Shown here piece by piece: positions 1 through 64,000 of a stretch of DNA of 64,000 nucleotides. The stretch is from Pseudoxanthomonas yeongjuensis (lineage in GTDB: Bacteria > Pseudomonadota > Gammaproteobacteria > Xanthomonadales > Xanthomonadaceae). The position numbers and the translations under genes are program-made. The stretch's first letter is position 1. The number at the start of each line of letters is the position of its first letter. The stretch is from the NCBI RefSeq assembly GCF_010093345.1, contig NZ_PDWT01000001.1:186001-250000 (forward strand). The letters are read 5' to 3'. Below the pieces are notes generated by a model. That model was not told the DNA's origin. It worked only from the letters and a program-made list of their open reading frames with translations, and ran no database searches.

Positions 1-32
1 GTTACAGCGAATAGTTCCGACGGATAGCGACA

Positions 33-122
33 CGTGGGAGCGCCGTCCAGGCGCGAGCCGTTGCCTTGGCCGTGCGTCCGCAATCCCCAGCGAAAGACTC
101 GCGCCGGGACGGCGCTCCCACG
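33..122. repeat. GTGGGAGC-type inverted repeat upstream of recO
   Basis: Two arms, starting CGTGGGAGCGCCGTCC and ending with the near-complement GGACGGCGCTCCCACG, flank about 55 bp. It belongs to the same general class of intergenic palindromes seen throughout the window. The first 147 bases contain no supported gene; any upstream gene lies outside the window. Confidence 0.7.
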
Positions 123-147
123 ACTCAGCTCTTACAATGCCGTGCCG

Positions 148-891
148 ATGCGCATCGAAAACGAACCCGCCTACGTCCTGCATGCGCGCCCGTGGCGCGA
201 GACCAGCCTGCTGGTCGAAGTGCTGGCCGAAAACCATGGACGGCTCGGCCTGGTCGCACGTGGAGTGCAGGGTCCGAAGAAGCAGGTCCTGCGCGCCGCA
301 TTGCAACCGCTGCAACACATCCGCCTTGAAGCGGTGCAGCGTGGCGAACTGGCGCAATTGGTCTCCGCGGAGGCGTTGGACGCCGCTCCCCGGCTTGCAG
401 GCGAAGCGATGCTGGCCGCGTTCTACATCAACGAGCTGGTGATGCGCCTGGCGCCTCGCCAGGATCCGCATGGAGGCCTGTATCGCGTCTATGCAGAAAC
501 CCGCTCGCGATTGGACGGCATCGATCCCCTGGCCTGGACCCTGCGCCGCTTCGAACGCGACCTGCTGGAATCGCTGGGCTCGGGTTTCGATCTGACTGAA
601 GATGGCGACGGCCTCGCCGTCGACCCGGCGGCGCGCTACCAGATCGATCCGGAACAGGGCCCGCGCCGGTTGCTGAGCGATCGCGGGCGCGATGAACGCA
701 GCAGCGCCGCGACCGGCAGCGCCTTGCTGGCCCTGGCCGCCGACCGGCAACCGGAGGCGGACGACCTCGCCAGCCTGCGCCTGGCCCTGCGCAGCGTGCT
801 CAGCCATCACCTCGGTGGGCGCGGCCTCAAGTCATGGGAAATGCTGGGCGAGTTGGGGCGCTTGAAACGTCCTGGACCGGCAAAGCCCTGA
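148..891 (+). CDS. recO: DNA repair protein RecO
   Basis: 247-residue RecO, a cytoplasmic recombination mediator that acts with RecF/RecR to load RecA on SSB-coated DNA. The N-terminal region ([20 protein letters not shown], about residues 1-80) is the typical RecO OB-fold, with the family pattern of a short beta strand, '[13 protein letters not shown]' and 'GLVARG'. The rest is the helical C-terminal domain. The open frame extends upstream to base 34, but that part runs through the palindromic repeat, so I chose the ATG at 148, where homology begins. Length is normal for the family. No obvious partner gene lies downstream; a palindrome follows directly. Confidence 0.93.
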
Positions 892-899
892 GCGATGTT

Positions 900-950
900 T
901 GTGGGAGCGGCGTAAGCCGCGAAGCTCTCGCGGCTTACGCCGCTCCCACA
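900..950. repeat. GTGGGAGC-type hairpin after recO
   Basis: Near-perfect hairpin: TGTGGGAGCGGCGTAAGCC pairs with GGCTTACGCCGCTCCCACA around a short loop. It sits between the 3' ends of two convergent genes and may also act as a transcriptional barrier, but there is no T-run. Confidence 0.75.
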
Positions 951-972
951 ACTACCCCGCGCCGTTCCCGCA

Positions 973-1698
973 TCAGCCTGAAGCCAGCGTGTCGTGGACG
1001 ATGGCGGTGAAGTTCATGGCCACGGAAGGTTCGGACAATGCGTCTTCCAGGTTTTTCGCCGCCGCGTTCAAGCGCGACGCGCCGACGAAACCGCTGCTGG
1101 CCTTCAATTGATGCAGGATCTGTTTCGCGGGCCCGGGATCGCCTTTGTCCAACGCATCGATGATCGCATCGTGCTGCCGCATCAGTTCATCGAGGAACAT
1201 CCTGCGCAGGGTCGCGACATGTTCCTGGCTGCCATTCAGTGCGGCCAGTGCGGCAGCCTCATCCCACAACGGCAGCGCCGTGAACGGGCTCGAAGTTTCG
1301 CCTATGCGCGGCGGCGCATCGGAAGCCATTCCCAGCCATCGACGCACCACTTCCTGCAAGCGCGCAGCACTCAGCGGCTTGACCAGCACTTCGGCAAAAC
1401 CGGCCTGGAGCAACTGCGCCTGCAGCGCCTGGGAGTCGTCAGCGGTGTGGGCCAGTGCCGGTGTCGTGGGGTGCCGGACCCGTAGTTCTGCCAGCAACTC
1501 GGTCCCTTGGCCGTCGGGCAGGTTGGCGTCCAGCAGCCACAGGTCCTGGGTGCCTTCCCACGCGAGCGCGGCACGAATCGAATCGGCCGTATCGACCTGC
1601 GCAGGCAATGCCTCCAATGCGGCGGCCATGAAACTGCAACTGATCGGATCGTCCTCCACCAGCAGCAGGCGTGGCTTCATTCCCTTGTGATCTGACAT
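973..1698 (-). CDS. response regulator receiver-Hpt fusion protein
   Basis: 241 residues: an N-terminal receiver domain (about 8-122) followed by a C-terminal histidine phosphotransfer (Hpt) domain (about 150-235). Visible key residues are the acidic pair in LLLVEDD (residues 15-17), the phospho-acceptor Asp57 in WLLDANLPDG, Lys107 in VLVKPLS, and His196 in the Hpt motif HQLKASSG. There is no kinase domain or DNA-binding output, so it should act as a relay intermediate between a hybrid histidine kinase elsewhere and a downstream regulator. The chosen ATG at 1698 has an AAGG-type ribosome site about 10 bases upstream; an internal ATG at 1680 is an alternative. It is divergent from the ydbH-like gene with start codons only 4 bp apart. 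Partner unknown. Confidence 0.85.
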   Translation of the reverse strand: MSDHKGMKPRLLLVEDDPISCSFMAAALEALPAQVDTADSIRAALAWEGTQDLWLLDANLPDGQGTELLAELRVRHPTTPALAHTADDSQALQAQLLQAGFAEVLVKPLSAARLQEVVRRWLGMASDAPPRIGETSSPFTALPLWDEAAALAALNGSQEHVATLRRMFLDELMRQHDAIIDALDKGDPGPAKQILHQLKASSGFVGASRLNAAAKNLEDALSEPSVAMNFTAIVHDTLASG

Positions 1699-1702
1699 CG
1701 TT

Positions 1703-3772
1703 ATGCTGCCTTCCATGCCCCGCCGCATCTTACCGCCGCTGTTGCTGTCCCTGCTTGCGACCGGCCTGCTGGTGGTCAGCCTGCTTGCGACCAGTGCTCC
1801 CGCGCAGGCCAGGATCCTCAGCGCGCGGATCGCCAGGCTCACGACCCCGGTCGCCAGCCTGGAGCAGGTCAGCGTGCGCCTGGAGTGGCCGGCCGATGCG
1901 CAAGCAGGGCAACTGACCCTCAGCGCGCGGCGGATGCTGGCGCCCGACCTTGGCTACCGTTTCGACGACCTCACCTGGCACTGCCCGCTGCAGCGCCCGT
2001 CCAATCAGCGGGGATGGCGCTGCGAAGGCGAGATCCGCAGTGCGGGGCGCCGTCCGCTGAAACTTGGCGTGGACCTGTCCACGGCGACCACCGATGCCGA
2101 GCTCTCGCATGGCACCGCCAACCTGGCGCTGCACCGCAATGCCGGCAGCCCCGACATCACCCGCATCGACCTGACCCGGGTACCGCTGGCCTGGTCGCAG
2201 GCGCTGCTGGCGCAGGCATGGCCCGCGGCGAACCTGAAAGCCGGCACGATGGACGGACGCCTCGACATCCACACCCCCAGCGCACGGCCGTTGCGCGTCG
2301 AAGGGCGCCTGACGCTGGCCGGACTTGGCCTGGATACGCCGGATGGCAGCATCGCCGCCGAAGGCCTTGGCGCGCAGTTCGACATCGACTACCGCAAGTC
2401 CGCGGGGTTGTCGCTGGTGACCCTGGACGGCAGCCTGCGTGGCGGCGAGATGCTGGTGGGCAATGGCTACATCGCTCTGCCGGCAACGCCGGTGGCGGTC
2501 AGCCTCGCCGCGCGGCAACAGGGCGCGGGCGGTTGGGAAATTCCGCAGTTGCTGTGGGACGACAGCAATGCGCTGAAAATCGAAGGTTCACTGGGTTTCG
2601 ATCCACGGTTGAATCTCGACAATGCGGACCTGCGTGTGCAGAGCGGCGATCTCGCGCCGTTGCGACCGCGCTATCTGTCCGGCTGGCTGGGAATGGCCGG
2701 ATTGGGCGAACTGCAGCTGCACGGAGCGATCAATGCGCTTGTACGGATGCGGGAGGGGGCCATGGTCCTGGCCGAAGCCGACCTGCGCGAAGTGTCGGTA
2801 ATCGATGGGCAGCAGCGCTTCCGTTTCGATGGACTGAACGGCAGTCCGGTGTTTTCGGCGCGTGCCCCGATGCAGAGCAACCTGCGCTGGCGTGGGGGAG
2901 CGATCCATGGACTGGCGTTCGGTCCGGCCGCATTGCCGCTGACCAGTGCCGCGGGCGTCATCGGTCTGCGCGAGCCGGTCTCGGTGCCCATGCTGAGCGG
3001 CGACTTGCGCTTCGAGACGCTCAACCTGCGTCCGCCCGCGGGCGAGCGTGGCCTGGAATTCGAATTCGGCCTGGCTGTGGAAGGGCTCGATGTAGGCCAA
3101 TTGGCCGCGACGATGGATTGGCCGGCGTTCGAGGGACGGCTCGACGGACGCATTCCCAGGGCGCGCTATGCCGACGACCGGCTCGATTTCGAGGGCATCC
3201 TCACCACCCGCATGTTCGACGGCACGGTGCAAGTCTCGGGGCTGGCGATGGAGCGCCCGTTCGGCACTGCACCCACGCTGTCCGCCGATATCGTGATGGA
3301 CGATCTGAACCTGGAATCGTTGACCAAGGTGTTCGGCTTCGGCGAAATCACCGGCGCACTGGATGGCAGCGTCCGCAACCTGCGCCTGGTCGACTGGAGC
3401 GCCGAGGGTTTCGATGCCGACCTGCATACCGATCCCTCCTGGAAAGGCAAGCGCCGCATCAGCCAGCGTGCGGTGCAGGACCTGTCCAGTGTCGGTGGCG
3501 GTGGCGGAGGGTTGGGCAACAGCCTGCAGGCGCAGGCGTTGAAGCTGTTCGACGATTTCGGTTACCGGCAAATCGGCATCAGCTGCAGGCTGGCCGAGCA
3601 GGTCTGCGACATGGACGGGCTTCGTTCAGCGGGCAACAGCTTTATTATCGTCGAAGGATCGGGCTTGCCGCGCCTGACCGTTACGGGATACAACCGCCGC
3701 GTCGATTGGCCCACACTGGTCGAAAGACTGGTGGCGGTCACCCAAGGCGAAACCAAGCCGGTCATCGAATAA
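1703..3772 (+). CDS. ydbH: YdbH-like AsmA/TamB-family envelope protein
   Basis: 689 residues with an N-terminal hydrophobic anchor/signal (about 5-35), then a long beta-rich body of repeated short segments typical of the YhdP/TamB/YdbH (AsmA-like) proteins, which form inner-to-outer-membrane bridges for phospholipid transport. Identification rests on architecture and on the next gene, which has a YdbL domain: in enterobacteria ydbH is followed by ynbE and ydbL. It is shorter than E. coli YdbH. Start codons at 1703 and 1715 are both possible and neither has a strong ribosome site; 1703 is only 4 bp from the divergent start on the other strand. The 17-bp gap to the next gene suggests an operon. 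Confidence 0.7.
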   Translation: MLPSMPRRILPPLLLSLLATGLLVVSLLATSAPAQARILSARIARLTTPVASLEQVSVRLEWPADAQAGQLTLSARRMLAPDLGYRFDDLTWHCPLQRPSNQRGWRCEGEIRSAGRRPLKLGVDLSTATTDAELSHGTANLALHRNAGSPDITRIDLTRVPLAWSQALLAQAWPAANLKAGTMDGRLDIHTPSARPLRVEGRLTLAGLGLDTPDGSIAAEGLGAQFDIDYRKSAGLSLVTLDGSLRGGEMLVGNGYIALPATPVAVSLAARQQGAGGWEIPQLLWDDSNALKIEGSLGFDPRLNLDNADLRVQSGDLAPLRPRYLSGWLGMAGLGELQLHGAINALVRMREGAMVLAEADLREVSVIDGQQRFRFDGLNGSPVFSARAPMQSNLRWRGGAIHGLAFGPAALPLTSAAGVIGLREPVSVPMLSGDLRFETLNLRPPAGERGLEFEFGLAVEGLDVGQLAATMDWPAFEGRLDGRIPRARYADDRLDFEGILTTRMFDGTVQVSGLAMERPFGTAPTLSADIVMDDLNLESLTKVFGFGEITGALDGSVRNLRLVDWSAEGFDADLHTDPSWKGKRRISQRAVQDLSSVGGGGGGLGNSLQAQALKLFDDFGYRQIGISCRLAEQVCDMDGLRSAGNSFIIVEGSGLPRLTVTGYNRRVDWPTLVERLVAVTQGETKPVIE

Positions 3773-3789
3773 TCTCTGGGAGAAGCGAC

Positions 3790-4407
3790 ATGCATCGTTG
3801 GTTGGGAACCTCACTCGCAGCATCGTTGCTGCTCACCGCCTGCGTCACCATCAACGTCTATTTCCCGGCGGCCGAAGCCAAGGAAGCGGCCAAGGAGTTC
3901 GTCGACAAGGTGATCGGCGACCCGGTGCCGGCCACCGATGCGAAACCGCAACCGCCGGCCGGGCAGGGCGGCAGCGCCTCGCTGCGGAAACCGGAGCGTG
4001 CGTTCAACTGGCTGGCCCTGGTCGGCATCGGCACCGCCTATGCGCAGGAAAAGGCCGACATCAGCATCAGGACTCCGGCGATCCAGGCCATCCAGGGCCG
4101 CATGGCCACGCGCTTCAAGGCGCAACTGGCGGCGGGCTTCGATGCCGGAGCGCTGGGCCTGACCCGCGACGGCATGGTCGAGCTGCGCGACGCTTCCAAG
4201 CTGGCGCTGAAGGATCGCGTGGCCATCACCCAGGCCGTGGCCGACGACAACCGCGACCGTAAGGCGGTTTACCGCGAAGTCGCGGTCGCCAACGGCCATC
4301 CGGAATGGGAAGCCAAGATCCGCGAGACCTTCGCCCAGCAGTGGATCGCCAGCGCGCATGGTGGCTGGTGGTACCAGGATTCGGGCGGGAGCTGGAAGCA
4401 GAAGTGA
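3790..4407 (+). CDS. YdbL/DUF1318 lipoprotein (possible YnbE-YdbL fusion)
   Basis: 205 residues. A lipoprotein signal ends at Cys18 (LLLTAC), followed by VTINVYFPAAEA, which resembles the N-terminus of the YnbE lipoprotein. The C-terminal half (about 90-205) is a DUF1318/YdbL domain ending in a Trp-rich GGWWYQDSGGSWKQK-type tail, comparable to the C-terminus of YdbL. In E. coli ynbE and ydbL are separate genes acting with ydbH; here one polypeptide appears to cover both. That is my inference from motif resemblance. Its likely site of action is the periplasmic face of a membrane, helping the YdbH-type bridge. GGGAGAAG upstream is a good ribosome site. Confidence 0.72.
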   Translation: MHRWLGTSLAASLLLTACVTINVYFPAAEAKEAAKEFVDKVIGDPVPATDAKPQPPAGQGGSASLRKPERAFNWLALVGIGTAYAQEKADISIRTPAIQAIQGRMATRFKAQLAAGFDAGALGLTRDGMVELRDASKLALKDRVAITQAVADDNRDRKAVYREVAVANGHPEWEAKIRETFAQQWIASAHGGWWYQDSGGSWKQK

Positions 4408-4562
4408 GGGGTGAGGGGGAGCGAGAAACGAGGAGTGAGGAGTGAGGGGGAGCGAGAAACGAGAAACGAGAAACGAGGAGTGAGGAGTGAGTTCCAGGCC
4501 CCTTTTCTTCTATCCGTCAGCTTGCCTTTACTCGTTCCTCGTTTCTCGCTCCAGCCACTCGT
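4408..4562. repeat. GAGAAACGAG/GAGTGAGG short tandem repeats with inverted partner
   Basis: The stretch after the lipoprotein gene is built of repeated GAGCGAGAAACGAG and GAGTGAG units (about 4411-4488). The reverse-complement version (CTCGTTCCTCGTTTCTCGCTCC) lies at about 4529-4552, so the whole forms a large imperfect inverted repeat. It fills most of the gap before rlmD. No coding signal is seen. Confidence 0.75.
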
Positions 4563-4621
4563 TCCTAGCTCCCCGCCTTCTGCGACAATAGCGCCCCGCA
4601 AACGCACGCAGCTCCCGCCAC

Positions 4622-5950
4622 GTGGCAAGACCCCGTCCCCCCCGCATCGACAAGACTCCCTTTGAAGCCGAGATCGTCGACCACAGCCACGACGGTCGTG
4701 GCGTGGCGCGGCGCGACGGCAAGACCGTGTTCATTTCGGGCGCGCTTCCCGGCGAACGGGTCATGGCGGAACAGACCGCCAAGAACCGCCATTTCGACGA
4801 GGCGCGCACGGTCGAGGTGCTGCACGCCTCGCCGGACCGGGTGACGCCGCGCTGCCCGCATTTCGGCACCTGCAGCGGCTGCGTGCTGCAGCACCTGGCC
4901 GAGGACAAGCAGATCCTGCTCAAGCAGCGCGTCCTGCTGGAGAACCTGGAGCGCATCGGCCATGTCACGCCGCAAACGGTGTTGCCGCCGCTGACCGGCG
5001 ACAGCTGGGGTTACCGGCGCAAGGGCCGTTTCTCGGTGCGGCGGGTGAACAAGAAGGACAAGACACTGGTCGGTTTCCGCGAAACCGATCCGCGCTTCGT
5101 CGCCGACCTGCACGTTTGCCACACCGTCATCCCGCACATCGGCGAACGCGTGGAAGCGCTGGCCGACCTGGTCGAAGGCCTGGAGGCGCGCAACGATATC
5201 CCGCAGATCGAATTCATCGCCGGCGATGCAACGGTCGCGTTGGTGTTCCGTCACCTGAGTCCGTTGAGCGACGCTGATCGCGCCGCATTGACGGCCTTCG
5301 CCCGGCAGCACGATTTCGCCATCTACCTGCAGTCCGGTGGCGTGGACACGGTGGTGGCGCTGTGGCCGGAAGCGCCGGAGCTGGCGTTCGCGCTGCCGCA
5401 ATGGAACGTGGAGCTCGTGTTCCGCCCGCTCGACTTCATCCAGGTCAATGCGACGCTGAACCAGAAGATGATCGCGCGTACTTTCGAACTGCTGGATCCG
5501 CAACCCGAGGATCGGATCCTCGACCTGTTCTGCGGGCTGGGCAATTTCACCCTGCCGATGGCAAGGCTAGTCGGCGAAGTGGTGGGCGTGGAAGGCGAGG
5601 CCGGGCTGGTGATGCGCGCACGCGAGAACGCGGGGCGCAACGGCCTGGCCAATGCGCATTTCCATGCTGCCGACCTGACCGAGGATCAACGCGGCACGCC
5701 GTGGATGCGGCAGGGCTTCAACAAGCTGTTGCTGGACCCACCACGTTCGGGCGCCGACGAGGTATTGAAACAATTGCCGCTCAAGAATATCGATCGCATC
5801 GTCTATGTCAGTTGCCATCCGGCCTCGCTGGCCCGCGATGCCGGATTCCTGGTCAATGAGCGTGGTTACAAGCTGAAGGCGGCGGGAGTGATGGACATGT
5901 TCCCGCATACGGGGCATGTGGAAAGCATTGCGTTGTTCGAGATGAAGTAA
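4622..5950 (+). CDS. rlmD: 23S rRNA (uracil-1939-C5) methyltransferase RlmD
   Basis: 442 residues, GTG start. Order: N-terminal TRAM domain (about 10-65); the four-cysteine [4Fe-4S] cluster region with CPHFGTCSGC (about 80-89) and a fourth Cys near 162; and a C-terminal SAM-dependent methyltransferase with LFCGLGNFTLP (SAM site) and the VSCHPAS nucleophile motif. RlmD methylates U1939 of 23S rRNA using S-adenosylmethionine. Length matches the family. It stands alone, with 135 bp before the next gene. Confidence 0.95.
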   Translation: MARPRPPRIDKTPFEAEIVDHSHDGRGVARRDGKTVFISGALPGERVMAEQTAKNRHFDEARTVEVLHASPDRVTPRCPHFGTCSGCVLQHLAEDKQILLKQRVLLENLERIGHVTPQTVLPPLTGDSWGYRRKGRFSVRRVNKKDKTLVGFRETDPRFVADLHVCHTVIPHIGERVEALADLVEGLEARNDIPQIEFIAGDATVALVFRHLSPLSDADRAALTAFARQHDFAIYLQSGGVDTVVALWPEAPELAFALPQWNVELVFRPLDFIQVNATLNQKMIARTFELLDPQPEDRILDLFCGLGNFTLPMARLVGEVVGVEGEAGLVMRARENAGRNGLANAHFHAADLTEDQRGTPWMRQGFNKLLLDPPRSGADEVLKQLPLKNIDRIVYVSCHPASLARDAGFLVNERGYKLKAAGVMDMFPHTGHVESIALFEMK

Positions 5951-6021
5951 GCGATTGGGGTGATTGTTGTTTTTTGATTGCAGGACGCAAGGATCAAGAT
6001 CGAAGGCACCCCTCCTCAATC

Positions 6022-6044
6022 CTCCCCTGCTTCGCAAGGGAGGA
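6022..6044. repeat. short hairpin between rlmD and the CYTH gene
   Basis: CCTCCCCTGCTTCGCAAGGGAGG can fold as a short stem with a GC-rich base. It lies in the 135-bp rlmD-CYTH gap and has no T-run, so a terminator role is doubtful. Confidence 0.4.
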
Positions 6045-6085
6045 GGCCAAGAGCAGCAACCACCAATCACCAACGAAAGAACCCC

Positions 6086-6604
6086 ATGGGCATCGAAATA
6101 GAACGCAAATTCCTGGTCACCAGCGACGCCTGGCGCGCCGCAGCGCATGAAGTGATGCCGATGGCGCAGGGCTACCTGAACGACCTGGCCATGGTCGAAG
6201 GCGGTGCGCAGAAGGCCTCGGTGCGGGTGCGCATCGAAGGCGGCGATGCCTACCTGAACCTGAAATCGCGCGAGCGCGGCCACACCCGCCAGGAATTCAA
6301 TTACGCCATTCCCGTGGACGAGGCCCGTTCCCTGCTGGCCCTGTGCATCGGCGGCCTGATCGACAAGCGCCGCCATTACGTGCGCCACGAAGGCCATTTG
6401 TGGGAAGTCGACGAATTCCTGGGCGACAACGCCGGCCTGGTGGTCGCTGAAATAGAACTGCAACACGCCGACGAAGCCTTCGTCCCGCCGGCCTGGGCCG
6501 GCAGGCAGGTCACCGACTCGCTGCGCTATTACAATCTGGCCCTGGCCTCGCGCCCGTATTCGCAATGGGCGGACCACGAACGCGCCGCCACCGACATTCC
6601 CTGA
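6086..6604 (+). CDS. CYTH domain protein (probable triphosphate-binding enzyme)
   Basis: 172 residues forming a single CYTH domain. The diagnostic ExExK motif is at residues 4-8 (EIERK), followed by alternating charged residues (RVRIEG, LNLKSRE, ELQHADE) that line the triphosphate tunnel. The family includes inorganic triphosphatases, thiamine triphosphatases and class IV adenylate cyclases; the short stand-alone bacterial type is most often a triphosphatase, but the substrate cannot be told from sequence. The frame opens at 5978, but homology starts at the ATG at 6086. It lies 13 bp before nagZ and is probably co-transcribed with it. Confidence 0.88.
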   Translation: MGIEIERKFLVTSDAWRAAAHEVMPMAQGYLNDLAMVEGGAQKASVRVRIEGGDAYLNLKSRERGHTRQEFNYAIPVDEARSLLALCIGGLIDKRRHYVRHEGHLWEVDEFLGDNAGLVVAEIELQHADEAFVPPAWAGRQVTDSLRYYNLALASRPYSQWADHERAATDIP

Positions 6605-6617
6605 GGACAACACACGC

Positions 6618-7625
6618 ATGCTCGTCATCGGCATTTCCGGCACCGAACTCACCGCGCAGGAGCGCGAATGGCTGCAGCACGACGCGGTGGCCGGGGTGAT
6701 CCTGTTCACCCGCAATTTCTCCTCGCGCGAGCAGGTGGTGGAGCTGTGCGCGGCGATCCGCGAGGCCGCGCCGCGTCCGCAACTGATCTGCGTGGACCAG
6801 GAAGGCGGGCGCGTCCAGCGTTTCCGCGACGGCTACAGCCCGCTGCCCTCGCTGGAAGGTTTCGGCGCGCTGTACGCACAGGATCCCGACGCCGCATTGA
6901 AGCTGGCCGAGGAACACGCCTGGCTGATGGCCAGCGAAGTGCGGGCCAGCGGCGTGGACCTGAGTTTCGCGCCGGTGGTGGACCTTGCACGCGGCAATCG
7001 CGCCATCGGCGACCGCGCCTTCAGCGCCGATCCGCAGGTGGTCGCCGCTTTCACCCGGGCCTATGTGCGCGGGATGCACAGTGTCGGCATGGCCGCCACG
7101 CTCAAGCATTTCCCCGGCCACGGCACGGTGCTGGAAGATACCCATTTCGATGATGCGATCGATCCGCGCCCGCTGGATGTGCTGCGCAAGGAAGACCTGG
7201 TGCCGTTCGTGGCCGGGATCGAGGCCGGCGCCGATGCGGTGATGCTGGCCCACGTGAGCTACCCGGCGGTGGCACCGGAACCGGCGGGTTATTCGCCCTT
7301 CTGGATCCAGCAGGTCCTGCGCAAGGAAATGGGCTTCCGCGGGGTGATCTTCTCCGATGACATCGGCATGGCCGCGGCTTTTTCCGCCGGTGGAATCAAG
7401 GCGCGCATCGACGACCACCTGGATGCCGGCTGCGACGTGGTCCTGGTGTGCTCGCCGAAGCTGGTCGAGGAATCGCTGCGTGCGATGGAAGGTCGTGTTT
7501 CCAATACCGCCGCGCTGCTGGGCCTGATCGGGCGCGGTGGCCTCGGTTGGGACGGATTGCTGGCCGACGCGCGCTACGGCGCGGCGCAGTCGCGGCTGCC
7601 GAACGACGCCGGGAACCTCGCCTGA
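6618..7625 (+). CDS. nagZ: beta-N-acetylglucosaminidase NagZ (GH3)
   Basis: 335 residues, family GH3. NagZ removes GlcNAc from 1,6-anhydroMurNAc peptides in the cytoplasm during peptidoglycan recycling. The KHFPGHG motif (163-169) is followed by the Asp174/His176 dyad in LEDTHFD, and the nucleophile Asp248 lies in FSDDIGM; the positions coincide with those of characterised NagZ enzymes. The stop codon overlaps the ATG of the next gene (TGATG), so the two are translationally coupled. In pseudomonads nagZ also neighbours the methylthioinosine phosphorylase gene, as here. Confidence 0.96.
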   Translation: MLVIGISGTELTAQEREWLQHDAVAGVILFTRNFSSREQVVELCAAIREAAPRPQLICVDQEGGRVQRFRDGYSPLPSLEGFGALYAQDPDAALKLAEEHAWLMASEVRASGVDLSFAPVVDLARGNRAIGDRAFSADPQVVAAFTRAYVRGMHSVGMAATLKHFPGHGTVLEDTHFDDAIDPRPLDVLRKEDLVPFVAGIEAGADAVMLAHVSYPAVAPEPAGYSPFWIQQVLRKEMGFRGVIFSDDIGMAAAFSAGGIKARIDDHLDAGCDVVLVCSPKLVEESLRAMEGRVSNTAALLGLIGRGGLGWDGLLADARYGAAQSRLPNDAGNLA

Positions 7626-8179
7626 TGCAGCCGCATCCGCTGTCCGCGGCACTGGCCAATGCGGAACTCATCGTCGACCGCGCCACCCTCGATGCCGCCA
7701 TCGCGGCGATGGCCGCGCCCATCGCGCGCGACTATGCCGGCGAAGTGCCGGTCTACCTGACCGTCATGCACGGTGCCTTGCCCTTCGCCGGCCAGCTTTC
7801 GCTGGAGCTGGGCGCGCTGGGCCTGGACCTGGAGTTCGACTACCTGCACGCCACCCGCTATCGCGGCGAGACCAGCGGCGGCGAACTGGTCTGGAAGCAT
7901 CGTCCCGCCACCGCGCTCTACGGCCGTCGCGTGCTGCTGGTCGACGACATCCTCGACGAGGGTTACACCCTGGCCGCGGTGCGCGAATGGTGCAGGGAGC
8001 AGGGCGCCACCGACGTGCGCATCGCCGCATTGGCCACTAAACAGCATGCACGCACGATCGCCGGCATCAGCGCCGATTACGTCGGCCTGGAAGTGCCCGA
8101 CCGCTATGTGTTCGGTTTCGGCATGGACTACCACGAGCAGGGCCGCAACCTGCCGGGCATCTACGCATTGAAGGATTGA
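7625..8179 (+). CDS. hpt: hypoxanthine-guanine phosphoribosyltransferase
   Basis: 184 residues. Type I phosphoribosyltransferase fold with the PRPP-binding loop VLLVDDILDEGYT (about 102-114), preceded by the flexible-loop segment and followed by the C-terminal hood with YVGLEVPDRYVFGFGMDY, typical of HGPRTs. It salvages hypoxanthine or guanine to IMP or GMP. The ATG overlaps the nagZ stop codon, and the next gene starts 4 bp after the stop. Since the next enzyme yields hypoxanthine from methylthioinosine, the two form a short salvage route. Confidence 0.92.
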   Translation: MQPHPLSAALANAELIVDRATLDAAIAAMAAPIARDYAGEVPVYLTVMHGALPFAGQLSLELGALGLDLEFDYLHATRYRGETSGGELVWKHRPATALYGRRVLLVDDILDEGYTLAAVREWCREQGATDVRIAALATKQHARTIAGISADYVGLEVPDRYVFGFGMDYHEQGRNLPGIYALKD

Positions 8180-8183
8180 GCGG

Positions 8184-8945
8184 ATGAGCGCGATCGCACT
8201 GGCGGTGATTGGCGGAACCGGCGTCTACAAGCTCGCCGACCTGCAGGACGTGGACACGCGCGAAGTCGATACGCGCTTCGGCAAACCTTCCGGCCCGATC
8301 CGCATCGGCACCTTGCTGGGCCAACGCGTGGCTTTTCTCGCCCGCCATGGCGAAGGCCACTCGGTGCCGCCGCACCTGATCAACTACCGCGCCAATCTGG
8401 CCGCGTTGAAGGATATCGGCGCCACCCGCGTGCTGGCGCTGAACACGGTCGGCGGCATCGGCGACGATTTCGGCCCGCGCGTGCTGGCTTGCCCCGACCA
8501 GTTGATCGATTACACCTGGGGCCGTATCTCCACGATCTGCGAGGGTGATGTCGATACAGGCATGGATTCCGAGGTGCTGCATGTCGATTTCGGCGACCCC
8601 TACACTACGTTGCTGCGGCACAAGATCATCGCGGCCGCGCGCGTAACCGGTGTTTCGCTACAAGGCCATGGATGCTACGGCGCGACGCAGGGACCGCGCC
8701 TGGAGACCAAGGCCGAAATCGCGCGCCTGCGCCGCGACGGCTGCGACCTGGTCGGCATGACCGGCATGCCCGAGGCGGCGCTGGCGCGCGAACTGGGCCT
8801 GGACTACGCCTGCCTGGCCATAGTCGCCAACTGGGCCGCCGGTTGCGGCACCGGCGAGGAAATCACCATGGGCGAGGTGCTGGCCAATGTCGAGGCGGCC
8901 TCCAACGGGTTGCCGGAGCTGATTGCCGAATTGGCACGCGGGTGA
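8184..8945 (+). CDS. S-methyl-5'-thioinosine phosphorylase (MTAP/PNP family)
   Basis: 253 residues of the PNP/MTAP phosphorylase family. Visible motifs are VIGGTGVY (phosphate site, residues 8-15), [19 protein letters not shown], the [13 protein letters not shown] segment, and the [13 protein letters not shown] substrate loop. The Pseudomonas neighbour of nagZ in this family is methylthioinosine phosphorylase, so I prefer that substrate over adenosine-type substrates; this part is inference. Downstream of hpt it would release hypoxanthine that hpt then salvages. Last gene of the CYTH-nagZ-hpt unit. Confidence 0.82.
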
Positions 8946-8974
8946 TTGTCAACGCGGCCCGGTCTTTGCATACT
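8946..8974 (+). promoter_or_regulatory. candidate sigma-70 promoter of the cold-shock gene
   Basis: TTGTCA (8946-8951) and CATACT (8969-8974) are separated by 17 bp, placing a transcript start about 55 bases before the cold-shock ORF. A small GTGCGTCTTGCGCAC hairpin lies in the leader. Unproven. Confidence 0.45.
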
Positions 8975-9036
8975 CCGCCCGTGCGTCTTGCGCACACCAC
9001 CACCACCCGCATCCAAACCAAGGAAATACCAGAGCT

Positions 9037-9243
9037 ATGCCGACCGGTACCGTGAAATGGTTCAATGACGCCAAGGGCTTCGGATTCATCGCGCCGGAAG
9101 ATGGCAGCGCCGATGTCTTTGCGCACCACTCCGCGATCAACAGCAAGGGATTCCGCAGCCTGCAGGAAGGCCAGCGCGTCAGCTACGAGTTGACCCAGGG
9201 CCCGAAGGGCGCACAGGCCTCGAACATCGAACCTGTCGCCTGA
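9037..9243 (+). CDS. cold-shock domain protein (CspA family)
   Basis: 68-residue single cold-shock domain that binds single-stranded RNA/DNA. It shows the RNP1-type KGFGFI (13-18) and RNP2-type DVFAHH (27-32) motifs and the usual start TGTVKWFN. The leader is about 60 nt, short compared with the cold-inducible cspA leader of E. coli, so it may not be strongly cold-regulated. An AAGGAAA purine-rich site lies upstream of the ATG. Own promoter and terminator are visible, so it is a monocistronic unit. Confidence 0.95.
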
Positions 9244-9265
9244 CCCCATTGTCTGGATTTATTTG

Positions 9266-9290
9266 AACCCCGCTACGGCGGGGTTTTTTA
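9266..9290 (+). terminator. rho-independent terminator after the cold-shock gene
   Basis: Perfect 8-bp stem AACCCCGC / GCGGGGTT with loop TACG (9266-9285), running into six consecutive T residues (9284-9289). It is the clearest intrinsic terminator in the window. Confidence 0.9.
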
Positions 9291-9302
9291 TGGCTGTTCC
9301 CT

Positions 9303-9379
9303 GTAGGAGCGCCCATGGGCGCGAGCTCTTCGTCCCGATCGCGAGAAGATCAAAAGCTCGCGCCCATGGACGCTCCTAC
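9303..9379. repeat. GTAG...CTAC REP-like hairpin
   Basis: Begins GTAGGAGCGCCCATGGGCGCGAG and ends with its inverted partner CTCGCGCCCATGGACGCTCCTAC. The GTAG terminus and two-armed form resemble the SMAG-type REPs of Stenotrophomonas. Confidence 0.8.
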
Positions 9380-9438
9380 GGGATGACGATCCTTCCCGGT
9401 AATCGGTGAAGAACCTTTTTATGGCTGGGAAAGCACGG

Positions 9439-10704
9439 ATGATCGGGAAGTTGAACATCGCCATCGTCGGCTACGGCACTGCCGGACAGGCATTGGCGAT
9501 CCTGCTGTCGCGGGACGGGCATGCGGTGGAAGTGTTCGAGCGCGCCGCCGAGCCCGGCCCGGTCGGCGCCGGCTTCCTGCTGCAACCGACCGGCCTGCAG
9601 GTGCTGTGGCAGATGGGACTGCTTCCCGCAGCGCTGGAATACGGCGCGCCGGTCACCCGCCTGTATGGCGAAACTCCCGACGGGCGCGGGGTGATGGACA
9701 TGCGCTACCAGGGACTTGATTCGCGGATGCACGGACTGGGCATGCAGCGTGGCGCCTTGTTCACCTTGCTGGCCGATGCCTGGGAAGGCATTGCCGGGTT
9801 GCATCGCGGCACCCGCGTGGCCAGTGTCGACCATGAAACCGGACGGCTGGCCGACGAGCATGGCCGCAAGCATGGTCCTTTCGATCTGGTGATCGCCGCC
9901 GATGGATCGGCGTCTCAATTGCGCAGGCAGGTATCGGAAAGCCGCGTCGACCGCGTGTATCCCTGGGGCGCGTTGTGGTGCCTGGTGCCGCGTGGCGACT
10001 GGCCATGGGCCGGCGAACTGCGCCAGCGCTACGTCGCCGCACGCAAGATGATCGGCCTGCTGCCGGTGGGTACGCGGCCGGGGGACGACGTGCCGCGGCT
10101 CAGTTTCTTCTGGAGCCTACCGACCTCCGACTTCGATGCGTGGAAGGAGCGTGGACTGCAGGCGTGGTTGCAGCAAATAGACGGAATCTGGCCGCAAGCA
10201 AGCACGCGCCTGCAAGGCATCATCGATGCCTCGCAGCTGGCGCGCGCCAGTTATCGCGATGCGATCCAGAAGCAATGGCATCGCGGGCGGCTGGTGCTGG
10301 CCGGCGATGCCGCGCACGCGATGAGTCCGCAACTGGGGCAGGGCGTCAACATGGCGCTGATGGATGCGATGGCCCTGCGCGACGCATTGCGCGACGAGGC
10401 GCGGGTGGGCGATGCATTGGCGCGTTACCAGCGCGTGCGTCGAAGGCATGTGTCCATCTACCATTTCTGGAGCCACTGGCTGACCCCGCTGTTCCAGTCG
10501 GATCGCGATGTGGTGGCGAAGATCCGCGATATGAGCATGCTGCCCTTGGGCAGGTTGCCCGGCGGCAGCGGCCACATGCTGCGGATCCTCAGCGGCACCC
10601 AGCAAGGATGGCTGGGCAAACTGGCGCTGGAACCCGGGTTCATCGCCGCCCTATCCGCACATCGCACTCCCGTGTCCCCCAAGGAGACTTCCTTCGGGGC
10701 GTAG
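9439..10704 (+). CDS. FAD-dependent monooxygenase/oxidoreductase
   Basis: About 421 residues. N-terminal Rossmann motif IVGYGTAGQA (about 7-16), the mid-protein AADGSAS motif, and the C-terminal FAD-ribityl motif GDAAHAMSPQLGQGVNMALMDA place it in the class A flavoprotein monooxygenases (UbiH/PHBH type). Substrate unknown. The frame allows GTG 9406 and ATG 9421, but the ATG at 9439 has GGGA about 8 bases upstream and precedes the dinucleotide fold closely. The TAG stop is itself part of the GTAG end of a repeat, so the last codon abuts the mobile element. No operon partner. Confidence 0.85.
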   Translation: MIGKLNIAIVGYGTAGQALAILLSRDGHAVEVFERAAEPGPVGAGFLLQPTGLQVLWQMGLLPAALEYGAPVTRLYGETPDGRGVMDMRYQGLDSRMHGLGMQRGALFTLLADAWEGIAGLHRGTRVASVDHETGRLADEHGRKHGPFDLVIAADGSASQLRRQVSESRVDRVYPWGALWCLVPRGDWPWAGELRQRYVAARKMIGLLPVGTRPGDDVPRLSFFWSLPTSDFDAWKERGLQAWLQQIDGIWPQASTRLQGIIDASQLARASYRDAIQKQWHRGRLVLAGDAAHAMSPQLGQGVNMALMDAMALRDALRDEARVGDALARYQRVRRRHVSIYHFWSHWLTPLFQSDRDVVAKIRDMSMLPLGRLPGGSGHMLRILSGTQQGWLGKLALEPGFIAALSAHRTPVSPKETSFGA

Positions 10705-10844
10705 GAGCGGGCCTTGCCCGCGATGCTCTTGCTTGGTAGGTCCAAGCTTGCTCGGATGCTCTGGCTTCAATGCGAAAAGCATCGGAGCAAGCTCGGATCC
10801 ACGAGAAGCGAAGCAAAGGCATCGCGGGCAAGGCCCGCTCCTAC
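10701..10844. repeat. nested GTAG REP-like element
   Basis: Outer arms GTAGGAGCGGGCCTTGCCCGCGATGC and GCATCGCGGGCAAGGCCCGCTCCTAC enclose a second palindrome of the AAGCTTGCTCGGATGCTC / GCATCGGAGCAAGCTCGG type. One repeat subfamily appears inserted within the other. Confidence 0.85.
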
Positions 10845-10870
10845 GGTTAGAATCGGGGCGAGGTGACGCC

Positions 10871-12508
10871 GTGAACGATCTGCCGCCATTCGAAACCCAC
10901 AACGTCGACAACCAGCCGCCGCCGTTCGAGCCACGCGATCTGTGGGCCGATGACGCGGTGTTGCGCGAGGCCATCGCCCGCGAGGGCGCCGTCACTTTCG
11001 CCACGCAACTTTCGCACTACGCGCAATTGGCCGGCGACGAGCTGTACCGCATCGGCTTCGACGCCAACCGCGACAAGCCGCGGCTGAAGACCCACGACCG
11101 TTTCGGCCATCGCATCGACATGGTGGAATTCCATCCCACCTACCACCGGTTGATGCAGGCCGCGAAGGAACATGGCGTCGCCGGCCTGTCCTGGCACCAG
11201 CCGCAGGCGGGCGCGCACGTCGCCCGCGCGGCCTTGAGCTACCTGCATCACCAGGTGGAAGCCGGGACCAGTTGCCCGTTGACCATGACCCATGCCGCGG
11301 TGCCGGTGCTGCGCCGCGAACCCGCTTTGCGCGAATGGGCGGACAAGGCGGCGGCGCCTTCCTACGATGCGCGCGACCTGCCTGTCGCGCAGAAGTCCGG
11401 CATCACCCTGGGCATGGGCATGACCGAGAAGCAGGGCGGTTCCGACGTGCGCGCCAATGCGACCGTCGCGACGCCGTTGACGGAAGAAGGCGAATATTCG
11501 CTGGTAGGACACAAATGGTTCCTTTCCGCGCCGATGTCGGATGGCTTCCTCGTGCTCGCGCAGGCGCCCGGTGGACTGACCTGTTTCCTGCTGCCGCGCC
11601 GGCTCGACGATGGCGGCAAGAATGCGTTCCGGCTGATGCGGCTGAAGGACAAGCTGGGCGACTGGTCGAATGCGTCCTCCGAAATAGAATTCTGCGGGGC
11701 CTGGGCGCGCCGCATCGGCGGGGAAGGGCGCGGCGTCGCCACGATCATCGAGATGGTGATGTTCACGCGTCTGGACTGCATGCTGGGCGCGGCCGCGGAA
11801 ATGCGCATGGCCCTGTCCCAGGCGATCCACCACGCGCGCCATCGCCTCACCTTCGGCAAGACGCTGGTCGAACACGCATTGATGCGCAACGTGCTGGCCG
11901 ACCTGGCGCTGGAATCCGAAGCGGCGCTCGCCTTCTCGCTGCGCGTGGCGCGGGCGGTGGACGCCGCGCCAGGCGATGCCGCGGAGGCGGCGTTCGCACG
12001 TATCGCCACCGCCATCGGCAAGTACTGGCTGTGCAAGCGCGCGCCTCCCTTCGTCAACGAAGCGCAGGAATGCCTGGGCGGCGCCGGCTACATCGAGGAA
12101 TCGATCCTGCCGCGCCTGTACCGGCAGGCGCCGCTCAATTCCATCTGGGAAGGCAGCGGCAACATCCAGTGCCTGGATGTGTTGCGGGCATTGTCGCGGG
12201 AACCGGAAACCGGCGCTGCGTTGCTGGCGGAGCTGGAAGCCGTGGGTGGTCGCGATGCGGTGTTCGATGAGTATGCGGCGAAGTTGCGGGCGGATCTATC
12301 TGCGGCTTCGACTGAAGAGATCGGTGCGCGCTGGTTGGTGGAGCGGCTCGCGCTGGCGTTGCAGGCTGCGGTATTGCTAGGTTCCAGAAGCCCGGCGGCG
12401 AGCCTGTTCGTGCGCAGCCGATTAGGTGGGGAACATGGCTTGGCGTTCGGCACCTTGCGTGCCAGCGATGATATCGATGCGTTGATAGCACGCGCGTTGC
12501 CGCTTTAA
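10871..12508 (+). CDS. aidB: AidB-like acyl-CoA dehydrogenase family protein
   Basis: 545 residues, close to E. coli AidB (541). It has the acyl-CoA dehydrogenase fold with FAD-contact segments (GMGMTEKQGGSDVR, residues about 180-193; HKWFLSAPMSDG) and the C-terminal LGGAGYIEES...PLNSIWEGSGN block characteristic of the AidB group. AidB is part of the Ada alkylation response and binds DNA; an enzymatic acyl-CoA role is uncertain in this group. The GTG start at 10871 is preceded by GAGGTGA at ideal spacing; the longer frame upstream runs through a repeat. It stands alone, followed directly by an inverted-repeat element. Confidence 0.88.
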   Translation: MNDLPPFETHNVDNQPPPFEPRDLWADDAVLREAIAREGAVTFATQLSHYAQLAGDELYRIGFDANRDKPRLKTHDRFGHRIDMVEFHPTYHRLMQAAKEHGVAGLSWHQPQAGAHVARAALSYLHHQVEAGTSCPLTMTHAAVPVLRREPALREWADKAAAPSYDARDLPVAQKSGITLGMGMTEKQGGSDVRANATVATPLTEEGEYSLVGHKWFLSAPMSDGFLVLAQAPGGLTCFLLPRRLDDGGKNAFRLMRLKDKLGDWSNASSEIEFCGAWARRIGGEGRGVATIIEMVMFTRLDCMLGAAAEMRMALSQAIHHARHRLTFGKTLVEHALMRNVLADLALESEAALAFSLRVARAVDAAPGDAAEAAFARIATAIGKYWLCKRAPPFVNEAQECLGGAGYIEESILPRLYRQAPLNSIWEGSGNIQCLDVLRALSREPETGAALLAELEAVGGRDAVFDEYAAKLRADLSAASTEEIGARWLVERLALALQAAVLLGSRSPAASLFVRSRLGGEHGLAFGTLRASDDIDALIARALPL

Positions 12509-12509
12509 A

Positions 12510-12650
12510 TCCCTTCTCCCTCCGGGAGAAGTTGGCGCGAAGCGCCGGATGAGGGAGGAAGAATTCCCCCCGTACCGAACTTTCATCGCGATCTGACAAT
12601 GCATTCCCTCATCCGCCCTTCGGGCACCTTCTCCCGGAGGGAGAAGGGAA
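12510..12650. mobile_element. 'empty' CCCTTCTCCC inverted-repeat element (no cargo)
   Basis: Left arm 12510-12556 starts TCCCTTCTCCCTCCGGGAG and ends GGATGAGGGA; right arm 12605-12649 is the reverse complement with few mismatches (TCCCTCATCC...GGGAGAAGGGA). Only about 48 bp separate them and contain no ORF. The same pair of arms flanks a nuclease gene at 59.18-59.69 kb, so this looks like a cargo-free or deleted form of that element. It sits 1 bp after the aidB stop codon. Confidence 0.7.
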
Positions 12651-12680
12651 GCGCGATGCGCCTCGATCTTGCCCGGATCA

Positions 12681-12825
12681 GTAGGACGCAATAACCGTAG
12701 GGCATTGCGCCGATCGGGAATGACGACGCGGCATCGGCTTGCAAGACAACCCGATCATTCGGTAGCGGATGCTGCCGGCTGCGTATAGCCATGCGGTGCA
12801 ATGCCCTGCGGTTATTGCGCCCTAC
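12681..12825. repeat. GTAGGGCGCAATAACC-type inverted repeat
   Basis: Arms of about 29 bp (12681-12709 and 12797-12825) read GTAGGACGCAATAACCGTAG and the near-complement of it. The right arm encodes the last residues and stop codon of the GrpB gene on the minus strand. Confidence 0.8.
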
Positions 12826-13336
12826 GGGGTATTGCCCAGAGCAGGGCGTGTCTTTCGTGCTCTTTTACGAATGCGTCCTTGCCATCCATGTACGCGGCCA
12901 TGTCGTGTGGATGGGCAATGGCCAAGCGTTCCTTCAGCGCGCCGTATTCCTCGGCTAACGAAAGATGCGCCCGCATGTAATCGCGGAAAGCGACATGGCG
13001 GACGACATTCGGTGTGCCTGCTTCGAACGCATGGATCTGGTGCGTCCGTGTTCCATCAGAATCGTTCAGACGGAAATAGCGGCGGCCCGGAATTCCGAAC
13101 TCACCCTTTGCCTCATAGCCCATGGCTTCAAGTATGGGTGCATGCTGATCCAGAGCTTCGAGTGAAGTGGCCTCCAGCAAGATATCGATGATTGGCTTTG
13201 CCTTGGTCTGCGGAATCGCAGTGCTGCCGATATGGTGTATCCGGACGGCAACCTCTCCCAATGCTTGCGCAATCCGTCCAGCCTCAGCCTCGAACCTGAC
13301 TGGCCAGGCAGGATCATGGGCAACTACTCGAATCAT
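12812..13336 (-). CDS. GrpB/UPF0157 family nucleotidyltransferase-like protein
   Basis: 174 residues of the GrpB (UPF0157) family, which has a nucleotidyltransferase-like fold. Visible features are VVAHDPAWPVRFEAEA at the N-terminus, HHIGSTAIP (about 34-42) and the Asp-containing KPIIDILLEA, giving the GS...DxD-like arrangement, and later FRDYMRAHLSLAEEYGALK. Function in bacteria is not established; some relatives lie next to CoaE. The C-terminal residues RRAQ and the TAA stop come from the inverted-repeat arm. Isolated gene. Confidence 0.85.
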   Translation of the reverse strand: MIRVVAHDPAWPVRFEAEAGRIAQALGEVAVRIHHIGSTAIPQTKAKPIIDILLEATSLEALDQHAPILEAMGYEAKGEFGIPGRRYFRLNDSDGTRTHQIHAFEAGTPNVVRHVAFRDYMRAHLSLAEEYGALKERLAIAHPHDMAAYMDGKDAFVKEHERHALLWAIPRRAQ

Positions 13337-13399
13337 TGTGCGCTCCGGGTGTGCCGCGTAACCAACAGATCGACTGCGACCCGGGGAAAACCGGATCGC

Positions 13400-13798
13400 T
13401 CAATGCCACAACCCCAGCACCAACCCGAACAACACGAACTGCACTGTGTGGTAGCCCCCGTCGATCAACCACAGCTTGAAGCTGCGGTTGGCGAACTGGT
13501 AGTTGATGCCGAAGCTGGCCGCGACCAGACCGGCGCCGACGAGCAATCCGTGGTGAAGCGCGATATGGAGTGGGGGACTGGGTCCGAGCAGCCAGGCGAA
13601 GAGATAAGCGGCGATCAGCGAGAACAGGAAACTCACCCCGAACACCCTGGCCGGGTGACCGCCGGCTTCGCCTTTGGGATCGCGCCCCGATTCGCGATTC
13701 CAGACCGTTCCGAACAACGCCGGCGAATACCAGAGGCCACCCACCAGGAAACTGGAAAGCGCCGCCACCACGACCGCCAACAGGTTCATGTCCGTCAT
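13400..13798 (-). CDS. DUF1761 family membrane protein
   Basis: 132 residues with four hydrophobic segments (about 5-25, 51-71, 80-99, 110-131) and the DUF1761 pattern of an N-terminal GGLWYSPALFG and central ASFGINYQFANRSFKLWLIDGGYH. It is an integral inner-membrane protein of unknown function. It lies 19 bp downstream of desT on the same strand, so it may be co-transcribed with it. Confidence 0.82.
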   Translation of the reverse strand: MTDMNLLAVVVAALSSFLVGGLWYSPALFGTVWNRESGRDPKGEAGGHPARVFGVSFLFSLIAAYLFAWLLGPSPPLHIALHHGLLVGAGLVAASFGINYQFANRSFKLWLIDGGYHTVQFVLFGLVLGLWH

Positions 13799-13817
13799 TC
13801 TCGAGTGAGTACTGTCG

Positions 13818-14480
13818 TTATGCCTTGCCGGCCTCGGCCATCGCCCGCGAGCCGGTGATGATCATGCGCAGCATCTGCGAAAGCTGTTCGATCAGCTCCG
13901 GATCCTTTTCCGGCGGCATGTCCATCGCGCTGGCGCCGGCGGCAAACACCAGGCGGGTGATCGCCTTGGCCACCAGCGCCGGTTCGTGCAGCCGCGCATT
14001 GTCCGCGGCGGCCAGGCGGACCAGGTCGATCTGCAATTCCTCCTCGAAGAAATTGAGTTCGCGGTCCACCGCCTGCTTGAACGCATCCGAGCCCACCGTA
14101 CCCTCGCGCAACAGCACGTGCAGCAGCTTGTCGTCGGCGCGCAGCTGCTCCATGAAGGTTTCCAGCGAGCCGCGGACCACGCTGCGCTCGGTGGTCGCGC
14201 GCTGCCGGGCCTGGCCGATGATCTTGCGCAGCGAGCGTCCGGACAGGTCGATCAGCGCCACCGCCAGCTCGTCCATGTCGCGGAACTGGCGGTAGAAGCT
14301 GTTCGGCGCGATACCGGCCTCGCGGGTCACCTCGCGCAGGCTCAGGGTGGACAGGCTGCGGTGCGGGCCGACCAGCTTCAGTGCCGCCGCGATCAGATCG
14401 TCGCGCGAGATCGCCGCCTTGCGCGGGGCGGCGTGCTCGGTATCGGCAAGGGTGTCGGTGGGGTTCACGAGGGCCGTCAT
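13818..14480 (-). CDS. desT: TetR-family regulator DesT/FabR
   Basis: 220 residues. The N-terminal helix-turn-helix (about 45-80: SLREVTREAGIAPNSFYRQFRDMDEL) is nearly the signature sequence of FabR/DesT, regulators that sense acyl-chain saturation and control unsaturated fatty acid synthesis. The C-terminal ligand domain is all-helical. It is divergent from desC-desB, the arrangement known in Pseudomonas, where DesT represses desCB when unsaturated acyl-CoA is abundant. ATG 14480 is the likely start; an in-frame ATG at about 14510 is possible, and neither has a strong ribosome site. The 24-bp palindrome at 14524 is the likely operator. Confidence 0.9.
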   Translation of the reverse strand: MTALVNPTDTLADTEHAAPRKAAISRDDLIAAALKLVGPHRSLSTLSLREVTREAGIAPNSFYRQFRDMDELAVALIDLSGRSLRKIIGQARQRATTERSVVRGSLETFMEQLRADDKLLHVLLREGTVGSDAFKQAVDRELNFFEEELQIDLVRLAAADNARLHEPALVAKAITRLVFAAGASAMDMPPEKDPELIEQLSQMLRMIITGSRAMAEAGKA

Positions 14481-14523
14481 GCCATTGAAAGGTGATGGGA
14501 GCATCATATCGGCTGAATGGAAT

Positions 14524-14547
14524 ATACAGTTGTCTAGACAATTGTAT
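14524..14547. promoter_or_regulatory. 24-bp palindromic operator candidate for DesT
   Basis: ATACAGTTGTCT / AGACAATTGTAT is a perfect dyad except for one base pair. It lies between the divergent desT and desC genes and overlaps the -35 box proposed for desCB, as expected for repression. The sequence differs from what I recall of the Pseudomonas DesT and E. coli FabR sites, so direct binding is inferred. Confidence 0.7.
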
Positions 14548-14562
14548 CTGCATCCGTATAGT
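14535..14562 (+). promoter_or_regulatory. candidate desCB promoter
   Basis: TAGACA (14535-14540), 16-bp spacer, TATAGT (14557-14562). The -35 box is inside the palindrome. The expected transcript start coincides with the desC ATG at 14569, suggesting a leaderless mRNA. Confidence 0.55.
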
Positions 14563-14568
14563 GAGCTC

Positions 14569-15675
14569 ATGAATGCTCGTCTGGATCCGTCCCCCAAGTC
14601 CCCGACCAGCCATGTCAGGCGCCTGCTCAGGCCTGTCGTGGCCCCGTCCGTGTTCGATTTCTGGGCTTCCCGGCTCAATCCGGCCTGGTCCTGGGAGCGC
14701 CCGCTGGCCCGCGTGATCGCCCGCGAGCAGGCTTCCCGCGACGCCGTGACCCTGGTTCTGAAGCCCAATCGGCACTGGCGCGGCTTCCAGCCCGGCCAAC
14801 ACCTCAACGTGAGCGCCGAGATCGACGGCAGCCGGGTGACCCGCAGCTACAGCCTGACCGGACCGCCGCGCGCCGACGGCCGCATCGCCATCACCGTGAA
14901 GGGCATCGAGGGCGGCAAGCTCAGCCAGCACCTGTGCCGCGAGGCCAGGATCGGCGATGTGCTGGAACTCGGCGCCGCCTTCGGCGGCATGACCCTGCCG
15001 GAACGCCTGGACGGCCGCTGGCTGTTCCTGGCCGCCGGCAGCGGCATCACTCCGTTGGTGGCGATGGTTCGCACGCTTGCCGCGCAAGCGATGCCGGTGC
15101 CGCTCGACCTGGTCTATTGGGCGCGCCACCGCGAAGAACTCTGCTTCGCCGCGGAACTGCGCGCACTGGCCGCGGCCCACGCAAGCTTCAAGGTCCACTT
15201 CGTGTTGACGCGGGAGGCGGAACGGGCCGAAGGCGAGTCCTCCGGCCGCATCGATCGCGCGCTGATCGACTCATTGCTCGATGACGCAGGCGAACGGCAT
15301 GTCTTCGCTTGTGGACCGGGTGGTTTCGTGGACATCGCCAAGTCATTGTTCTCCGCAGGCGCTCCCACCTTCCATGCCGAAGCCTTCACCCCGCCGCCAA
15401 GGGTGGTCGAGGGGGGCGGCAACGTGCAGGTCACCCTGGCCGCCAGCGGCCGCACCCTGACCCTGGCGCGCGGCCAGTCCCTGCTGACCGCGCTGGAAGC
15501 GGAAGGGCTTAGGCCGGCCTCCGGGTGCCGCATGGGCATCTGCAATACCTGCTCTTGCGGCAAATCGTCGGGAACCACCCGCAACCTCAATACCGGCGAT
15601 CTCGCCGGCGAACCCGTCTCGGCGCTCAAGCTCTGCATCAGCAGCGCGGTGAGCGACCTCGTACTCGACCTCTGA
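14569..15675 (+). CDS. desC: ferredoxin-NADP reductase-type electron donor DesC
   Basis: 368 residues. N-terminal FAD domain with the RxYS motif (RSYSLTG), an NAD(P) domain with AAGSGITP and FACGPGGF, and a C-terminal plant-type [2Fe-2S] domain with cysteines in CRMGICNTC plus a distal Cys near 357. Such proteins pass electrons from NADPH to a diiron desaturase; in Pseudomonas DesC serves DesB. desB begins 8 bp downstream, so they form an operon. No ribosome site is visible before the ATG, consistent with a leaderless transcript. Confidence 0.9.
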   Translation: MNARLDPSPKSPTSHVRRLLRPVVAPSVFDFWASRLNPAWSWERPLARVIAREQASRDAVTLVLKPNRHWRGFQPGQHLNVSAEIDGSRVTRSYSLTGPPRADGRIAITVKGIEGGKLSQHLCREARIGDVLELGAAFGGMTLPERLDGRWLFLAAGSGITPLVAMVRTLAAQAMPVPLDLVYWARHREELCFAAELRALAAAHASFKVHFVLTREAERAEGESSGRIDRALIDSLLDDAGERHVFACGPGGFVDIAKSLFSAGAPTFHAEAFTPPPRVVEGGGNVQVTLAASGRTLTLARGQSLLTALEAEGLRPASGCRMGICNTCSCGKSSGTTRNLNTGDLAGEPVSALKLCISSAVSDLVLDL

Positions 15676-15683
15676 ATCCCCAC

Positions 15684-16808
15684 ATGGCCACTAAAATCAA
15701 AAACCGCGCACTGACCGCGGCCGAACTCGACGGCTTCGCCGCCGAACTCGATGCCGTGCGCGCCCGCACCACCGCCCGCCTGGGGCAGTCGGATGCGAAC
15801 TACATCCGCCGCATCGTCAAGGCCGTGCGCTACACGGAAATCGCGGGACGCGCGCTGCTGTTCGCCGGCGCCTTCGTTCCCGCCATCCTGGTGCCGGCAT
15901 GGATCGTCGGCACGCTGTTGCTGGCGCTGTCGAAGATCCTGGAGAACATGGAACTGGGCCACAACGTCATCCACGGCCAGTACGACTGGATGGGCGACCC
16001 GCACCTCAACGGCAAGACCTACGAGTGGGACATCGCCGGCACCAGCGACAACTGGCGCCATACCCACAACTTCCAGCACCACACCTACACCAACGTGCGC
16101 GGGATGGACGACGACATCGGCTACGGCCTGCTGCGGATCTTCCCCGAGCAGCGCTGGAAGCCGTTCTACCTGGCGCAGCCGATCATCGCGGTGGTGTTCG
16201 CCGTCCTGTTCGAGTGGGGCGTGGCGATCCAGAACCTGAAGCTGGGGCGCTGGTGGGCCGGCAAGACCAGCAAGGCGAAGATGCGTGAAATGTTCCGCCC
16301 GGCCGGCAGGAAAATGCTGCGCCAGATACTGAAGGACTACGTGGCGTTCCCGCTGCTGGCCGGTCCGTTCTTCCTGCCGGTGCTGCTGGGCAATGTGGCC
16401 GCCAACGTGCTGCGCAACCTGTGGACCTACATCATCATCTTCTGCGGCCACTTCACCGCCGATGCGGAAACCTTCCCCAAGGAATCGATCCGCAACGAAT
16501 CGCGCGGTCACTGGTACGTGCGCCAGCTGCGCGGTTCCTCCAACCTGTCGGGCGGCAAGCTGCTCAACGTGATGTCGGGCAACCTGAGCCACCAGATCGA
16601 GCACCACTTCTATCCCGACATCCCGGCCAACCGCTATGCGGCGATGGCGGTGGAAGTGAAGGAGATCTGCGCCCGCTATGGCCAGCACTACAACACCGGT
16701 TCGTTGCCGAAACAGTTCGGCCAGGTGATCTGGCGGATCCTGCGGCACGCGTTTCCCAGCCGGCCCAGGAAAGCGCGGGCGCCGCTATTGCAGGCGCAAT
16801 CCAGCTGA
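15684..16808 (+). CDS. desB: fatty acyl-CoA delta-9 desaturase DesB
   Basis: 374 residues, integral membrane diiron desaturase. Three histidine boxes are present: HNVIH (about 95-99), HTHNFQHH (about 122-129) and HQIEHHF (about 312-318), with paired hydrophobic segments near 55-85 and 220-260. It introduces a cis double bond into acyl-CoA chains with electrons from the preceding DesC. Regulation by the divergent DesT is predicted from the context. Length is normal for the DesB group. Confidence 0.92.
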   Translation: MATKIKNRALTAAELDGFAAELDAVRARTTARLGQSDANYIRRIVKAVRYTEIAGRALLFAGAFVPAILVPAWIVGTLLLALSKILENMELGHNVIHGQYDWMGDPHLNGKTYEWDIAGTSDNWRHTHNFQHHTYTNVRGMDDDIGYGLLRIFPEQRWKPFYLAQPIIAVVFAVLFEWGVAIQNLKLGRWWAGKTSKAKMREMFRPAGRKMLRQILKDYVAFPLLAGPFFLPVLLGNVAANVLRNLWTYIIIFCGHFTADAETFPKESIRNESRGHWYVRQLRGSSNLSGGKLLNVMSGNLSHQIEHHFYPDIPANRYAAMAVEVKEICARYGQHYNTGSLPKQFGQVIWRILRHAFPSRPRKARAPLLQAQSS

Positions 16809-16813
16809 TCCAT

Positions 16814-16887
16814 GTAGGAGCGCCCCTTGGGCGCGATGCCTTTCGGTCAGGTCGCGCAAGAGCATCGCGGGCAAGGCCCGCTCCTAC
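16814..16887. repeat. GTAG REP-like dimer, unit 1
   Basis: GTAGGAGCGCCCCTTGGGCGC... ends with GGGCAAGGCCCGCTCCTAC. The two arms belong to two subtypes (CCCCTTGGGC and GGGCAAGGCCC), the same composite as at 24.2 kb but in the opposite orientation. Confidence 0.85.
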
Positions 16888-16897
16888 AGGGGTTGTT

Positions 16898-17007
16898 GTA
16901 GGAGCGCCCCTTGGGCGCGATGCCCTTCGGCCAGGTAGCGCAAGAGCATCGCGGGCAAGGCCCGCTCCTACGGGCTGATTGTCGATGGTGGGCCAAGGCC
17001 CACCCTA
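16898..17007. repeat. GTAG REP-like dimer, unit 2, plus separate hairpin
   Basis: The second copy of the composite unit spans 16898-16971. It is followed by a different hairpin GGTGGGCC-AAGG-CCCACC at about 16987-17006, between the convergent desB and ABC-exporter genes. Confidence 0.8.
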
Positions 17008-17012
17008 CGGTT

Positions 17013-18827
17013 TCAATCGATGAACTGCAGGCGCGCCAGTTCCGCATACAGGCCGTCCTGGGCGATCAATTCCGCATGCGTGCCCTGGGCGACGATACGG
17101 CCGCGATCCATGACCACGATGCGGTCGGCCTTCAATACCGTCGAAAGCCGGTGCGCGATGACCAGCGTGGTGCGGCCTTCCATCAACCTTTCCAGCGCCT
17201 GCTGCACCGCTCGCTCGCTCTGCGCGTCCAATGCCGAGGTCGCCTCGTCCAGCAACAGGATCGGCGCGTCCTTCAACAGCGCGCGGGCGATGACGATGCG
17301 TTGCTGCTGGCCACCGGACAGGCGCGCGCCGCGTTCGCCGAGTTCGCTGGCGAAACCTTCGGGCAATTCGCGGATGAAATCGTCGGCTTCGGCCGATTCG
17401 GCTGCGGCCTGCAGTTCGGCATCGGTGGCATCGAGCCTGCCGTAGCGGATATTTTCGGCGGCGCTGGTGGCGAAGATCGTCGGTTGCTGCGGGACCAGGG
17501 CGATGCGTTCGCGCAGTTCGGCCGGGTCCAGTTCGCGCAGGTCCATGCCGTCGATGCGGATGTTGCCGGACTGCGCATCGTGGAAGCGCAACAACATCGA
17601 GAACACCGTGCTCTTGCCGGCGCCGGACGGGCCGACCAGGGCCACGGTTTCGCCCGGCTCGATCTGCAGGTCGAAGCCATCGAGCGCCGGCAGGTCCGGG
17701 CGCGAAGGGTAGTGGAAGACGACGTTGTCGAAGCGGATGTCGCCACGCAACGGCGACGGCAGGGAGCGTGGATGCGCGGGCGCGACGATGTCCGGGGTTT
17801 CCTGCAGCAGTTCGGTGATCCGGCCCATGCCGCCGGCCGAGCGTTGCAGGTCGTTCCACACTTCGGCCAGGGCACCGACCGAACCGCCGACGATCAGGGC
17901 GTAGACCACGAACTGGGCCAGCGTGCCCTTGCTCATGTCGCCGGAGATGACGTCGTGGGCGCCGGTCCACAGCATCAGCACGATCGCGCCGAATACCAGG
18001 GTGATCGCCGAGGCGGTGACGAAGGCCTGCGCGCGGATGCGCTTGCGCGCGGTGTCCACCGCGGTCGCGACCGCGCCGCCGAAGCGTTCGCGTTCGTAGG
18101 GTTCCCGCGCATGCGATTGCACCGTGCGTACTGCGCCGAGGGTTTCGCTGGCCAGGCTGTTGGCGTCCGCCACCCGGTCCTGGCTGGCCCGGGATATCTT
18201 CCCCAGGCGCCGGCTGCCGAGCACGATCGGCAACACCGCCGCCGGGATGCCGATCAGCGCGAACGAGGCCAGGCGCGGGCTGGTGACGAACAGCAGGACC
18301 AGGCCGCCGACCACGGTCACGCTGCTGCGCAGGGCCACCGACATGCTGGTGCTGACCACGTTGCGCAGCAGTTCGCTGTCGGCGGACAGGCGCGAGACCA
18401 GTTCGCCGCTGCGGGTGCGGTCGTGGAAACCGGCGCCGAGGCCGATCAGGTGGCCATAGAGTTTCTGGCGCAGGTCGGCGACGACCTTTTCGCCCAGCAG
18501 CGACACGAAATAGAAGCGCGTCGCACTGGCCAGGGCCAGTACCACGGCCACGCCGAACAGGGAAAGGAATGCCTGGTCGACATTGGTGCCGCTGGAAAAG
18601 CCCTGGTCGATGATCTGACGGACCGCCATCGGCAGGCTCAGGGTCGCGGCCGAGGCCACCGCCAAGGCGACCAGCCAGGCCGCGAACAGGCCGCTGTGCC
18701 GGCGCACGAACGGCCACAGGGCGCGCAGGCTGCCGAGCCTGGGTTTGGGCTTGGCGGCAGCGGGTTCAGCAACCGGGTCAGGTTTTGCGGCTGTCGCGTC
18801 GGAGGAATCAACGGCAGGAGAGGTCAT
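17013..18827 (-). CDS. ABC exporter, fused transmembrane and ATPase domains
   Basis: 604-residue half-transporter of the MsbA/ABCB type. A Pro/Ala-rich N-terminus is followed by six predicted transmembrane helices (about 40-330) and a nucleotide-binding domain (about 360-600). Walker A GPSGAGKST, signature LSGGQQQR, Walker B ILLLDEATSALD and H-loop IAHRLST are all intact. Substrate unknown; lipid or drug export is typical of the family. It is the last gene of the sigma/anti-sigma/YigZ operon and its ATG overlaps the stop of the YigZ gene (ATGA), so it is probably under control of that ECF sigma. Confidence 0.92.
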   Translation of the reverse strand: MTSPAVDSSDATAAKPDPVAEPAAAKPKPRLGSLRALWPFVRRHSGLFAAWLVALAVASAATLSLPMAVRQIIDQGFSSGTNVDQAFLSLFGVAVVLALASATRFYFVSLLGEKVVADLRQKLYGHLIGLGAGFHDRTRSGELVSRLSADSELLRNVVSTSMSVALRSSVTVVGGLVLLFVTSPRLASFALIGIPAAVLPIVLGSRRLGKISRASQDRVADANSLASETLGAVRTVQSHAREPYERERFGGAVATAVDTARKRIRAQAFVTASAITLVFGAIVLMLWTGAHDVISGDMSKGTLAQFVVYALIVGGSVGALAEVWNDLQRSAGGMGRITELLQETPDIVAPAHPRSLPSPLRGDIRFDNVVFHYPSRPDLPALDGFDLQIEPGETVALVGPSGAGKSTVFSMLLRFHDAQSGNIRIDGMDLRELDPAELRERIALVPQQPTIFATSAAENIRYGRLDATDAELQAAAESAEADDFIRELPEGFASELGERGARLSGGQQQRIVIARALLKDAPILLLDEATSALDAQSERAVQQALERLMEGRTTLVIAHRLSTVLKADRIVVMDRGRIVAQGTHAELIAQDGLYAELARLQFID

Positions 18828-19417
18828 TCGGCATCCGATTCGGCAAAGCGCACACGGTTACGGGTGGCGTCGCGCAGGTGGGTTTTCAAGGCGTCGAGCC
18901 GTGCCGTGGGCAGGCGCAGGCGCAAGATGACGCCGGTTTCGTGGAACTCCTCGCTCATTTTCTCGGCTGACCAGGATCCCATCGCGGCATGCACGCTGCC
19001 CAGGTCGTCGAACGAACAGGCGATCGTGGTTTCGCTCATGACCACCAAGGCCCGGCGCTCCGCGCGGCGTAGGCATTCGGTCGCCGCACCGCCATAGGCG
19101 CGGACCAGTCCGCCCGCGCCCAACTTGATGCCGCCATACCAGCGGGTGACCACGGCCACGACCTGGTCGTAGCCCTGGCCCTCGATCGCCGCCAGGATCG
19201 GCCGGCCGGCGGTACCGGAGGGTTCTCCGTCGTCGCTGGAACGGTATTCGGCGCCGATCCGGTAGGCCCAGCAATTATGGGTCGCTTCGGGATCGGAGAC
19301 TTGGGTGAGGAAGGCCAGGGCCGCTTCCGGTGAAGTGGCCGGTGCCGCCTGGACGATGAAGCGGCTGTGCTTGACCTCGAGAGCGTGCGTCGCGATTGCG
19401 GCCAAGGTGTCGCTCAT
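18824..19417 (-). CDS. yigZ: YigZ/IMPACT family protein
   Basis: 197 residues. The N-terminal UPF0029/IMPACT domain shows KHSRFI, THNCWAYRIG, SSDDGEPSGTAGRPI and the conserved VTRWYGGIKLGAGGLVRAYG; the C-terminal DUF1949-like half follows. The family is linked to translation regulation in eukaryotes (IMPACT); the bacterial role is not firmly known. Its ATG overlaps the stop of the anti-sigma gene (ATGA) and its stop overlaps the ABC exporter start (ATGA). Being locked inside a stress-sigma operon is not a position I would have predicted for it. Confidence 0.9.
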   Translation of the reverse strand: MSDTLAAIATHALEVKHSRFIVQAAPATSPEAALAFLTQVSDPEATHNCWAYRIGAEYRSSDDGEPSGTAGRPILAAIEGQGYDQVVAVVTRWYGGIKLGAGGLVRAYGGAATECLRRAERRALVVMSETTIACSFDDLGSVHAAMGSWSAEKMSEEFHETGVILRLRLPTARLDALKTHLRDATRNRVRFAESDAE

Positions 19418-20442
19418 TTTTCCAGCAGGGGTTCCAGGTCGCCCGGTACGGCTTCCTCCGGATGGTCCCGGACGAACAGCAGCAGGCTCCGTTTCGCCGC
19501 TTCGGCATCGCCCAGGCCATAGCGGGTGCGCACGCGCTCCAGCCATTCGTCCACCGGAAGCCGGGCATCGTCGGAGATCGGCACCTGCAGGTCGGTGCGC
19601 TGCAGGCGCGAGCCGGTGACTTCGACGCGATCCAGGCTGGTGCGATCCTGCGTGCCGGGTTCTTGCGCGCCGCGCTCCTGTTCGCGCAGGGCCGTGCTGG
19701 CCTTCGTCTCCGCGCGGGCAGCGCTTTGCTTCGCCGTTGTTGCACGGGTGGCGGAATAGCCGGCCGCTTCGTTCGCGGAAAGGCTCACTGCAACGGCCGC
19801 ATCGTGTGGATCGGGTGCGAACGCCGCCGGCGATTCAGTGGCAGGTTCAGGTGCGGCCATGACCGGAGCAGGCGGGGCGGGAGGTGGCGGCACCGCACCG
19901 AGGGAACGAAGACGATCGCCACCCTGCGTCTGGCGCTGGACCGGTGGGGCTTGCGGTGGACGGACCGTGCGCCGGGGCGGCGGCATCGACGTCGCGCGCG
20001 GCGGCGCGGTTTTCGCGGCCGGAGGTGGTGGCGGAGGTGCGGGCATCGGAATCTCCGCCGCTACTGCCGAGTCCTGCGCCACTGCGTCTGCATGCGGAAG
20101 TGGTGGCGATGCGGGTTCAGCGGCGGGTTCCGCTTCGGTCTGCGTCATCATTTCCGCCGCCACGGGCCCGGGCGCCTCGGACGACGCGGTCGCCACTGGC
20201 TGCACCGGGCGCAGCTGCCAGGCGATGCCCACGGCCAGGACCATCGAAGCGGCCAGGCCGATCGCCACCGGCCAGCGTGGTTTGTACGCGCGTTGCGGCT
20301 TGCCGGCCACCGCGGCATGCGCGGCGGCCAGGATCTTCGCATCCAGCGTGGTTGGAGGTTCCCCATGCGGGCCCGTGCGCGCGATGAGCTGGGCCAGCTC
20401 GCGCTCTTCCTGGGTCAGGGGTTCCGAAGGGTGGCGGTTCAT
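19414..20442 (-). CDS. anti-sigma-factor-like membrane protein with VEVTGSR motif
   Basis: 342 residues. The N-terminal cytoplasmic part (1-52) is followed by one transmembrane helix (about 57-75), a long Pro/Ala-rich periplasmic linker (about 85-240) and a C-terminal helical segment (about 295-340: WLERVRTRYGLGDAEAAKRS) resembling those in Xanthomonadaceae anti-sigma proteins. It lies directly downstream of an ECF sigma gene with an ATGA overlap, which supports the role. Residues 270-279 (LDRVEVTGSR) match the start of TonB-receptor plug domains, which is odd in this context. No zinc HxxxCxxC motif is visible. Confidence 0.7.
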   Translation of the reverse strand: MNRHPSEPLTQEERELAQLIARTGPHGEPPTTLDAKILAAAHAAVAGKPQRAYKPRWPVAIGLAASMVLAVGIAWQLRPVQPVATASSEAPGPVAAEMMTQTEAEPAAEPASPPLPHADAVAQDSAVAAEIPMPAPPPPPPAAKTAPPRATSMPPPRRTVRPPQAPPVQRQTQGGDRLRSLGAVPPPPAPPAPVMAAPEPATESPAAFAPDPHDAAVAVSLSANEAAGYSATRATTAKQSAARAETKASTALREQERGAQEPGTQDRTSLDRVEVTGSRLQRTDLQVPISDDARLPVDEWLERVRTRYGLGDAEAAKRSLLLFVRDHPEEAVPGDLEPLLEK

Positions 20443-20993
20443 TCGTTCAGTCTCGTGCGCAACTTGTCCATCGCGTAGCGCAACCGCGATTTGACCGTTT
20501 CCCGGCCTACACCGGTGATCTGACCGATTTCCTCGAGCGACAGTTCCTGTTCCAGGCGTAGCTGCAGGACCTCTCGCTGGTCTTCGGGCAGTTCGGCCAG
20601 GGCCAGTTGCAGGCGCCGCCGTTGCTCGAATTCGGAAAGATTGCGCTCCGGGGTGTCCGGGTCGGGGATCCTCGCGGCGCGTTCATCGCCATCAACGGGT
20701 GCCGGCGGGCGGTGCTTGAGCGCGCGCCAGTGGTCGGTGAGGCGATTGTGCGCGATCCGGAACAGCCAGGTGGTGAAAGCCGCTTCAGGCTTCCAGCCTT
20801 CACGTGCGGTGATCACGCGTTGCCAGCTGTCCTGGAAAAGCTCGTCGGCCAGCGCGGGGTCGCGGACCTGGCGCAGCAGGTAGCGATACAGGCGGTTGCG
20901 GTGGCGCGAATACAACTGCTCGAAAGCGCTCGTGTCGCCAGCGGCATAGGCCAGCATCAGGGCTTCGTCGGCGATTTCCGCGGAATCGTTCAC
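20439..20993 (-). CDS. ECF RNA polymerase sigma factor
   Basis: 184 residues. Region 2 (about 14-85) contains FEQLYSRHRNRLYRYLLRQ and DELFQDSWQRV; region 4 (about 125-180) contains LPEDQREVLQLRLEQELSLEEIGQITG, the sigma-70 type helix-turn-helix. A GTG start at 20993 is most likely; the frame extends further upstream but that part lacks homology. The stop overlaps the ATG of the anti-sigma gene (ATGA). It probably drives its own operon, including YigZ and the ABC exporter. The inducing signal is unknown. Confidence 0.9.
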   Translation of the reverse strand: MNDSAEIADEALMLAYAAGDTSAFEQLYSRHRNRLYRYLLRQVRDPALADELFQDSWQRVITAREGWKPEAAFTTWLFRIAHNRLTDHWRALKHRPPAPVDGDERAARIPDPDTPERNLSEFEQRRRLQLALAELPEDQREVLQLRLEQELSLEEIGQITGVGRETVKSRLRYAMDKLRTRLNE

Positions 20994-21216
20994 CCTGACA
21001 AGCGTACGGCCTCGGCCCCGATCCGCATAGCCGTGCCGGCGCTTGCCGACTGGCCGCAGACGCCGGTTTACCGCGTATAGACAGGAAACAGGTGCAAAAA
21101 CCGGAGGGGGCATGGCGCGGCGCATGTAACCTGCTAACGTCCCCGTGGCGGAGATGGGGTTTCCGCCCGCGATGGCTTCCGGTATATCGCATCAACGAAT
21201 TCAACCTGGGGAATCC

Positions 21217-24192
21217 GTGCACTTGCCGAATACCGAAGCTGCGGAAATCCCGTCTCCTGTCCAGATCGCGACCCCGGACCAGGAGCCTGCGGACGTGGCC
21301 AGATCGCCGACCGAGCAGATCGTGGCCGTCCTGTCAGGGTTGCTGCCGAACAAAGCGTCCGTGGCGGTTTGCTGGCGCGACTGGGCCCTGGGTAGTGGCA
21401 GTGCGTTGTCCGCGGGCGGAAGCCAGGCGTTGCGCAAGCGCGCCGAGCTTGCGCTATCCGATCTTGAGGCGGCACGTCCGGATGCGGCGTGCGACGAGCA
21501 GGAGTGGCTGGTCCACGCCTGGGACAACGTCGATGGCAATGCGCGCATGGCGGTCGCGGCGAGCTTGCCGCAGACCGTGGCCAGCGCCGAACGCGAGTCC
21601 TGGCTGGCGCTGGCCAAGACCCTGCTGGTGTCCACCCTGGACGCCTCGCGGGCGCAGGCGCGCATCGTTTCCCTGGAAAAATCCAAGCGCCTGCAGCAGG
21701 CCCTGTACGAAATCGCCGACCTGGCCAGCGCCGACCTGGAAATGCCGGAGATGCTGCGCCGGATCCATGTGGTGGTGGGCTCGCTGATGTACGCCGACAA
21801 CTGCTACATCGTGCTTTACGACGACCAGCGCCGCAGCGTGCGCTTCCTGCACTTCGTCGACCAGCGCGATCCCTATGTCGCCGACCCCGATCGCGAATTC
21901 ACCGAGGAGGAAATGCCCAACAGCATGACCTTCGCCTTGCTGCGCCACGGCCAGCCGGTGCGCGGGCCTTCGACCGTGATCCGGCAGAAGCTCGGCGTGG
22001 TCCCGGACGCGAGCCACGGCCCCGACAGCCTGGACTGGATGGGTGTGCCGATGCGCCGCGAGGATCGCGTCTGCGGCGCGATCGTGGTGCAAAGCTACGA
22101 CACCCCGGCCAGCTACACGGACGAGGACCGGGCCCTGCTGGGTTATGTCGCCCAGCACATCCTGACGGCGCTGGACCGCAAGCACGCGCACGTGGACCTG
22201 GAACGCCGCATCGAGGCGCGTACCCACGAACTGCAGCGCGCCAACCGCGAGCTGCAGGCCGAGGTGCTGGAACGCAAGCGCGCGGAGAAGCTGCAGCGTG
22301 CCTTGTTCCGCATCGCCGAACTGGCCATCACCTCGGAAAGCCTGGAGCGCTTCTACGCCGACGTGCACGCGGTGGTGGACGAACTGATCTACGCGCGGAA
22401 TTTCTACATCGCCCTGCTGTCCGACGATGGCGAGCGTCTGGACTTCCCGTATTCGATCGACGAACGCGACCCGATGCGGCTGTCGCGCAAGCTGACCAAC
22501 GGCCTGACCGAACACGTCCTGTCCAGCCGCCAGCCCCTGCTGGCCGATCGCGGCAGGCTGGTGGAGCTCGGCCTGCAGGGCAAGGTCCACGAATACGGCC
22601 CGCACGCCTACAGCTGGCTGGGCGTGCCCTTGTTCCGCGACGAGGAAGTGGTCGGCGTACTCGCCGTGCAGAGCTATTCGCCCGATGTCAGTTTCAGCCC
22701 GTACGACCAGAGCCTGCTGACCTTCGTGGCCCACAACATCGGCAACGGCCTGGCCCGGCAACGCGCCCAGGAACACCTGCGCGTGGCCCATGCCGAACTG
22801 GAGCGCAGGGTCGATGCGCGTACCCACGAGCTTGCCGAAGCCAATTCCAAGCTGATGGCGCAGATCGGCGAGCGCTTGCGCGCCGAGCAGCGCCTCACCC
22901 ACCAGGCCACCCACGACGGGCTGACCGGATTGCCCAATCGGCCGCACCTGCTCGACCGGCTTTCGGCCGCGATCGACCGCGCCCGCCATGGCGATGGCCA
23001 GGAGTTCGCGGTGCTGTTCCTGGACCTTGATCGCTTCAAGCTGGTCAACGACAGCATCGGCCATGCCGCGGGCGACGAGTTGCTGGTCGAAGTCGCGCGT
23101 CGCATCACTTCCATGGTCCGCAGCAACGACGTGGTTTCGCGCCTGGGTGGCGACGAGTTCGCGGTCCTGATCGAATACACCGATGGCCTGGACAGCGCAC
23201 GCGAGCTTTCCCAGCGCATCCTTTCGGTGCTGGGACGGCCGATGTGGGTAGCGGGGCGCGAACTGTTCCCGTCCGCCAGCCTCGGCATCGCCGCCTGGCA
23301 TCCGCGTTACCGCAACGGCGAGGAGCTGCTGCGCGACGCCGATGCCGCGATGTACCGCGCCAAGGCGCAGGGACGCGATTGCTATGCCGTGTTCGACGAA
23401 CCGATGCGCGAAGCGGCGATGCAGAGCCTGGACCTGGAGGCCGACCTGCGCCGGGCCATCAACAACCACGATTTCCTGCCGTTCTACCAGCCCATCGTCC
23501 GCCTGGAGGATGGGGCGGTGATCGGCCACGAAGCCCTGTTGCGCTGGCAGCACGAACGCCGCGGCCTGCTGCTGCCGGCCGAGTTCATCAGCCTGGGCGA
23601 GGACAGCGGCCTGATCGAACAGGTCGACTGGCTGCTGTACGAACAGGTGGTGGCGCAGCTGGCGCGCGGCGGCGAAGGCTATATCTCGGTCAACGTCTCG
23701 CCACGGCATTTCCGTTCGCCCGATTTCGCCGATCGCCTGCTGTCGATGTTCGATGCGGTCGGCGCCGATCCTTCGCGGATGCGCGTGGAGATAACCGAAG
23801 TGGCGCTGCTCGACGACGCTCCGCGCACCTTGCGCACCCTGCGTACGTTGCGCCAGCACGGCATCCTGGCCCAGCTGGACGATTTCGGCACCGGCTTTTC
23901 TGCGCTGTCCTATCTGCATCGCTTCCCGATCTCGGTGCTCAAGATCGACCGCAGTTTCATCTCCGGCATCGGTAGCGAAGGGCGGCCGGAAAGCCTGGCC
24001 CTGGTGCGCGCGATCCTTGCGCTGGCCAGTACCCTGGGCATCGACACCATCGCCGAAGGCGTGGAGACGCAAGAGCAGAAGCAGGCCCTGATCGACCTCG
24101 GCTGCAGCCTCGGCCAGGGATACCTGCTTGGCCGGCCGGCACCGCAGATGGGCGGCCTGCCGGCAGCGCCGCTGTATCCCAACTGGGATTGA
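21217..24192 (+). CDS. GAF-GAF-GGDEF-EAL cyclic di-GMP enzyme
   Basis: About 991 residues. Two GAF sensor domains (about 165-320 and 361-518) are each followed by a coiled-coil linker with the repeated RVDARTHEL/RIEARTHEL pattern. The GGDEF domain (about 565-725) has an intact GGDEF active site near 643 and an upstream RxxD inhibitory site (RSND). The EAL domain (about 740-985) keeps EAL, VEITE, DDFGTG, KIDRSF and EGVE residues, so both synthesis and breakdown of c-di-GMP look possible. No transmembrane helix is evident, so it should be cytosolic. GTG 21217 follows GGGGA at good spacing; an earlier GTG at 21145 is in frame. Confidence 0.92.
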   Translation: MHLPNTEAAEIPSPVQIATPDQEPADVARSPTEQIVAVLSGLLPNKASVAVCWRDWALGSGSALSAGGSQALRKRAELALSDLEAARPDAACDEQEWLVHAWDNVDGNARMAVAASLPQTVASAERESWLALAKTLLVSTLDASRAQARIVSLEKSKRLQQALYEIADLASADLEMPEMLRRIHVVVGSLMYADNCYIVLYDDQRRSVRFLHFVDQRDPYVADPDREFTEEEMPNSMTFALLRHGQPVRGPSTVIRQKLGVVPDASHGPDSLDWMGVPMRREDRVCGAIVVQSYDTPASYTDEDRALLGYVAQHILTALDRKHAHVDLERRIEARTHELQRANRELQAEVLERKRAEKLQRALFRIAELAITSESLERFYADVHAVVDELIYARNFYIALLSDDGERLDFPYSIDERDPMRLSRKLTNGLTEHVLSSRQPLLADRGRLVELGLQGKVHEYGPHAYSWLGVPLFRDEEVVGVLAVQSYSPDVSFSPYDQSLLTFVAHNIGNGLARQRAQEHLRVAHAELERRVDARTHELAEANSKLMAQIGERLRAEQRLTHQATHDGLTGLPNRPHLLDRLSAAIDRARHGDGQEFAVLFLDLDRFKLVNDSIGHAAGDELLVEVARRITSMVRSNDVVSRLGGDEFAVLIEYTDGLDSARELSQRILSVLGRPMWVAGRELFPSASLGIAAWHPRYRNGEELLRDADAAMYRAKAQGRDCYAVFDEPMREAAMQSLDLEADLRRAINNHDFLPFYQPIVRLEDGAVIGHEALLRWQHERRGLLLPAEFISLGEDSGLIEQVDWLLYEQVVAQLARGGEGYISVNVSPRHFRSPDFADRLLSMFDAVGADPSRMRVEITEVALLDDAPRTLRTLRTLRQHGILAQLDDFGTGFSALSYLHRFPISVLKIDRSFISGIGSEGRPESLALVRAILALASTLGIDTIAEGVETQEQKQALIDLGCSLGQGYLLGRPAPQMGGLPAAPLYPNWD

Positions 24193-24202
24193 ACCGACCG
24201 GT

Positions 24203-24523
24203 GTAGGAGCGGGCCTTGCCCGCGATGCTCTTGCGCGATCTGGTCGAAGGGCATCGCGCCCAAGGGGCGCTCCTACACCCACACCGTAGGAGCGGGCCTT
24301 GCCCGCGATGCTCTTGCGATCTGGCCGAAGGGCATCGCCCAAGGGGCGCTCCTACACCCACACCGTAGGAGCGGGCCTTGCCCGCGATGCTCTCTTGCGC
24401 GATCTGGTCGAAGGGCATCGCGCCCAAGGGGCGCTCCTACACCCACACCGTAGGAGCAGGCCTTGCCTGCGATGCTCTTGCGCGGTCTGGCCGAAGGGCA
24501 TCGCGCCCAAGGGGCGCTCCTAC
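24203..24523. repeat. four-copy tandem array of composite GTAG REP-like units
   Basis: Copies start at 24203, 24286, 24365 and 24450 (74-85 bp each). Every copy begins GTAGGAGCGGGCCTTGCCC, has an inner AAGGGCATCGC, and ends GCCCAAGGGGCGCTCCTAC; the first three are followed by the linker ACCCACACC. It fills the gap between two convergent genes. Not a CRISPR array: the units are palindromic, abut each other and have no unique spacers. Confidence 0.9.
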
Positions 24524-24545
24524 GGAGGAACCCATTGCGGCTGGA

Positions 24546-26318
24546 TCATTCGCCGGCGATCACCTGGGGCTTGCTGTCGTTGGCGACGATCCGCCGGCCT
24601 CGATCGACCAGGTCCACGAACTCCCGGCGCAATCCGTAGCGATCGCCGCCTTCGGCATCGCGCGCGGCTTTGGCGACATCGATCCAGTTCCATCCATCGA
24701 CATGGGTGCCGCCGCGCAGCAGGTCCGCGTATGCCGCTACCGCGCTGGCGAAGCGGAACGATTCGCCGGGACGGGAGGTCAGCGATGAAGCCAGGATCGG
24801 ATTCTCGATCAGGCGGCTGCTGTCGTTGCCCGGCAGCTTGTAGCGCAGGCGCAGGTGGGCGAGTTCCCCCTTGCCCTGGCCGGCAAGGCTCTTTTCCTTG
24901 CCGTAGCGCAGGGCCGGCAGTCGCTCTGCGCCGGAACCGACCGGTGTGATCTCGTACAACGCGGTGACCTCGTGGCCCGCGCCGATGTCGCCGGCATCGA
25001 CCTTGTCGTTGGCGAAATCCTCACGAGCGAGCAGACGGTTTTCGTAACCGATCAACCGGTATTCCGACACCTGCGCCGGGTTGAACTCGACCTGGATCTT
25101 GACGTCGCGGGCGATGGTCAGCAACGTGGCCTGCATTTCCTCCACCAGCACCTTGCGCGCTTCCTGCGGGGTGTCGATGTAGGCATGGTTGCCGTCGCCT
25201 ACGTCGGCAAGGCGTTCGGCCATCGCGTCGTTGTAGTTGCCCTGGCCGAAGCCGAGCGTGGTCAATGCGATGCCCGACTTGCGTTGATCGCCGACCAGCG
25301 TTTCCAGTGTTTCCTGGCTGACCGTGCCGACGTTGAAATCGCCATCGGTGGCCAGGATCACGCGGTTGACGCCATTCTTCATATAAGCCTTTTCCGCCAT
25401 GTCGTAAGCCAGGCGGATGCCGTCGCCGCCGTTGGTGCTGCCGCCGGCTTGCAAGCGGTCCAGAGCGCCCAGGATTTCGTCGTGGCGATCGCCCGGGGTC
25501 GGCGGCAACACCAGTCCGGCGGAACCGGCGTAGACGACGATCGAGACGCGATCCTGCTCGCGCAATTGCGGCACCAGCATCGAGAACGCCTGTTTCAGCA
25601 GCGGCAGTTTGTCGGGCGAATCCATCGAGCCGGAGGTGTCGATCAGGAACACCAGATTCGAAGGCGGCAGCGTGGCCTTGGGCACGTCGTAACCCTTGAT
25701 CCCGATCATCAGCAGCTGTCGTTGCGGATTCCACGGCGCGGCCGCAAGTTCGGTGGTGACGCGGAAGGGGATATCGCGGTTGACCGGGGCCGGATGCCCG
25801 TAGCTGAAATAGTTGATGAACTCTTCGGAACGCACCGAATCGGCGGGTGGGCGGACGCCGTCGCGCAGCATGCGGCGCACATTGCTGTAGCTGCCGGTAT
25901 CGACATCGACGGAAAAGGTGGAGACCGGCTCCTCGCTGGCGCGATGCACCGGGTTATCGGTGCGCTGTTCGTATTTCTCGGTATCGACGGGCTGTTGCTG
26001 GACATAAACCGGCGCGGTCGCGGCATAACCATCGGCCGCGCTGGCGGCGTAGGCCATCAATGCGGCCGGCGGTGGTGCGGGCGGTGCGTAAGCGGACTTG
26101 GCCTGGGCGGAGGCGCGCAACTGGCTGCGTTCCATTTCCGCTCGTTTCATGTGGGCGCCGGTGACTTCGACTCGATCCAGTGTGCCGGCTTCCTGGCGTA
26201 CAGGAGTGTCGGCAGGCGCTTCCGCAGTGCTCTCGGGGCTGGACTTGCAGCCGGCGATGGCGGCGAGGGCGATCAGGCTGGCGGTGAACAGGGCGGTGCG
26301 GGGCAGGTGGCGTTGCAT
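24546..26318 (-). CDS. YfbK-like von Willebrand factor A lipoprotein
   Basis: 590 residues. Signal peptide with lipobox ending at Cys24 (AAIAGC). An N-terminal VWA-associated region follows (FSVDVDTGSYSNVRRMLRDGVRPP, about 140-165), then a VWA domain with the MIDAS motif DTSGS (about 225-229), and a C-terminal DUF3520-type region. Residues 47-62 (LDRVEVTGAHMKRAEM) match the plug start of the TonB receptor in this window. It is an exported, probably membrane-anchored metal-dependent adhesion-type protein; its partner is unknown. GGGAGAA precedes the ATG. Confidence 0.87.
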   Translation of the reverse strand: MQRHLPRTALFTASLIALAAIAGCKSSPESTAEAPADTPVRQEAGTLDRVEVTGAHMKRAEMERSQLRASAQAKSAYAPPAPPPAALMAYAASAADGYAATAPVYVQQQPVDTEKYEQRTDNPVHRASEEPVSTFSVDVDTGSYSNVRRMLRDGVRPPADSVRSEEFINYFSYGHPAPVNRDIPFRVTTELAAAPWNPQRQLLMIGIKGYDVPKATLPPSNLVFLIDTSGSMDSPDKLPLLKQAFSMLVPQLREQDRVSIVVYAGSAGLVLPPTPGDRHDEILGALDRLQAGGSTNGGDGIRLAYDMAEKAYMKNGVNRVILATDGDFNVGTVSQETLETLVGDQRKSGIALTTLGFGQGNYNDAMAERLADVGDGNHAYIDTPQEARKVLVEEMQATLLTIARDVKIQVEFNPAQVSEYRLIGYENRLLAREDFANDKVDAGDIGAGHEVTALYEITPVGSGAERLPALRYGKEKSLAGQGKGELAHLRLRYKLPGNDSSRLIENPILASSLTSRPGESFRFASAVAAYADLLRGGTHVDGWNWIDVAKAARDAEGGDRYGLRREFVDLVDRGRRIVANDSKPQVIAGE

Positions 26319-26400
26319 GGTGGTTCTCCCGTGGTGGTCGGGAGGGTTGAACGCGCCATGTTCCGAGGTGGGGTTAAGCGATTTCCGAATGGCGAACGGC

Positions 26401-26470
26401 GTAGGAGCGACGTGAGTCGCGATGGAAAAACCATCGCAACGAATCATTCGCGACTCACGCCGCTCCTGCG
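26401..26470. repeat. GTAGGAGCGACGTGAGTCGC-type hairpin
   Basis: Arms GTAGGAGCGACGTGAGTCGCGATGG and the inverted CGCGACTCACGCCGCTCCTGC flank a short A-rich centre. The same subtype occurs at 53.36-53.50 kb. It separates the VWA gene from xseA. Confidence 0.75.
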
Positions 26471-26490
26471 TCGCCTCGTGATCGCCCCGC

Positions 26491-27822
26491 TTATTCGACT
26501 CGCAACTTGAGTTCGCCGTCGCTGAGTCGGGCGCTCACCGGATCTCCCGGTTGCGCCTGGGAAACGGATCGGACCAGCCTCCCTTCGGCGTCGACGATGA
26601 TCGAATAGCCACGGGCCACCGTCGCCAGCGGGCTCACCGCTTCCAGCGAGCGTGCCAATGCGCGCAGTTTCAGGGTGTCGCGCTGCAGCTCGCGCGCGAT
26701 CGCCGCCTGCGGGCGCAGACCCAGCGATTGCAGGCGTTCGCGCAACATGGCCAGCCGGCGTTGCGGCTGGGTGGCGCGGAGCACGGCCGCGGCATGGCGC
26801 AGGCTGGAGCGGCGGCGCTCCAGTTGCTCGCGCCAGGCCGATTCCAGCCGTCGGCGCGCTTCCTGCTGGCGCCGCTGCAACAGTTGCAGCCGCGCCTGCG
26901 GACGCATCGCCTGCAGGCGCAGGACCGCACGATCGGCGCGCTGCATCGACTGGCGCAGCGACTGCAGCTGCAGGGCGGACAGGCGGCGCTGCAGGCCCTG
27001 CAGGCGGGCGTCGAGGGCGTTGCGATCGGGAACCAGCAATTCCGCGGCGGCCGAAGGCGTGGGCGCGCGCAGGTCGGCGGCGAAGTCGGACAGGCTGAAG
27101 TCGGCTTCGTGGCCCACCGCGGAAACGATGGGAACCGGCGACGCGGCGATGGCGCGGGCCAGGCGCTCGTCGTTGAAAGCCCACAGGTCTTCCAGCGAAC
27201 CGCCACCGCGCGTCACCAGCACGATGTCGTAGCGGCCCGAGGCGCCGGCGCGCTGCACCAGCGAGGTGATCTGCGCCGCTGCCGTCGCGCCCTGCACCTG
27301 GGTCGGCAGTATCTCCACTTCCAGCAACGGGAAACGACGCGCCAGCACGCTGAGCACATCGCGCACCGCCGCGCCGCTGGGCGAGGTGATGATCGCCAGA
27401 CGCCGTGGATACAGGGGTAGCGGACGCTTGCGCGCCTCGTCGAACAGGCCTTCGGCCTGCAGCCTGGCTTTCAGTTCCTCGAATGCGCGGCGCAATGCGC
27501 CTTCGCCGGCTTCCTCCAGGTGATCCAGGACCAGCTGGTAATCGCCACGCGCTTCGTACAGGGTCAGGCGCCCACGCCCCAGCACGCGCAGGCCTTCGCG
27601 CGGCACGAACTTCAACCACTGGCTCTTGGGCTTGAACATGGCGCACTTCACCTGCGCGCGCGCGTCCTTCAGGGTGAAGTACAGGTGCCCGGAAGCGGGG
27701 CGGGTGACATTGCCCAGTTCCGCTTCCACCCAGACCAGCGGGAACGCGCTTTCCAGCAGGTCGCGGGCCAGCGTATTGAGCTGGGTGGGGGTGAGGACGT
27801 CGCGGGCGGGGTCTTCGAGCAT
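26491..27822 (-). CDS. xseA: exodeoxyribonuclease VII large subunit
   Basis: 443 residues. N-terminal OB-fold (about 8-105, with [24 protein letters not shown]), the conserved catalytic-region segments [30 protein letters not shown] and [29 protein letters not shown], then a long Arg/Gln-rich coiled coil (about 280-390) and a C-terminal beta segment. It degrades single-stranded DNA with the XseB subunit, which is not in this window. Length is typical. It is divergent from ispG across a palindromic repeat. Confidence 0.96.
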
Positions 27823-27842
27823 GGCGATACCCTAACCGATCT

Positions 27843-27929
27843 TGTGGGAGGGGCTTCAGCCCCGACGCTTGTCCAGTTGAAGAGCATCGGGGCTGAAGCC
27901 CCTCCCGCAAGAGCAACTCCTCCCACAAG
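27843..27929. repeat. TGTGGGAGGGGCTTCAGCCCC-type inverted repeat
   Basis: Arms TGTGGGAGGGGCTTCAGCCCCGA and TCGGGGCTGAAGCCCCTCCCGCA, with an extra TCCTCCCACA tail at 27920-27929. It occupies the intergenic region between the divergent xseA and ispG genes, so their promoters must overlap or lie within it. Confidence 0.8.
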
Positions 27930-27954
27930 AGCGGCAGGCGCTAAAATGCGGGTC

Positions 27955-29220
27955 ATGAACGACCTGATCACTCCCTGCAAACTCCCGATCGAAGCCGGCG
28001 CCGCACCGCGCCGGATCACCCGCGCCGTCAACGTGGGTGCGGTCACCCTGGGCGGCGGCCATCCGGTGGTGGTGCAGTCGATGACCAATACCGACACCGC
28101 CGACATCGCCGGCACGGTGAAGCAGGTGGCGGAACTGTGGCGCGCGGGCTCGGAACTGGTGCGGGTGACGGTCAACAATCCCGAATCCGCCGCGGCCGTG
28201 CCGCACATCGTCGAGAAGCTGCGGATGATGGGCGTCGAAGTGCCGGTGATCGGCGACTTCCACTACAACGGCCACACGCTGTTGACCAACGAGCCGGCCT
28301 GTGCCGAGGCGCTGGGCAAGTACCGGATCAACCCCGGCAATGTCGGCTTCGGCCGCAAGCGCGACACCCAGTTCGCGCAGTTGATCGAATTCGCGCTGAA
28401 GTACGACAAGCCGGTACGCATCGGCGTCAACTGGGGTTCGCTGGACCAGTCGCTGGCGGCACAGTTGATGGACGAGAATGCAAAGCGCGCCGAGCCCTGG
28501 GAAGCCAGCCTGGTCCTGCGCGAAGCGCTGATCCGCTCGGCGCTGGATTCGGCCGAACGCGCGGTGAAAATAGGCCTGCCGCGCGAGCGCATCGTGCTCA
28601 GCTGCAAGGTCAGCGGCGTGCAGGAACTGATCGCGGTCTATCGCGATCTGGCCCAGCGTTCGGATTTCGCCCTGCATCTGGGTCTGACTGAAGCCGGCAT
28701 CGGCAGCAAGGGCATAGTCGCCTCGTCCGCCGCGCTGGCGGTGCTGCTGCAGGAAGGCATAGGCGACACCATCCGCATTTCGCTGACGCCGGAACCCGGC
28801 CAGTCGCGTACCCAGGAAGTGATCGTCGCCCAGGAACTGCTGCAGACCACCGGCCTGCGCGCGTTCACGCCGATGGTCACCGCGTGTCCCGGCTGCGGGC
28901 GCACCACCTCTGAGTTTTTCCAGGAACTGGCCGGCGTGGTGCAGAACCACGTGCGCGGCAAGATGCCGGAATGGAAAGTCAGCCACCCGGGCGCGGAGAA
29001 CATGACCCTGGCGGTGATGGGCTGCGTGGTCAACGGGCCTGGCGAATCGCGTCACGCCAATATCGGCATCTCGTTGCCGGGCACCGGCGAGGCGCCGACC
29101 GCGCCAGTGTTCATCGACGGCGAAAAGGCGGTGACCCTGCGTGGCGAGAACATCGCCCACGAATTCGTCGCCCTGATCGACGCTTACGTCGACAAGCGCT
29201 ATGCACGAAGCGCTGGGTGA
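27955..29220 (+). CDS. ispG: 4-hydroxy-3-methylbut-2-enyl diphosphate synthase IspG
   Basis: 421 residues. IspG converts 2-C-methyl-erythritol 2,4-cyclodiphosphate to HMBPP in the MEP isoprenoid pathway. The N-terminal TIM barrel contains [11 protein letters not shown] and the C-terminal domain carries the [4Fe-4S] cysteines in ACPGCGR and the GCVVNGPGE motif. The ATG at 27955 is preferred; an ATG 9 bases upstream is also possible. The much longer open frame upstream is an artefact of the repeat region. Its 3' end overlaps the PAP2 gene by 20 bp, so they are coupled. Confidence 0.96.
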
Positions 29221-29932
29221 AGCGGCCGCGCGCGGCGCGCGAGTCATCGCCTCACTGCTGAAACGCCACGGCGGCTGGATCGCATTGCTGTTCGTCGGCG
29301 TACTGCTGCCGCTGTGGGTTTTCACCGAGCTGGCCGACGAAGTGCATGAACTGGAGCGGTTCGTGTTCGACGATCCGATCCTGTTGCGCGCCCATGCTCA
29401 TGCCGGCCCGGCGCTGGACCGGTTCTTCATAGTCGTCTCCCGGATCGGCTATGAAGGCGTCATTGCGATCGACGTCGTCATCGTCCTGTCTCTGCTCGGC
29501 TTCAAGCGCTGGCGCGAGGCGACGTTCGCCGCGGTCGCTTTCATGGGTTCGGCGCTGCTGAACCTCGGCAGCAAGCAGTTGTTCCAGCGCGACCGGCCTT
29601 CGCTGTGGGAATCGGTCTCGCCGGAAACCACATTCAGTTTCCCCAGCGGACATGCGATGGGGTCGATGACCCTGGCGATGGTGGTGATCCTGTTGGCCTG
29701 GCCGACCCGCTGGCGCTGGCCGGTGCTGCCGATGGCCGTGGTCTTCGTGTTGCTGGTGGGGTTTTCGCGGATCTACCTGGGCGTGCATTACCCTTCCGAC
29801 ATACTGGGCGGGTGGGTTGCGGCGATGGCATGGGTGGCGGGTGCACACTTGCTGCTCTTCCGCGGTTCCCTGCGGCCCTGGAAGCGGGCATCAACGGCTG
29901 TCCAGCAGTCCGGGAATTGCGATGCCTTGTAG
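29201..29932 (+). CDS. PAP2-family membrane phosphatase
   Basis: 243 residues with five to six hydrophobic helices. The three phosphatase motifs are present: KQLFQRDRP (KX6RP-like), FPSGHAMG (PSGH), and [16 protein letters not shown] (SRX5HX3D). It probably dephosphorylates a lipid phosphate such as undecaprenyl-diphosphate or phosphatidylglycerophosphate at the periplasmic face. Being coupled to ispG (20-bp overlap) makes an isoprenoid diphosphate substrate attractive, though unproven. The TAG stop codon is part of the GTAG end of a repeat. Confidence 0.88.
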
Positions 29933-30035
29933 ATCCGAGCTTGCCCGGGTGCTCTTGATCTTCGCGAAAAACATCCGAGCAGGCCCGGATCTGTAAAGCG
30001 GGTAACGGAATCCGGGCAAGCCCGGATCCACGTAC
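29929..30035. repeat. GTAGATCCGAGCTTGCCCGG-type repeat cluster
   Basis: Starts at the GTAG that provides the stop of the PAP2 gene. Contains several GATCCGAGC / GCCCGGATC arms (about 29929-30035) of the subtype also found nested at 10.74 kb. Confidence 0.7.
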
Positions 30036-30065
30036 CGGATGAAGTCCATTGGGGGCAAAGCGGCA

Positions 30066-30962
30066 TCAGTCCTGGATGCACACCTGGTTGCGACCCTGGC
30101 TCTTGGCGCGATAGAGCGCGGCATCGGCCGCAGCCATCATCCGGCTGCAGGTGTCGCGTTCGGCGTTCATCGCTGCAACGCCGATGCTTATGGTGATGGT
30201 CTGGGCTTCGTTGCCCGGCCTGAATTCGGCCCCGGCGATGGCCTGGCGCAGGCGTTCGGCGAAACCATAGGCTGCGTCGATGTCGCATTCGGGCAAAAGC
30301 ACGGCGAATTCCTCGCCGCCGATGCGCGCGGCGAAATCGTCGCTGCGTACGTGCCGGCGCAGCACGCCGGCGATCTGGCGCAGCACGTTGTCGCCGGAGA
30401 TGTGGCCGTAGCGGTCGTTGACCGGCTTGAACAGGTCCACATCGATGATGCACATGGTCAGCACGCGTCGATGGCGCATGGCGCGCGCGATCTCCTTGTC
30501 CGCCATCTCGATGAAATGGCGGCGGTTGTGCAGGTCGGTCAGCGAGTCGTGGGTGGCGAGCTGGTAGATCTCCTCGTGGTAGCGCGCCTCCACGCTGCAG
30601 TGGCTGATGAACTTGAGGATGCTCTCGCCCAGGGTGATGTGGTCGCCATCGACCAGCACGGCCTCCTCGATCGCCTGGTCGTTGACCTGGGTGGGATTGG
30701 TGGCCTGCAGGTCGCGGATCCGGTATTCGTCGCCGTCGCGCCAGACCTGGCAGTGCTGCCGCGATACGCTCCTGTGCGGGATGTGCAGGTCGGCTTCCTG
30801 CGAACGTCCCACCACCACCGCGCGCTCGTCCACGTCCGCGCGCCGGCCAAGTCCTTCGCCATGGATCACCACCACGCAGGCCGAACGCGGCCCGGCGCGA
30901 TGCGGCCCGGCGCTGAGCATCGTGCGTTGCGTGGTGGCGGGGTTTTCGTCTTTGGGGGCCAT
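30066..30962 (-). CDS. FHA-GGDEF diguanylate cyclase
   Basis: 298 residues from ATG 30962 (an ATG at 31001 is in frame). The N-terminal FHA domain (about 35-115) has the phosphothreonine-binding pattern VVVGRSQEADLHI...SVSRQHC. The C-terminal GGDEF domain (about 130-295) has a GGEEF active site and the RxxD allosteric site (RSDD) just before it. It should make c-di-GMP and bind a phosphothreonine partner. The divergent neighbour 97 bp away is a Ser/Thr kinase, an obvious candidate for creating the phosphothreonine it reads. Confidence 0.9.
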   Translation of the reverse strand: MAPKDENPATTQRTMLSAGPHRAGPRSACVVVIHGEGLGRRADVDERAVVVGRSQEADLHIPHRSVSRQHCQVWRDGDEYRIRDLQATNPTQVNDQAIEEAVLVDGDHITLGESILKFISHCSVEARYHEEIYQLATHDSLTDLHNRRHFIEMADKEIARAMRHRRVLTMCIIDVDLFKPVNDRYGHISGDNVLRQIAGVLRRHVRSDDFAARIGGEEFAVLLPECDIDAAYGFAERLRQAIAGAEFRPGNEAQTITISIGVAAMNAERDTCSRMMAAADAALYRAKSQGRNQVCIQD

Positions 30963-31059
30963 GCGCGATGCGCCGGAATGAGCGCGTGAAGTGTAGCCCA
31001 TGGCCGCTTCGGCACCGGCGCATCCGCTAAGATGGATCCGCTATCGACAGGGGGATGGC

Positions 31060-33795
31060 ATGAACCCGCATGACCCGCCGGACGATCCGGACCCGACTGA
31101 GATCCTGCCGGCACGCGTGCCGCAGGCCGCCGCGCAGGCGGGCGAAACGCTGGCTGCCGGCACGCGCGTGGGCCGCTACCGCATCGAATCGCTGCTTGGC
31201 CGCGGCGGCATGGGCGAGGTCTATCGCGCCGAGCAACTCGAACCGGTACGGCGCACGGTTGCGTTGAAACTGCTGCTGCGGCAGCGCCTGGATGCCCGGC
31301 ACCTGGCCTATTTCGAAGTGGAGCGGCAGATGCTGGCGCAGATGCGCCACCCGGGCATCGCCCAGGTCTACGACGCGGGCGCCACCGCGGAAGGCCACCC
31401 GTACTTCGCCATGGAGTTCATCGACGGCACTCCGATCAACCGTTATTGCGGAGAGCGCGCGCTGCCGCTGCGCCAGCGCATCGGGTTGTTCATCCATGTC
31501 TGCCAGGGCGTGCAGCACGCGCACCAGAAGGGCGTCATCCATCGCGACCTGAAGCCGGGCAACCTGCTGGTCGACGAGGTGGATGGAAAACCGGCTCCCA
31601 AGATCATCGATTTCGGCATCGCCACGGCGGCCTCGCTGGCGTCGGGCAATGAAGCCGGCGAACGCGCCGGCACGCCCGACTACATGAGCCCGGAACAGGC
31701 CGGTGCCGATCCGGATGTCGCGGGCGCGGTCGATACGCGCAGCGATGTGTATTCGCTGGGTGTGGTCCTGTACGAACTGCTGGCGGGCAGCCGCCCTTCG
31801 GCCACGCATGAAACCATTGCCGGCACCGCCGACACGACGGTGCGCCGTCCCTCCGAGCAACTGGCCACGCTTCCGCCGGGGCAGGCGCAACAGGTCGCGC
31901 AGGCCCAGGGCGTGAGCCTGTCTGGCATGCGCCGGATGCTGCGTGGCGAGCTGGACTGGGTGGTGCTGAAAGCCATGAACCACGACCGCGGCGGGCGTTA
32001 TGCCTCCGCCGCGGAAATGGGCGAGGACCTGCAGCGTTTCCTCGATGGCCGTCCGCTGCTGGCGGTGCCGGCCAGCCGCGGTTACGTGTGGGGCAAGTTC
32101 GCCCGCCGCCATCGTGGCGCATTGGCGGCGGCGAGTCTGGTGGCCTGCGCCCTGGTCGGCGGGCTGGCGCTGTCGCTGTACGGCTTGCAGCAGGCGCGCG
32201 AACAACGCGCGGTCGCCGAACAACGCAGCATCGAGTTGGGCAAGGTCTCCGCTTTCCAGCAATCGATGCTGGAAGACATTGATATCGAAGCCATGGGCCT
32301 GGGCATGGCCAACGACCTGCGCGGACAGGTCGCGCAGGCCGATCCCGCCGACACCGCGGCGTTGGAGCAAGCACTGGGCCATGCCAGCACCAGCGACCTG
32401 GCCCGCGGACTGATCGAGCGCAACATCCTGGCCGGCGCCGAACAGGCCATCGCCCGCGATTTCGCCGGCGAACCCGCGCTGGCCGCGGACCTGCGCGAAT
32501 CGGTGGCGCGGGTGCGCAACGCCCTGGGCCTGTATGCGGAAGCGGCGGAAGGTTTCCGCCAGGTCGCCGATTACCGCGCCGGCGTAGCCGGGCCGATGGC
32601 GGCAACCACCCTGGAAGCGAGGCGCGAACAGGCCAATGCACTGCTCAACGCGGCCCGGCCCAAGGATGCGATCGCGGTGCTCGACAAGGCGATGGCCGCT
32701 GCCCCCGCACTGCTGCCGGGCGACCGCATCCACCTCGGCATGGAGCTGGTGCAGAGCGACGCCATCGCCGCGTTGGGCGACCGGCCGCGCGCGTTGCGCA
32801 TGCAGCGGGAAATCCATGCGCGCGCGCTTGCCGCCTATGGCGAACGCGACCAGCTGACCATGCAGGCCGCGACCAGCCTGGCCGTGACCCTGGCGCGTTC
32901 CGGCGAGATCAAGGCCGGGCGCGCGCTCATGGAAAAACAGGTGCCGTTGAGCACGGCGGTGTTCGGCGCCGACAGCAAGGACACCCTGTTCGCCATCGGC
33001 AGCCTGGCCAGCATGCGCGCGATGGATGGCGACTTCGGGAGTGCCGCCGAGCTGCAGCGCGGACTGGTGGCCACGCAGATCCGCCGGCTGGGCAGCGAGC
33101 ATCCGGCCACCCTCGCTGCACGCGGCAACCTGGTCAACATGCTGATGGATTCGGGACAGGCCAAGGAAGCCTTGCCGGAGGGGCTGGCCGTCGTCGAGGC
33201 GCGCACCCGCGTGCTCGGCCCGGACAATCCGCAGACCCTGCGGGGGATGCTGAACCTGTCGACGCTTTACGCGCGGCTGGAGGACTTCAAGTCCGCGCTG
33301 GCATTGCAGCAGAAGGTCATCGATGCGCGCATCCGCGTACTCGGCCCAAGGCATCCGGACACGCTCTTCATCATGATCAATCACGCCGGGTCGCTGCAGC
33401 AGGCCGGCCAGCCCGCGGCGGCGTTGAAGGAATTGCAGCGCGTGCTGCCGCTGGCGCGCGAGGTGCTGGAACCCGCCCATCCGCAACTGCAGGAGGCGCT
33501 GAAGATCGTGGCGCATGCGTCGGAAGACAGGGGCGATTCCGCCAACGAGATCGGTGCCTATCGCGAACTGCTGGAAATGCGGCGCGCGAAGCTGGGCGAG
33601 GACGATGCCAAGACCATCGAAGCGGCGTGGCAGCTGGGCGAGGCGCTCGACTACTACGGCAAGCGCGAGGAAGGCGCCGCATTGCGCAAGCGTTACGTCA
33701 CGCCGCTGCTGGAAGCGAGTGCCGAAAAGCTCGATCCGGCGAAGTCCAGGCTGGCGGAACACATCCGCCAGTCGGACAAGGAAAACGCGTCCTGA
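31060..33795 (+). CDS. membrane Ser/Thr protein kinase with TPR region
   Basis: 911 residues. N-terminal PknB-type kinase (about 40-330) with the glycine loop GRGGMGEVY (47-55), Lys70, HRDLKPGN (about 161-168), DFG (about 185) and GTPDYMSPEQ. A single transmembrane helix follows (about 355-377), then a large C-terminal region (about 430-890) of tetratricopeptide repeats. Cytosolic kinase with an extracytoplasmic TPR sensor is the likely topology. All catalytic residues are intact. GGGGA precedes the ATG at 31060. The divergent FHA-GGDEF protein is a likely partner. Confidence 0.92.
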   Translation: MNPHDPPDDPDPTEILPARVPQAAAQAGETLAAGTRVGRYRIESLLGRGGMGEVYRAEQLEPVRRTVALKLLLRQRLDARHLAYFEVERQMLAQMRHPGIAQVYDAGATAEGHPYFAMEFIDGTPINRYCGERALPLRQRIGLFIHVCQGVQHAHQKGVIHRDLKPGNLLVDEVDGKPAPKIIDFGIATAASLASGNEAGERAGTPDYMSPEQAGADPDVAGAVDTRSDVYSLGVVLYELLAGSRPSATHETIAGTADTTVRRPSEQLATLPPGQAQQVAQAQGVSLSGMRRMLRGELDWVVLKAMNHDRGGRYASAAEMGEDLQRFLDGRPLLAVPASRGYVWGKFARRHRGALAAASLVACALVGGLALSLYGLQQAREQRAVAEQRSIELGKVSAFQQSMLEDIDIEAMGLGMANDLRGQVAQADPADTAALEQALGHASTSDLARGLIERNILAGAEQAIARDFAGEPALAADLRESVARVRNALGLYAEAAEGFRQVADYRAGVAGPMAATTLEARREQANALLNAARPKDAIAVLDKAMAAAPALLPGDRIHLGMELVQSDAIAALGDRPRALRMQREIHARALAAYGERDQLTMQAATSLAVTLARSGEIKAGRALMEKQVPLSTAVFGADSKDTLFAIGSLASMRAMDGDFGSAAELQRGLVATQIRRLGSEHPATLAARGNLVNMLMDSGQAKEALPEGLAVVEARTRVLGPDNPQTLRGMLNLSTLYARLEDFKSALALQQKVIDARIRVLGPRHPDTLFIMINHAGSLQQAGQPAAALKELQRVLPLAREVLEPAHPQLQEALKIVAHASEDRGDSANEIGAYRELLEMRRAKLGEDDAKTIEAAWQLGEALDYYGKREEGAALRKRYVTPLLEASAEKLDPAKSRLAEHIRQSDKENAS

Positions 33796-33855
33796 TTTTC
33801 TCTTTCGCGATCAGCGCACCGCCACCGTGGTCGCCTGTTCGCGATCGGGTATGTA
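33796..33855 (-). pseudogene. relic of the 3' end of the 87-aa gene found at 39.4 kb
   Basis: Read on the minus strand, about 43 bases match the final codons and stop of the gene at 39378-39641 (encoding IANKATTVVVR and stop) with a one-base deletion and a few substitutions. The sequence just beyond the stop is also similar. Only the 3' end is present, lying right after the stop of the kinase gene. With the intact copy it forms an imperfect direct repeat flanking the subtilase/adhesin region. Confidence 0.7.
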
Positions 33856-34200
33856 AACAGGGGTAGTCCAGAGCGCATTTCTGTTTTCGCTTTTCTAAGG
33901 GGGCGCCTAGAGAATTAGTACTCTGATCCCTGTTTATCGGTGCATCGTCCCGCAATAGGGCTGGCGCTCGTTCGATGTGGCTCGCGAAAAATGTGTTGCG
34001 GCTCACAAAGATGAGGTATCGTTCAGCTAGGCGCTGGGGAGCGCTGCGGGCAAAGGCCCGCATTTTTTTTGCGGGCCCCGGACGGAGTGTCGTCGGCGCC
34101 GGGCCCGCAAGGAATCCCGAATCGGGCGTTCAAAGTGCAGTGCATCTGTGTGCGCCATGGGGTTGGCGCACACCTCCAGATCGAAAACCAAGGGGAAAAC
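33853..34200 (+). other. leader region of the subtilase gene
   Basis: Non-coding, relatively AT-rich for this genome. It holds a separated inverted repeat TAAACAGGG (about 33854) and CCCTGTTTA (about 33927), and a hairpin GGCCCGC-ATTTTTTTT-GCGGGCC at 34055-34077 whose loop is a run of eight T residues. No confident promoter could be chosen. Confidence 0.5.
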
Positions 34201-37200
34201 ATGTCTAGGACGTGGTTGATCAGGAACAAGTGGATAGGCCTGGCATTCGCAGGCGTCGCCGTGCTGGCCGCCGCCGCCGCGAGTGTGGTGGCTGTGCGCA
34301 GTGCGATGAATCCGAATGGAGCGCATAGCGCCACAAGCGTGCCGGCGGCCGCTGCGGGCAAGGCTCCAGCATCCGCCAGTGACAATGCGGTGCGGCACAA
34401 CAACAAGTACATCATCGTATACCGGGAGGCTCCGCTGGCCAGCTACAAGGGCGAGATCAGGAACCTGCCCGCGCCGGACCGGATGAAATCGCGTTCCGGG
34501 CGCGTGTCGGTCAATGGCGCTCGTTCGCGCGATTACGTGCGTTACCTGCAAGGCAGGCAAATAGCGCATGAATCGAAGATCCGCAACCTGATTGGCCGCC
34601 CGCTGCAGGTCGACCGCCGCCTGCAGCACGCGCTCAACGCAGCCATCGCATCGATGAGCGAGACCGAAGCGCAACGCGTGCGCAAGCTGCCGGAAGTCGC
34701 ATTCGTCGAGGAGTACCGCGAATACCAGATGGACACCGACACCGGTCCGACGCTGATTGGCGCGCCGGCCCTCTGGAATGCCACCCCCACCCGTTACCGC
34801 GGCGAGGGAGTGGTCTTCGGCATCCTCGATTCCGGTATCAATTTCGGCAGCCCTTCGTTCGCGGCTCAGGACGAGAGTGGCTACCAGCATGTCAATCCGC
34901 TGGGCGACGGCAACTACCTGGGCACTTGCGCCAGCGGCGGCGTGGATGCGGGTCGTTGCAACGCCAAGCTCATCGGTGGCTATGATTTCGTCTGCACCGC
35001 CCGTGCCAACACCTGCGGCCAGGCCGGCATACGCGAGGAGCCGGGTTTCGGCGATACCAATGGCCACGGTAGCCATACGGCGTCCACCGCCGCAGGCAAT
35101 GCGCGGACTGCCCAGTACAAGAGCGCCCCCGTGCACCTCTCCGGGGTCGCGCCGCGCGCCAACATCATTGCCTATGACATCTGCTATACCAACACCATCA
35201 CCGGCCAGGGCCTGTGCCCCAACGTCTCCGCGGTTGACGCCATCGACCAGGCCATCGCCGATGGCATCGTCGACGTCATCAACTACTCGGTCGGCGGCGG
35301 TGCCCAGCCATGGAGCGAGGCGGTTTCGCTGGCGTTCCTGAATGCCACCGATGCCGGCATCTACATCGCGACCTCCGCCGGCAACTCCGGTCCGGCCGCC
35401 AGCACGGCCGGCCATCTGGAGCCGTGGACGGCGTCCACCGCTGCTGCAACACACGGGCGCGGCGAGTTCGGCATCCTGATGCAGGTCACCGGTCCGGGTA
35501 CCGTCCCGGCCGCGCTGCGGGCAATCGAGATCAACGTGGGTGCGGATAGCGTAAGCCTCACCTCGTCGCTCCCCGGCACCACCGCGTTGCGCGTCAGCGC
35601 CGGCATCAACAGTGTCAACGACGGATGCGATGCGTACCCGGCGGGAACCTTCCAGAATGCAGTTGCCCTGATCCGTCGCGGCACCTGCTCGTTTTCGATC
35701 AAGGTCAACAACGCGGCCGCGGCGGGTGCCATTGCCACCCTCATTGCCAACAACACGACCGGCGTCATTGCGCCGACGGTAACGGGCACCACCATTCCCA
35801 GCTTCGGCATGACCCAGGCCGACGGCGATGCCGTGCGCGACTTCGCAGCCGCGAATGCCAATACCACGCTTGCGATCGGTTATCCGGCGGTGGCGCTGCC
35901 AAACACGCCGGATGTATTGGGCGACTTCAGTTCGCGTGGTCCGGCGGGCACGTTCGATCTGGTCAAGCCTGACCTGACCGCGCCCGGTGTCGGCGTGCTG
36001 GGAGTCGTGTCCGGCACTGCCGTCACCGGTTCCGAAAACGCACTGGAGCTCTACAACGGCACCTCGATGGCGTCCCCGCACCAAGCAGGCGCGGCCGGCC
36101 TGTTGCGCCAGGCGAAGCCGGCCTGGACCGTGCAGGAGATCAAGTCCGCATTGATGATGACCGCCAAGCAGGAGGTCTTCAAGGAAAATTCGGTCACTCC
36201 GGCGAATGCGTTCGACATGGGCGCAGGCCGCGTCCAGGTCGACCAGGCGCTGCGTGCGGGCCTGGTCATGAACGAGACCACCGCCAATTTCCTTGCGGCG
36301 AACCCGGCAACCGGTGGCGATGTGTCCTCGCTGAACCTCCCCAGCCTGGGCAAGGCCAGTTGCGCTGACAGTTGCACATTCACCCGCGTGTTCCGCAACG
36401 TGCTGACCACCCGCCAATCGTGGACGGTGAAAGTGCAGGGCATGACCGCCCTGGTGTCGCCATCGCTGATCAGCCTCAACCCGGGCGAAACCAAGTCGGT
36501 CAAAGTGACCATCAGCACCGGATCCCTGCCCAGGGCAACGTGGAACTTCGGCAAGCTGGTGATTACGCCGCAGGGCGGCAATACCACCCAGCCGATCCTG
36601 CGCCTGCCGATCGCGGTACGCGTGCCGCCGGCGGTCATCGCGGTGAACCCGGCCAGCATCGCACTCAGTCTGCCGGCCGGCGGTAGCGGCTCGGTCTCCT
36701 TCACCGTCGGCAATACCGGTGGTTCGCGCCTGGACTATCAGGTCGACAACACGGGATCGGGCATGCGCACGCTGGTGGATGCACCGAGGGGCGCGGTCAG
36801 CAGCGGCTTCCGCAGCACCCGATATGCCGATCCCGCCACTGCCGGTAATCCGGGCCAGTATTCCGCCGATGACTTCACCATGACCGAGTCGGGTGCAGTG
36901 AGTCGTCTGTTCACCGAAGGCTTCGTTTCCAGCGGCCAGCCGTTGGCAACGACAACGTTCGGCCTGACCTGGTCCATCTATCGCGACGTGGCTGGGAATC
37001 CGGAAGGCAATCCGCAGACCTCGCCGGGCGTGGCGGTCTGGAGTTACAGCGCATCGCCGACCTCCGCCGGCGTGATCGTCGAGGGCGCCAACATCACCCT
37101 CAACCTGGCCGCGGCCGGACAGAATGTGAATCTGGCCCCGGGCCGCTACTGGTTGATCGTGCATTCGCACAGCAGCTTCGCCAATCGCTGGGTGTGGTTC

Positions 37201-37518
37201 GCCAGCACCACCGGCGACAACACCTTCCAGGCCATCACCCCGGGCACTGCCGGCACCGGCACCTGGACTGCTTCCACCGGCTTCGCCGGCCTGGCGTTCA
37301 ATATGCAGGCGGCTTTCGCCTGCGGTGCGCCGTGGATCGGAAATGCCACGGGCGCAATCGGGCAGATCGCCCCGGGTGCCGCGAATCGCACCGTACAGGT
37401 CCAGATCAACACGGTCGGCCTGACACCCGGGACACGCGCTGGCTATGTGTGCGTGGGCAGCAACGACCCGACCAGGCCGAAAACGGCCGTGCGCGTGGCG
37501 TTGACCGTCATGCCATAG
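34201..37518 (+). CDS. secreted subtilisin-family (S8) serine protease
   Basis: 1105 residues. N-terminal signal/anchor (about 11-30), an I9-type propeptide inhibitor (about 65-176), then a peptidase S8 domain with the catalytic triad Asp210 (GILDSGIN), His289 (NGHGSHTA) and Ser622 (NGTSMASP). A PA domain is inserted at about 445-560. A Fn3-like domain follows (about 725-800), then long C-terminal beta-rich modules (about 820-1105) with pre-peptidase-like features. It is an exported protease of the lactocepin-like type, probably for protein digestion. AAGGGGAAAAC precedes the ATG. It lies in the suspected island with the adhesin. Confidence 0.93.
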   Translation: MSRTWLIRNKWIGLAFAGVAVLAAAAASVVAVRSAMNPNGAHSATSVPAAAAGKAPASASDNAVRHNNKYIIVYREAPLASYKGEIRNLPAPDRMKSRSGRVSVNGARSRDYVRYLQGRQIAHESKIRNLIGRPLQVDRRLQHALNAAIASMSETEAQRVRKLPEVAFVEEYREYQMDTDTGPTLIGAPALWNATPTRYRGEGVVFGILDSGINFGSPSFAAQDESGYQHVNPLGDGNYLGTCASGGVDAGRCNAKLIGGYDFVCTARANTCGQAGIREEPGFGDTNGHGSHTASTAAGNARTAQYKSAPVHLSGVAPRANIIAYDICYTNTITGQGLCPNVSAVDAIDQAIADGIVDVINYSVGGGAQPWSEAVSLAFLNATDAGIYIATSAGNSGPAASTAGHLEPWTASTAAATHGRGEFGILMQVTGPGTVPAALRAIEINVGADSVSLTSSLPGTTALRVSAGINSVNDGCDAYPAGTFQNAVALIRRGTCSFSIKVNNAAAAGAIATLIANNTTGVIAPTVTGTTIPSFGMTQADGDAVRDFAAANANTTLAIGYPAVALPNTPDVLGDFSSRGPAGTFDLVKPDLTAPGVGVLGVVSGTAVTGSENALELYNGTSMASPHQAGAAGLLRQAKPAWTVQEIKSALMMTAKQEVFKENSVTPANAFDMGAGRVQVDQALRAGLVMNETTANFLAANPATGGDVSSLNLPSLGKASCADSCTFTRVFRNVLTTRQSWTVKVQGMTALVSPSLISLNPGETKSVKVTISTGSLPRATWNFGKLVITPQGGNTTQPILRLPIAVRVPPAVIAVNPASIALSLPAGGSGSVSFTVGNTGGSRLDYQVDNTGSGMRTLVDAPRGAVSSGFRSTRYADPATAGNPGQYSADDFTMTESGAVSRLFTEGFVSSGQPLATTTFGLTWSIYRDVAGNPEGNPQTSPGVAVWSYSASPTSAGVIVEGANITLNLAAAGQNVNLAPGRYWLIVHSHSSFANRWVWFASTTGDNTFQAITPGTAGTGTWTASTGFAGLAFNMQAAFACGAPWIGNATGAIGQIAPGAANRTVQVQINTVGLTPGTRAGYVCVGSNDPTRPKTAVRVALTVMP

Positions 37519-37529
37519 CGCACTCTCCC

Positions 37530-37557
37530 GGCCCGGATCCCGCCAAGGATCCGGGCC
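37530..37557 (+). terminator. strong hairpin after the subtilase gene
   Basis: Perfect 11-bp stem GGCCCGGATCC / GGATCCGGGCC with loop CGCCAA. It lacks a T-run, so attenuation, mRNA stabilisation or partial termination are all possible. Confidence 0.55.
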
Positions 37558-37612
37558 TGTCCGCTCCGCATTCCGATTTCCATTCCGAACGAGTTCCGAC
37601 CAGGGGGTTACC

Positions 37613-39178
37613 TTGAAGACTTTGCATAAGAACATCCTTGCCGCTGCACTGATCCTCGTCACTTCGCCCGCGTGGGCGGGCGAGACCTGCGTGCTCGACG
37701 ACGGTATAGGCGGCACTACTACCGGAGGCGCTGTGGCCATCGGCTCGCTGGCTATCGCCTGCGGACAAGGCGCGTCGGCCGAAGGCGATTTCGCGGCGGC
37801 ATTCGGCACCAATAGCATCGCAATGGGCACAGGCAGTTCCGCATACGGTGCCAACAGCACGGCGTCGGGCGTGCAGAGCACCGCAATGGGCATTGGCACT
37901 ACCGCTTCGGGCGACAACAGCACTGCTGTCGGCGACAGCGCCAGCGCTGCTGGGATATACAGCAGCGCCATCGGCTCCAGCAGCAGTGCTGTGGGCGATT
38001 TCGGCACCGCGATCGGTGCAGGCAGCATGGCCAACAACAGCAGCAGCACCGCCATTGGCGCGCTGTCCGATGCGAGTGCGGACAACAGTGTCGCGCTCGG
38101 CGCGGGTTCCATCGCTGATCGTGCCGATTCGGTATCAGTAGGAAGCGCAGGCGCGGAACGCCAGATCACCAGCGTCGCAGCCGGCACTCTGGCTACCGAT
38201 GCGGTGAACCTGGAGCAGATGGAAGCAGGCGACGCCGCGACGTTGGCGGGCGCAAATACCTACACCGACACGGCCACAGCCGGGATCTTGGCCGATGCCA
38301 ACGACTACACCGACACGGTGGCGGCCGACACGCTGACCAGTGCCAACAGCTACACCGACACGGTGGCGGCCGATACGCTGGCCAGTGCCAACAGCTACAC
38401 CGACACAGTGGCCGCCGACACGCTGGCCAGCGCCAACAGCTACACCGACACGGTGGCGGCCGATACGCTGACCAGTGCCAATGGTTATACCGACAGCCAA
38501 GTCGCCAATGCCAGTGCGGTCACGCTGACGCAGGCGAATGCATATGCCGATGCCGGCGACGTCGCCACACTGGCTTCCGCCAGCACTTATGCCGACGCAG
38601 GCGATGCGGCGACGCTGGTTTCGGCCAACACCTACACCGACACGCAATCGGCGGTGACGTTGGCCAGTGCCAATGCCCATGCCGACGCAGGCGATGCGGC
38701 GACGTTGGTTTCGGCCAACACCTACACCGACACGCAATCGGCAGTGACGTTGAGTTCGGCCAACACCCACGCCGACGCAGGCGATGCGGCGACCCTGGAG
38801 TCCGCGAACAACTACACGGACATACAGGCCACCGAAACCCTGGAATCGGCCAATGCTTATACCGATGCCGCGATCGCGGCCTTCGACTTCGATATCGGCG
38901 GTTTCCGCAGCGAGGTGGAACGTCGCTTAGAACACCAGGATCGCCGGATCGACCGTCAGGGCGCGATGAGCTCGGCGATGATGAACATGGCCATCAATGC
39001 GGCCGGTTCGCAGACTCCGCGCGGGCGCATTGCGGTGGGTGCGGGCTTCCAGGGTGGCGAACAGGCCTTGTCCATCGGTTATGGCAAGCGCGTTGGCAGC
39101 CGTGGTTCATTCTCGCTGGGTGGCGCTTTCAGCAGCGGCGAGAAGTCGGCAGGCGTCGGTTTCGGCTTCGACCTTTAA
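37613..39178 (+). CDS. YadA-type trimeric autotransporter adhesin
   Basis: 521 residues, TTG start with an AGGGGG ribosome site. Signal peptide (about 1-22); left-handed beta-roll head made of about 14-residue repeats (30-170) with the ST-A-x-G pattern; neck motif DSVSVGSAGAERQITSVAAGT (about 175-195); a stalk of tandem 15-residue repeats (about 204-425, consensus TLASANSYTDTVAAD); and a C-terminal YadA anchor (about 435-521) ending in Phe-Asp-Leu. It should form a trimeric outer-membrane adhesin. It is small compared with many members. It is 94 bp downstream of the subtilase on the same strand and may be co-expressed. Confidence 0.94.
   Translation: MKTLHKNILAAALILVTSPAWAGETCVLDDGIGGTTTGGAVAIGSLAIACGQGASAEGDFAAAFGTNSIAMGTGSSAYGANSTASGVQSTAMGIGTTASGDNSTAVGDSASAAGIYSSAIGSSSSAVGDFGTAIGAGSMANNSSSTAIGALSDASADNSVALGAGSIADRADSVSVGSAGAERQITSVAAGTLATDAVNLEQMEAGDAATLAGANTYTDTATAGILADANDYTDTVAADTLTSANSYTDTVAADTLASANSYTDTVAADTLASANSYTDTVAADTLTSANGYTDSQVANASAVTLTQANAYADAGDVATLASASTYADAGDAATLVSANTYTDTQSAVTLASANAHADAGDAATLVSANTYTDTQSAVTLSSANTHADAGDAATLESANNYTDIQATETLESANAYTDAAIAAFDFDIGGFRSEVERRLEHQDRRIDRQGAMSSAMMNMAINAAGSQTPRGRIAVGAGFQGGEQALSIGYGKRVGSRGSFSLGGAFSSGEKSAGVGFGFDL
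38223..38880 (+). repeat. in-gene 45-bp tandem repeats of the adhesin stalk
   Basis: Successive copies encode TLxSANxYTDTVAAD or a variant (TLVSANTYTDTQSAV, HADAGDAA). DNA identity between neighbouring units is high, suggesting recent expansion or slippage. The 15-residue period fits a right-handed coiled coil. Confidence 0.85.
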
Positions 39179-39198
39179 GCACTTCGCAATCCACCATG

Positions 39199-39224
39199 CA
39201 TGGCCCCCGGTATCGGGGGTCATG
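39199..39224 (+). terminator. hairpin after the adhesin gene
   Basis: CATGGCCCCCG-GTAT-CGGGGGTCATG (one G-T wobble) 20 bases after the stop codon. It lacks a T-run. Confidence 0.45.
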
Positions 39225-39295
39225 CCTTGGCCCTTGGCGAGACATGGCGCGGCGGCGGCCATCGTCCGGTTGCAGGCGTCGCTGCTGGCGCGCGG
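39225..39295 (-). pseudogene. degenerate fragment of a GGDEF domain C-terminus
   Basis: The minus strand can be read as ASSDACNRTMAAAA...AKGQG, matching AERDTCSRMMAAADAALYRAKSQG of the intact FHA-GGDEF protein, with small deletions and frame breaks. DNA similarity to 30100-30165 is clear (CCTGCA[AG]CCGGA[CT]GATGGC). Only about 70 bases survive. Confidence 0.6.
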
Positions 39296-39377
39296 CGAAG
39301 TCGCCCGCCATTTCAGTGGAATGCCCGCGATTCCGCAGGCGACGAGGGGAAAAGCCTCCCGACTTTCTTGTCGCGGG

Positions 39378-39641
39378 TCAGCGCACGACTACCGTGGTCG
39401 CCTTGTTCGCGATCAGATAGGGCTTCAGGTCCTCGATCTGCCTGACCTTGCCGATCGCACGCTGGGCGAACTTCAAGCCGGTGATGCGCACATGGCAGTT
39501 CTCGAATGGCCGCTCCGCGTCCTTGCCCTTCGAACAATAGACCACGCGGCCGTCGCGGTCCCAGCCCAGCACCAGGCGCTCCTGGTTGTGGCTGGTGCGG
39601 TAGATCCAGCCTTTCTGGATATCGGATTCGGACATGGCCAT
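39378..39641 (-). CDS. small conserved-looking protein of unknown function
   Basis: 87 residues, no signal peptide or membrane helix. Mixed alpha/beta character with a central GWDRDGRVVYCSKG (about 26-39) and a lone pair of Cys at about 36 and 49. I do not recognise the family with certainty. CCAGGA lies about 9 bases before the ATG. A decayed copy of its last 14 codons lies 5.5 kb away beyond the subtilase/adhesin pair, so it probably bordered the kinase gene before an insertion. Confidence 0.7.
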   Translation of the reverse strand: MAMSESDIQKGWIYRTSHNQERLVLGWDRDGRVVYCSKGKDAERPFENCHVRITGLKFAQRAIGKVRQIEDLKPYLIANKATTVVVR

Positions 39642-39680
39642 GGCGGTTTTTCCTGGGTTTCGTGATTGGGTGGGGAGCGG

Positions 39681-40586
39681 CTATTCGCCGGGCTTCGCCG
39701 CAGCGGTGGGCGACTGGGTCGCCGCACGCCGGGCCAGAAGCGCTTCGCGGTGGGCGATATAGGCATTCGCGCCGAGGATGATGCCCACACCTATGATCGT
39801 CCACCGATCCAGCGATTCGTCGAACAGCCACCATCCGAACAAAGCCACCAGCGGCAGTTGCATGAAGCTGATCGGGGTCAGCGCGGAGACTTCGCCCAAC
39901 CGCAACGCGCGCGTCCACAGCAATTGCCCCAGCGTGCCGAACATGCCCGTGGCCGCCAGCCACAGCCAGGCGATGCCGGACGGCCACACCCACACGAACA
40001 ACGCCGGAACCAGCGACAGCGGCACCCAGAACACATAGGTGTAGAACACGACCGTGTCGGCGCCGTCGATCCGGGTCAGCTGCTTGATCTGGATGGCGAC
40101 CAGCGCGCTGAGTACCGCGGCGAGCACGGCGATCAGGGTGCCGGGAGTGAAATCCGTGGAGCCCGGACGCACGATCACCAGCACGCCGATGAAGCCGATG
40201 ATCACCGCCCCCCAGCGGCGCATGCGCACGGTTTCGCCCAGCCACAGCACCGCGGCGATGGTGACGAACAGCGGGGTCGAATACGACAGCGAGACCGCCT
40301 GGGTCAGCGGCAGGTGGCCCAGTGCCCAGAACCCGCACAGCATCGAGCCCAGGCCGATCACGCTGCGCAGGAAGTAGCGCGGCAGTTGCCGGGTGCGCAG
40401 GGATGCGTGGCCCGGGCGAAGCAGGATCGGCAGCAGTGCGAGCAGGCCGAAGGCGTTGCGGAAGAACGCCACTTCCAGGGTAGGCACGTACGCCGTGGCC
40501 AGGCGGATGGCCACCGCCATCATGCCGAAGGCCATGGTGCTGCCGAGCATCAGCAGGGCGGCGCGTATGGGTGTGGGGAGAGGCAT
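39681..40586 (-). CDS. EamA/DMT-family transporter
   Basis: 301 residues with ten hydrophobic helices arranged as two EamA repeats (about 8-140 and 150-285). Family features include the charged N-terminal tail, the VRP motif at the end of helix 5 (VLVIVRPG) and the RAL/GE segment in the second half. EamA proteins export amino acids, metabolites or drugs; the substrate here is not deducible. It lies 39 bp upstream of the 87-aa gene on the same strand. Confidence 0.9.
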   Translation of the reverse strand: MPLPTPIRAALLMLGSTMAFGMMAVAIRLATAYVPTLEVAFFRNAFGLLALLPILLRPGHASLRTRQLPRYFLRSVIGLGSMLCGFWALGHLPLTQAVSLSYSTPLFVTIAAVLWLGETVRMRRWGAVIIGFIGVLVIVRPGSTDFTPGTLIAVLAAVLSALVAIQIKQLTRIDGADTVVFYTYVFWVPLSLVPALFVWVWPSGIAWLWLAATGMFGTLGQLLWTRALRLGEVSALTPISFMQLPLVALFGWWLFDESLDRWTIIGVGIILGANAYIAHREALLARRAATQSPTAAAKPGE

Positions 40587-41124
40587 AGGGGAGAGGGCGG
40601 CTCGTTGCTTGTGGCGTTAGTCTGCGGTCGCGGATGCGCGTATGCAATTGCGGGCCTGCGATTGGTGCCATCGATGCGAAGCGGCATTGATCGATCCTGG
40701 TGCCGGGGCCAGGCGATTCGCAAGACTGCCATCGCGCGAACGGGCTGTGGTCGGTCGCGGTTCGTCGCCACCGGGATCTCGCCATGCGCGCGGGTTCAAG
40801 CCCGATCCGCTCGGGGGCATTGGCATTGCAGTGGAAGCATGGGGAAACCCCGGGTTGCGATTCCTGCGGGGCCACGGCGCATGATCCGCCCGCGCATACC
40901 GGGATCGCGTGGGACGGCATATCCGATCCGCGTGGCTCTTTCTTCATCTGTCCGCATCATGCCTCCGGGGCTTGGATGCCGGTGCGCGTCACGAAGCTCG
41001 TGCCGTGGCCGGAATTAGGGATTTCCACTGATGCGCCCGGGTGGCGCCTGCCCCAGCATGGAGGGTGTTTGCGGCGTAATGCCCATGACTTTTGCATTCT
41101 TGCGCGAAGAGGGATTTTTCTCAG
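40587..41124. other. 538-bp gap without a supported gene
   Basis: Several frames are open here (for example 40700-41128 on the plus strand), but their composition is Arg/Pro/Ser-rich, they overlap each other, and no motif or family pattern is recognisable. No repeat family seen elsewhere in the window is present. The purine run GAGGGA at about 41109 is the ribosome site of the next gene. Confidence 0.5.
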
Positions 41125-42297
41125 ATGAAACTCCGGTCCATCCTGTTGCATGTCCTGGTTGTGGCCAGTGCGGCGCTGCCTGCCACGGCTGCCGAGCAGC
41201 GCCCGCGTGCGCGCGAGATCGGGGTTGTCATCGGTACGTTGCCGACCGGTCCGCGTAATGCGATCACCGATGTGGCCGGGGTCGGTGTCGGCCATGCCAC
41301 GCTGGCCGAAGGCACGCGTCTGCATACCGGCGTCACCGCGATCCTGCCGCACGCCGGCAATCTGTACCGGCAACGGGTGCCGGCGGCGATCGTCGTCGGC
41401 AATGGCTTCGGCAAGCTGGCCGGCATCACCCAGGTGCAGGAACTGGGCGAGTTGGAAACGCCGATCCTGCTGACCGGAACGCTGAGCACCTGGAAGGTCG
41501 CCGACGCCACTGTGGACTGGCTGCTGCGGCAGCCGGGAATGGAGCAGGTGCGATCGATCAATCCGGTGGTGGGCGAAACCAACGATGGTTACCTCAGCGA
41601 TATCCGCGCGCGGCCGCTGACCCCGGCCCTGGTGGAACAGGCGCTGACCGAACCGTCCTATGGCGATGTCGGTGAAGGCGATGTCGGTGCGGGCGCCGGC
41701 ACGGTCGCGTTCGGCTGGAAGGGCGGCATCGGCACCAGTTCGCGGCTCCTGGCGCATGCCGACGGCGGTTACACGGTGGGCGTTCTGGTGCAGAGCAACT
41801 TCGGCGGTGAGCTGACCGTGGCCGGGGTGCCGGTCTGGAAGGCCTTGCCGGATCCGGCTGAGTACGCGCGCAGTCTTGCGGTTCCGCCGCCGAGCAGCGG
41901 CGATGGCAGCATCATGATGGTGGTGGCGACCGACGCGCCGCTGGACGCGGCGCAATTGCAGCGGCTGGCGCGGCGCGCGCTGGTCGGGCTGGCGCGAACC
42001 GGTTCGGTGATGTCGAACGGTTCCGGCGACTATGTCATCGCCTTCTCCACGGCCAAGGACAACCTGCGCGATCCGGACGCACCGGTGCAGCCGGCGCGCA
42101 GCCTCGCCGGCGAGAGCATGTCGCCGCTGTTCCAAGCCGCGGCCGAGGCGACCGAGGAAGCCATCCTCAATTCGCTGTTCCGCGCGCGCACCGTGCATGG
42201 CCATCGCGGCACCGCCGCGGCGCTGCCGCTGGAGCCGGTGCTGCAGGCGCTGCGCAAGGCGCGGGTACTGGAGCCGGCACGACCGGACAAACCCTGA
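41125..42297 (+). CDS. exported DmpA-like P1-family (S58) aminopeptidase
   Basis: 390 residues. Signal peptide (about 1-23, ending ATAA). Family S58/P1 (DmpA, BapA): self-cleaving N-terminal-nucleophile aminopeptidases that act on peptides with an N-terminal D- or beta-residue. The expected autocleavage site is Gly261-Ser262 in GDGSIMMVVATDAP; the new N-terminal Ser would be the nucleophile. The conserved NPVVGETNDG and GAGAGTVAFGWKGGIGTSSR segments are intact. Export to the periplasm is unusual to see so clearly and suits peptide scavenging. It opens the cluster that includes dgcN/dgcA. Confidence 0.88.
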   Translation: MKLRSILLHVLVVASAALPATAAEQRPRAREIGVVIGTLPTGPRNAITDVAGVGVGHATLAEGTRLHTGVTAILPHAGNLYRQRVPAAIVVGNGFGKLAGITQVQELGELETPILLTGTLSTWKVADATVDWLLRQPGMEQVRSINPVVGETNDGYLSDIRARPLTPALVEQALTEPSYGDVGEGDVGAGAGTVAFGWKGGIGTSSRLLAHADGGYTVGVLVQSNFGGELTVAGVPVWKALPDPAEYARSLAVPPPSSGDGSIMMVVATDAPLDAAQLQRLARRALVGLARTGSVMSNGSGDYVIAFSTAKDNLRDPDAPVQPARSLAGESMSPLFQAAAEATEEAILNSLFRARTVHGHRGTAAALPLEPVLQALRKARVLEPARPDKP

Positions 42298-42539
42298 CGG
42301 AGGCCCCGATCGTCCCGGTGGCGCCCGCAACGTCGATGTCGAACTGGCCATCGACCTGGCGCGGCGGCGCACGAACGCGGCATCGATCATCGGGCCTTGA
42401 TCGTGCGCCACGACGCATCACCTGTTGCGCTACGCCGACATCCTGCGCATCGACCAGGCCACGCCGCGTTTCTTCGGGCATCAGCTCTGCGCCGCCACCA
42501 CGATGCCCTGATCCACGTATTCCCGACGGAGAGAAAAAA
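42298..42539 (+). pseudogene. possible gene remnant between aminopeptidase and beta-lactamase-like genes
   Basis: The 242-bp gap contains short in-frame stretches with protein-like composition (GGARNVDVELAIDLARRR, then HHLLRYADILRIDQATPRFF), separated by a stop and a frame change. I cannot name a family. It may equally be chance in GC-rich DNA. Confidence 0.25.
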
Positions 42540-43595
42540 ATGAGTGGATTTGCCGTGCCAATGCCATTGCGCCCGGGCCCGGCCCGTTCCCTGGTCAGGT
42601 CGATCCTGACGGCGCTGGTATTCCTCCTGTTTTGCCCCACGTCGGTTGCCGCCGACAACGCGCCTGCCGGCGCCAGCGGTCTGCAGCAGGAACTGGATCG
42701 CCTGGTGTCGTCCTTCGACGGGGAGGCCGGCGTATACGCGCTCGACCTTCGCAGCGGACGCACCGCCCATGCGAACGCGGAGGTCGGTTTTCCCATGGCC
42801 AGCACGGTCAAGGTGCCGGTGGCGGTGCATATCCTCGGCCTGGTCGACGAGGGCAAGCTGGACCTGCGCCAGCAGGTGCTGCTGAAGGAAGGGGACATCT
42901 ATCCCTCGATGGGCGGTCCCGTGGATATCCACCTGACCCCTGGTTCGGCCATCACCCTCCGCGACCTGCTGCACATGATGCTGACGGTCAGCGACAACAA
43001 CGCCACCGACATCCTGATCCGGTTGGGTGGCGGCGCTGCGGCGGTGAACGCACGGATGCGCGCATTGGGCGTGCAGGGAATCCGTGTCGATCGCTACATC
43101 TGGGAAATGCTGTCGCATTATCTCGGCAAGCTGGATGCATCGCCTTCGAAACCGGTCAGCCCGGCCGATTACGCGCTGCTGGACTCGGCGAAAAGAAGTG
43201 CGGAGGAACGCCACCGTTTCACCCGCCTGTACAACGACGATCCCCGCGACACCAGCACGCCCGCAGGCATGGCGTCGCTGCTCAGGCTGGTCTGGGAAGG
43301 CAAGGCGCTCAAGCCCGCCACGACCGATGCGCTCAAGACGATCCTGCTGGACTGCCGCACCGGACAGGATCGGCTCAAGGGCATGCTGCCCGAGGCCACG
43401 CCGGTCGCGCACAAGACCGGCACGGTCGACGAAGTGATCAACGACGTGGGCGTGATCACGCTGCCGGCGGGGAAGGGCGATGTCGTCGTCGCGGTTTTCC
43501 TCAAATCCGACCAGGGCGACCGGGCCAGGGACAGGATGATCGCGCAGGTGGCCCGCGCCGCTTACGACTACTTCGTGTTCGTCCCGGGCGATTGA
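42540..43595 (+). CDS. class A beta-lactamase-related serine hydrolase lacking Glu166
   Basis: 351 residues. Signal peptide/anchor (about 18-38) then a class A fold. The active-site STVK is at Ser88-Lys91, the SDN loop at 151-153 and KTG at 292-294. In the omega-loop region the expected Glu-x-x-x-Asn reads T-R-L-Y-N (228-232) before DPRDTSTPAGMA, so the general base Glu166 appears replaced. Such a protein should acylate but deacylate beta-lactams poorly, more like a DD-peptidase or penicillin-binding sensor. GGAGAG precedes the ATG. Cluster context favours cleavage of D-peptides. Confidence 0.82.
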   Translation: MSGFAVPMPLRPGPARSLVRSILTALVFLLFCPTSVAADNAPAGASGLQQELDRLVSSFDGEAGVYALDLRSGRTAHANAEVGFPMASTVKVPVAVHILGLVDEGKLDLRQQVLLKEGDIYPSMGGPVDIHLTPGSAITLRDLLHMMLTVSDNNATDILIRLGGGAAAVNARMRALGVQGIRVDRYIWEMLSHYLGKLDASPSKPVSPADYALLDSAKRSAEERHRFTRLYNDDPRDTSTPAGMASLLRLVWEGKALKPATTDALKTILLDCRTGQDRLKGMLPEATPVAHKTGTVDEVINDVGVITLPAGKGDVVVAVFLKSDQGDRARDRMIAQVARAAYDYFVFVPGD

Positions 43596-43644
43596 AACGG
43601 GTTTGCGCTTGCCACGGGAGAGCGGGCGACGGCGGCTTTCCGAA

Positions 43645-44757
43645 TCAGTTGAGCAGCCGCGCCAGTTGCGTGCGGTTAGCGATGTTCAACTTGCGGAAGA
43701 TGGAACTGATCTGGCTTTCGATCGTCTTGCGGGAGCGGCACAGCCGTTGCGCGATCGCCTCGTTGCGCAGGCCGGCGGCGACCAGGCCCGCGACTTTCCG
43801 CTCGCTGGGCGAAAGGCATTTCAGCGAAGACAATGCGCGCGGCGAGTCGATGTCGACCGCTCCATCGGTTTCGTCGTCGGGGGTCAGGATCAGCAGGTGC
43901 TGGGTGTGGCGGGAGGAATTCCCCGGCGCGGAACTGACTTCCAGGCGCAGGCGCAGGTCCGGATGGCGAGGGTGTCCGATCGTGAAAGCGGCCCTGTTGC
44001 CGAGGTGGAGCGGCGCCTCCGGCATGCTTTCCATCCACAGGCGCAGGGGGGCTTCGATCGCCCGCGGCAGGCGTCCGTCCTTGTCCGTGTCCTCGCTCCA
44101 GCGGCGACAGACGCGCTTGGCCTCCAGCGACATGTACGACGGCGCCAGGTCGCCGTCGACGAGGATCGCGGCAAGCGGAAGCTCGTACAGCAGATCCTCG
44201 ATGGCCTTGCGCCGCATGCGGTCGGATTCCAGCGAGCGGATGCGCTGCAGGCTGGCATCCAGCAACGGATACAGATCCTTCAGGAAGGACAGTTCGGATT
44301 CCGACAGGTAGGCATGCTCGGCGCGGATGCGGATGCTCAGCACGGCTTCAAGGCGTGTGCCATCCCAGAACGCGAGATGGATGAACTCGCGCCAGCCGGG
44401 AGTCGGGTTCTGTGCCCTGAGCCGTTCGGGAGCGAGCGCGTCCTGCGAGGCGATTTGCGAAAAGGTGTACCAGCGGATGCGCGGATTCGCGTCCAGGTAA
44501 GGCGCCGCGACGTCCAGGCTGGTGATCAGGTGCGCGCCGTCGTCGCGGGTTTCGGTCAGGTGATGCCTGCCCTGCTGCGGCTGGTAATCGTCGATATCGA
44601 ACAATAGGCTGCAGGAGTGGCAAGGCAGCGCCATGTTGATCAGGGCCGAACAGGATTGCCACAGCGCACCCATGTCGAGCGACTTCACCAGCGCTGCGCG
44701 CTCGACGGCCATGTTGTCCGCGGGGGCGGAGGGGCTGAAGGCATCAAGCATCAACAT
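43645..44757 (-). CDS. LuxR-family transcriptional regulator
   Basis: 370 residues. C-terminal LuxR helix-turn-helix (about 310-366: LSPSERKVAGLVAAGLRNEAIAQRL...KTIESQISSIFRKLNI). The N-terminal 300 residues are not a receiver or autoinducer domain I recognise; they could be a GAF/PAS-like ligand domain. It is divergent from dgcN across 281 bp and convergent with the beta-lactamase-like gene. Likely local regulator of the D-glutamate/D-peptide cluster. GGAGACGAC precedes the ATG. Confidence 0.87.
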   Translation of the reverse strand: MLMLDAFSPSAPADNMAVERAALVKSLDMGALWQSCSALINMALPCHSCSLLFDIDDYQPQQGRHHLTETRDDGAHLITSLDVAAPYLDANPRIRWYTFSQIASQDALAPERLRAQNPTPGWREFIHLAFWDGTRLEAVLSIRIRAEHAYLSESELSFLKDLYPLLDASLQRIRSLESDRMRRKAIEDLLYELPLAAILVDGDLAPSYMSLEAKRVCRRWSEDTDKDGRLPRAIEAPLRLWMESMPEAPLHLGNRAAFTIGHPRHPDLRLRLEVSSAPGNSSRHTQHLLILTPDDETDGAVDIDSPRALSSLKCLSPSERKVAGLVAAGLRNEAIAQRLCRSRKTIESQISSIFRKLNIANRTQLARLLN

Positions 44758-44764
44758 GTCGTCT

Positions 44765-44794
44765 CCAGCGAAGGTAAAACCAGCGAAGGTAAAG
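44765..44794. repeat. tandem 15-bp duplication upstream of the LuxR gene
   Basis: CCAGCGAAGGTAAAA followed directly by CCAGCGAAGGTAAAG. On the LuxR-gene strand it overlaps the region just before the ribosome site. Confidence 0.7.
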
Positions 44795-44986
44795 CAGGCA
44801 TGTGCGCGCCCGGGCATCGGTTGTCGGTCGTGTCGATGGCTCTGTTCCGCCGTATTGCGACCGTCATCTTTTAACACCCGCCCAATGCAGTGGCAAGCAT
44901 CGGGCAGGAGACTGCAGGGAAGTTGGAAGGCCGGTTTTTCCATGGGGAATATCCGGGTTTCTTCCGATTCCAGTTGCGCCGATGTG

Positions 44987-45003
44987 TGCTCGAATGTCGA
45001 GCA
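44987..45003. promoter_or_regulatory. operator-like palindrome upstream of dgcN
   Basis: Perfect dyad TGCTCGA-ATG-TCGAGCA, overlapped by GAATG...CATTC, centred about 44 bases before the dgcN ATG. It is a candidate binding site for the divergent LuxR regulator; binding is inferred. Confidence 0.45.
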
Positions 45004-45038
45004 TTCCGAACAGGCCCGTGCAGGGATAAGGAGCGACC

Positions 45039-46118
45039 ATGGACCACACCAGTGCAGAGCGGCAGCAAGTGACGGGGACAGCAAACGAGGATGCCGCGAG
45101 CCAGTCGTTCGGCACGGTGGCGTTGCGCAAACCCTATCTGCTGTTCCTGGGCGAGGAAACAAATCCGTTGAAGGCGAAGACCGCCTTCGGGCTGCGCGAT
45201 TGGGCGGCGGAAAGCTGCATCGGCCAGACGCGGATGCCCGGCGGAACGGTGGACCTGGGATTGCCGGAACTGGGGCCGGCCGCGGCCGTCGCCGCGGGCG
45301 CGCGTTCGCTGGTGCTAGGCGTCACTCCGCCGGGTGGGAGCATCCCGCCGCATTGGAGCCGGCTGCTGGTCGCGGCGACCGAGGCCGGGCTGGACATCGT
45401 CAGTGGCCTGCATACGCCGCTGGAATCCGTGCCTGGCCTGGCGCAGGCCGCGGCAGGCTCCGGCGCGCGGCTGGTGGATGTGCGCAGGCCCCCGGACGGC
45501 TTGCCGCGGGCCACCGGCAAGCGACGCAGCGGCAAGCGCGTGGCCATGGTCGGCACCGACTGCGCGCTGGGCAAGAAGTACACCGCCCTGGCGCTGGCCA
45601 GGGCGATGCGTGGACAGGGTGTGGACGCCGATTTCCGCGCCACCGGCCAGACCGGGATCATGATCGCCGGCGCCGGCATCCCGGTCGATGCGGTGATCTC
45701 CGATTTCATCGCCGGCGCCGCCGAATGCATCTCGCCGGCGGCGGCGCCGGACCACTGGGATCTCATCGAAGGCCAGGGTTCGCTGTTCCATCCGGCCTAT
45801 GCCGGAGTCACGCTGGGTCTGCTGCACGGCTCGCAGCCGGATGCGTTGATCCTGTGCCACGACCCACGGCGCACGCACACCGTCAGCTGGCCCGACTATC
45901 CGTTGCCCAGCCTGAAGGACGCGGAGCGGCTCTACCTGGAGATGGCGCGCAGGACCAATCCGCACGCACGCCTGGCGGGAGTGAGCCTGAATACCTTCGC
46001 GATGGACGAAGCCACGGCGCAGGACGCACTGGCGCAGGCGGAACGCGAACTGGGCGTCCCGGCCTTCGATCCGATGCGCACTCCGCTGGAACGGGCGGTC
46101 GCGGCGATCCTCGGCTGA
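45039..46118 (+). CDS. dgcN: DUF1611 protein, probable N-acetyl-D-glutamate synthase DgcN
   Basis: 359 residues of the DUF1611 family: an N-terminal alpha/beta domain (about 30-150) and a C-terminal P-loop domain with GTDCALGKKYT (172-182), FRATGQTGIMIAG and LIEGQGSLFHPAYAGVTLGLLHG. DUF1611 proteins paired with an enolase-superfamily epimerase have been assigned as DgcN, which N-acetylates D-glutamate in a D-glutamate catabolic route. The pairing is exact here: the next gene starts 7 bp downstream and is DgcA-like. AAGGAG lies at ideal spacing before the ATG. Confidence 0.82.
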   Translation: MDHTSAERQQVTGTANEDAASQSFGTVALRKPYLLFLGEETNPLKAKTAFGLRDWAAESCIGQTRMPGGTVDLGLPELGPAAAVAAGARSLVLGVTPPGGSIPPHWSRLLVAATEAGLDIVSGLHTPLESVPGLAQAAAGSGARLVDVRRPPDGLPRATGKRRSGKRVAMVGTDCALGKKYTALALARAMRGQGVDADFRATGQTGIMIAGAGIPVDAVISDFIAGAAECISPAAAPDHWDLIEGQGSLFHPAYAGVTLGLLHGSQPDALILCHDPRRTHTVSWPDYPLPSLKDAERLYLEMARRTNPHARLAGVSLNTFAMDEATAQDALAQAERELGVPAFDPMRTPLERAVAAILG

Positions 46119-46125
46119 CGCGGGC

Positions 46126-47109
46126 ATGGCGCGCAGGCTGCAGGCCAGGCCGCATGCCTGGAAGTTGAAGGAACCTTTCGCCATCGCCCGCGGCGTGCGC
46201 AGCGAGGCCGGGGTGATCATCGTCGAGTTGCACGAAGACGGGGTCGTGGGTCTGGGCGAGGCCGGCGGCGTCCTCTACCACGGCGAAACCCCGGAGAGCA
46301 TGCTGGCCCAGATCGAGCAGGTGCGTCCCATGGTCGAAGCCGGCTGCGACCGGCATGAATTACTGGATTCGCTGCCGGCGGGAGGCGCGCGCCACGCGCT
46401 GGATGCGGCGCTATGGGATCTGGAAGCCAAACGCACCGGTGTGCCCGTCTGGAAGCGCGCCGGCATGGCTCGCTGGGAGCCGGTCGAGAGCGCGGTCACC
46501 ATCGGCATGCGCGACATCGCCGCCTATGAAGAAGCCGCGCGTGGCCATGCGGACTTCCGCTGGCTCAAGGTGAAGGTGGGACGTGGCTCGCCGCTGCAAG
46601 CAGTGGCCGCGGTACGCAAGGGAGCGCCGAATGCGCGCCTTATCGTCGATGCGAACCAGTCCTGGAGCGTGGACGAGCTGCTGGCCTATGTGGAGCAGTT
46701 GCAGCCGTATCGCGTGGATCTGATCGAGCAACCCGTCGCCGCTGGCGCCGACCAGGGACTCGATGGCTATGCGGGCGCGATCCCGATCTGCGCCGACGAG
46801 TCGCTGTCCACGCAAGAGGACTTGCTTGGCCTGGTCGGGCGCTACCAGTTCGTCAACATCAAGCTGGACAAGGTCGGTGGCCTGACCGCCGGCCTGGAAC
46901 TGGCGGCGGCGGCGCGCGCGGCCGGGTTCCGCTTGATGGTGGGCTGCATGCTCGGTGGTTCGATCTCGGTCGCGCCGGGCATGGTACTGGCGCAGCAATG
47001 CGAGGTTTGCGACCTGGATGGCCCTTGGCTGCAGGCCGAGGACTGGCCGTCGGGCATCGTCTATCGCCAAGGGCGCATGTCCACGCCCACACCTGCGCTG
47101 TGGGGGTGA
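46126..47109 (+). CDS. dgcA: enolase-superfamily epimerase/racemase, probable DgcA
   Basis: 327 residues of the muconate-lactonizing/dipeptide-epimerase subgroup. Catalytic lysines are the KxK motif at Lys148/Lys150 and Lys246 (NIKLDK); metal ligands are Asp175 (VDANQ), Glu201 (IEQP) and Asp224 (ADES). Dipeptide epimerases of this type act on L-Ala-D/L-Glu, while the partner of DUF1611 (DgcA) has been described as racemising N-acetyl-D-glutamate. Both reactions lead from cell-wall D-Glu to L-Glu; the tight pairing favours DgcA. Start close behind dgcN (7-bp gap). Confidence 0.85.
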   Translation: MARRLQARPHAWKLKEPFAIARGVRSEAGVIIVELHEDGVVGLGEAGGVLYHGETPESMLAQIEQVRPMVEAGCDRHELLDSLPAGGARHALDAALWDLEAKRTGVPVWKRAGMARWEPVESAVTIGMRDIAAYEEAARGHADFRWLKVKVGRGSPLQAVAAVRKGAPNARLIVDANQSWSVDELLAYVEQLQPYRVDLIEQPVAAGADQGLDGYAGAIPICADESLSTQEDLLGLVGRYQFVNIKLDKVGGLTAGLELAAAARAAGFRLMVGCMLGGSISVAPGMVLAQQCEVCDLDGPWLQAEDWPSGIVYRQGRMSTPTPALWG

Positions 47110-47224
47110 GGCGAGCGGCAGCGCCGCGTACGCGGCGCTGCACAGGTTTTCCAGAACGCTGCGCGGACTCGCCAGGGTTGTCCGTTTCCGGTGTCACTGC
47201 AACCAGTCCGAGCGAAGGTAGACC

Positions 47225-48529
47225 ATGATCGTGGAACAAGCCTGCGGGCGCGCAAAGCTCCCGTTGCACTGGAAGATGGCCATCGGCTTTTCCCTGGGCC
47301 TGCTGCTGGGCCTGGCGGTGAACGCCACGGTCGGCGCCGATGCGGATTGGGTGCGATGGCTGACGGGCCACGTGTTGCAGCCGGCCGGCACGCTTTTCCT
47401 GCGCCTGATCTTCATGCTGGTGCTGCCGTTGCTGTTCTCGGCGCTGGTCGTGGGCGTGGCGGAAATGGGCGACGTGCGCACGCTGGGCCGCATCGGCTGG
47501 CGCACGCTGGCCTACACCGTCATCGTGTCCGGCATCGCCGTGCTGATCGGCCTGGTGCTGGTCAACGTGCTGAAACCCGGTGCCGGGGTCGATCCGGTCG
47601 CGGCGCAACAGTTGCTCGCGCAAGGCAGCGAACGCGCGCAGGCGGTCATCGGCGACAACGCCCAGCAACCGGGCGCGGCCGACATGCTGCTGTCGCTGGT
47701 GCCGGAAAACGTGGTTCGCGCGGCCAGCAGGAACGAGATCCTCGCGGTGATGTTCTTCGCCCTGATGATCGGGGTGGGTCTGGTCCTGACCAAGGGCGAC
47801 GAGTCCATCGCGGCCTTCACGCGTGCGGTCGATGGCCTGTTCAAGATTTCGATGACCTTGATCGGGCTGGTCATCAGGCTGGCGCCGTATGCGGTGTTCT
47901 GCTTCATGTTCAACCTGGCTGCGTTGTTCGGCTGGGAACTGCTGGCCAAGCTCGGCTCCTACGTCCTCGTCGTCGTGCTGGCGCTCGCATTGCATCTGTG
48001 CGTGGTCTATTCGGTGGCGCTGAAGTGCGCCGGCTGGTCGCCGCTGGTCTGGTTCGGGCGGGTGCAGGAAGCGATGCTGATGGCGTTTTCCACCGCCTCC
48101 AGCAACGCCACGCTGCCGACTTCGCTGCGGGTGGCGGAGGACAAGCTGAAACTGCCCAACAAGGTCTCGCGCTTCGTGCTGACGGTCGGCGCGACCGCCA
48201 ACCAGAACGGCACCGCGCTGTACGAGGGCGTGACCGTGCTGTTCCTCGCGCAATTCTTCGGCATCCACCTCGACATCGGCCAGCAACTGCTGGTGATGTT
48301 CGTCTGCATCCTCGGCGGCATCGGCACCGCCGGCGTGCCTGCCGGCTCGTTGCCGGTGGTCGCGCTGATCTGCGCGATGGTCGGTGTGCCGCCGGAAAGC
48401 ATCGGCATCATCCTGGGCGTGGATCGACTGCTCGACATGTGCCGCACCACGCTGAACGTCACCGGCGACCTGGTGTTGGCGACGATCGTATCCAAGGGCG
48501 AACAGGACGAAGACGATCCGGTCCAGTGA
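47225..48529 (+). CDS. dicarboxylate/amino acid:cation (glutamate-type) symporter
   Basis: 434 residues, DAACS/GltP-GltPh family. Two re-entrant loops are visible: STASSNATLP (HP1, about 295-304) and GIGTAGVPAGS (HP2, about 365-375), with the NQNGT motif (about 328-332, GATANQNGTALYEG) and GVDRLLDMCRTTLNVTGD with its substrate-binding Asp/Arg. It imports glutamate or related acidic amino acids with H+ or Na+. Its position behind dgcNA, with a 115-bp gap, makes it the likely D-glutamate importer. This is inference from context. Confidence 0.9.
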   Translation: MIVEQACGRAKLPLHWKMAIGFSLGLLLGLAVNATVGADADWVRWLTGHVLQPAGTLFLRLIFMLVLPLLFSALVVGVAEMGDVRTLGRIGWRTLAYTVIVSGIAVLIGLVLVNVLKPGAGVDPVAAQQLLAQGSERAQAVIGDNAQQPGAADMLLSLVPENVVRAASRNEILAVMFFALMIGVGLVLTKGDESIAAFTRAVDGLFKISMTLIGLVIRLAPYAVFCFMFNLAALFGWELLAKLGSYVLVVVLALALHLCVVYSVALKCAGWSPLVWFGRVQEAMLMAFSTASSNATLPTSLRVAEDKLKLPNKVSRFVLTVGATANQNGTALYEGVTVLFLAQFFGIHLDIGQQLLVMFVCILGGIGTAGVPAGSLPVVALICAMVGVPPESIGIILGVDRLLDMCRTTLNVTGDLVLATIVSKGEQDEDDPVQ

Positions 48530-48654
48530 AAGCGGCACGGCATGCAACGGTTCGCGCTCGTCGCCGAAAGCGCGCCGCTTGCCGAAGGCGGAGGCTGGTC
48601 ATGCGCTGATCGCGGCCTTGCCAGGGAAACGGCCTCCGGAATACCCGGGACGCC

Positions 48655-49812
48655 TCAACTATGCGCGCTGGCCCAATCGACGGCCGGGTACTCGCCTTCG
48701 CCCATGAACAATTCCAGCACTTCCTTGTAGGTCGATGGTCCGTTCTCGCTGTTGGTGAACAGGACGATGCTTTCGCCGGTGGCGGGATCGAGTGCGAAGA
48801 AAGCCTTGAAGCCCGGGTTGTCGCCCCAGTGCCAGACAAGCTTCCTGCCTTCCGTCGACTGGATGCCGACGCCCAGGCCCCAGTCGATGAACGGATCCGC
48901 GGGGTTGGGGACGGATTTGTCATCGGCATTGCTAGAGCGGGCGAGCATCATTCCGTGCGTTGACGGCTTGAGCCCTTCGCCTTTGTACAAGCCTCCCTGG
49001 ATGAAGTTGTTGTAATCATGGGCGTTGGTCACCAGGGTCCATGCGGTGTTTTCCTTCGGGAAGACCCTGGCCGACCTGACCGTGCCATCCTGTTCGTGCC
49101 CGGTGGAATTGAATGCATCGAACGCGGCGAGCGTGTGGAAGCTGCTGCTCGGCATGTCGAACCGCGCGAAGACTTCACGTTCGGCCAATTCCTCCCAGCG
49201 CATGCCTGCAAGGTGCTCAAGCGTGTTCTGCAGTAGATAGAAACCTTCCCCGGAATACTGGAAACGTTCGCCTGGCGCGAATTCGTTGACCAGCGGCGTG
49301 TCGTCTATAGCGGGGTTGGACGGCGAGATCTGCCAGTTCGGAAGCCCGGTGGTGTGGTTGAGCACCATGCGCGCGGTGACTTTCATGGCAAGCGCGTTGT
49401 CCCTGGTTCTGGGCGATTGCCAGTAATTCCAGAGTGGCGTGTCCAGGTCGATCTTTCCTTGGTCGACGAACCTGAGCGTGATGTACGCCGCAACGACCTT
49501 GGAAAGCGATGCCGCCTGGAACACCGTCTTGCCGGTGACTTCCTTCCCCGATTCATTGCTCATCACGCCATGGCAATACGCCTGGTAGGCGCCCTGGCGC
49601 GCGTGGATCAACTGGGCGCCGGGGATTGCCTGCTCCCGCATCGCCTCGCTGAACTTGCCGAGCCTGATGCCAGCGGCGTCGCCGTCATTCGAGGCGGAGA
49701 AATCGCTGGTCCTGATGCAATCCGCATCGGCGGCCGGCGGCATCGCGTAGGCAGCTCCCTGGGGAAGTAGTGCTGCCGCAAGCAAGGTCGCGCGCAAGGT
49801 TTGTTTCTTCAT
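48655..49812 (-). CDS. exported class C-like serine hydrolase (beta-lactamase/DD-peptidase family)
   Basis: 385 residues with a signal peptide ending near Ala23. Beta-lactamase/Pfam 'Beta-lactamase' fold: the SxxK motif is Ser102-Leu-Ser-Lys105, the YxN box is YSG (in FQYSGEGF) and the third box is HWG (WHWGDNPG) in place of KTG. This signature is typical of the broad esterase/DD-peptidase/D-aminopeptidase group rather than true AmpC. It is divergent from the TonB receptor. Within the cluster a role in cleaving D-peptides is plausible. GAGGACAGA precedes the ATG. Confidence 0.87.
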   Translation of the reverse strand: MKKQTLRATLLAAALLPQGAAYAMPPAADADCIRTSDFSASNDGDAAGIRLGKFSEAMREQAIPGAQLIHARQGAYQAYCHGVMSNESGKEVTGKTVFQAASLSKVVAAYITLRFVDQGKIDLDTPLWNYWQSPRTRDNALAMKVTARMVLNHTTGLPNWQISPSNPAIDDTPLVNEFAPGERFQYSGEGFYLLQNTLEHLAGMRWEELAEREVFARFDMPSSSFHTLAAFDAFNSTGHEQDGTVRSARVFPKENTAWTLVTNAHDYNNFIQGGLYKGEGLKPSTHGMMLARSSNADDKSVPNPADPFIDWGLGVGIQSTEGRKLVWHWGDNPGFKAFFALDPATGESIVLFTNSENGPSTYKEVLELFMGEGEYPAVDWASAHS

Positions 49813-50339
49813 TCTGTCCTCGGTGGTTGCAATGGATGGATGCGTCATCGGATCTCGAGTCCGACGATCGTTCAGGCGATTCGTGGCCTGGCCTGGATGA
49901 CTTCGCCGCCGCGGAAATTTTCGCGTGATGGCGAACTGGACGAACTGCAGGAACGATACCGCATCCGTGCCCGATAGGAAGCTCTCGGCGCGATGCGTCG
50001 TGTCGTTCGATGACGCCGATGGAAACGTGTCCATGGCGTTGCTGGATCCGGCGAAGAATCGGGGTTTTTCCCGATGCGTCCCGGGATTCTTCCCACCTAG
50101 TATCGGCGACGTCGCTCCACGGAAGTTGCGATTCCTGCCGTTGCGGTCTGCCGCATGGCCTGGACATCGACCACGGAACGGTCATCGCGAAGGGGCGCGG
50201 CGGGCACGGACGATAGCTTCGCTGGCGATGCGCCCATGCCATGGCCGCGGGCGCAGGAATAGCCCTTCAGGGTTCGATCGTTACCGCCGCAACGTCACCC
50301 AATCACTCCATGCCGAGCAACCCAGAGAGACGAATCCTG
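49813..50339. promoter_or_regulatory. divergent control region with nested dyads
   Basis: No gene is supported in the 527 bp between the serine hydrolase and the TonB receptor. GAAGAATC (50053-50060) and GATTCTTC (50085-50092) form a perfect 8-bp inverted pair, and ATCGGG-GTTTTT-CCCGAT nests in its left side (50058-50075). TAGTAT at about 50099 is a possible -10 box for the receptor but no good -35 was found. Confidence 0.45.
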
Positions 50340-53213
50340 ATGTCAACTCACCATCATCCGCTGCAACGATACCGCCTCCGCGCCGCGATTCTCGTGGCCC
50401 TGGCCATGCCGGCGACGGCATTCGCGACCGACGTTGCCACCGACCCCGTGGATGCGACCGGGGACACGGGCTCCAAGCCGGCCCAGACCCTCGACGCGGT
50501 CCTGGTGACGGGTTCGCGCATCAAGCGCGCGGAGATCGAAGGCCCGTCGCCGGTGACGGTGATCACCGCCGAAGACATCAAGAAGCAGGGCTACAGCACC
50601 ATCGCCGAAGCCTTGCAGACCCTGACCCAGTACAACGGCGAGGTCGTCGCCGGCGAATGGAACGCAAGCTCCTCGCAACCGGACGCCTCGTTCCTCAATC
50701 TGCGCGGCATGGGCGTCGGCTACCAGTTGATATTGCTCAACGGCAAGCGCATGACCGAATACGCGGCCAGTTCCGGCGCGGCTTCCACCGGCGTCAGTAT
50801 CGGCAGCATCCCGACCGCGGCGGTCGAACGCATCGAAGTGCTCAATGGCGGCGCGTCGGCGATCTACGGCTCCGACGCGGTGGCCGGCGTGGTCAACATC
50901 GTCACCAAGCAGAACTGGGAAGGCAACAACCTGCGCATCCGCGGCGGCACCACCGCCCGCGGCGGCGGCGATACCGGCCAGATCCAGTTCAGCGGCGGCA
51001 AGGCCTGGGATCGCGGCAGCGTCACCTATGCGTTCGAGCAGTTCAACCGCGAGCCGATTTTCTCCTGGCAGCGCGACAACATCATCCGCACCGGCATGAA
51101 TGCGCCGGGCAACGCGGAGAATCCGAACCGCCCGACCTGGGGGCTGGACAGCGCCTTGACGGACGGCGACTACAACGGCTACTACTGGATGAACCCGAAT
51201 GGAGAGCTGGTCTATACCGGCGACACCGGCACGTCCAACGCCGACGGGGCGCTGGAGTATTCCTGCCGCAACGCCGACCCCGAATACTTCCCGTTGTACT
51301 GGTCCGTCGATGACGCCTTGCCCAGCGCCTGCGGCAACGCCAGCTACTACGACGGCGATACGCTGGCGAACAAGCAGAACAAGACCTCGGCCTATGTGGC
51401 CGGAAGCTATCGGTTCACGGACAGCATCGAAGGCTACGGCCAATTGCTGATGCAGCGCTCGAAGGCCGAGGCCGCCCACCGCACCAGCATGTACCTGTAC
51501 AACGCCGGCAATGCCTACGATGTGGACATCGGCAAGTTCGAGTATTGGCGCGCACTCAATCCCAACAGCATCGGCGGCGCGCCGATGCGGATCTGGGAAG
51601 AGAACACCATCAGCGCGAACGCAGGCGTGCGCGGGACCCTGGGCGCCGGCCGCTTCGACTGGGACGCCAGCCTCAGCCTTTCGCGCGACGAGATGAAGAG
51701 CAGCTGGAAACAACTGATCACCGATCGCGTGCACCGCTACCTGTTCGGCGAACGGGTCGGCACCATCGATGGAGACCCGCTGTACGACATCGACCCGACG
51801 GTGCTGTTCGGTACGGTCAGCCCCGAACAATACGCGGCGATGACCGACACCATCCGCAACAAGAACCTGTCGCAGACCTCGCAGGCGCAGTTGGTGATCA
51901 GCGGTCCGCTGTTTTCGCTGCCGGCCGGCGATCTGGAAATGGCCGCGGTGGTCGAAGCGTCCCACTCCAAGTACCAGCTGCGCCCGGATGCGCGCAGCAT
52001 CAGCACCTATGAAGGCGCCGACAAGACCTTCAACCACACCGGCGTGGTCGGCGGCGGCCCGCGCGACCGTTACGGCGCGGGCGTCGAGTTCCGCATCCCG
52101 CTGCTGCAGAGCCTGACCGCGAACGTGGCCGGCCGTTACGACCTGTACGACGACATCTCCGATGTTGGCGGCGCCGCCACCTGGCAGGCCAGCCTGGAAT
52201 GGCGCCCGATCGAAAGCCTGCTGGTCCGCGCCAGCCACCAGACCAGCTTCATGGCGCCGAACATCATGTGGATCTACGGCGAGCCGGTGACGGAATACGA
52301 CGACTACGTGACCAACGAATACCTGTGCCGCGTCGATGGCCTGGACCTGAGCACCCCCGCGGGCCTCACCCAGTGCAGGAGCGACTACACCCAGGGTTCG
52401 TGGTATGTCGAAGGCGGCAACAACACCAAGTTGCACGAGGAGACCGCTACCTCGAACGGATTCGGATTCGTCTGGGACATCACCGACGGACTGTCGGTCA
52501 GCGCCGATTACTGGGAGATTGAGCTCGAGGGCAAGAGCCAGTACCTGGACACCGCCACGCTGCTCAATGCCAACGCCGACTGCCTGCTGGGCCAACGGGT
52601 CGACGGCACCCCGGTCGATCCGAATTCGGGTGCGTGCGCGCTTTACGCCAGTTATGTGCAGCGCGACGCCGCCGGCAAGGTCACCGAGTACTTCCTGGGT
52701 GCGATCAACCAGGCCGGGGTGCGCACCAACGGCTTCGACGCCAGCGTGAAGTACGCCTGGAGCTGGGGCGCGCTGGGCGACTTCACTCTGAATGCCGGCC
52801 TGAGCCGCACCCTGGGCTACGACGTGAAAGTCGCCGACGGAGATCCGTGGGAGGACTACATGAACTGCTCCTACTCCGCGACCTACAGTTGCGGCAGCCA
52901 GCCGCTCGCTTTCCGCACCCGCACCAACTGGACCCTGAGCTGGAACAAGGAAGCGTGGTCGGGCAGCGTGTACGGCTACCGCAACGGCGCGCGCGTGAAC
53001 GAGCAGGCCACCGGTCACCTGCCGGCGTACGTGCAGTGGAACGCCAGCCTGTCGAAAAAGATCACCGACAAGGTGCGCCTGGGCGTGGACGTGACCAACC
53101 TGTTCGATACGTACGGGCCGAAGGATTCGACCATGACCTGGTATCCGTTCTACCAGAATACCTATGGCATCCAGGGCCGTGCGATGTACGTGAATCTGGA
53201 TATCGACTTCTGA
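50340..53213 (+). CDS. TonB-dependent outer-membrane receptor
   Basis: 957 residues. Signal peptide (about 1-29, ending AFA), a TonB-box region starting TLDAVLVTGSRIKRAE (50-65), plug domain (about 65-180, SPVTVITAEDIKKQG and GASAIYGSDAVAGVVNIVTK), then a 22-stranded barrel ending NLDIDF with C-terminal Phe. Belongs to the Caulobacter-type VTGSRI receptors that import peptides, sugars or other large molecules. Four Cys pairs lie in extracellular loops. Location next to the exported hydrolase and dgc genes suggests peptide or peptidoglycan-fragment import; the ligand is not proven. Confidence 0.93.
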   Translation: MSTHHHPLQRYRLRAAILVALAMPATAFATDVATDPVDATGDTGSKPAQTLDAVLVTGSRIKRAEIEGPSPVTVITAEDIKKQGYSTIAEALQTLTQYNGEVVAGEWNASSSQPDASFLNLRGMGVGYQLILLNGKRMTEYAASSGAASTGVSIGSIPTAAVERIEVLNGGASAIYGSDAVAGVVNIVTKQNWEGNNLRIRGGTTARGGGDTGQIQFSGGKAWDRGSVTYAFEQFNREPIFSWQRDNIIRTGMNAPGNAENPNRPTWGLDSALTDGDYNGYYWMNPNGELVYTGDTGTSNADGALEYSCRNADPEYFPLYWSVDDALPSACGNASYYDGDTLANKQNKTSAYVAGSYRFTDSIEGYGQLLMQRSKAEAAHRTSMYLYNAGNAYDVDIGKFEYWRALNPNSIGGAPMRIWEENTISANAGVRGTLGAGRFDWDASLSLSRDEMKSSWKQLITDRVHRYLFGERVGTIDGDPLYDIDPTVLFGTVSPEQYAAMTDTIRNKNLSQTSQAQLVISGPLFSLPAGDLEMAAVVEASHSKYQLRPDARSISTYEGADKTFNHTGVVGGGPRDRYGAGVEFRIPLLQSLTANVAGRYDLYDDISDVGGAATWQASLEWRPIESLLVRASHQTSFMAPNIMWIYGEPVTEYDDYVTNEYLCRVDGLDLSTPAGLTQCRSDYTQGSWYVEGGNNTKLHEETATSNGFGFVWDITDGLSVSADYWEIELEGKSQYLDTATLLNANADCLLGQRVDGTPVDPNSGACALYASYVQRDAAGKVTEYFLGAINQAGVRTNGFDASVKYAWSWGALGDFTLNAGLSRTLGYDVKVADGDPWEDYMNCSYSATYSCGSQPLAFRTRTNWTLSWNKEAWSGSVYGYRNGARVNEQATGHLPAYVQWNASLSKKITDKVRLGVDVTNLFDTYGPKDSTMTWYPFYQNTYGIQGRAMYVNLDIDF

Positions 53214-53359
53214 TGTGGGCTTGACCCGGATTGCAGCCACGGATTGCAGGTGAGACGACACGCTGCCGCAGGCCACCCTGCGGCAGCGTTCGTTCATGCT
53301 TCACGGAAGTCCGGGGTTTACGCCGGCAAGTTCGATTCCCTGGAGTGTGATTCGCGGGC

Positions 53360-53504
53360 GTAGGAGCGACGCGAGTCGCGACCGAGCCCGCCCGTGGCCC
53401 TGAGGCGATGCGGAGAAAACAAGGAACAACACCATGGCGGCGGGTCGAGGAATGCCCAGTCTAGGGAGGGGAGCGATTACGGTCGCGACTCACGTCGCTC
53501 CTAC
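53360..53504. repeat. GTAGGAGCGACGCGAGTCGC pair flanking about 95 bp
   Basis: Arms GTAGGAGCGACGCGAGTCGCGACCG (53360) and CGGTCGCGACTCACGTCGCTCCTAC (to 53504). It is the same subtype as at 26.4 kb but with a longer unique centre. No coding signal in the centre. Most of the 397-bp gap between receptor and murB is this element. Confidence 0.8.
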
Positions 53505-53610
53505 GTCCGCTCAACGTCGCTGGAAGCATCTTCGCCTGACTCCGCGGTTTCTTTATCGCACTCGCTCCCCGGATTCCTGAAGAACCTTTTCAAAAGGGGA
53601 AGTCCAGTCG

Positions 53611-54648
53611 CTACCAGATGGCTCCGATGATCCTCGGTTCCGGCTCCAGACCCAGGCCGAATTCCAGTCGCACCGATTCTGAGATGCGTCGGGCCAGCGA
53701 CAGCAGTTGCGCGCCGCTCGCGGCGCCGTGGTTGACCAGCACCAGCGCATGCGTGGCGGCCACGCCGGCATCGCCTTCGCGGAAACCCTTCCATCCGCAA
53801 TGCTCGATCATCCATGCTGCGGAAATCTTGCGGTTGTCCGCGGCATCGCCGCGAAACACCGGCAAGCCGCCGTGCTGTTTTTGCAGTTCGTCGGCAACGG
53901 CGGCCGGGACGATGGGGTTCTTGAAGAAACTGCCGGCATTGCCGATCACCGCCGGATCCGGCAGCTTGCGGCGGCGGATCCGGATCACCGCTTCAGCCAC
54001 GTCGCGAAAGGTCGGCGCGATGGCGTCCATTGCGGCGAGTTCTTCGGGGATGCCTGCGTAATCGAGTTTCAGCGCGCGCTGCCGCGGCAATGCGAATTCC
54101 ACTGCGGCGACGAGGTAGCGGTCCGGCACCTGCTTGAACAGGCTGTTGCGATAGGCGAAGGCGCAGGCCTCGCGATCCAGTCGCAGCATGTTGCCGGCCT
54201 CGCGGTCCCAGGCCTCGACCGTGCGCACGAACTCGCCGACTTCGGTGCCGTAGGCGCCGATGTTCTGGATCGGCGCCGCGCCCACCGTGCCCGGGATCAG
54301 GGCCAGGTTCTCCAGTCCCATCAGGCCTTGCTCAAGCGACCACAGGACCAGCGCATGCCACTCGACCCCGGCATCGACGCGGACCAGGGCGAGGTCGCCA
54401 TCGTCTTCAAGGATATCGGTGCGATGGGTGTCCAGGGCGATCACCGCGGTCTGCGGATCGCCTGCGAACAGCAGGTTGCTGCCGCCACCGAGCAGTAACG
54501 GCGCCGGTCCTTGCAACTCTGGCAGCGCCAGCACTTCGCCGAGCGCGCCCGCATCTTCCACTTCCACCAGCCATGGCGCGCGGGCCGCGACGCCGAAGGT
54601 ATTGCGTGATTGCAGCTCCGCGTCGGCGATCAACCGCCACCCACTCAT
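53611..54648 (-). CDS. murB: UDP-N-acetylenolpyruvoylglucosamine reductase MurB
   Basis: 345 residues, type I MurB. N-terminal FAD-binding domain with [17 protein letters not shown] (about 48-55), [24 protein letters not shown], and the C-terminal catalytic segment [10 protein letters not shown], with the Ser that protonates the enol. It reduces enolpyruvyl-UDP-GlcNAc to UDP-MurNAc for peptidoglycan. Its ATG overlaps the pyrD stop (ATGA), so translation is coupled with pyrD. Confidence 0.96.
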
Positions 54649-55700
54649 GCGGGAGGAACCGCGCCGCCGCTGCGGTGCTCGCGACGGCGGCGGATGGCTT
54701 CCACGCATTCGTGCACCAGTTCCGGGCCGCGATAGACCATGCCGGTATAGAACTGCACCATCGACGCGCCCGCGGCCATCTTGGCCACCGCATCGGCGCC
54801 GGAGAGGATGCCGCCGACGCCGATCACCGGGATGCTGTCGGGCAGGCGGGTACGCAGCTTGCGCAGGACCATGGTCGACTGGTTCATCAGCGGCGCGCCG
54901 GACAGGCCGCCGGTTTCATGGGCCAAGGGATGGTCCTGCACGCTCATGCGCGAAACGGTGGTATTGGTGGCGATGACCCCGTCGACGGAAAGATCGCGCA
55001 GCACGCGCGCCACGGCGTCGATGTCCTCGTCGGACAGGTCGGGGGCGATCTTGACCAGCATCGGCACGCGCTTGCCGTGCTGCGCGCCCAGTTCTTCCTG
55101 CGATTCGCGCAAGGCGCCGATCAGCTGGCGCAGGGCCTGCTCTTCCTGCAGTTCGCGCAGGCCGGCGGTGTTGGGCGAGGAGATGTTGACGGTGATGTAG
55201 TCGGCCAGCGGGTACACGCGCTCCAGGCAATACAGGTAATCGGACGCGGCGCGGTCGTTGGAGGTGTCCTTGTTCCTGCCGATGTTGATGCCCAGCAGCC
55301 CGTCCTTGCGACGCGCGCGTTCCACGTTGCGGACCAGCGCGTCCACGCCTTCGTTGTTGAAGCCGAGGCGGTTGATCACCGCCTTGTGCTGCGGCAGGCG
55401 GAACATGCGCGGCTTCGGGTTACCGGCCTGCGCGCGTGGCGTGACCGTGCCGATCTCGACGAAACCGAAACCCAATGCGAGCAGCGCGTCGATGTGCGCG
55501 CCGTTCTTGTCCAGGCCGGCGGCCAGGCCGACCGGATTGGGGAAGGTCAGGCCGAAGGCCCTGGTGGGAAGTGGTTCGATCCTCTTCGCCAGCAGTGGAC
55601 TGGTACCGGTGCGATAGGCCAGCTCCATCGCCTTGAGCCCGAGTCCATGGGCGTGTTCTGCATCCAGTCCGAACAGGAAGGGGCGGGCCAGGTTGTACAT
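54645..55700 (-). CDS. pyrD: dihydroorotate dehydrogenase (quinone), class 2
   Basis: 351 residues. N-terminal helical membrane-association segment (about 1-40), FMN-binding TIM barrel with [13 protein letters not shown] (about 55-67), [23 protein letters not shown] and the C-terminal [12 protein letters not shown]. Class 2 enzymes sit on the inner membrane and pass electrons from dihydroorotate to quinone in pyrimidine synthesis. It lies 3 bp downstream of the DUF4190 gene and overlaps murB by 4 bp. Confidence 0.97.
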
Positions 55701-55703
55701 CCC

Positions 55704-55979
55704 TCAGCGCGTGCCCAGCCAGGCCAGGCCGCCGAAGAACAGCACGAACAGGAGGATGCCGACGATCCACAGGATCACCGAGGCCCAACCCAGGACCAGC
55801 CCGATCACCGCCATCACGTCGCCGTCCAGCGCCGGGTCGCGGCGTATTTCCTTGCGTGCCATGTGCCCGGTGATGATCGCGGCGATGCTGCCCAGGAACG
55901 GCAGCAGGGTCCAGCCGAGGATGCCGGCGACCAGGCTGATGATCGCAAGCGAGCTGTTCTGTCGAACGGGAACATTCAT
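55704..55979 (-). CDS. DUF4190 small membrane protein
   Basis: 91 residues, two hydrophobic helices (about 10-38 and 53-88) with the DUF4190 pattern SLAIISLVAGILGW...LGSIAAIITGHMARKEIRR. Function unknown; such proteins sit in the inner membrane. AAGGAG before the ATG. Between the ALDH gene (18-bp gap) and pyrD, so part of the operon. Confidence 0.85.
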   Translation of the reverse strand: MNVPVRQNSSLAIISLVAGILGWTLLPFLGSIAAIITGHMARKEIRRDPALDGDVMAVIGLVLGWASVILWIVGILLFVLFFGGLAWLGTR

Positions 55980-55997
55980 CGATCGGCTCCTTGCGGT

Positions 55998-57530
55998 TCA
56001 GAGGTCGAACTTGATGCCCTGGGCCAGCGGCAGCGAATCGGAGTAGTTGATGGTGTTGGTCTGGCGGCGCATATACACCTTCCACGCATCCGAGCCCGAT
56101 TCGCGGCCACCGCCGGTTTCCTTCTCGCCACCGAAGGCGCCGCCGATCTCGGCGCCGCTGGTGCCGATGTTGACGTTGGCGATGCCGCAATCGGAACCGG
56201 CCGCCGACAGGAACTGCTCAGCAGCCTTCAGGTTCTGGGTGAAGATCGACGACGACAGGCCCTGCGGCACCGCGTTCTGCATGTCGATGGCTTCGTCCAG
56301 GGTCTCGTACTTCATCACGTACAGGATCGGGGCGAAGGTTTCGTGCTGCACGACTTCATCGGTGTTCTTCAGGCCGGTGACGATCGCCGGCAACACGAAG
56401 TGGCCCGGGCGGTCGATGGCGGTGCCGCCGGTTTCGATGGTGCCGCCGCTGGCCTTGGCCTTGGCGATCGAAGCCAGGAACTGGTCCACCGCATGCTGGC
56501 TGTTGAGCGGGCCCATCAGGTTGGCCGGATCCAGCGGATCGCCGATCTTGCCTTCGACCTGCTTGTAGGCCTTGATCAGCGTGGCCAGCACGTTGTCGTA
56601 GATCGACGAATGCACGATCAGGCGGCGGGTGGTGGTGCAGCGCTGGCCGGCGGTGCCGACCGCGCCGAAGACGATGCCGGGAATGGCCAGCTTCAGTTCG
56701 GCGGTTTCGTCGAGGATGATCGCGTTGTTGCCGCCGAGTTCCAGCAGGCTGCGGCCCATGCGATGGGCGACGCGCTCGCCGACGCGGCGGCCGACGGCGG
56801 TGGAGCCGGTGAAGCTGATCAGCGGGATGCGCTTGTCGTCGACGAACTTCTCGGCCAGTTCGATGCCGGCATCGTTGATCAGGAAGAAGATGTCCGGGAA
56901 GCCGCCGGCCTTCAGCGCTTCGTTGCAGATCTTCATGCTGGCGATGGCGGTGAGCGGAGTCTTGTTGGACGGCTTCCAGATGCAGACGTCGCCGCAGATC
57001 GCCGCGAGGAACGAGTTCCAGGCCCATACCGCGACCGGGAAATTGAAAGCGCTGATGATGCCGACCAGGCCCAGCGGCTGGTACTGCTCGTACATGCGGT
57101 GGCCGGGGCGCTCGGAGTGCATGGTGTAGCCGTACAGCATGCGCGACTGGCCGACGGCGAAATCGGCGATGTCGATCATTTCCTGTACTTCGCCGTCGCC
57201 TTCGGGCTTGCTCTTGCCCATTTCCAGCGCGACCAGCGAACCCAGCGCGTCCTTGTGCTTGCGCAGCGCGTCGCCGCACAGGCGTACCGCTTCGCCGCGG
57301 CGCGGGGCCGGGGTGGTGCGCCAGATCTTGAACGCGGCCTGGGCGCGGGCGACGATGCGCTCGTAGTCGGCGTCGCTGGTGGCTTCGACCGTGGCGATGG
57401 TTTCGCCGGTGGTCGGATTGACCGACTGCAGCACGCCTGCGCCGGTGGTCGTGGACCACTCGTCGCGGCCGAGGTAGGTGCCGGAATTGGTCGGGCCAAG
57501 GGCAAGCGCCTTGAGCAGGTCAGCGGACAT
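55998..57530 (-). CDS. ALDH7-type aldehyde dehydrogenase (piperideine-6-carboxylate dehydrogenase type)
   Basis: 510 residues. Aldehyde dehydrogenase fold with catalytic Cys in GQRCTTTRR (about 300), general base Glu in ELGGNNA and the NAD-site [11 protein letters not shown]. The QRCTTTRR wording and length fit the ALDH7/antiquitin group, which oxidises 2-aminoadipate-6-semialdehyde in lysine breakdown (AmaB). The exact substrate is inferred from family. CAGGAG precedes the ATG. First gene of the operon leading through DUF4190 and pyrD to murB. Confidence 0.88.
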
Positions 57531-57644
57531 GAAAACTCCTGGGAACCATGTGGATGTTTGGGGAAGGCCGCGAAGCGGGGGAACGCGGCCGAGAGTGCGG
57601 CGATTTTAGCAGACCGGGGAAGCGCGCCGGGCCTTGCTTTTTTT

Positions 57645-57718
57645 GTAGGAGCGGGCCTTGCCCGCGATGCTCTTCGTTCCGGTGAAGCAAAAGCATCGCG
57701 GGCAAGGCCCGCTCCTAC
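57645..57718. repeat. GTAG REP-like hairpin supplying the Mur-ligase stop codon
   Basis: GTAGGAGCGGGCCTTGCCCGCGATGC and its inverted partner. On the minus strand the TAG of the leading GTAG is the stop codon of the Mur-ligase gene (57715-57717). A T-run (TTTTTTT) lies just outside at 57638. Confidence 0.85.
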
Positions 57719-59982
57719 AGTGGCAGTGGGCTTCCCGGCAGCCAGCCCGCGGCATCCATGCGGTCCAGCAGCGTCGTGACCTGTTCGCGCGCGTCCATTT
57801 CGTGGATCGGCAGCACCAGCAGGTCGCCATCGCGTGCCCAGGCCAGGGGAATGCGCGCGGCCTCGACTTCGTCCAGGCAGGTGATGATGGCTTCCGGTCG
57901 TATTCCGTCCTCCAGCAATCGCGCGTGCATGACGGCCGCGACCTCGCCCGAAGCGCGGCCGCGCTCGTAGCCGGCGATGTTCTTCAGCATGACCAGGTCG
58001 GGGCGGGCGCCGGCTGCGGTCGCAGCCACCGCCCGCAGGTCGGCGTCTTCGCGATTGCCGGCGTGGCCCAGGATCAGGGCCAGGCGGCCTTTCCTTCCTT
58101 GCGCGTCCACTGCCTCGAACAGGCCCTGCAGGCCATCGGGGTTGTGGGCGTAATCGACGAATACGTCCGTCGTCCCGAACCGCCAGTGCTGCAGGCGTCC
58201 GGGGTTGTCGGCCCGCGAGCGCCCGAAACCGGCGGCTACCGCGGCGAGCGTGGCAGGAGCTATGCCCAGCGCCGCGCCGGTCAGTGCGGCGCCGGCCAGG
58301 TTGGCGATGTTGTAGGCCGCCCGGCCGCCCAATGTCAGCGGCATCGCCGCGACTTCGCCCAGGTCGTGGGTAATGCCGTGGAAATGCAGCAACAGGCGTC
58401 CGTCGCGAACGCCGCAGGTGGAGCCGCTCCGTCGACGATGCTCGGCCAGTGCGGGTAGGTCGAAATCCAGCGCGAACCAACCCAGCGGGCAGGACAGGAC
58501 CTTCGACTGACGGACGAGGACCGGGTCGTCGGCATTGAGCACCAGCATTCCCCGGTCATCGATGGCGCGGGCCACGACCAGCTTCACCGAGGCGAGGTCA
58601 TCGAGGTCGTGGATGCCGTATTCGCCGAAATGGTCGGCGGCGATATTGGTGACGATGGCGGCATCGGCGTGCGCGACCGCCAGGCCGCGGCGGAGCATGC
58701 CGCCGCGCGCGGTTTCCAGGATCGCGGCCTGCGCCTCGCCCTGGCGCAACGCGGTGCGGGCGCCGGTGGGGCCGGAGAAATCGCCGGCCTCCAGCGCCTT
58801 GCCATCGAAATACACGCCATCGGTGCAGCTGTGCGCGGTGCGCCAGCCATGCGCCCGGGTCATCGCCGCCAGCAGGCGCACGGTGGTGGTCTTGCCGTTG
58901 GAGCCGGTGATCAGTGCGGTGGGGATCGCGTGCAGCTCACCCCACGGCACGGTGTCGGGCGACGGCAATTCGTCGACGAACCAGCTGCGGCTGCCGTTGC
59001 CTTCGCCGAGGGTCGCTTCGTCGTCGTCGGCGAGGAAGGGCAGGTGGTGGGCTTCGGCGGCCTGCATGAGCTCGATCAGTCCTGGCCGTGCTTCCGCTTT
59101 TGCTGCCGCGCGCAGGGTGTGCAGCGCGGATTCCTCATCCCAGACCGCAGCGTGGCCAGGTGAGTGGTATGGCTCTGGCATTTCCCTTCTCCCACCGGGA
59201 GAAGGTGCCCGAAGGGCGGATGAGGGAATGGACCTTCCGGTAACCGTATCGCTGGCTACCCGCGCATGCACTTGCTCCCATAGGTCTGCCAGAACGTATT
59301 CAGTCCGTTCGAGTACATCGTGATTCCAGTACCGCAGCGTCGTGATGCCCTTGCCTGCGACAAAAGCATCACGCCGACTATCGGGAGTCAGATGTTCATC
59401 TTCATTGTGCTGTCCACCATCCAGCTCGATCGCGAGTTTCAATTCGTGGCAGTAGAAATCGAGTACGTAAGGGCCAAGCGACTTCTGACGCCTGAATTTC
59501 TGATCATGCAAGCGACGGTCGCGCACATACGACCAGACGAGTTGCTCGGCATCGGTCGAGTTCTTCCTCAATTCACGTATGAAATCCAGCGATTTCTGGT
59601 CGAAGGGAAGTTTCTGGCGGGGGCTTGCATCGCCACTGATGGGTTCTTCCCTCATCCGGCCTTCGGCCACCTTCTCCCGGGGGGAGAAGGGAAAAGCAAC
59701 AGCCGACCACCACGCCCACTCATTGACCTCGGTGGCGGTGTAGAGCTGGTCGACGGGCGCGATGAAGGCGAGCGAGACGCCAGTGCGGTGGTGGCGGAGG
59801 ACGATCTTTTCCTCCGGCCAGCCGAGCGCCATGCGTGCCGTCCCGATGTTCCTCTTCCACGCCGCGAGCATGGCCTCATCGAACGCCAGTCCACGCGCCG
59901 CCTCCAGCGCCGCGCCGGCGCCGTTGAAATACAGGTTGCTGCCGGTCAGGCGGCGCGAGTCTTCGAACGGTTCGGGAAGCAC
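57715..59982 (-). CDS. CphA-like Mur ligase with in-frame DUF559 nuclease insertion
   Basis: 755 residues, GTG start 7 bp after cphA. Residues 1-96 and about 268-755 form one protein: an N-terminal region and a Mur ligase central/C-terminal module with the P-loop ITGSNGKTTT (about 357-366), LETARGG and VDYAHNPDGL. This module is closely like that of CphA, but the ATP-grasp part is absent. Residues about 97-267 are foreign: they hold a DUF559 endonuclease-like domain (about 126-240, SLDFIRELRKNSTDAE...YVLDFYCHELKLAIELDGGQH) between translated inverted repeats. The frame stays open throughout, so a fusion protein could be made, but folding and activity of either part are uncertain. Confidence 0.85.
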   Translation of the reverse strand: MLPEPFEDSRRLTGSNLYFNGAGAALEAARGLAFDEAMLAAWKRNIGTARMALGWPEEKIVLRHHRTGVSLAFIAPVDQLYTATEVNEWAWWSAVAFPFSPREKVAEGRMREEPISGDASPRQKLPFDQKSLDFIRELRKNSTDAEQLVWSYVRDRRLHDQKFRRQKSLGPYVLDFYCHELKLAIELDGGQHNEDEHLTPDSRRDAFVAGKGITTLRYWNHDVLERTEYVLADLWEQVHARVASDTVTGRSIPSSALRAPSPGGRREMPEPYHSPGHAAVWDEESALHTLRAAAKAEARPGLIELMQAAEAHHLPFLADDDEATLGEGNGSRSWFVDELPSPDTVPWGELHAIPTALITGSNGKTTTVRLLAAMTRAHGWRTAHSCTDGVYFDGKALEAGDFSGPTGARTALRQGEAQAAILETARGGMLRRGLAVAHADAAIVTNIAADHFGEYGIHDLDDLASVKLVVARAIDDRGMLVLNADDPVLVRQSKVLSCPLGWFALDFDLPALAEHRRRSGSTCGVRDGRLLLHFHGITHDLGEVAAMPLTLGGRAAYNIANLAGAALTGAALGIAPATLAAVAAGFGRSRADNPGRLQHWRFGTTDVFVDYAHNPDGLQGLFEAVDAQGRKGRLALILGHAGNREDADLRAVAATAAGARPDLVMLKNIAGYERGRASGEVAAVMHARLLEDGIRPEAIITCLDEVEAARIPLAWARDGDLLVLPIHEMDAREQVTTLLDRMDAAGWLPGSPLPL
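59181..59694 (-). mobile_element. inverted-repeat element carrying a DUF559 nuclease
   Basis: Left end TCCCTTCTCCCACCGGGAG...GGATGAGGGA (59182-59226) and right end TCCCTCATCC...GGGAGAAGGGA (59649-59693) are imperfect inverted copies of about 45 bp. They enclose a 420-bp segment encoding a DUF559 domain; its own natural ATG (59655) lies inside the right-hand repeat. The same repeats without cargo occur at 12510-12650. No clear target duplication was seen. Confidence 0.75.
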
Positions 59983-59989
59983 GGAAGGC

Positions 59990-62779
59990 TCAGTCGCTTT
60001 CTTCGCGTTCGAACACCAGCCCGCGTTCCTCGCGGATCACGCCTTCCATGCTCGCGAACGGCGAGTCCTCGGCCGAGGTTTCCAGGGAAGGCAGTTCGAC
60101 CCTGGGCGCGGCCTTCGCCATTTCGCCCTGCGGCTGGAACTTGATGATCTGCTTCCACGAACGGGTCAGCGCATCGGCGAAGACCAGGATCAGGTCGCCG
60201 GGCTGGCCCATGCGCAGGGCGGCATCGGTGGCTTGCTGCTCGTCGGGGATGATCGACATCGCCTCGGCCGCAACGCCTTGCGCCTGCAAGGCGCGGGCGA
60301 TGATCCGCGGCACTTCGTCGCCGTCGCGGCCGCGCAAGGAATCGTCGCGGCGGACCACGTAGTGGTCGAACTTGCCGGCCACCGCCTCGGCGATCGCGCG
60401 CAGATCCTCGTCGCGGCGATCGCCGGGACCGGCCAACACCACGATGCGTCGTCCCGTGACATCCAGGCGCTGGGCCAGGTCGGCCATCATCCCGACCGCG
60501 TGCGCGTTGTGGCCGTAATCCATCAGCACCTTGAACGGATGCTCGTTGTAGACGTTCATGCGGCCGGGAGCCTGGAAGAACGTGGTGTCGAAGGTGCGCA
60601 GGCCCTGGCGGATCGCGTCGAGCTTGATCCCCAGCGAGAACGCCATCGCCGCGGCGACCATCGCGTTCTGCACGTTGTGCAGGGCGCGGCCCTCCAGCGT
60701 GGCCGGGATCAGGTGGGTCCACATCAACGGGATGTAGCTGCCCTTGTCGTACAGGGTGATCATGTGGCCGTTGACCCCGGCCTCCAGCGCGCAGGCGCGG
60801 CCGTTGGCGCGGATGTGTTCGCGGACCAGCGCATGCGACGGGTTCATGGTCACGTAGCAGATCGTCTTCGCATCGGTGTACGCGGACATCTTCAGCACGT
60901 TGGGATCGTCGGCGTTGAGCACCGCGCAGTCCTTGGCCACTTCGACCACGATGCGCTTGATCTCGGCCAGTTGCTCCAGCGTATCGATGCCTTTCAGGCC
61001 CAGGTGGTCGGAGGCCACGTTCAACACCGCGCCGACGTCGACTTCCGGCACGCCCATGCCCGAACGCAGCAGGCCGCCACGCGCGGTTTCCAGCACGGCC
61101 AGGTCGATCTGCGGGTCGGCCAGCACCATCCGCGCCGATACCGGGCCGGTCATGTCGCCTTCCACGGTGCGCTGGCCGTCGATGTAGACGCCGTCGGTGG
61201 TGGTCAGGCCCGGGGTGTAGCCGGCCATCTTGGCGATGTGCGCCAGCATGCGCGCGGTGGTGGTCTTGCCGTTGGTGCCGGTGATCGCGGCGATCGGCAC
61301 GCGCGCCGGCGTGCCCGGCGGGAACAGCATGTCGATCACCGGGCCGGCGGCGTCGCGCGGGGTGCCTTCGCTGGGCGCCACGTGCATGCGGAAGCCGGGC
61401 GCGGCGTTGATTTCGCAGATGCCGCCGCCGACCGACCGGTAGCTCTCGGCGATGTTGGGGGAAATGAAATCCACGCCGCCCACGTCCAGGCCGATCGCGC
61501 GCACCGCGCGCACCGCCATGTCGCGGTTGTCGGGGTGGATGATGTCGGTGACGTCGGTGGCGGTGCCGCCGGTGGAAAGGTTGGCGGTGGAGCGCAAATA
61601 GACGATTTCGCCTTCCTTGGGCACGGAGAAGTGGTTGTAGCCGACACGCTCCAGCATCAGGTCGGCCTGCGCATCCAGTTCCAGTTGGGTCAGCACCTTT
61701 TCGTGGCCGACGCCGCGGCGCGGATCCGAATTGACGATGTCCACCAGTTCGACGATGTCGCTCTTGCCATCGCCCACCACGTGCCCGGGCGTGCGCTTGG
61801 TCGCGGCGATCAACTCGCCATTGATCACCAGCAGGCGATGGTCGTCGCCGCCGATATAGGTTTCGACGATGACCGAGCGCGAATGTTCGCGCGCCGCGGC
61901 GAAGCCCTCGCGGATTTCGTCGTCGCCGGAGATGTTGATGGTGATGCCGCGGCCGTGGTTGCCGTTGTACGGCTTGGTGACCACGGTGCCGCCGAGCTTC
62001 TTCGCCGCGCGCAGCGCGCCGGTGGCATCGCTGACCAGTTCCTGGCGCGGCACCGGCAGGCCGAGCGAGCCGAGGATCTTGTTGGTTTCCTCCTTGTCGC
62101 TGGCCAGTTCCACGGCGATGTGCGAGGTCTTGCCGGTGACCGTGGCCTGGATGCGTTGCTGGTACTTGCCATGGCCGAACTGGATCAGCGACTGCTGGTT
62201 GAGGCGCAGCCACGGGATGCCGCGTTCCTCGGCCGCACGTACCAGCGAAGCGGTGGATGGACCGAGCGCGCGGCGCTGGGCGTAACGGATGAAATCGACG
62301 AGCGCGGTATCCCAGTTCCAGTCCTCCGGCACACTGCCGCTGGGCCTGATCTCGACCGGAAGCAGCGAAGAAAGCAGCTTCAGCGCCAGTTCGCCGGCGG
62401 CGATGCCTTCTTCCTTCTGCGCGTATTCGTAGACCACGCTGTACACGCCGGGACGGTCGTCGCCGACGCTGCGGGTCTTGCCGAAGGTGACGTTTTCGCC
62501 GGCCACGTTCTGCAGTTCGATGGCGACGTGTTCCAGTACATGGCCCAGCCAGGTGCCTTCGCCCTCGCGCATGCGGCGGATGAAGCCGCCGGGTTCGCGG
62601 TAGGAGCAGCCGTGCTCGGCCAGGCCGGGCAGGGCGGCGACCAGGCCATCGACGAACGCAGCGCCCAGCTTGCCGGTGGGCCATGCCTCCAGCGCCTGCA
62701 GGTCCAGCTCCAGGCGGATCACCGGGAAGTGGGCGTATTGCGAGGGGCCGACGTAGACGGAGCGTTCGAGGATGCGCAT
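59990..62779 (-). CDS. cphA: cyanophycin synthetase CphA
   Basis: 929 residues, CphA1 type. N-terminal domain (about 1-160), ATP-grasp domain (about 220-480: LGGTVVTKPYNGNHGRG, GGGICEINAAPGF), and a Mur-ligase-like domain (about 495-880) with ITGTNGKTTTARM, LETARGGLLRSGMG and DYGHNAHA. It polymerises Asp and Arg into the storage polymer cyanophycin. The ATG at 62779 has AGAGG upstream; an earlier ATG at 62797 lacks a ribosome site. It is 42 bp behind cphB and 7 bp before the Mur-ligase paralogue, forming one operon. Confidence 0.96.
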   Translation of the reverse strand: MRILERSVYVGPSQYAHFPVIRLELDLQALEAWPTGKLGAAFVDGLVAALPGLAEHGCSYREPGGFIRRMREGEGTWLGHVLEHVAIELQNVAGENVTFGKTRSVGDDRPGVYSVVYEYAQKEEGIAAGELALKLLSSLLPVEIRPSGSVPEDWNWDTALVDFIRYAQRRALGPSTASLVRAAEERGIPWLRLNQQSLIQFGHGKYQQRIQATVTGKTSHIAVELASDKEETNKILGSLGLPVPRQELVSDATGALRAAKKLGGTVVTKPYNGNHGRGITINISGDDEIREGFAAAREHSRSVIVETYIGGDDHRLLVINGELIAATKRTPGHVVGDGKSDIVELVDIVNSDPRRGVGHEKVLTQLELDAQADLMLERVGYNHFSVPKEGEIVYLRSTANLSTGGTATDVTDIIHPDNRDMAVRAVRAIGLDVGGVDFISPNIAESYRSVGGGICEINAAPGFRMHVAPSEGTPRDAAGPVIDMLFPPGTPARVPIAAITGTNGKTTTARMLAHIAKMAGYTPGLTTTDGVYIDGQRTVEGDMTGPVSARMVLADPQIDLAVLETARGGLLRSGMGVPEVDVGAVLNVASDHLGLKGIDTLEQLAEIKRIVVEVAKDCAVLNADDPNVLKMSAYTDAKTICYVTMNPSHALVREHIRANGRACALEAGVNGHMITLYDKGSYIPLMWTHLIPATLEGRALHNVQNAMVAAAMAFSLGIKLDAIRQGLRTFDTTFFQAPGRMNVYNEHPFKVLMDYGHNAHAVGMMADLAQRLDVTGRRIVVLAGPGDRRDEDLRAIAEAVAGKFDHYVVRRDDSLRGRDGDEVPRIIARALQAQGVAAEAMSIIPDEQQATDAALRMGQPGDLILVFADALTRSWKQIIKFQPQGEMAKAAPRVELPSLETSAEDSPFASMEGVIREERGLVFEREESD

Positions 62780-62821
62780 GCCTTGCCTCTTGATCATGGG
62801 AACAATCTTGTGGATACGGGA

Positions 62822-63667
62822 CTAGCTGGATTTGGAAAGGGCGAGCGAACCGGCCGAAGCCTTGCGCGTATGCAGGTTGAAGGTAGCGCCCGCGACCAGG
62901 ATATGCACGGTCAGGCCGAGCAGGCAGACCGGCTCGTCCTCGCGCACCTGGGCCATGGAGGAGAAAGTGAGTCCGTCGGCATCGACCACGGTGACCGCGC
63001 CGCTGCCTTCCACTTCCAGGGTGTTGTCCGGGCCGATGAAGGCGGCGGTGTCCTCGTCCAGGCCGACGCCGATGGCGAACGGGTTGTAGGCCAGTGCCGC
63101 GACCAGCCGGCCGAGGCGGTCGCGTTGGCGGAAATGCTGGTCGATGACGAAGCGGTTGGTCAGGCCCAGGCCCGGGGCCAGGCGCACGCTGTCGGCCTGC
63201 GGCGAGGAGCCTTCCTTGCCGAAGCCGATCATGTGCTCGCTGAGGATGCTGGCGCCGGCGCTGGTCCCGCCCACGGTGACGCCGGCGGCATTGCGCTCGC
63301 GGACGAGCTTGGCCGCCGGGGTGCCGCCGAGGATGGTGGACAGGCGCAACTGGTTGCCGCCGGTGAAGAAGATCCCGCTGGCGCGCTCGATCCGGGCCAG
63401 GCGGTTGGCTTCCTGGCAGTCGCGGCGGGTGTCGAAATCGATCACGTCGACACTGGCGGCACCCAGGCCTTCGAAGATCGCCTCGTAGCGGGGACCGGTT
63501 TCAGCCAGCTGGCTGGCCGTGGGAATGACCACGATATTGGCGTCCCGGCCGCCGCAAAGGCCGAGGAAACGCTTGAGGATGCGGGGGTTGTCTTCCTTGT
63601 TCTCGGCGCCGCCGATGGGAACGATCCAACCTCTTTCGCCACCATCGGCGACCTTGCTGGGACACAT
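62822..63667 (-). CDS. cphB: cyanophycinase CphB
   Basis: 281 residues, S51-type serine peptidase. Conserved WIVPIGGAENKED near the N-terminus, the nucleophile elbow GGTSAGAS (about 132-139), and IDQHFRQRDRLGRLV further on. It degrades cyanophycin to beta-Asp-Arg dipeptides inside the cell. The ATG at 63667 follows AGGAG at 9-base spacing; the longer frame upstream lacks homology. First gene of the operon with cphA. Confidence 0.95.
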   Translation of the reverse strand: MCPSKVADGGERGWIVPIGGAENKEDNPRILKRFLGLCGGRDANIVVIPTASQLAETGPRYEAIFEGLGAASVDVIDFDTRRDCQEANRLARIERASGIFFTGGNQLRLSTILGGTPAAKLVRERNAAGVTVGGTSAGASILSEHMIGFGKEGSSPQADSVRLAPGLGLTNRFVIDQHFRQRDRLGRLVAALAYNPFAIGVGLDEDTAAFIGPDNTLEVEGSGAVTVVDADGLTFSSMAQVREDEPVCLLGLTVHILVAGATFNLHTRKASAGSLALSKSS

Positions 63668-63847
63668 GCAGTACGACTCCTGACAGCTGAAGGGCTTCGC
63701 GCAACGCCGCCGCGACGGGAGCCGGGCGGCGCAACGCGCCACAGGCTCCCGATTTCCCCCGATGAAGCCCCCCGATGCCGGCCAGCAACACGCGCGGACC
63801 GGCTTTGGAAAGGTAGCACGGCGCTGGGGCAGGGGGTTGGAGGTTGC

Positions 63848-63950
63848 GTAGGAGCGGGCCTTGCCCGCGATGCTCTCCGTCGAGCGCGATGATCTTCGTC
63901 GGGCTTATCGCGGCGTGAGGAAGAGCATCGCGGGCAAGGCCCGCTCCTAC
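63848..63950. repeat. GTAG REP-like inverted pair upstream of cphB
   Basis: GTAGGAGCGGGCCTTGCCCGCGATGCTC at 63848 and the inverse ending CTAC at 63950, with about 45 bp between. It occupies most of the upstream region at the window edge; the remaining bases to 64000 show no supported gene. Confidence 0.8.
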
Positions 63951-64000
63951 GGGGGGTCTCGATGGCTTGCTGTTCCCGAAGCACCAACTCGCAATCACCA

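Follow-up and report, generated by a model that had tools for sequence, protein, structure and literature searches.

The DUF559 nucleases and the intrastrand triplex motifs (TMs, earlier called PITs) that flank their genes are probably the two halves of one REP-like system, working in the manner of RAYTs and REPINs. The genes lie between inverted arms whose tracts follow a mirror rule, and the association is specific to DUF559 genes among the gene families compared. The genome-wide copy number of the repeats is linked to the presence of DUF559, short doublets of the arms are present or absent at orthologous sites, and the nuclease genes themselves are inherited vertically.

The window, i.e., the whole stretch of DNA analysed, comprises 64,000 nucleotides (C11:186001-250000) of the 3.94-Mb genome of Pseudoxanthomonas yeongjuensis (G000). 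Its Mur-ligase ORF (Table 1) matches Mur_ligase_M and Mur_ligase_C in the Pfam scan and additionally PF04480 (DUF559), the latter with an E-value of 3.8e-30 and 104.4 bits, the cut-off being 20.6. The insertion occupies the linker following residue ~97 of the Mur ligase. The reading frame is free of stop codons across both arms and the nuclease, which has no stop codon of its own and retains the conserved E, D and E-x-D-G-x-Q-H positions. A preliminary description of this DNA had noted a DUF559 nuclease lying in frame within a CphA-like Mur ligase and bounded by inverted repeats, and this observation is confirmed. The core ends of the 514-bp unit read TTTCCCTTCTCCC...GGGAGAAGGGAAA, and its imperfect inverted ends, previously given as about 45 bp, belong to arms of 58 nt that are 90% complementary and lie 418 nt apart. 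Each arm consists of a 9-bp hairpin (CCTTCTCCC/GGGAGAAGG) and an inner 4-bp hairpin, followed by GGATGAGGG; as plain single strands the arms fold only somewhat better than their shuffles (z of -1.9 and -1.7). The start codon of the nuclease had also been placed inside one repeat end, where an in-frame ATG is indeed found: it lies in the upstream arm's third tract, and separate translation of the nuclease may begin there. The unit shows no intron, intein or methyltransferase partner, and PF01797 (HUH-Y1 transposase) is not among the Pfam matches of the ORF, which are to DUF559 and Mur-ligase domains only.

Table 1. Features of the inserted unit and of a related repeat pair, in window coordinates
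Feature	Position	Strand	Basis
CphA-like Mur ligase ORF, 755 aa	57715..59982	-	ORF list and Pfam scan; uninterrupted homologues
Complete inserted unit, arm-DUF559-arm, in frame	59181..59694	-	Linker of 531 nt vs 21 nt in 7 empty congeners
Upstream arm (gene orientation): CCTTCTCCC-loop-GGGAGAAGG, inner hairpin, GGATGAGGG; third tract gene-facing	59647..59704	-	
Downstream arm, inverted copy of the upstream-arm motif; third tract gene-facing	59171..59228	+	
DUF559 (PF04480) nuclease domain, Vsr/homing-endonuclease fold	59272..59589	-	Pfam, alignment and fold search
In-frame ATG within the third tract (GGATGAGGG) of the upstream arm	59653..59655	-	Read from the sequence
Another copy of the unit's repeat pair, without nuclease	12512..12650	.	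C11:198512-198650

The Mur-ligase comparison covered 30 homologous loci, the window's own included, taken from 61 genomes. Most of these homologues are without the segment: four loci hold a full unit (531-588 nt), three have a linker of 48-51 nt and 23 a shorter one. In seven empty congeners the linker measures 21 nt, and the resulting length difference of 510 nt compared to the 514-nt unit places the limits of the insertion at the repeat ends within a few nucleotides. Alignment with uninterrupted homologues, which had been suggested for locating the junction and any target duplication, places the former by length alone; no target duplication was identified at the Mur site, where the empty homologues are too diverged to resolve one. 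The nuclease is found in frame at the same Mur site in three further genera (G023, G040 and G025), the arms of G040 no longer matching (score 24), and the site is filled in seven genomes of four genera, i.e., the window and six others. Of the three loci with a linker of 48-51 nt, G148 shows a plain arm, G149 a decayed one and G121 a doubtful one. On the Mur tree, full and empty alleles are interspersed; 3 of the 7 full rows were found via DUF559, so that 7/33 is not a prevalence. Because the one-arm G148 is sister to the full G141 (support 100/99), the nuclease was probably lost in G148, whose allele, read by eye against that of G141, resembles an imprecise deletion and not a clean excision. 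The nuclease and the Mur ligase co-diverge (r = 0.93, 21 pairs), and dN/dS is 0.05-0.30 in the nine computable pairs, all with dS >1, dS being saturated in the other 12. The history of the site is either one of an old insertion followed by losses or one of repeated insertion at the same place.

Across the host's bacterial family, DUF559 matches are present in 69 of 119 genomes (146 matches overall). From these, 112 regions were taken (113 matches, one region holding two adjacent genes), the matches left out being mostly weak, partial or at contig ends; six regions cut by a contig end were dropped, leaving 106 with both flanks. Further loci left out were 1/28 in the phylum sample, 3/30 RAYT, 1/30 GIY-YIG and 1/80 contig loci. 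The phylum, RAYT, GIY-YIG and YjbR samples consist of the best-scoring loci, at most 30 each, and the contigs from many phyla, which come from named genomes, were the best 80 of 562 found with a protein query blind to the flanks. With inverted arms defined by an inverted-repeat score of at least 32, such arms straddle 77 of the 106 family genes, the scores being bimodal (>=33 or <=28), as well as 16/27 genes among the best-scoring loci of the phylum sample and 55/79 loci from many phyla (from the best 80 of 562). The search for repeat-flanked DUF559 genes proposed in the preliminary description therefore shows this to be the usual state, more general than had been supposed. Counted by locus, inverted arms enclose one or more members at 19 of the 26 family loci; 29/106 family genes are without matched inverted arms, and in the largest common family locus they are absent in 16/26 genomes. 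One locus (L184 of G367) holds its DUF559 gene within unusually long and near-identical inverted repeats (score 197), possibly a recent event.

Since the loci share a motif, pairings across loci are unclean as a null, and slid same-locus controls and other genes were used instead. Slid controls reach a score of 32 in 1/429 cases for the many-phyla loci, in 0/60 for the first 30 family loci and in 2/54 for the phylum sample. RAYT genes, taken as a positive control, have inverted flanks in 18/27 cases (slid 5/54). GIY-YIG genes failed as a negative control, with inverted flanks of other repeat classes in 12/29 (slid 3/58), and lone YjbR genes were consequently used, of which 0/30 have inverted arms.

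The arms are built like the intrastrand triplex motif (Holder 2015, PMC4666352): in the variants seen, a pyrimidine tract, a loop and a purine tract are followed by a spacer and a second purine tract. An inner hairpin fills the second loop, which is 3 nt in Holder's pattern, so that the likeness is one of architecture and not an exact pattern match. The second purine tract mirrors the purine strand of the hairpin (G over G, A or T over A), perfectly so in 100/129 family arms and with a score of 1.00 in both window arms. The mean mirror score is 0.946, compared to 0.862 for unmirrored tracts and 0.795 across types, and none of 300 permutations exceeds 0.854; the permutation is no formal test, since orthologous loci do not provide independent arms. 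The mirror rule means that stem and third tract change together between variants, and GGGAGAAGG indeed occurs with GGATGAGGG and GGGGGAAGG with GGATGGGGG. The third tract faces the gene in the upstream arm in 73/76 family, 16/18 phylum and 52/63 contig cases, and in the downstream arm in 60/76, 10/20 and 29/58 cases, respectively, the gene end of contig loci being mostly set to one typical value in this analysis of TM position.

Under the detection rule used here, TMs are found no further than 250 bp from 96/106 family, 26/27 phylum and 73/79 many-phyla DUF559 genes, compared with 1/27 RAYT, 0/29 GIY-YIG and 0/30 YjbR genes; within 400 bp the GIY-YIG count is 1/29. GTAG repeats within 400 bp accompany 10/27 RAYT, 3/106 DUF559, 3/29 GIY-YIG and 2/30 YjbR genes. 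The lone GIY-YIG genes (L236-L265, e.g., L244, L246, L257 and L263) have, within 400 bp, CGTC repeats in 8/29 cases, on both sides in six, and TTCGnnnTGAG repeats in 5/29, on both sides in four. The CGTC pattern was found within 400 bp of none of the DUF559, RAYT and YjbR genes, and these repeats have been described as apparently without a dedicated transposase (Di Nocera et al. 2013, PMC3733652). On the DUF559 tree the repeat types cluster strongly (16 changes vs 38.9 when shuffled, 0/200 as low). Among the pairs that remain after removal of those with homologous flanks, 23/77 are of the same type compared to 21.2 expected, a count that masking of the repeats left unchanged; the clustering thus vanishes, and co-specificity of nuclease and repeat type is not claimed.

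The nuclease genes stay put. The 106 family genes occupy 26 loci, two of which are common to 26 and 22 genomes, and DUF559 genes at least 70% identical have homologous flanks in 32/35 pairs. These shared flanks, the 26 loci and the co-divergence with the Mur ligase rule out a hopping unit, so that the bounded segment, earlier taken for a possible mobile unit, does not appear to be one at present. Nor does it qualify as an autonomous transposon or insertion sequence, given the shared flanks of close pairs and a target duplication that was not identified. Phages and plasmids are equally poor candidates as vehicles, DUF559 being present in 2 of 50,697 phage records and 44 of 72,556 plasmid records; two plasmid records examined among the 20 matches listed are chromosome-sized. 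These two (L376 and L377), 4.8-4.9-Mb E. coli records filed as plasmids and containing the sap-ycjD-fabI region, look like chromosomes.

Two exact repeat patterns (A and B) were counted in the 119 family genomes, the reversed-pattern control giving 0 in the rows listed. Their median copy number is 25 in genomes with DUF559 and 0 in genomes without it, and at least five copies are found in 57/69 of the former and 5/50 of the latter (Fisher 7e-16, uncorrected for genome relatedness); the remaining 12/69 DUF559-bearing genomes have fewer than five. Among 11 genera in which both states occur, the count is higher with DUF559 in nine, lower in one and tied in one (p = 0.021). Within the DUF559-bearing genomes, copies of pattern B follow B-type flanks of the nuclease (p = 1.7e-5), and copies of pattern A do not follow flanks of their own type (p = 0.40).

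The genome of P. yeongjuensis contains 36 exact palindromes (reversed-pattern control 0), and 20 stretches that were read contain nine inverted doublets, eight spaced 111-114 bp and one 142 bp; it thus harbours a REPIN-like population of many inverted doublets with near-constant spacing. In the repeat pair that lies in the window without a nuclease (Table 1), one palindrome is exact (C11:198627-198647) and its partner diverged. In sequence the doublets are similar to subterminal bases of the DUF559 unit, a similarity equalled by 1 and 5 of 2,000 random 20-mers. Two doublet sites were compared between relatives, and at both the varying part is the short arm doublet and not the gene. Doublet L022, read in 10 relatives, is present in G117; its site holds only 12-22 bp in G091, G133, G119, G137 and G138 and ~96-250 bp of other sequence in G135, G126, G136 and G016, with GTAG-type repeats in three of these. 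At the site of doublet L027, read in six relatives, G117 has 18 bp (flanks 89% and 81% identical), and the remaining five have other, longer sequence, with a TM-like hairpin in G120; the difference at L027 is either a gain or a loss. The same genome also encodes a second DUF559 gene (L001:1411-2272) with a different TM variant, whose downstream repeat unit recurs ~225 bp further along. It also has 11 RAYT-like (Y1_Tnp) matches, so that several REP-like systems may coexist in it.

An AlphaFold2 model of the DUF559 protein (56 sequences, pLDDT 85) finds its best fold match in the gonococcal endonuclease-like protein 3hrl (E 5e-8), and its second-best solved fold in the catalytic domain of the homing endonuclease I-Bth0305I (3r3p, E 7e-4). 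The match to Vsr is weak (E 0.13), and mitoribosomal proteins rank between I-Bth0305I and Vsr. A search of the PDB with the A1 profile likewise retrieves 3hrl (5.9e-42); the toxin B chains that it also returned, with E >0.3, are chance matches. A 2005 paper counted YcjD among the PD-(D/E)XK proteins, and the YcjD profile detects Vsr (PMC1189080). In Caulobacter, SOS induction upon loss of a cytosine methyltransferase requires the DUF559 protein VsrA, which makes nuclease activity in vivo plausible, and the experiments link VsrA to that methyltransferase and not to repeats (PMC12907096).

In E. coli K-12, ycjD (b1289, 1351407-1351760) bears the annotation of a DUF559 gene. TMECO no. 9 of Table 1 of Holder 2015 (PMC4666352), at 1351204-1351239, lies 168 bp downstream of it, and a decayed inverted TM partner (25 nt, 80%) overlaps the 3' end of the gene. 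The repeats around ycjD (L378:5217-5420 and 5758-5802) thus comprise this decayed inverted TM pair downstream and, on the upstream side, a perfect 17-bp palindrome of another kind, TCACCTCATTCTGACAA, which may be a replacement for a lost upstream arm of ycjD. A sapD-sapF-ycjD-fabI query is covered to at least 80% at one place in 3,362 of 5,426 E. coli genomes; the other 2,064 do not necessarily all lack ycjD, and in the two non-carrier genomes examined efflux genes follow sapF. The E. coli TMs are intergenic, mark variable loci and include five inverted A/B pairs; remnants of transposases or integrases were never found around them, and triplex formation was shown in vitro, a stable triplex in vivo being unsupported (Holder 2015, PMC4666352). 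The terms 'endonuclease', 'DUF', 'Vsr' and 'ycjD' are absent from the main text of that paper.

The combination of a stationary, vertically inherited gene and flanking inverted palindromic repeats is shared with REP/REPIN-RAYT systems (for the RAYT side, in part, PMC3733652), as are the many short, dispersed inverted doublets with near-constant spacing. The two differ in the enzyme, which is a HUH-tyrosine protein in RAYTs and a PD-(D/E)XK protein with a Vsr-like fold in DUF559, and in the repeats, which are of the pyrimidine-purine triplex type here and lack the GTAG tag of RAYT REPs; of the RAYTs of the family sample, 10/27 are found near GTAG repeats and 1/27 near a TM. The unit is not a REPtron either, its ORF containing no HUH-Y1 gene and GTAG repeats being near so few DUF559 genes. 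With the TM/PIT family it shares the hairpin and the third purine tract, and TM no. 9 of K-12 adjoins ycjD; these repeats were described as orphans with no mobility gene nearby (PMC4666352), whereas here they are associated with DUF559. Vsr, I-Bth0305I and the DUF559 relative 3hrl are alike in fold, and, unlike Vsr and I-Bth0305I, DUF559 here stands as a single gene between TM repeats; the likeness to homing endonuclease genes is one of fold similarity alone. Repeats are also the subject of PMC10888264 and PMC12306157. In the open literature, 14 papers name DUF559, 4 name COG2852 and 2 mention ycjD together with the word 'repeat'. Among the matches listed in searches of that literature, titles and abstract openings contain no link of DUF559, COG2852 or ycjD to REP or TM repeats; a prior description is possible.

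We infer that DUF559 proteins bind and cut TMs and thereby drive the dispersal of doublets. In the mechanism that we propose, a stationary and vertically inherited nuclease gene would sit between two inverted copies of its own repeat, and the recognition target would be the TM, a pyrimidine-purine hairpin onto which a third purine tract would fold to give an intrastrand triplex on exposure of one strand. The Vsr/homing-type PD-(D/E)XK enzyme would nick or cut at the TMs, which would allow short inverted TM doublets, either copied or excised, to be inserted at other places, mostly intergenic ones. The doublets would spread as by-products, in the way proposed for RAYTs and REPINs, and the window would hold one nuclease-bearing unit that lodged long ago in a tolerant Mur-ligase linker and was kept in frame. 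Speaking against this reading, cleavage and movement are deduced from sequence patterns and fine co-specificity is unsupported (23/77 vs 21.2). In addition, five of 50 genomes without DUF559 have at least five copies and one genus behaves in the opposite way, and the third tract of the downstream arm is gene-facing in only half of the cases outside the family. The DUF559-bearing genomes with fewer than five copies, the lack of a match between pattern A copies and their own flank type, the family genes without matched arms and the experimental link of Caulobacter VsrA to a methyltransferase also weigh against it.

An unlikely alternative is that DUF559 is a Vsr-like nuclease of repair or genome maintenance, that the arms serve its own gene in cis (as a start-site hairpin, a terminator or a means of autoregulation) and that TMs elsewhere are protected or repaired and not mobilised. 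The YcjD-Vsr profile match (2005, PMC1189080), the weak Vsr fold match and the repair-like behaviour of Caulobacter VsrA (PMC12907096) are all consistent with it, as are the stationary, vertical inheritance of the genes and the ATG in the window arm. It leaves unexplained why many copies are dispersed in the host genome, often as inverted doublets, why copies occur mainly in DUF559-bearing genomes and why doublets are present or absent at two orthologous sites. We consider it less probable still that the unit is a selfish homing-type element that cuts sites without it and is copied in by break repair, the doublets being deletion derivatives and the Mur unit a homed copy. The occupation of the same Mur site in four genera, the scattered full and empty alleles and the fold of I-Bth0305I would fit such an element, but the co-divergence with the host gene, the 26 different loci, unless these have a target in common, and the near absence from phages do not. 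That TMs merely accumulate beside dispensable genes, DUF559 genes being neighbours without a functional tie, would agree with the intergenic position of E. coli TMs at variable loci (Holder 2015, PMC4666352). This explanation is strongly disfavoured, and in our judgement very improbable, because the RAYT, GIY-YIG and YjbR genes have TMs nearby in one case at most, the arms are inverted and matched, and the genome-wide copy number tracks DUF559.

If the RAYT-like reading holds, the DUF559 nucleases would be candidate missing partners of the orphan TM/PIT repeat family, present even in E. coli K-12. A broader proposition, to which we give an even chance, is that unrelated small nucleases each serve their own REP-like repeats: HUH-Y1 RAYTs the GTAG repeats, DUF559 the triplex motifs and lone GIY-YIG proteins the CGTC repeats, with DUF559, which in K-12 is YcjD, recognising a folded triple-stranded DNA end. 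The pairing of HUH-Y1 RAYTs with GTAG repeats is already known; to our knowledge, a folded triple-stranded DNA end would be a new class of substrate for any transposition system. The results suggest that designs of the RAYT-REPIN type have evolved around different nuclease folds and that DNA able to form triplexes is perhaps a genuine recognition signal. Most of the widespread DUF559 proteins are without an explanation, and their link to TMs makes both testable in E. coli K-12.
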